This document shows positions 1-19,420 of a stretch of 19,420 bases of DNA, piece by piece. The notes below the pieces were generated by a model that saw nothing but the letters and a program-made list of their open reading frames with translations, was not told where the DNA came from and searched no databases. Source of the stretch: Candidatus Alkanophagales archaeon (lineage in GTDB: Archaea > Halobacteriota > Syntropharchaeia > Alkanophagales > B39-G2); the NCBI GenBank assembly GCA_003661185.1, contig QMVQ01000004.1:1-19420 (forward strand), given 5' to 3'. The first letter of the stretch is position 1, and every line of letters starts with the position of its first letter. A program made the position numbers and the translations under genes.

Positions 1-61
1 GGACAAGCTGGTAGCGAGCGCTCCCGACAAGGGAGAGGCGGCGAGCGAGGAGCATTCTGCG

Positions 62-418
62 ATGAAAGCCTTCGTCTGGCTCTATGCTTGGAAGAAGCAT
101 CAGAAAAGGGTCATTCCGGAGCTTGAAGACGAAAGAGGCGTTGACGTGCGAGTTCTCGACGAGAATTACGAAGTTGAGACGTTTTACGGTGTGGGCTACC
201 CGATGGCGAAGCTCGTTGATAAGATGCGGAAGTTCAGGCGAGGTGAGAAGGTTTACTTCGTGCTGCGGAACGTCAGCATCCTCCTGCACCTGCGAGACCT
301 CCTCACCTTCAGGAAGGATTGGAGGGATGAAGGGTATAATGTCGAGATTTTCGGCTTGGACCTCGAAGCGAAGGAGCTCATCCCACTGGATTGGGTGGTA
401 TCATGCCTGAGGAGCTAG
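62..418 (+). CDS. Hypothetical protein, 118 aa, start uncertain
   Basis: I do not recognise this protein. It is small, charged and soluble-looking, with no signal peptide or membrane segment. Alternating hydrophobic strands and basic/acidic helices suggest a compact alpha/beta fold. The ATG at 62 has a GAGGAG ribosome binding site nine bases upstream. The same frame is also open back to the window edge (20 more codons, rich in Ala, Glu and Ser), so the gene may start outside the window and this entry may be only its C-terminal part. It ends 13 bases before a possible tiny ORF and converges on the large surface-protein gene on the other strand. Base composition and codon use match its neighbours. 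Confidence 0.6.
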   Translation: MKAFVWLYAWKKHQKRVIPELEDERGVDVRVLDENYEVETFYGVGYPMAKLVDKMRKFRRGEKVYFVLRNVSILLHLRDLLTFRKDWRDEGYNVEIFGLDLEAKELIPLDWVVSCLRS

Positions 419-431
419 GTTTAAGGAGTCC

Positions 432-521
432 ATGAGACCCCTACTTGAAGCCCTGAATGCCATAAGCCAAGCTTACAACAGGCTCGTGCAGATGCTTTTC
501 CTCATCCTTGAGGATGTCTAG
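432..521 (+). CDS. Possible 29-aa small protein
   Basis: A short open frame begins with ATG 13 bases after the preceding gene and follows an AAGGAG motif, although the spacing of three bases is shorter than usual. The predicted peptide starts MRPLLEALNAIS and ends LFLILEDV. It could form one amphipathic or weakly hydrophobic helix. No family is recognised. It may be a translationally coupled small protein or a chance ORF; the ribosome-binding-like motif and the position are the only support. Confidence 0.3.
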   Translation: MRPLLEALNAISQAYNRLVQMLFLILEDV

Positions 522-540
522 ATTCGGTTTTAGATGCTGA

Positions 541-556
541 AAGATAAAGATTTGAC
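541..556 (-). terminator. Possible U-rich terminator of the surface-protein operon
   Basis: On the minus strand, a T-rich stretch (AATCTTTATCTTTC) lies 25-40 bases after the stop codon of the large surface-protein gene. Archaeal transcription commonly stops at such U-rich tracts without a hairpin. The tract is interrupted, so this is a weak call. Confidence 0.2.
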
Positions 557-580
557 TCTTAAGCCAAGCAGGCGCGCCTT

Positions 581-3500
581 CTACAAGTTTTTGTGTTTAC
601 GCCGCTCCCACAAGAAGCCAACGGCGGCGAACATTGCGAGCACGCCCGCCGTGACGAACACGACACTGAGCTTCGAACGAATGCCGCCTTTCGGCAAAAT
701 TTCTCCGAATGGGATGCCTGTTACATGCTGCTGCTTTTCATCGCTCTCGTTACTCATGTTTACCGGCGGGTGCTCGCTGCCGCTCAACCCCTCGGTAACA
801 GGTGCCTCGCTTTCAACCGTCGGGATGGTGTAGTTCCATGCCTCTTTACTCCCGCGTCCACCGCCGCCTCTGGTCGCCGGCGATGGCTGCGGCGTTGGCG
901 TCTCGATGCTTGAGACCGTCACGTTAAGCTCAAAGACGTTATTTCCTTCGTCAAGCTCCTGAACTTCGTGCGAGGCGTCGGCTTCGACCACAAGCGTGTA
1001 AACGCCTGGAAGCGGCGGCGTCCATTCGAATGTTGTGGTGAAACCTTTACCCACCTCGAGACCGTCGTCGCAGCGCACCGTCACGTTCTCAAGCTCCGCC
1101 CCGGCATGCATCACCCTAAAACCAACATTAAAAGCGTCGGCATCGGCACCGCCTACATTTTCCACGAACGCCTCGACGATGCACTTCACGCCCACGCTCG
1201 CCCTCTCAAGTTCCACGTCACTCACTATCAAATCTGGCGGCAATTTGATGCTAACGTCCTCGAAAGCGATGTTGTTGAATGGGTCTTTTTCGGTGACGTT
1301 GTTCTCGGCATCTGCCTCGGCGACGAGCCTGACCGTCATTCCTGCAAGCTCTAACGGTGGCGTCCAATTAAACGTGAGCGTGCGATTCTTACCGCTATGC
1401 AGCGGCGGCTCGACGTTAAGCGTGCTGACGGTCTCGCCCTCAACCCGTAGCGTCACAGTGAAGCTCTCGTTAACGTCGCCGCTGCCCTCGTTGCGGACTG
1501 TTACGCCCACGTAGTTCTGAAGTCCAGCAAAGACCACGCCGCTTGCGACCTCGACGCTGACATTAATGTCCGGCAGCGCCGACGGTCCGAAGGCGTAAAC
1601 TTTGCCCTGCCCCGAGGTGTAAACTCTGCCCCCATAAATGGCAGGAGAGGAGCCGCCAAGCCTACTTGAATTCCAGATCTCTTTGCCGGTGAATGCATTA
1701 AGACAGTAAACGCCGGCAGTGTCGAAGTTCATTAATGCTTCACCGCTTGCAAGTGTGCCGATGAGCACTTTTCCATCACTTGAAACCGCCGGCGAAATTG
1801 TCCAGCCGCCTTCTGGGAAATCCCAGACCGTTGCACCACTCTCAGGGTCTAAGCAATAGGTTTTGAGCGGCGAATATCCAGGACAGCCACCGCAAATATA
1901 AATGTAACCAAAGGCATAGGCAGGGACGGAGTTCGTGCTGATGCCGGAACGACTCCAAAAGACTCTGCCATTTGCAGGACTCATCGCGTAATAAGCAGCA
2001 TCGCCCGGATCTTCGAGGTTGTAAGTGCCGAAAAAAAGCGTGCCGTGAACGAGCGTCACTGAACCCCAGACACCGTAATCCGTGGAGGCGTTCCAGAGTT
2101 GCTCGCCGCTTTCCGCATCCAAGCAGTAAATACCGATGCCTGTGTCCGTGAATTCAGGCTGCCATGCGCCAATACCGACGTAAACTTTGCCGCTGCTGAG
2201 CGCCGCCGTTGAGGTCGCCCGCCCACACTCCAGCCTTGGCTCATCACTCCTGTCAAAGACCCATAATCTCTCGCCGCTCTTGGCGTTAAAGCAGTAAAAG
2301 GCGGGGTCCCCCGCCGCCCCATATTTCCCGATAACGAGAAGCGTTCGGTGGTCGCCAACCTTCGCTATCGAGGGGCAGGAATTTACAATATCTCCTTCTA
2401 AGCGCTGTTGCCACTGCACGTTGCCGCTTTCAGCGTCAATGCAGTAAACAGTGCTGCCGGATCCTATGTAAACACGATTGTCGTAGTAAACTGGCGACGC
2501 CCACGATCCATAACTGCTCCTTTTTTCAAGCGGCGTCTGCCAGAGAATTTCACCACTTCCGGCGTCGAGCGCCGTTAAAAACGTGCCTGAAGCGTTGTCG
2601 CAGTAGGCAAAGACCTTGTTGTTGCCAATGCAGACTTTCGATGACGGAACCGCTCCGATATCTGCAGTTTCCCATGCGATTTCGAACTTGTCAGGCGCCT
2701 CTGACGCATAAAAGCCGGCGTCGCCGCCTTGATATTGGGATGGCTCTTCCCCAACGTTGTGCACGAAGAACGGCTCGACAGTCTCGTCGTAGCTCGTAAA
2801 TCTCCCATCGCTCGCCTCTACCCGCAGTAAATACTTCCCATCAGGAACTGCTTTCGTGTCCCAGACGTAAACGCCGTCATTACTTTTATTTTCGGAAAGC
2901 AAAAGCCAATTACGCCCCATGTCAGGACTGTATTTCAGCGTGATGTTCAGAGCGTCGCCATCGGGGTCGTTCGCCACCCAGCGCACGGAAATGACGCCAC
3001 TCAGAACCTCGCCACCTCTTGGAAACAACAATTGCACATTCGGAGCGCCGAGAACCGCCTTTACGATGAAAAACGCCGTGTTGTTGTTTTCATCAGTTTC
3101 AAAAACATCTTTATCCGCATCCAGCAGAGTTGCAAGTGCGTAAATTCCGGGCTCCGTTGGTGTCCAAGAAAAAGAGAAGTTTGCAACACCGAATACACGC
3201 CTCACATGAAGCTTTTCGATCAACCCCCAAGTATCGTTAGTAACGCTCCCGTTCTCATCTCTGAAACGGCGGCAATATATGGAAACGTTAAAATGCTCCG
3301 CAACTCCACCGACGACCAAATTAACAGCGTTGCTGACATTCACGACCACGACCCTGCTGACTGAAAAGTTTGCCACGTAAATGTCAGGGAGGCTCACAGA
3401 AAGCGTGCTGCAAACTTTGTTGTTCGCTTCATCGCTCTCAAAAACGTCGTCATCAGCATCAACCGTCAGCGTGAAGTTGAAAACCCCCGTAACGTTTGGT

Positions 3501-5467
3501 CTCCAGCGTAGCGTGACATTTTTTCGCCCATAGCACGTCACGTTTTCCAAACGCTCGCACGGTGCGTAAGCCGTCGCGCTCGTAGCGTTGCCGTTATTGG
3601 GGGCGCTCTCGTTCATGGCGTTTTCGGCAGTAGTGGGGTTCGTTGTAGCGCTCGCTGACGCAAAGAATGAAATATTAAAATTCTCACCAAAACCGACGAC
3701 TTCCAGCGGAATTTCATTTGTGAAATTCGAAAACAATAGCGGGAGCTCGGGTAACAGCCGTAAACTCAAATCTGGAAGTTCAACGCTCACTTTCAAGCTC
3801 GCCGCATTATTTGTCTCGTTACGCTCATTAATTTCGTTATTTACATCCACAAGTGCTGTGAGGTTGAAAACTCCGACGTGCGACGGACGCCACATGAACG
3901 AGACGTTCGTAAGCGCCAAAGCTCGACTCTCCAAAACTCTAAGTTCGGAAACAGGCTCGCCATCCGCAAGAAGCGAGACATTGAACGCTCCGCCATTGTT
4001 CCGGACTGAGACGAAGACCCCGCACGTAACGTTGGCATACGCCACGCTCTCGCCTCGCCACGTCTCGTTGAGGTAAGGGCTCACGTAAATATTCAAGAGC
4101 AAGATTTCAGGAAGCTCCTGCTCGAAAACAAATTGGCGGAATGTCGGCAATCCCTGCCCAAGAAGCGTGAGCGCTGCAAGCGCCGTCGCTCTCACCGGGT
4201 CGTAAGACAGGAAGCTGCCGTCGGCGTCCTGCATGCTCAGTAAGTATTCAACGCTGCTTGTAATGTTCGGTTTAGCCTGAGCATCGTCAGCAACGAGCAA
4301 CGCTGCCGTGACTAAAGCCGTCGGCAGTGCGTCCGACTCGCCGCCGCCGAATTCAAACGGGAAGCCGCCGTCATCGTTTTGCTCAGCCCTCAGAAGCCCC
4401 AAAATGGCATGAAGTGTGGAGTTTTTAGAAGACACGCCAGCAGAGATTAACGCTTGGACGGCAAGCGCTGCCGCCGTCAGGTCGCCTGTTCCACTCTCAT
4501 TCACGCTTTCAAGAAACTGGAAAAGCTGCCTTCGTAAGCCTTCAGCTATTTCTGCCCGTGTCTCGTAAGCTTTGGAGCCATTCACCGCGCTTAACGCCAA
4601 CAACGCCCACGCCGCCTCGTCCGCTCGCAATTCCTCCGTAGAAACCCGCTCAAGCAAGGCACCCTCATAATTCAGCCCTGAAAAATTCAAAGGCAGCTCG
4701 CCGAGCGCCACTGCTGTGAGAACGGCAGCCGCAAGCTCGCCAGCATTTTCGACGCCGAACGTCGCCGCCGAGAGATTCAGAGAGGACAACGCCGTGAAGC
4801 TCGCGGTTAAGGAAAAAAGGGTAGCTGCAAGCGCCCTCGCCTGCACGTCGCCACAGCCGCTCAAATGCCCAAAGCTCTCATTCAAATATGCAACAGCAGC
4901 TTCCACCGAGTTAAGTGCTGCCTTACAATCATAAGAGACCTCACGTAACGGAACGCTCACGTTAGCCGAGTGGCAGCCGCCACCCGTCTCTACTAAAAAG
5001 GACATGTTGAATTCCGAGGGCACAGCAGCCGCATTTTCAAGTAACACATCCAAAATGTTCGTCATATTCAACACCAGCGAGATTTTCCGCCTCTCGCCGA
5101 TGCCGAGCGGCTCGTCAAACGCCCTTTTACAAACCTCAACGCCGCAAATCAATACTGACACGTTAAATGAAGAGCATGCCTCCAAAGCCCGCACCCGCAA
5201 TACCACAGGGAAAACCCCAGGCACGCCGCAACGCCTCGAAACGTTAGCACAAAATGCCCCAGGCATAGTTACGCCCTCGATAACCATTTTTGGTGCAATT
5301 TCAAGCTGTGCCTTCTCCGGCAGCGTTTCTAAACGCCGGAGGTGTTTAACCAAATTTATGCTCGTAAAGTCAGGAGTGGGCTTTTCAGGTAGCGCGGCCA
5401 GTGGCTGCGTCGCCACTGCCACCACGAGCACCAGCAGGGAAAAAATGGGAAATAAATTTTTTGACAC
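581..5467 (-). CDS. Giant cell-surface protein: alpha toroid, CARDB repeats, PQQ propeller, C-terminal membrane anchor
   Basis: About 1,628 residues numbered from the GTG at 5467. Residues 1-26 are a signal peptide. Residues 187-447 carry squalene-cyclase/prenyltransferase-like toroid repeats (QNDDGGF, MQDADGSF). Residues 455-800 hold three CARDB-like beta domains ending in D-x-x-N-N motifs. Residues 805-903 form an Ig-like domain. Residues 927-1295 form a PQQ-type propeller with repeated YCLDAESG-x-x-LW blades. Residues 1299-1521 hold two more CARDB domains. A low-complexity linker, a membrane helix (about 1599-1620) and a basic RRKHK tail follow, so the protein is probably anchored with its bulk outside. 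About 47 N-glycosylation sequons are present, almost all outside the propeller. Dehydrogenase function is not indicated: the propeller is probably structural or for binding. It is the second gene of an operon, 14-23 bases after the previous stop codon. A GTG at 5476 is also in frame, but the ribosome binding site favours 5467. Confidence 0.88.
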   Translation of the reverse strand: MSKNLFPIFSLLVLVVAVATQPLAALPEKPTPDFTSINLVKHLRRLETLPEKAQLEIAPKMVIEGVTMPGAFCANVSRRCGVPGVFPVVLRVRALEACSSFNVSVLICGVEVCKRAFDEPLGIGERRKISLVLNMTNILDVLLENAAAVPSEFNMSFLVETGGGCHSANVSVPLREVSYDCKAALNSVEAAVAYLNESFGHLSGCGDVQARALAATLFSLTASFTALSSLNLSAATFGVENAGELAAAVLTAVALGELPLNFSGLNYEGALLERVSTEELRADEAAWALLALSAVNGSKAYETRAEIAEGLRRQLFQFLESVNESGTGDLTAAALAVQALISAGVSSKNSTLHAILGLLRAEQNDDGGFPFEFGGGESDALPTALVTAALLVADDAQAKPNITSSVEYLLSMQDADGSFLSYDPVRATALAALTLLGQGLPTFRQFVFEQELPEILLLNIYVSPYLNETWRGESVAYANVTCGVFVSVRNNGGAFNVSLLADGEPVSELRVLESRALALTNVSFMWRPSHVGVFNLTALVDVNNEINERNETNNAASLKVSVELPDLSLRLLPELPLLFSNFTNEIPLEVVGFGENFNISFFASASATTNPTTAENAMNESAPNNGNATSATAYAPCERLENVTCYGRKNVTLRWRPNVTGVFNFTLTVDADDDVFESDEANNKVCSTLSVSLPDIYVANFSVSRVVVVNVSNAVNLVVGGVAEHFNVSIYCRRFRDENGSVTNDTWGLIEKLHVRRVFGVANFSFSWTPTEPGIYALATLLDADKDVFETDENNNTAFFIVKAVLGAPNVQLLFPRGGEVLSGVISVRWVANDPDGDALNITLKYSPDMGRNWLLLSENKSNDGVYVWDTKAVPDGKYLLRVEASDGRFTSYDETVEPFFVHNVGEEPSQYQGGDAGFYASEAPDKFEIAWETADIGAVPSSKVCIGNNKVFAYCDNASGTFLTALDAGSGEILWQTPLEKRSSYGSWASPVYYDNRVYIGSGSTVYCIDAESGNVQWQQRLEGDIVNSCPSIAKVGDHRTLLVIGKYGAAGDPAFYCFNAKSGERLWVFDRSDEPRLECGRATSTAALSSGKVYVGIGAWQPEFTDTGIGIYCLDAESGEQLWNASTDYGVWGSVTLVHGTLFFGTYNLEDPGDAAYYAMSPANGRVFWSRSGISTNSVPAYAFGYIYICGGCPGYSPLKTYCLDPESGATVWDFPEGGWTISPAVSSDGKVLIGTLASGEALMNFDTAGVYCLNAFTGKEIWNSSRLGGSSPAIYGGRVYTSGQGKVYAFGPSALPDINVSVEVASGVVFAGLQNYVGVTVRNEGSGDVNESFTVTLRVEGETVSTLNVEPPLHSGKNRTLTFNWTPPLELAGMTVRLVAEADAENNVTEKDPFNNIAFEDVSIKLPPDLIVSDVELERASVGVKCIVEAFVENVGGADADAFNVGFRVMHAGAELENVTVRCDDGLEVGKGFTTTFEWTPPLPGVYTLVVEADASHEVQELDEGNNVFELNVTVSSIETPTPQPSPATRGGGGRGSKEAWNYTIPTVESEAPVTEGLSGSEHPPVNMSNESDEKQQHVTGIPFGEILPKGGIRSKLSVVFVTAGVLAMFAAVGFLWERRKHKNL

Positions 5468-5473
5468 CTCACG

Positions 5474-5480
5474 CACCTCC
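5474..5480 (-). promoter_or_regulatory. Ribosome binding site deciding the start at 5467
   Basis: GGAGGTG lies six bases before the GTG at 5467. The alternative in-frame GTG at 5476 sits inside this motif, so it cannot use it at a normal distance. The site lets the second gene of the operon start independently just after the first gene stops. Confidence 0.6.
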
Positions 5481-5490
5481 GTTTGTCCTT

Positions 5491-7797
5491 TTACCAGCGT
5501 ATCCCTCGTAACGTCGCCATCAGCACGCTTGTCGTGCTGTCCTCATTATCGCTAGGGATTAAGGCTTTACTTGGTATGTAAGCCCACGACGCAACGTCGC
5601 TGTCGAGCGCCTCGCCGCCTTCAGCGAAGAGTCTTGCATAGAACGCCGCTTTGAACGGCGTCGGCGACCAGCGACCTACGTTTATCTGCCAAGAGTGCTC
5701 AAGCGTGCAGTTTGCGCCTAAGGATAACTTCGCCGATAGTATCTTGAAAATCGTGCCTCCAGAGACGTAAAACAGCTCGAAAGTCACGGTCTGCGGCACG
5801 CCGGGATTCTCCATACGCACGCCCAGCGTCATAACGTCCCCCGGTCGGTAAATGCCCTTGTCCGTCCAGATGTCCACCGAAGGCGGCAACGCCTCACGCA
5901 CGAGCAACAACGCGCGCTCTGACCGCACACAACTCTCTTTTTCGGCGTAAACTTCGTAAAGCCCCGCCGGCACGCTTATGCTGATCGCTGCCTGTCCGCT
6001 CTCGTTTGTCGTCCCCAACTCGTAAAGGACGCCTCTTTCATCCGTCGCAAGAATTTCAGCAGCACTTGCAGGCTCCCAGACGCCAGCCGTGTCGTTCAGC
6101 ACTTCAACCGTTATGAGCAACTGCTCCCCCACGTAAGCCTCGGAAGCACTAAGCGTTATCCGCAGCGGCTGCCCGCCCCATGCCCCGTAATACCAGAGAA
6201 CTTCGTCGCCGTCGCTCAACACGTAGTCAGCAGCGCCGACCATCGCCAGCTCGTAATTCACTCTGTAGAGCCAGAACCGCATCGTCGTGTAGTTCTCGGC
6301 GACACCTGCAATCTCGCTGACGTAGAGCCCCCAGCTCGTGTTCACGACGGTGTAAGAGAAGTTTCCGAGTTTTGCCGCCTCGTCAAGGGCGCCGAGCGCC
6401 GTAGGCAGCGGCAAGTGATGCACGTTGCCCTCGCTGTCAGGGATGAAAGAGTCGCTTACGTTGACCCACCCGCTCCAGACGGTTTCCTCAGGCGTTTCAA
6501 TCCGCACTTTCGCCGTAACGGGCGCTGTCTTCAGAGCATAAACGCAAGCGGCGTCGTTCCCGAAATAGATGTAGCCATCGCTTATCGAGACGCCTTGCAA
6601 GATGTAGCCGCCGCTCACCCCGGCTTCGTCGCTCGTGAAGCTCCAGAGAGGCTTGCCGTTTCCGTTTAAGCAGTAAACCGTGCCGTTCTGGCAGTTCGTC
6701 GTGAAATAAACGTAAACGTTGTCGCCTTGAACGCTGAGCGCAGGCGATGCCTTCACGCCTCCGTTCGGCTCGAAGCTCCAGATAACATCGCCATTTTCAG
6801 CATCAACGCACTTCACGTCGCCCGGTATGCTGAAGCTGCCGGTGCCGATGTAAATTTTGCCGTCGTAAACTGTAGGCGTGCTGCAAGAATAGCCGATTTC
6901 GACGCTCCAGCCGTCATCAAAAAAGTGCCCCGTGCTCTCGTCAAAGCCTACTTTCCAGAGGTAGCCGCCTTCTGACGTGAAGTAAACATAGCCATTGTTA
7001 TAAGTGACGGACGATTTTATCTTTCCGGCGTCGGCTCTGCTGAAGCTTAGGGCGCTCGTGATGTTGATTTCGTGCGCCGTGCTTCCGTTCTCGGCGAAGA
7101 CGCTAACGAGGTGCGAGCCCCAATCGCCGAAAACCACGAAGTTGCCGACGACGGCGGCGCCGGACCAGTAATAGCCGTAGCCGCTTTCAGACGGCCGCAC
7201 CCAGAGAACGTCGCCGCTATCAGCGTCAAGGCAATAGTAGGCGCCGGTTTTGCCTGTGTAATTGCCGGAGCCGACGTAAATCTTGCCGTCGGCGTAGGTC
7301 AGAGGGCAGTTAAGCTCTGTAGAAACGCCCGAAGGGGTATAAGACGAGAGGGGCGTTGCCCAGAGGACGACGCCGCTGTCGGCATCGAGGGCGTAAATGA
7401 CGCCGCCCTTCGTTGCAACGTAAAGCGTCCCGTCGGCGTAAGCGGGTGTCGAAAGCTCGTATTGCCAGCCGTATTGTAAGAGCGGCGTCTCCCAGAGCGT
7501 CTCACCGCTGCAAGCGTCGAACGCCGTAACGTAAGCCTGTGCGTCGAGCACGAAAACTTTTCCGTCGGCGACAATGGGTTCGATGTCCACGCCCGCCATT
7601 TGCCAATCGTCGGAGTGCACCTGCGCCTTCCATGCGACATCCACGCCGGAAACTGGCGCAAGCTCCGCAGTCGTCCCAGAGTTGAGTTCGTCGTGCTGGA
7701 ACTGCAGCCACGCCGCCGATGCGCATGTGCTCAGCAGTAGCGTCAAAAGCAACAACGCAACGCTCAACACCAGTATGCTTGCTTTTATTCCAATCAT
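5491..7797 (-). CDS. Exported PQQ-propeller protein with DUF4430-like domain and C-terminal beta domain
   Basis: 768 residues from the ATG at 7797, where a clear signal peptide begins (MIGIKASILVLSVALLLL, cleaved near ASA-AW). The frame extends 32 codons further upstream, but those residues are not signal-like and run through the promoter. Residues 30-425 form a PQQ-type propeller with blades such as YCLDADSGDVLW. Residues 430-549 resemble DUF4430, the transcobalamin C-terminal-like beta domain (FWLYRVN, DYVLSDGDEVLWYYG). Residues 550-635 look Ig-like or carboxypeptidase-regulatory-like. Residues 639-743 form a beta domain also found at the end of the subtilase in this window. There is no membrane anchor or sorting tail, so it is probably secreted or held by partners. 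It is the first gene of an operon with the giant toroid/propeller protein and diverges from the TPR gene. The ligand is unknown; DUF4430 makes corrinoid binding possible but unproven. Confidence 0.87.
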   Translation of the reverse strand: MIGIKASILVLSVALLLLTLLLSTCASAAWLQFQHDELNSGTTAELAPVSGVDVAWKAQVHSDDWQMAGVDIEPIVADGKVFVLDAQAYVTAFDACSGETLWETPLLQYGWQYELSTPAYADGTLYVATKGGVIYALDADSGVVLWATPLSSYTPSGVSTELNCPLTYADGKIYVGSGNYTGKTGAYYCLDADSGDVLWVRPSESGYGYYWSGAAVVGNFVVFGDWGSHLVSVFAENGSTAHEINITSALSFSRADAGKIKSSVTYNNGYVYFTSEGGYLWKVGFDESTGHFFDDGWSVEIGYSCSTPTVYDGKIYIGTGSFSIPGDVKCVDAENGDVIWSFEPNGGVKASPALSVQGDNVYVYFTTNCQNGTVYCLNGNGKPLWSFTSDEAGVSGGYILQGVSISDGYIYFGNDAACVYALKTAPVTAKVRIETPEETVWSGWVNVSDSFIPDSEGNVHHLPLPTALGALDEAAKLGNFSYTVVNTSWGLYVSEIAGVAENYTTMRFWLYRVNYELAMVGAADYVLSDGDEVLWYYGAWGGQPLRITLSASEAYVGEQLLITVEVLNDTAGVWEPASAAEILATDERGVLYELGTTNESGQAAISISVPAGLYEVYAEKESCVRSERALLLVREALPPSVDIWTDKGIYRPGDVMTLGVRMENPGVPQTVTFELFYVSGGTIFKILSAKLSLGANCTLEHSWQINVGRWSPTPFKAAFYARLFAEGGEALDSDVASWAYIPSKALIPSDNEDSTTSVLMATLRGIRW

Positions 7798-7827
7798 TCG
7801 GACCACTATGCGCGCGTGAGACGGGCA

Positions 7828-7838
7828 TGTTAAATAAA
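7828..7838 (-). promoter_or_regulatory. Box A (TATA) of the surface-protein operon
   Basis: Read on the minus strand, ATTTATTTAAC is centred about 27 bases before a GTG at 7806 and 36 before the ATG at 7797. That predicts a transcript start close to the start codon, typical of archaeal leaderless or short-leader mRNAs. The same AT-rich block could also serve the divergent TPR gene. Confidence 0.45.
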
Positions 7839-7874
7839 TTTTACGAAAGTAAAGCGTTTCAGTGCGGCATGCTG

Positions 7875-7883
7875 AAATATAAT
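7875..7883 (+). promoter_or_regulatory. Candidate box A of the TPR gene
   Basis: AAATATAAT is centred about 23 bases before the ATG at 7902. No ribosome binding site is visible before that ATG, which fits a leaderless transcript. If the AT-rich block at 7828-7842 is used instead, the in-frame ATG at 7869 would be the start. Confidence 0.35.
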
Positions 7884-7901
7884 GAAAAGTCAAGACCTGA
7901 C

Positions 7902-8597
7902 ATGGACAAGGAGCTTGAGGAAATATTCAAAAGCAAAGCTAAAGAGCGGTGGTTCGGCTTAGCTATTGAGGAGCGCGACCCTCGGAAGAAGGTCTTATAT
8001 TATTCTAAAGTGCTGGAAATTGACCCGCAGGACGTCGCCGCTTGGAACAACAAGGGGCTCGCCCTCAGAACGCTGCGGCGGTATGAAGAAGCGGTGGAGT
8101 GTTATGAGCGGGCATTGGAAATAGAGCCAGAGGATGCCGCTATCTGGAGCAATAAGGGGGTGGCGCTGAGCAAGCTCGGTAAGCATGAGGAGGCGCTCGC
8201 CTGTTTTGAGGAGGCGCTGCGGCTCAACCCTGAAGACGCCGCCGCTTGGAACAACAAGGGGCTCGCCTTCTACTGGGCGGGTAGCTACGAGGAGGCGTTG
8301 GCGTGCTACGAGCGGGCGTTGGCGCTCGACCCCGAGGATGCCGCCGCTTGGAACAACAAAGGAATCGCTCTCTACTGGCTGGAGGAGTATAAGGAAGCAA
8401 TACTGTGTTACGAGCGGGCGTTGGCGCTCGACCCCGAAGACGCCACTGCTTGGTGCAACAAGGCGCTCGCATTCTGCAAGTTGGGGCTATTTGAGGAAGC
8501 AGTGCGCTGCTACGAGCGGGCGTTGCGGATAGACCCGGAGTGCGAAGCCGCACGAAGCGGGAAGCGGTTTGCGCAAGAGCGCTTGCGCAAGTCTTAA
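7902..8597 (+). CDS. Tetratricopeptide repeat (TPR) protein
   Basis: 231 residues from the ATG at 7902. A 44-residue N-terminal helical part (itself close to a TPR half, ending EIDPQD) is followed by five 34-residue TPR units at 45-78, 79-112, 113-146, 147-180 and 181-214. Each has the pattern AAWNNKG...Y-x-EA...CYERAL-x-x-DPED. A 17-residue basic tail ends the protein. There is no signal peptide, so it should be a cytoplasmic protein-protein interaction scaffold with an unknown partner. Repeats 3-5 are close to identical in DNA as well, suggesting recent duplication or homogenisation. In-frame ATGs at 7827 and 7869 are alternatives; 7902 is chosen because the sequence before it is AT-rich and promoter-like. 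It diverges from the surface-protein operon and ends inside the promoter of the lipoprotein gene. Confidence 0.85.
   Translation: MDKELEEIFKSKAKERWFGLAIEERDPRKKVLYYSKVLEIDPQDVAAWNNKGLALRTLRRYEEAVECYERALEIEPEDAAIWSNKGVALSKLGKHEEALACFEEALRLNPEDAAAWNNKGLAFYWAGSYEEALACYERALALDPEDAAAWNNKGIALYWLEEYKEAILCYERALALDPEDATAWCNKALAFCKLGLFEEAVRCYERALRIDPECEAARSGKRFAQERLRKS
8569..8590. repeat. Perfect 9-bp hairpin at the end of the TPR gene
   Basis: TTGCGCAAG, a four-base loop AGCG, then CTTGCGCAA make a perfect inverted repeat inside the last codons of the TPR gene, ending four bases before its stop codon and directly before the box A of the next gene. It could mark the end of the TPR transcript or be an operator-like site for the lipoprotein gene. 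The half-site TTGCGCAA is itself a palindrome present twice. Confidence 0.6.
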
Positions 8598-8602
8598 ATA
8601 AG
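8594..8602 (+). promoter_or_regulatory. Box A of the lipoprotein/radical SAM pair
   Basis: TTAAATAAG is centred 27 bases before the ATG at 8625 and overlaps the TPR stop codon. The spacing predicts a leaderless mRNA beginning at the ATG; no ribosome binding site is seen there, which agrees. Confidence 0.5.
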
Positions 8603-8624
8603 ACGTGCTTTCCTTCAATAAATC

Positions 8625-9611
8625 ATGCTTTACAAAAAGGTATTGCTCGTCATCTGTGTGCTCTCGCTGCTGCTCGCTGCCGGCTGCATCGATAACGTTG
8701 AGCAGGAGGTTTCTTTCCCCACAGGGACGCCTGTGCCAACACCGACGCCCGTAGAAGCGCCGTCGCCGCAGCCGGCTGCGCTGACCGTCGTCGATGACTT
8801 CGGCAGGGTTGCTACTATCCACGGGAGCAACCGAATTGTCTCGCTGGCGCCCTCGAACACCGAAATCCTGTTTGCGCTCGGTGTGGGCGACAGGGTTGTG
8901 GGTGTGACTGAATACTGCAACTTCCCGAAAGAAGCGGCGGAGCGAGAAAAAGTCGGCGGCGTCGCCACTGTTGACGTTGAAAAGGTGGTGGCGTTGCGTC
9001 CCGACGTCGTCTTCGGATGCGAACTTAATGGCAAAGAGACCTTCGACCTCCTTGAATCCCTAGGCGTGAGCGTCGTTGGCATAAACCCGCAGAACGTCAG
9101 CCACATCCTCGAAGACATTCTGCTCATCGGGAACATCGTGGGCGCTGAGGAGAACGCTTCCACCCTCGTCGCTGAAATGCAGGCGAGGATTGAAGCTGTC
9201 AAGAGCGAGGTGGAAGGGGCGCCGAAACCGAGAGTGGCGCACGTCTGCTGGCACGACCCGTTATGGGTTGCGGGCGCCGGAACCTTCCAGCACGAACTCA
9301 TAGAGCTGGCGGGCGGTGAGAATGTGTTCTCAGATTTTGAAGACTGGAAGTCCGTGAGTCTTGAGGAGTTTATACGGAGGAATCCCGAAGTGATTATTGT
9401 TTCTGTGGGGCACGGCGTCGAAGGCTGGGCACCTTACGAGTTCATCACCAGCGATGAACGCCTTAAAGCCGTGGACGCCGTCCGCAACGGCAGAGTTTAT
9501 CCGATTGATGCGGACATCATCGCACGAGCGGGTCCGAGAATAGTGGATGCTCTTGAAGAATTGGCAAAAGATATACATCCTGAACTGTTTGGAGAAGAGG
9601 CGGCGGCGTGA
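8625..9611 (+). CDS. BtuF-like ABC transporter substrate-binding lipoprotein
   Basis: 328 residues. The N-terminus is a lipoprotein signal with lipobox LAAGC (Cys21), followed by a Pro/Thr-rich tether to about residue 50. The rest is a periplasmic-binding domain of the helical-backbone type used for cobalamin, haem and ferric siderophores. It begins DDFGRVATI and contains RIVSLAPSNTEILFALG and VGVTEYCNFP, hallmarks of the BtuF/FepB group, then a second lobe after a linking helix. It should sit on the outer face of the membrane and deliver ligand to a permease/ATPase, but no btuC or btuD gene lies in this window. Its stop overlaps the start of the radical SAM gene. Ligand cannot be read from sequence; cobalamin is favoured over iron chelates only by family resemblance and the DUF4430-like neighbour. 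Confidence 0.87.
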   Translation: MLYKKVLLVICVLSLLLAAGCIDNVEQEVSFPTGTPVPTPTPVEAPSPQPAALTVVDDFGRVATIHGSNRIVSLAPSNTEILFALGVGDRVVGVTEYCNFPKEAAEREKVGGVATVDVEKVVALRPDVVFGCELNGKETFDLLESLGVSVVGINPQNVSHILEDILLIGNIVGAEENASTLVAEMQARIEAVKSEVEGAPKPRVAHVCWHDPLWVAGAGTFQHELIELAGGENVFSDFEDWKSVSLEEFIRRNPEVIIVSVGHGVEGWAPYEFITSDERLKAVDAVRNGRVYPIDADIIARAGPRIVDALEELAKDIHPELFGEEAAA

Positions 9612-10426
9612 GGCAGCGCAAGGGGGTGGGCGAGCTAATGGAAGCAAGTGGACGGACGAGTGTGAACGAGCGGACGAAAATATACCACGTCGTGCTTTTC
9701 GACTACGGTAGTTCGCTCTATGTTTTCTTCAAGGGCTGCAACTTCGCATGTCGGGGTTGCATCCTGAAGAGCACGCCTTGGGACTGCCATATTCCAAAGG
9801 AGGATGTTCGTCGCCTCTCGTCGTTGGACATCGAGCTATTGAGGACGCTAACGCTTTCAGAGCTTGAGCGCATCGTCGTCGCCACGAGCGTAAAAAGTGC
9901 GGTGCTCGGCGGCGGCGAGCCTACTGTTGACCCCTCACTCCCGAGAGTTATTGAGCTTTTTAAAGACTACGGCGTCCACACCGTGCTCCTCACGAACGGG
10001 CACGCTCTCGACGAAAAATTGACGACGAGACTCGAAGCGGCGGGACTCAACGAGGTCTGCGTCAGCATCAAGGCTGTCACCGAAGAAATCCACGAACGCT
10101 ACACCGGGAAGTCCAACAGAAAAGTTTTGAGGAACTTCAAGTTTTTACGACGGAGCAAGATGGAACTGAGGGCGGAGACCGTGCTGATACCGGGGCTTGT
10201 TGAAAGGGGTGAAGTTGAGAAAATAGCGGCGTTCATTGCGAGCATTGATAAAAGCATACCGCTGAGGATTGATGGCTACACCGCAATCCCGCATGCGGAG
10301 TGGCGGAGCGCAACGCCCTCCGAAGTGCTTGACGCCGTGAAGTCGGCGAAAAAGCATCTTAAAAACGTCTCGTGCCTGCATTGCGAAGTTCCCATCAAGG
10401 GTAACGTCGTCTGCGTGTATCCTTAA
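9608..10426 (+). CDS. Radical SAM enzyme of the pyruvate-formate-lyase-activase type
   Basis: 272 residues. Cys44, Cys48 and Cys51 form the CX3CX2C motif (CNFACRGC) that binds the 4Fe-4S cluster. GGGEP at 101-105 is the SAM-contacting motif, followed by LLTNGHALDE and VSIKA strands of the partial TIM barrel. The size and compact core resemble PflA-like activases and related small radical SAM proteins; the substrate is unknown. Two further cysteines (256 and 259) lie near the C-terminus and might bind metal or substrate. The GTG at 9608 overlaps the lipoprotein stop by four bases (GTGA), indicating one transcript. An ATG at 9638 with GGGTG nine bases upstream is an equally reasonable start and would remove ten residues. 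Confidence 0.83.
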   Translation: MRQRKGVGELMEASGRTSVNERTKIYHVVLFDYGSSLYVFFKGCNFACRGCILKSTPWDCHIPKEDVRRLSSLDIELLRTLTLSELERIVVATSVKSAVLGGGEPTVDPSLPRVIELFKDYGVHTVLLTNGHALDEKLTTRLEAAGLNEVCVSIKAVTEEIHERYTGKSNRKVLRNFKFLRRSKMELRAETVLIPGLVERGEVEKIAAFIASIDKSIPLRIDGYTAIPHAEWRSATPSEVLDAVKSAKKHLKNVSCLHCEVPIKGNVVCVYP

Positions 10427-10503
10427 GCCGCCTCGCCGCCTCAAATGCCGCACCGTAGTGAGATAGGCAAGATAAGGAAATTACTTCCGATCCTTCGGTA
10501 GAA

Positions 10504-10548
10504 CTACCCATCTATTATCTCGCCGCCTTCCCTCACGATTATTTTCAT
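10504..10548 (-). other. Gene-start-like mini ORF, probably a gene remnant
   Basis: Between the radical SAM gene and the methyltransferase, the minus strand has ATTTTAAAAG (box A-like, 10563-10572) about 20 bases before an ATG at 10548. That ATG opens a 14-residue frame, MKIIVREGGEIIDG, then TAG. The overlapping minus frame stays open from inside the methyltransferase 3' end to a TAA at 10481 and reads VVLPKDRK at its end, but has no start codon. A single shift would join the two into a plausible short peptide. I take it as a possible frameshifted remnant or chance; nothing else is seen in 10427-10650. Confidence 0.25.
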
Positions 10549-10650
10549 CAAGCGACTTTACAGCTTTTAAAATTAATTCATGTCGGTACCGCCCTTCGGC
10601 GTGAGTTCCGGCGTTAGCGGCGATGCCGGCGTGGACGTGTTCGCCCTTGG

Positions 10651-11742
10651 TTACGAATACATGAGAACCTTCGCCGGCAAGTCGCCAAAGAGCACGCTTA
10701 TTTCCTTCTCAGGCTCCCCCATATATTTCACGAGCGTCGAAGGTCGGGCGGTAATGATCACGGCGCTCCGCCAAGTGTCGTGCCGTCGCAGATTTGCGGC
10801 GATGCGTTCGTAGAATTTCTCGACCTTGCGGGGGCTACCCATTCTGATGCCGTAGGGCGGGTTTGCGACGACGATGTCGTAGTTCAGCAGGAGCTCGCAA
10901 GCGTCCGCTTTGAAAAACGTGACGCTCACGCCTGCGAGCCTTGCGTTCTCTTCTGCGCCCTTGAGATAGCGTCCGTTGATGTCACTGCCGAAAACTCGTA
11001 GCTCTCGCCTCATAGGCTCGTATTTACGGCGAAACTCCAGAAAGGGCTCGCTGTCGAAGAGCGGCATGCTGTAAAGCTTTACTTCCTTAGTGTTCGGGAT
11101 GCCGCACGCATATCTTGCGGCTTCGATCGGGATCGTCCCGGAGCCGCAGACAGGGTCTATCAAACTCTCGTCGAACCGCCAACCCGAAAGCCTCACGAGC
11201 GAATACGCAATCGTCGGCTTCAGCGACGCAGGGTGCTTGAAGCTGCGGTAGCCACGCCTCGCAAGACTCTCTTCGCCCGTCGTGTCGATACCTACCCAAA
11301 AACTGTCGTCTCTGACCTCCACACGCACGATGACGTCCGGCTTTTCAAGATTTACCTTTAAACGCTTCCCAGTTGCCTCCATGTAAGAATCAATGACCGC
11401 CTGCCCGACGGTGGCGGCGACGTCCACCGACGTGAAATCATGCTTGCCGCAACGTTTCGCCCGCACCGCAAAACTTTGCTCCGCCATTATGCATCTGGAG
11501 AAGTCCACCCCTTTCACCTTCCTGTAAACGTCCTCCAGCCCTGCGAAATTGTCTTCAAGGAGGAGCATGATGACCCTATGGAGCGAGCGCCCCAAGAAAT
11601 TCAGCTTGAAAAGGTCAAACTGGCTGCACTCAAACCTCACAAGCCCCAAGTGGGCCTTCTCAGCGCTTTTGCCGGTAAGTTCTTTGATTTCCCTTATCGC
11701 AATTTCTTCTAAGCCTTGCGTGGTCGTCGCCGCTCCTTCCAT
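10651..11742 (-). CDS. THUMP-domain tRNA guanine-N2 methyltransferase (Trm14-like)
   Basis: 363 residues. An N-terminal ferredoxin-like and THUMP RNA-binding region (about 1-155, starting ATTTQGLEEIAIREI) is followed by a Rossmann-fold SAM methyltransferase. Motif I is DPVCGSGTIPIEAA (196-209), an acidic SAM contact follows at FGSDI, and the catalytic NPPY tetrapeptide is at 294-297. This order is that of COG0116 proteins; in archaea the best match in architecture is Trm14, which makes m2G at position 6 of tRNA, while m2G10 enzymes (Trm11 type) are close alternatives. The protein acts in the cytoplasm. It is divergent from the DUF2341 gene across a 91-base spacer, and its start is the first ATG, with GGAG directly before it, so translation may be leaderless. 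Domain assignment is firm; the modified position is not. Confidence 0.88.
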   Translation of the reverse strand: MEGAATTTQGLEEIAIREIKELTGKSAEKAHLGLVRFECSQFDLFKLNFLGRSLHRVIMLLLEDNFAGLEDVYRKVKGVDFSRCIMAEQSFAVRAKRCGKHDFTSVDVAATVGQAVIDSYMEATGKRLKVNLEKPDVIVRVEVRDDSFWVGIDTTGEESLARRGYRSFKHPASLKPTIAYSLVRLSGWRFDESLIDPVCGSGTIPIEAARYACGIPNTKEVKLYSMPLFDSEPFLEFRRKYEPMRRELRVFGSDINGRYLKGAEENARLAGVSVTFFKADACELLLNYDIVVANPPYGIRMGSPRKVEKFYERIAANLRRHDTWRSAVIITARPSTLVKYMGEPEKEISVLFGDLPAKVLMYS

Positions 11743-11795
11743 CTCCGTATCTTAGAGGATTAACGCAAGGGCATACTTTGCTGTTGGGCTGTAAG

Positions 11796-11805
11796 TTTTA
11801 AATAG
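11796..11805 (+). promoter_or_regulatory. Box A of the DUF2341 surface-protein gene
   Basis: TTTTAAATAG is centred about 33 bases before the ATG at 11834, predicting an mRNA with a leader of only a few bases. It lies in the divergent spacer shared with the methyltransferase gene. Confidence 0.5.
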
Positions 11806-11833
11806 TAGTAAATCTGACTGTTTGTCGGTACAT

Positions 11834-13348
11834 ATGCGATTTGGAGTTTCAATATGTATTGCATTGAGCTTTTTGTGCATTCTAAGTGGTGCTGTTCACG
11901 CTTTAAGCCTTTCCAATTCAGGCGGCGGCGACTGGAAATACTACAAGATAATCACGATAAAGGAGTGTTCTGGCGAGACGCTTACTGACTTTCAAATGCC
12001 TGTAATTCTTGACGTTTCAAATTTTGGATTTTCTAAAGCCAACGTTGATGGCTCTGACATCCGCTTTACGGATGAAGATGGAAATGAACTGCCATATTGG
12101 ATAGAAGAGTGGGATTTCGGGCGTTATGCCAAGATTTGGGTGAGGGTCCCTCGCATACCCGCAAACGGCGAGGCGAGAATCAAAATTTATTATGGAAACC
12201 CCGCAGCGAGCGGCGTCAGTAACGGCGACGCTACGTTCGAATTTTTTGATGATTTTGAAGGGACGAATCTGGATACGAGCAAGTGGGACGTAGGCGGCTC
12301 CGGAACCGGGAGAGTCTCGGTCGAGAAGGGCAGCTTGAAACTATACATCATGGACCGCTCGCAGCACGACGACGCCCCGGTGTTCCTCACATCGAAAAAC
12401 AGGCTGAGCTCGGGAATTTTAAAGATTAGGGCGAGAGGGAAGGTAGCTGGTGGCACTTCTCAGGGCTCCTGCCTGCTTATGCTCCTGACCTCGGACAAGT
12501 CGTTAAGAAGATTAAGCGACTGGCCCGGAGATTACCAACCGTGCTACGACGCCGGAGCAAAATTGGATTCTGACGGCGAATATAGCGTCCTGTGGACGGA
12601 CAAAGATGCAGACGCCGAGCAGGAGTTGCGCGTAGCAAGCATTAAGAAAGACGCATGGAGCACAATAGAATTTTCATTAGACCTGCGCACTAACACTCTC
12701 CGGTCTGAAGACCCACACAGCACCCTTTCTTTAACAATTACGGATGATTTGGCAGACAAACTGAAGCAGCCGTATGTATTCCTCGGCATCGCCAGAAGCG
12801 GGACAGGAAGCTTTGACGCTTTCATAGATTTCGTCCTCGCTCGTAAGTATACCGAGCTTGAGCCCGAGATAACAATTTCACCAGAATATTTTGCGGAAAA
12901 GGCGCCTGAGCTGAGATTAAACTTCGAATTCGGCAGGACGAGGCTGAAATTAGGGGAGACGACGCTTGTTGAGCTAAGCGTCGAGAACATGGGCAGCGTT
13001 GCCGCCCACGATGTGCGAGTGACTGTTACAACGGCGCCGGGGCTGAAGGTCGTTGACGGCAGCGAGTTTTCGATTTCGAGATTGGATGCCGGGGAGGGGA
13101 GGAAGTTCGAACTGGAGGTAGCGGCGGAAAGCGTAGGCTTTTCCGAGGTCGGCGCACGAGCCGCCTATAAAGACGCCATGGGGAACGAATACTCACAAGA
13201 AGTAGAGAAACAAGTCGAGATTTACGAGGAAGTCGAAGAGGAAAAAGAGGTGAGCGAAGAAGTCCCGGGTTTCAAGCTCCTGTCTGTTATGGCAGCGGCG
13301 CTCATTGCTTTCTTAATTAGAAGATTGCAGCAATCGGCACGGCGTTGA
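11834..13348 (+). CDS. DUF2341 surface protein with PGF-CTERM tail
   Basis: 504 residues from the ATG at 11834; a TTG four codons earlier is less likely because the ATG begins a clean signal peptide (1-23). Residues 33-135 form a DUF2341 domain (WKYYKIITI, MPVILDVSNFGF, ARIKIYYGNP). Residues 138-345 look like a concanavalin/laminin-G-type beta-sandwich that starts FFDDFEGTNLDTSKW. Residues 360-460 form a CARDB/NEW3-type beta domain (VELSVENMGSVAAHDVRV). A Glu-rich spacer leads to VPGF (477-480), a hydrophobic helix and RR, which is the PGF-CTERM sorting signal removed by archaeosortase in other archaea. The mature protein is therefore probably surface-attached through a lipid. No archaeosortase is in the window. 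Its stop codon abuts that of ileS on the other strand. Binding of polysaccharide or another ligand is possible but not shown. Confidence 0.86.
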   Translation: MRFGVSICIALSFLCILSGAVHALSLSNSGGGDWKYYKIITIKECSGETLTDFQMPVILDVSNFGFSKANVDGSDIRFTDEDGNELPYWIEEWDFGRYAKIWVRVPRIPANGEARIKIYYGNPAASGVSNGDATFEFFDDFEGTNLDTSKWDVGGSGTGRVSVEKGSLKLYIMDRSQHDDAPVFLTSKNRLSSGILKIRARGKVAGGTSQGSCLLMLLTSDKSLRRLSDWPGDYQPCYDAGAKLDSDGEYSVLWTDKDADAEQELRVASIKKDAWSTIEFSLDLRTNTLRSEDPHSTLSLTITDDLADKLKQPYVFLGIARSGTGSFDAFIDFVLARKYTELEPEITISPEYFAEKAPELRLNFEFGRTRLKLGETTLVELSVENMGSVAAHDVRVTVTTAPGLKVVDGSEFSISRLDAGEGRKFELEVAAESVGFSEVGARAAYKDAMGNEYSQEVEKQVEIYEEVEEEKEVSEEVPGFKLLSVMAAALIAFLIRRLQQSARR

Positions 13349-16300
13349 TCAACCCTGGGGGCTGATCAGGATGCCCAGATGAACGGCTTTGCCATCAACG
13401 TCCCAAGTCTTCTCGTAAGCCCGTAGCTCGGCGGGGGGGCGTCCCTCCACGAGGCTCGTCGCCAGCGTTTCCTCTTTGACATAGTCTTCGTACTTCCGTA
13501 TTGCCTTTTTGATGTCATCGGCGCCTTCGTAGAAGACTCTGATGTTGGCGGTGTATTCGAGGTCGAGCTCCTTCCGCATCTCCTGAATTCGGCGAACGAC
13601 GTCCCGCACCAGCCCTTCCTCTCGAAGTTCCTGCGTAAGCTCAGTATTTATGAATATGGCGACGCCGAGCGCCTCGCCTTTTGCGAAGTTTTGACGTTCG
13701 GCAAGCTCGACGGTGACGTCCTCCGGCGTAATCCTCACGAGAGGCTCGCCGTCGCCAACCTCAAGCATGAAGAAGCCTTGTTTTTCGAGGGCGGAAGCCA
13801 CCTCGCCGGCGTCGACACGCTGCAAAGCTTCGACGACGGTAGGCGTCCTCGCCTTGTATTTCGGTCCGAGCACCGCATATTTCGGCTTCACGACGTGCGT
13901 CACGAACTCTGAGGCGCTGCCGAACCTTATTTTCTTGACATTAAGCTCGTCTTGGAGTATTGGCAGCAGCTTTTTTATCTTTGACGCAGTTACCTCGTCG
14001 CAGACGACTATAGCTTCGCTCAGCGGCTGCCGTATCTTTATGCCTACGTTTGCCCTCGCAAATCTCCCCGCCTCCGCAAGCTTTGAAACCAAAAGCATGC
14101 GCTCTTCAAGCTCCGCGTCAATAAGCTTCTCGTCAGCCTCTGGGTAGTCGCAGAGGTGCACGCTCTCCTCAGCATCTTCGTAAATGCTCCTCACAAGGTT
14201 TTGGTAAATTTCTTCGGTGACGAACGGGACAAAGGGTGCGAGTAGCTTACAAAGCGTCACGAGCGTCTCGTAAAGCGTGAGATAGGCGCAGTCCTTGTCG
14301 TTGCTTGCTTCCGGCACCCAGAAGCGGCGCCGTGAGCGCCGCACATACCAATTGCTCAGCTCTTCAACCACAAACTCCTCAATCTTCCTCGCTGCTAAAT
14401 GAAGCTCGTATTCGTCTAAATGCCTCCGCACGTCCTTAATCAGGGAGTTCAACCGTGAGAGCAGCCAACGGTCGAGCAAACTTCTTTCCTTTGTCCGAAT
14501 GTTTTTAGCCCTCGGGTCGAAGTCGTCAATGTTTGCGTAAGTTACAAAAAAGAAGTAAACGTTCCAAAGCGTGCTCAGGAACTTCCGCATCTTCTCAAGG
14601 ACCGCCTGCTCGTAGAAGCGTTTGTCGTCCTCAGGCGGGCTGATGACATAAAAATACCAGCGGAAAGCATCCGCCCCCTCCCTGTTGAAAATTAGATTCG
14701 GGTCGATGACGTTGCCGAGCCGCTTGCTCATCTTGCGTCCGTGCTCGTCGAGGATGTGCCCGAGGGAGAGCACACTTAGATACGGCGTTTCGCCAAAGAC
14801 CGCAGTCGAAACTGCGAGCAGCGAGTAGAACCAGCCCCGTGTCTGGTCGATGGCTTCGGTGATGAACGTCGCCGGGAAGTTCTCCTCGAACTCTTCGTAG
14901 CCCTCGAATGGGTAGTGCCACTGCGCGAAGGGCGCTGCGCCGGAATCGTACCAGCAGTCTATGACATCGGGCACCCTGCGGGCGTCTCCGCCACACCGCT
15001 CGCACGTCAGCACAAGCTCGTCAACGTAAGGACGGTGCAAGTCCAAGCTCTCCTCGGTCGGAAAGACCTTGAAGAAATTCTTAGCTTTCCGCTTCAGCTC
15101 TTCGACGCCTCCTATAAAGTTCGCATCGCCACAGCGCTCGCAGACCCAAATTGGAAGCGGCGTCCCCCAATAGCGCTCTCTGCTCAACGCCCAGTCCACC
15201 ACGTTCTCAAGGAAGTTCCCAAAGCGTCCGTGCTTTAGATGCGCAGGATACCAGCGCACTTCCTCGTTGTTCGCCAACAATTCGTCCCGCAGCTCGCTCA
15301 TCTTGATGAACCACGTCTCTCTGGCGTAGTAGAGGAGTGGTGAGTCGCAACGCCAGCAGAACGGATATTTGTGCACGTAAGTTTCTCGCTTGTAGAGTTT
15401 TTCATTCTTCTCCAGCATTTCGATGATTTTCGGGTCGGCGTCCTTCACGAAGAGCCCGGCGAGCAGCGAAACCTCGTTGGTGAAGCGTCCGCTGCTGTCC
15501 ACGGGCTGCGTGAAGCCGAGCTCATGCTCTTTGCAAACTTCGTAGTCGTCTTCGCCGAACGCCGGCGCAATGTGAACGACGCCCGTGCCCTCCTCAAGCG
15601 TAACGAACGTCGCGCACACGATTTTGTGAGCGTCGCCTTTAATCTTGGCATAGGGGAACAATGGCTCGTAACGCAAGCCCTCAAGCTCGTAGCCTCTGAA
15701 CCTGCCCAAAACCTCGTATTCGTCGTCGAGAACGTGCAGGCGTGCCTCCGCAAGGATGAGGCGTTTCCCGGCGTGCCGCCCGCTCTTCAATTCAACTTTT
15801 ACATATTCGTAGTCAGGATGCACCGCCAACGCCACGTTCGAGAGCAGAGTCCATGGCGTCGTCGTCCACGCCAGCACGTATGTGCTCTCAACATCCCCTA
15901 TGTCCAAGGCGCCTTCAACGCTCTTTAAAGAGAACATTACGAAAATGGATGGGTCTTTCACATCTTTGTAGCCTTGAGCGACCTCGTGGCTGCTCAGCGG
16001 CGTCTCGCACCTCGGACAGAACGGCACGACCTTGTGCCCCTTGTAGAACAAGCCCTTTCTCCAAATCTCCTTCAACGACCACCAAACCGATTCGATATAA
16101 TAATTTTCAAACGTGATGTAGGGGTTCTCCATATCAATCCAGAAGCCTACACGCCTCGTAGCCTCGACCCACTCCCGCTCGTATCTAAAAACAGACTCCT
16201 TGCAGAGCTTGTTAAACTTCTCGATGCCGAACGCTTCGATTTCGGGCTTATTGCTGATGCCCAGTTCCTTTTCGACCTCTATCTCCACAGGAAGCCCGTG

Positions 16301-16567
16301 CGTGTCCCACCCCGCCTTCCTCGGCACGTAATAGCCGCACATCGTCTTATAGCGTAGCACTAAATCCTTAACGGCTCTCGTCATGATGTGTCCGGGGTGT
16401 GGCGCCCCGTTCGCGGTCGGCGGACCTTCGACGAACACAAAACGCTCACGACCCCTACGACGCTCCACGCTCCGCTCAAAAATCCCCCGCTCGTCCCAGA
16501 ACGCCAGCACCCGCTCCTCAAGCCTCGGAAACTCGGGTTTTAACGATACTTCCTTGAAACGCCCCAT
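13349..16567 (-). CDS. ileS: Isoleucyl-tRNA synthetase
   Basis: 1,072 residues, the usual size for archaeal IleRS. It charges tRNA-Ile in the cytoplasm. The class I signature HPGH is at 57-60 after EGPPTANGAP, and KMSKR is at 612-616. The CP1 editing domain occupies about 190-405 (TTTPWTLLSNVALAV, GTGVVHIAPAFGEDDY). Zinc-binding pairs CPRC, CWRC, CERC and CERC occur at 184, 404, 476 and 522. The anticodon-binding helical domain follows from about 690 (WLLSRLNSLI, LSNWYVRRSRRRFW), with the archaeal/eukaryotic-type C-terminal extension. The WxxxTTP and GWDTHGLP motifs support Ile over Val or Leu specificity together with overall length. The start ATG follows a purine-rich GGGAGG...GGGGGTAGG leader. 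The gene is complete with no frameshift. It is single, facing away from the subtilase. Confidence 0.97.
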   Translation of the reverse strand: MGRFKEVSLKPEFPRLEERVLAFWDERGIFERSVERRRGRERFVFVEGPPTANGAPHPGHIMTRAVKDLVLRYKTMCGYYVPRKAGWDTHGLPVEIEVEKELGISNKPEIEAFGIEKFNKLCKESVFRYEREWVEATRRVGFWIDMENPYITFENYYIESVWWSLKEIWRKGLFYKGHKVVPFCPRCETPLSSHEVAQGYKDVKDPSIFVMFSLKSVEGALDIGDVESTYVLAWTTTPWTLLSNVALAVHPDYEYVKVELKSGRHAGKRLILAEARLHVLDDEYEVLGRFRGYELEGLRYEPLFPYAKIKGDAHKIVCATFVTLEEGTGVVHIAPAFGEDDYEVCKEHELGFTQPVDSSGRFTNEVSLLAGLFVKDADPKIIEMLEKNEKLYKRETYVHKYPFCWRCDSPLLYYARETWFIKMSELRDELLANNEEVRWYPAHLKHGRFGNFLENVVDWALSRERYWGTPLPIWVCERCGDANFIGGVEELKRKAKNFFKVFPTEESLDLHRPYVDELVLTCERCGGDARRVPDVIDCWYDSGAAPFAQWHYPFEGYEEFEENFPATFITEAIDQTRGWFYSLLAVSTAVFGETPYLSVLSLGHILDEHGRKMSKRLGNVIDPNLIFNREGADAFRWYFYVISPPEDDKRFYEQAVLEKMRKFLSTLWNVYFFFVTYANIDDFDPRAKNIRTKERSLLDRWLLSRLNSLIKDVRRHLDEYELHLAARKIEEFVVEELSNWYVRRSRRRFWVPEASNDKDCAYLTLYETLVTLCKLLAPFVPFVTEEIYQNLVRSIYEDAEESVHLCDYPEADEKLIDAELEERMLLVSKLAEAGRFARANVGIKIRQPLSEAIVVCDEVTASKIKKLLPILQDELNVKKIRFGSASEFVTHVVKPKYAVLGPKYKARTPTVVEALQRVDAGEVASALEKQGFFMLEVGDGEPLVRITPEDVTVELAERQNFAKGEALGVAIFINTELTQELREEGLVRDVVRRIQEMRKELDLEYTANIRVFYEGADDIKKAIRKYEDYVKEETLATSLVEGRPPAELRAYEKTWDVDGKAVHLGILISPQG

Positions 16568-16599
16568 CCTACCCCCAATCCTCCCTTTAAGCGTTAACC

Positions 16600-16608
16600 T
16601 TAAAAAGT
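16600..16608 (-). promoter_or_regulatory. Candidate box A of ileS
   Basis: On the minus strand ACTTTTTAA lies about 37 bases before the ileS ATG, predicting a leader of about ten bases that includes a G-rich ribosome binding region. Moderate match only. Confidence 0.35.
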
Positions 16609-16759
16609 TTCTGGCATGCTTGCTGTGAAGCCGCTTGTTTAAAGCGTTCTGCCCTCACTGGTTCCTCGCCAATGCGTGCTCGGAAGCTTTAAGCGAGAAG
16701 TTTTCTATGCTGTTCATTAGGGAAGCGCCATGAGCACGACGGGGATGCACCGTTGCATT

Positions 16760-16783
16760 ATGTGGTGAGCCCAAGCATCACAT
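16760..16783. repeat. 8-bp hairpin beside the gene fragment
   Basis: ATGTGGTG, an eight-base loop and CATCACAT pair over eight positions with one G-T. It overlaps the stop codon of the minus-strand fragment. A smaller ATGCA/TGCAT hairpin lies just left of it. Function unknown; it may be part of a decayed element or of the fragment's 3' end. Confidence 0.4.
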
Positions 16784-16918
16784 CACCTCCAGCTTTATCT
16801 TGTAAATCCAGAGCGTGACGTTTTCGTAACTTGCGTTGTAGGGCTCGAAAAGGAGGCGTTCCCACTTTAAAGAGATGCCTGGCGCCGCTATAGGGGCATT
16901 TAGCACGTTACGACCGCC
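16778..16918 (-). pseudogene. Fragment of a surface-protein gene (C-terminal 46 codons)
   Basis: The minus strand is open from 16918 to a TGA at 16778 and reads like real protein: APGISLKWERLLF, then NASYENVTLWIYKIKLEV before the stop. It has two N-glycosylation sequons and the beta-strand rhythm of the exported proteins here. An in-frame TGA directly precedes it, and the only possible start is a GTG at 16906, without a ribosome binding site. I read it as the leftover end of a secreted-protein gene. The parent family is not recognised. Confidence 0.4.
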
Positions 16919-17042
16919 TCAGAATTTCACGGAGTGTAGCTGCGTCAAGAAAAATGTGAAACCACTGTCGAACACTACAAAAAAAGACATCAGTCCATAG
17001 TAGTAGTGCCAAGATACGTCTGCGAGCGAAATTTTTAACCAA

Positions 17043-17089
17043 TGCGGGCGAGAAGTCCCCTTCCGAAAGGGAGGGGATGAAAGTCCGCA
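17043..17089. repeat. Hairpin 1 (left copy), GAAA tetraloop
   Basis: TCCCCTTCC-GAAA-GGGAGGGGA forms nine pairs (one G-T) at 17056-17077. An outer stem TGCGGG/TCCGCA (17043-17048 with 17084-17089) encloses it with internal loops CGAGAAG and TGAAAG. It matches hairpin 2 except for a compensated base pair and a loop change. Confidence 0.65.
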
Positions 17090-17090
17090 A

Positions 17091-17101
17091 ATTATATATA
17101 T
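17091..17101 (+). promoter_or_regulatory. Strong box A before the structured RNA and subtilase
   Basis: ATTATATATAT is the best TATA element in the window. Its centre (17096) predicts transcription from about 17122, exactly where the structured RNA begins. No other TATA-like sequence is seen between there and the subtilase ATG, so it probably serves both the RNA and the subtilase mRNA. Confidence 0.6.
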
Positions 17102-17121
17102 GCTTTTGGTGACACATTTCT

Positions 17122-17235
17122 TCGTCGGGGACGCCTGGGACCGAGGTCTCTGTAAAGGGGTTCCGTGCTGGAGTCCCCCGACGCTATGAAGGCACGGTCG
17201 GAGAAGCTCCTTCCGTAAGGGAGGAGGAGTTCACC
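17122..17235 (+). ncRNA. Structured RNA with pseudoknot, omega RNA-like or subtilase 5' leader
   Basis: Three pairings are visible. Stem A: CGTCGGGGAC (17123-17132) with GTCCCCCGACG (17173-17183), ten pairs with one bulged C. Inside it a small hairpin GGGAC-CGAG-GTCTC occurs at 17138-17151. Stem B: CCGTGC (17163-17168) with GCACGG (17192-17197); its 5' arm is inside stem A and its 3' arm outside, so A and B make a pseudoknot. Stem C: the GNRA hairpin at 17207-17226. A pseudoknot followed by a 3' hairpin is the plan of TnpB omega RNAs, in which the guide follows the last hairpin. Transcription from the box A at 17091 would start at the first base pair. It may be a solo guide RNA, an element relic, or a regulatory leader of the subtilase gene. 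No protein partner is present. Confidence 0.5.
17207..17226. repeat. Hairpin 2 (right copy), GTAA tetraloop
   Basis: CTCCTTCC-GTAA-GGGAGGAG forms eight pairs (one G-T). Relative to hairpin 1 the second pair changes from C-G to T-A on both arms together, while the loop stays in the GNRA class. Confidence 0.65.
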
Positions 17236-17258
17236 AAGTTTCCAACCCGTCAACGTTT

Positions 17259-17268
17259 AGGAGGTGAT
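17259..17268 (+). promoter_or_regulatory. Perfect ribosome binding site of the subtilase
   Basis: AGGAGGTGAT matches the full archaeal 16S 3' tail complement and ends three bases before the ATG at 17272 (seven bases from GGAGG). It fixes the start and shows that the mRNA has a leader, as expected if transcription begins near 17122. Confidence 0.8.
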
Positions 17269-17271
17269 TCC

Positions 17272-19236
17272 ATGAAAAAGATTGCCGCAGTAATTCCTGT
17301 AGCTTTGGTATTTACACTCTTTGGCATCTGCGTCATCGCCGCTGCGAGCATTGGTCCTGAGGATTTGCCTGCTGAGCTCGGTAACATCGCAAAAACTGAG
17401 GGCGTAGCCGTGAAGATGGACGCTGCGGTGGCGAGTGTGGCGCTCGGCATCACGAAGACAGAAGCCGAAGCAAAGGCGTTTGCGCCCGACGCTCTCGACT
17501 TCGTGGACGGCAAGGCGAGAGTCGTCCTCGAGCTTGCAAACGAAGGCAAGAAAGCAGCACTCTCTCCAAAGCTTGAAAGGCTGGGCTGCGTCGTCGAGAC
17601 TTCCTACAAAAACCTCGTTCAGGCGCTCGTCCCGCCGGAGCGGCTTAAAGACGTGGCGGCTCTCGACGAGGTTCTTTACGTGCGGGCGCCGCTGAAGCCG
17701 TGCCTCTTCTCGGTCACGAGCGAAGGAGTTCCTATGATAAACGCTGACGACCTGCACGCTCTCGGCGTCACGGGCAGCGGCGTGAAGGTTGCGATTATAG
17801 ACTTGGGCTTCGAGGGCTACGCCACGAACCCCGAGCTCCCGGCTTCGTGCATTGCAGAGGTGAAGTCTTTCAGAGCGGATGGGGATATCGAAGCGGGTGA
17901 GGTTCACGGGACGGCGTGCGCCGAGATCATCCACGACGTGGCGCCCAGCGCCCAGCTTTACCTCTTTAATTTCGAGACCGACGTTGAATACGCGAACGCC
18001 GTCGCTTACGCCATTTCGAAGGGCATCGACGTCATTTCGGCGAGCTTCGGCTGGGTGAACGCCGGACCCTACGACGGCACCGGCCATATTTGCGACATCG
18101 CAAACGACGCACGTGCGCACGGCATCCTTTACGTGAACGCCGCCGGGAATCAAGCTGAGAAGCATTACGAAGGCACCTTCACAGACGCCGACAGCGACGG
18201 CTGGCACGAATTCGCAACGCCTGACGAAACCATAGATCTCGGCTACTTGCCCGCAGGGACGCCCGTGACGCTTTATCTCAGCTGGGACGACTGGCCCTAT
18301 TCAAATCAGGACTATGACCTCTATCTGTACGTGGAGACGCCTTACGGACTGGCAGTGGCAGCAAAATCTGCAAATCGCCAGACAGGAACGCAGCCGCCGA
18401 CCGAGGCGATAGAGGGCGTTGTGGTTACTGGTGGGCACTTCCACGTCGCCATTAAAAAATATCAGGCCACGAGGGACGTGCACTTCGAGCTTTACAGCTT
18501 CACGAACGACTTTCCGGAATACGACGTGCCTGAGAGCAGCCTCTGCATCCCGGCGGATGCCGAGGGCGTTCTGACCGTCGGTGCCGTTTATTGGCAGACT
18601 AGTGTTTTAGAAGACTTTAGCTCGAGAGGTCCGACGAACGATGGCAGAACGAAGCCCGACGTTGTTGCGCCGGACGGCGTCTCAACGTTCGCCTACGGCG
18701 CCGGAAACTTTTACGGAACATCGGCTGCGACGCCACACGTTGCGGGCGCTGCTGCTTTGCTGAAGAGCGCGTATCCAACGCTTACTGCCGACGACCTCCA
18801 GTATTATCTGGAGAACACCGCCATCGACCTTGGGGTGCCGGGCAAGGATAATAACTACGGAGCGGGCCTGATCGACGTCCTTGCGGCTTACGATGCCATC
18901 TCAGGACCGACAACTCCGACAGTGTCGATCTGGACGAACGAGCCGAGCTATACGGCGGGCGACGTCATGAACGTCGGACTTAGCGTCACGAACCCACTGG
19001 CAACACCTTACAACTGCCGGTTTGCGGTCTGGCTCCAGATGCCAACAGGCGGCATAGTCGTGGTCATTAACACACTTGTGACGTTGCCCTCAGGGCTTAA
19101 TTACAACAACCCCGCGCTCCTGAGTTTTACGCTGCCGCCTTTGCCTTCAGGAAGCTACACGTGGCACGCTGCCATCATCGACCCAGCAACAGGAAGCTTC
19201 GTGGCGCATGACACTGCCACTTGGACGTTCGCCTAA
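17272..19236 (+). CDS. Secreted subtilisin-like serine protease
   Basis: 654 residues. A signal peptide (1-25, MKKIAAVIPVALVFTLFG) leads into a propeptide-like region to about 145. The S8 catalytic domain has Asp177 (VAIIDLGFEG), His212 (EVHGTACAE), the oxyanion Asn293 (NAAGN) and Ser484 (YGTSAATPHVAGAAALL), so all key residues are present. Between Asn293 and VLTVGAVY (433-439) lies a 120-residue beta-rich insertion (about 300-415, PVTLYLSWDDWP, DYDLYLYVETP) resembling a pre-peptidase C-terminal or jelly-roll domain placed inside the protease. Residues 549-654 form a beta domain related to the end of the propeller protein encoded at 5491-7797. There is no membrane anchor. N-glycosylation sequons are absent, unlike in the propeller proteins. 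It may process surface proteins or digest external protein; the target is unknown. The gene follows a structured leader and a perfect ribosome binding site. Confidence 0.93.
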   Translation: MKKIAAVIPVALVFTLFGICVIAAASIGPEDLPAELGNIAKTEGVAVKMDAAVASVALGITKTEAEAKAFAPDALDFVDGKARVVLELANEGKKAALSPKLERLGCVVETSYKNLVQALVPPERLKDVAALDEVLYVRAPLKPCLFSVTSEGVPMINADDLHALGVTGSGVKVAIIDLGFEGYATNPELPASCIAEVKSFRADGDIEAGEVHGTACAEIIHDVAPSAQLYLFNFETDVEYANAVAYAISKGIDVISASFGWVNAGPYDGTGHICDIANDARAHGILYVNAAGNQAEKHYEGTFTDADSDGWHEFATPDETIDLGYLPAGTPVTLYLSWDDWPYSNQDYDLYLYVETPYGLAVAAKSANRQTGTQPPTEAIEGVVVTGGHFHVAIKKYQATRDVHFELYSFTNDFPEYDVPESSLCIPADAEGVLTVGAVYWQTSVLEDFSSRGPTNDGRTKPDVVAPDGVSTFAYGAGNFYGTSAATPHVAGAAALLKSAYPTLTADDLQYYLENTAIDLGVPGKDNNYGAGLIDVLAAYDAISGPTTPTVSIWTNEPSYTAGDVMNVGLSVTNPLATPYNCRFAVWLQMPTGGIVVVINTLVTLPSGLNYNNPALLSFTLPPLPSGSYTWHAAIIDPATGSFVAHDTATWTFA

Positions 19237-19273
19237 TTAGCCTCGTTCCGACTTGCCGCCGTAAATCCTCTCA

Positions 19274-19286
19274 TTTCTTATTTTTA
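19274..19286 (+). terminator. T-rich tract after the subtilase
   Basis: TTTCTTATTTTTA starts about 38 bases after the subtilase stop and could end its transcript. Its centre is also about 34 bases before the ATG at 19315, so it could instead, or also, be the box A of the next gene. Confidence 0.3.
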
Positions 19287-19314
19287 GCAAGGAGCGGCAT
19301 AATAATTTAGGGAG

Positions 19315-19420
19315 ATGAGGAATTTAAAGGCTAAGAGGTTAGAGAGTTTGAGTTACGAGTTGCCGCTTGAGTATTTTGCGAGGGAGCCGTATCCGGCGCT
19401 GCTTGAGCGGATAATGCGAC
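19315..19420 (+). CDS. Start of an unknown protein, cut by the window edge
   Basis: An ATG with GGGAG directly before it opens a frame that runs off the right edge after 35 codons (begins MRNLKAKRLESLSYELP, later EYFAREPYPALLERIMR). It is a charged, helical N-terminus without a signal peptide. I do not recognise the family. Confidence 0.5.
   Translation, partial: MRNLKAKRLESLSYELPLEYFAREPYPALLERIMR

Follow-up and report, generated by a model that had tools for sequence, protein, structure and literature searches.

A probable 195-bp mobile element without tnpB and its omega-RNA-like scaffold in Candidatus Alkanophagales

Upstream of a subtilase gene of a Candidatus Alkanophagales archaeon lies a short stretch of DNA whose transcript could fold into two crossing stems followed by a GNRA hairpin. 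What kind of RNA might this be, and to what larger unit does it belong? The window that we analysed (19,420 nucleotides) is the entire contig C4 of an assembly of 1.69 Mb in 259 contigs that is 86% complete, designated G000 below; G001 denotes a genome of the same genus. A preliminary description took the structure for a lone RNA starting near 17122, possibly an orphan guide RNA, with an order of elements like that of IS200/IS605 omega RNAs. Comparison with related loci places it instead in the right half of a 195-bp mobile element that begins at 17040, has a matching left end, and occurs in three copies in G000 (Table 1). Like an orphan guide it has no tnpB of its own, but it is not a lone RNA gene and its guide appears to be self-directed. 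The element is probably a palindrome-associated transposable element (PATE) of the IS200/IS605 family without tnpB that has kept its omega-RNA scaffold and is moved by TnpA; use of the RNA by TnpB is graded separately below.

Table 1. Coordinates of the element, its predicted RNA and its surroundings in the window
Feature	Positions	Strand	Basis or remark
Target / TAM-like site TTTAAC	17034..17039	+	TTAAC before 27/32 left ends, 1.4 expected
Whole mobile element (PATE), 195 bp	17040..17234	+	Repeats at G000:C16 and C46; sharp right edge after GTTCAC; 74-84% to G001 copies
Left-end subterminal palindrome, GCGGGC...GTCCGC with inner CCCCTTCCGAAAGGGAGGGG	17044..17088	+	Sequence; 88% over 50 nt to the G000:C8 left end; same motif elsewhere
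TATA-box-like sequence	17091..17098	+	7/8 to TTTATATA; centre 29.5 nt before G17124
Omega-RNA-like scaffold (5' start inferred)	17119..17234	+	Covariance model R1, 139.7 bits; the window copy is itself in the model
Stem A, 5' strand	17123..17132	+	10 pairs with 17173-17183, C17175 bulged; 100% of cells paired in 6 copies
Stem 1 hairpin CCU/AGG, loop GGGAC	17134..17146	+	Weakened: the CT found here in C16 and C46 is missing
Pseudoknot 5' strand GGGAC	17137..17141	+	17138-17141 pair with 17229-17232; 100% of cells paired
Stem 2, 5' strand CUCU	17148..17151	+	Pairs with 17200-17203; CUCC/GGAG in three G001 copies
Stem 3 (stem B of the preliminary description), 5' strand	17163..17168	+	6 Watson-Crick pairs with 17192-17197
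Stem A, 3' strand	17173..17183	+	100% of cells paired in 6 copies
Stem 3 (stem B), 3' strand	17192..17197	+	Pairs with 17163-17168
Stem 2, 3' strand GGAG	17200..17203	+	GAA 17203-17205 at -32..-30, ISDra2 numbering of PMC10097598
Right-end palindrome / stem 4	17207..17226	+	8 pairs (one G-U), 17207-17214 with 17219-17226; loop GUAA 17215-17218 at -20..-17
Terminal GUUCAC, pseudoknot 3' strand and right end	17229..17234	+	-6..-1; invariant in 6/6 copies
Putative guide, 16 nt of the right flank	17235..17250	+	Placed by analogy with the ISDra2 rule (PMC8612924)
Neighbouring subtilase gene, outside the element	17272..19236	+	PF00082, E 2.1e-37; G001:C30 ortholog without element upstream

A dispersed element and its insertion sites

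A BLASTN search with positions 17030-17260 against G000 recovered two further near-full copies, on contigs C16 (93% identity) and C46 (91%). The stretch common to these and the window copy runs from a T-rich TTTAAC to GTTCAC, and the flanks are apparently unrelated; the exception is C16, whose likeness to the window extends about 14 nt left of the target, which counts against a clean boundary since such a boundary would not predict it. G001 carries four further copies at 84, 82, 77 and 74% identity, one of them (C29) truncated on the right; those on C34 and C22 have variant sequences left of the element. One shortened copy is present in genome G018 (on C1). Some match to the element is found in 11 of the 99 genomes searched, the left-end part alone in six of these 11, and a plasmid collection gave no match. 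At 195 bp the element is too short for a transposase, and no open reading frame of at least 80 amino acids is present in its interior. As TTTAAC stands on the left side only and the right flanks are unrelated, there is no target duplication, and insertion took place 3' of a fixed short target. The near-terminal palindromes are related to IS605-type ends, as is typical of PATEs; together with the fixed target and the missing duplication they follow the usual plan of the IS200/IS605 family, namely palindromes near the ends and insertion 3' of a fixed short target without its duplication (PMC8612924, PMC7290912).

In the window the element ends 37 nt before the start codon of the subtilase gene. 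The G001 ortholog of this gene (84% identity) lacks the element upstream, and the element is likewise absent from the G001 locus corresponding to C16; these are the two orthologous places that were identified, both without it. We looked for exact empty sites at four loci (the C16 locus, the subtilase leader, and the G000 counterparts of two G001 copies), none of which resolved into one. At the subtilase leader the likeness to G001 is not significant for the joined left flank (155 of 1000 shuffles), which had been cut one base too early, before the final C of the target, and is significant for the right flank (3 of 1000); for the two G001 copies no continuous empty site was found in G000. A second dispersed repeat, 82% identical to G000:C118:1148-1357, lies at 16661-16861 between the IleRS gene and the PATE.

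The RNA scaffold, its promoter-like box and its putative guide

The stems A and B and the terminal GNRA hairpin of the preliminary description are all present where they had been placed, and B does cross A. These two stems had been taken for the pseudoknot; the conserved one is instead formed by the stem-1 loop GGGAC, which pairs with the terminal GUUC with one G-U pair. By analogy with known omega RNAs, stem B is the counterpart of stem 3, nested within stem 2, while stem A, which crosses stems 2 and 3, seems to be peculiar to this element family. With position 17234 taken as -1, the GUAA loop falls at -20..-17, the GAA at -32..-30 and the GUUC at -6..-3. In the omega RNA (reRNA) of ISDra2 a UUUA loop occupies -20..-17 and GAA -32..-30, and a terminal UUC pairs with the stem-1 loop (PMC10097598). 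The two RNAs thus have in common a scaffold of about 116 nt, a tetraloop, GAA and pseudoknot strand at the same positions, and a guide taken from the right flank (PMC10097598, PMC8612924). They differ in that the ISDra2 RNA, as described in these sources, comes from the tnpB 3' end plus the right end of an element with the target TTGAT, whereas the element here has no tnpB, an extra 10-bp stem A and the target TTTAAC. This positional match, along with ends common to tnpB elements, bears out the assignment of the right end to the IS200/IS605 omega-RNA type. The Rfam comparison that had been suggested gave no match at gathering over the window for any model including HEARO, and at E<=10 over 16600-17300 only sR60 appeared, at a chance-level E of 2.8.

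The folding energy is unremarkable (z -1.07, with 30 of 200 shuffles as stable), and the case for the structure therefore rests on comparison. In the six copies from two genomes that were aligned, nine of the ten pairs of stem A never vary, and stem B has one broken pair in four copies (at one position in three of them, at another in one), with 88.9% of its cells paired. For the full structure 95.6% of cells are paired in register, against 42.4-53.4% when the strands are slid by 1-3 columns. No measure of covariation exceeds shuffles within the six copies, whereas between families both strands of stems 1 and 2 change. The loop GGGAC or GGAAC is closed by GGGC/GCCC in the tnpB element of G000:C8, by GGGCA/UGCCC in Methanolliviera and by CCGUA/UAUGG in genome G068, and GGGAC as stem-1 loop recurs in tnpB-linked right ends whose stems differ from those of the element. 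Similarly stem 2 reads CUCU or CUCC/GGAG in the element and CCUG/CAGG in six of 13 comparison right ends, including that of C8. Two tnpB-less elements end in GUUGAC (G000:C122, locus L126; G001:C22:20900-23500, locus L133), and in these GUCAAC replaces GUGAAC (by eye), as would be expected if the omega-RNA pseudoknot had undergone compensatory change.

A descriptor made of stem 1, the pseudoknot and stem 2 was scored against 300 shuffles. For nine of the 13 comparison right ends at most 13 of the 300 shuffles were as good, while four failed (32, 77, 88 and 241 of 300); the combined p of 8e-9 is optimistic, as two pairs are close relatives and tnpB linkage is established for only part of the 13. 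The seven element copies gave 2 (G001:C34), 5, 14, 23, 45, 138 (window) and 167 (G018:C1) of 300, so that the window copy and G018:C1 do no better than shuffles, and the best placement for C16, C46 and G001:C22 partly differs from the proposed structure. The window copy is among the weakest because it is without the two stem-1 bases that C16 and C46 have; it may be partly decayed. The latter two have lost six bases of the right-end hairpin, and the loop at -20..-17 is seen in the window copy. Identity between G000 and G001 copies is 84% in the RNA core, 74% in the right-end hairpin, 71% in the left end (a bin that starts one base early in this count; the target bin, shifted likewise, was left out) and 61% in the spacer. 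Of the 79 RNA-core columns 19 vary, as against 24 of the 34 spacer columns (p 5e-6).

Ahead of the scaffold lies a box resembling the archaeal TATA consensus, TTTATATA. Octamers scoring at least 6 against it follow 26 of 34 left ends, with 5.7 expected; the attached p-value is optimistic, the left ends being related. The centre of the box lies 25.5-30.5 nt before GTCGGGG in five of seven element copies; in the two with a shorter spacer the best octamer is 10.5 nt away, which is not a promoter distance. Archaeal transcription is expected to start about 26 nt downstream of a TATA box, which here would be near 17120-17124, at the foot of the scaffold. From this arrangement it seems that the omega RNA was joined to the left-end (tnpB) promoter when the core between them was deleted. 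A scan for bacterial sigma-70 promoters was also run, a method unsuited to archaea.

A guide would begin at 17235, directly after the right end, just as the preliminary description had proposed. The three copies in G000 would have three different guides, each set by its insertion site. No exact second occurrence of the window guide's target (TTWAAC plus 9 nt) exists elsewhere in the 86%-complete genome, and allowing up to three mismatches gives 72 sites against 50 for a reversed control, a mild excess. The guide looks self-directed, being the element's own flank behind the target TTTAAC, and the lack of an exact second target fits a guide aimed at the site that the element itself has vacated, a role already proposed in the case of ISDra2.

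Ties to tnpB-bearing elements

The left end of the element is 88% identical over 50 nt to that of a tnpB element on G000:C8, which likewise has the target TTTAAC, a right end closing in AGTTCAC and the GGGAC loop. The C8 element differs in carrying a tnpB, albeit a broken one whose frame stops at L009:4098 with the C-terminal part in another frame, in its stem 1 and stem 2 sequences, and in that no counterpart of stem A is seen in its right end (by eye). Of 32 distinct left ends among the loci examined, 27 have TTAAC in the 36 nt that precede the left palindrome, where shuffles predict 1.4, and in 25 of these 27 it lies 11-12 nt before GAAGTCCC. Searched in public archaeal contigs, the 24 bases at the core of the left palindrome recur exactly in 15 stretches, part of which are not left ends; Hadesarchaea, Heimdallarchaeota, Methanolliviera, Archaeoglobales and Ethanoperedens are among the sources. 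As judged from these sequences, the ends match those of tnpB-bearing IS200/IS605 elements of the IS1341 type.

A covariance model, R1, built from the six element copies only, gave 126 matches in 28 of the 99 genomes at E<=1, eight of which are element copies. We examined 34 of the remaining 118 (all six from G000, 11 of the 15 from G001, and the top match of each of 17 other genomes) for linkage to TnpB with eight TnpB query pieces from G000. In 20 of the 34 (weakly in L120, E 5e-4) a TnpB coding sequence stops 4-131 nt short of the right end, and none was found before the other 14, two of which have less than 300 nt of contig upstream. Since the R1 signal comes largely from the right-end hairpin, this linkage shows the family and not the cognate TnpB; across the 99 genomes R1 detected no tnpB whose scaffold matches closely. 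Several of the 14 are by eye other tnpB-less elements with omega-type right ends: one on G001:C29 with a C8-type scaffold, those on G000:C106, G001:C5 and G001:C2 with a C88-type scaffold, those on G001:C7 and C3, and those on G000:C122 and G001:C22 that end in GTTGAC. In G000 and G001 together about four kinds of such right ends keep omega-type features (by eye).

An R1 match in G054 was set aside as chance-like, for it sits in coding sequence. A further R1 match is in G052. In the same genome (G052:C13, loci L139 and L140) a 90-nt stretch close to the stem-3 part marks the 5' margin of a block of 1.66 kb that occurs in two copies 98% identical, with a likely FtsZ-like gene downstream (by eye) and no right-end hairpin.

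As the preliminary description had noted, the window has neither tnpB nor tnpA; whole-genome searches with PF07282, PF01385 and PF01797 gave no match on C4, and the element, having no tnpB within it, does not form the 3' end of such a gene. The expectation that copies would be found next to tnpB holds in part: none of the three G000 copies ends a tnpB, while similar ends stand behind tnpB in the 20 cases above. TnpB matches are absent from C4 and C16, while C46 has one on the opposite strand; judged by this orientation it belongs to a separate element. The copy there (L008) lies about 600 bp from this TnpB C-terminal domain, which is at the contig start.

Elsewhere in G000 there are 25 TnpB-domain matches, 18 of them above the cut-off and many near contig ends. 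The TnpB on C88 keeps an open frame with C-terminal Cys motifs, and several C8-type TnpBs in these genomes are broken or without the zinc ribbon. Those of L132 (G001:C20), L028 (G000:C69) and L009 (G000:C8) have a C-terminal part without the Cys4 zinc ribbon; GTSEGLS..DDPLRD occurs in L132 and L028, the G001:C20 frame is uninterrupted over 384 amino acids, and that of C69 starts at the contig edge. Matches to Y1 transposases in G000 are on C93 (a 162-amino-acid open frame at a contig edge) and on C24, where a second piece reads through a stop.

Possible roles and known relatives

The repeated element, the ends common to it and tnpB elements, the target TTTAAC and the omega-RNA layout can be read directly from the DNA, and on them the probable assignment to a tnpB-less PATE is based. 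Its history might be as follows. A core deletion presumably removed tnpB and left both ends and the omega RNA, and would thereby have brought the left-end (tnpB) promoter to about 26-30 nt upstream of the scaffold, creating a small guide-RNA transcription unit. TnpA encoded elsewhere would move the element by its palindromes. Least certain are the last steps, in which TnpB encoded elsewhere would load the RNA, with the element's own right flank as guide, and, once the element has left, would cut the vacant TTTAAC site, whereupon repair would restore the element by copying. Such use in trans is plausible by analogy with ISDra2, where TnpB has been proposed to keep the transposon in place after excision (PMC8612924); that TnpB does cut the emptied site here and so restores the element is a tentative proposal.

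A guide RNA served by TnpB has a competitor that is at least as likely. The element may quite possibly be a decaying PATE that TnpA once moved by its palindromes, with the omega-RNA sequence as an idle leftover of the tnpB 3' end. The lesions in G000 copies (in stem 1 of the window copy, in the hairpin of C16 and C46), the truncated G001:C29 and shortened G018:C1, the failure to find a cognate TnpB among the 99 genomes, and the description of PATEs as degenerate IS605 elements (PMC3119063) all point this way. However, TnpA should need the ends only, and yet the inner RNA core is better kept than either the spacer or the left end; in addition the other tnpB-less right ends, of about four kinds in two genomes, keep their omega-type features (by eye). 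Regulation of host genes by an orphan guide RNA that serves TnpB, active or nuclease-dead, in trans would accord with the missing tnpB and with the many TnpB-domain matches elsewhere, some from proteins with a shortened C-terminus, but three different guides set by insertion sites, no exact second target and a mild excess of mismatched ones make it improbable. Finally, a role as a riboswitch-like or attenuator leader acting in cis on the subtilase gene is suggested by the position 37 nt before the start codon, but is very improbable for a dispersed repeat with unrelated flanks that the G001 ortholog lacks and that has no Rfam match at gathering.

The assignment to a tnpB-less PATE with a retained scaffold can be set against several known systems. 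Haloarchaeal omega RNAs are sense-overlapping transcripts of tnpB genes, whereas here there is no tnpB. Their pseudoknot joins the second hairpin loop and a terminal motif, a feature that the present RNA shares along with the right-end hairpin (PMC12558985); a search of that source gave no passage on 'orphan', 'MITE' or 'in trans'. In Haloquadratum walsbyi the PATEs are short, have no transposase or terminal inverted repeats, and bear near-terminal IS605-type palindromes; some derive from core deletion, and HqIRS71 resembles an extended terminal segment of IS605-type transposons (PMC3119063). Our element shares their shortness, lack of a transposase and near-terminal palindromes, but has a mapped scaffold and a promoter-like box ahead of it, while the accessible text of PMC3119063 does not treat PATEs as guide-RNA carriers. 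A PATE-like sequence of about 271 nt in Halanaerobium hydrogeniformans combines a left-end hairpin, a tnpB tail and a full right end (PMC7290912). The account in PMC7290912 gives one such sequence, compared with a family in two species here, of 195 bp and with no open reading frame of at least 80 amino acids. The kind of element is thus already known, from Haloquadratum (PMC3119063) and, with a whole right end, from Halanaerobium (PMC7290912).

As far as the literature search shows, what appears new is the mapped scaffold, kept as a family across two species, together with the additional stem A and a likely joining of promoter and omega RNA; in its partial coverage we found no statement of PATEs with promoter-driven omega RNAs. 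Standalone omega RNAs exist for IscB, and a 2023 Nature paper on TnpB/IscB and selfish spread reportedly treats related elements in Geobacillus. Possibly the element represents an archaeal tnpB-less class in which promoter/omega-RNA fusion by core deletion yields self-contained guide-RNA genes that exploit foreign TnpA for moving and foreign TnpB for copying back. Within the same reading we would propose, with similar reserve, that several kinds with different scaffolds coexist in the genus, including one that suggests a GUUGAC/GUCAAC pseudoknot and not GUUCAC/GUGAAC. If gene-less elements do carry their own guide RNA and promoter, the retention service of TnpB would be obtainable in trans. 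This could help to explain why PATEs exceed IS605-type transposons in Haloquadratum (177 to 99 and 194 to 118; PMC3119063). Natural guide RNAs with varying stems and a constant layout would also be useful for learning which scaffolds a TnpB accepts.

Two further arrangements of such ends were seen. At L070:1470-1534 and L085:5405-5470 an ends-only element has a single hairpin that leads straight into GTTCAC, as if the palindromes had recombined. In L076 (Hadesarchaea, JAGGTB010000052.1) two left ends stand head to head on one common GTTAAC site, and for one of them a right end follows about 224 nt on.
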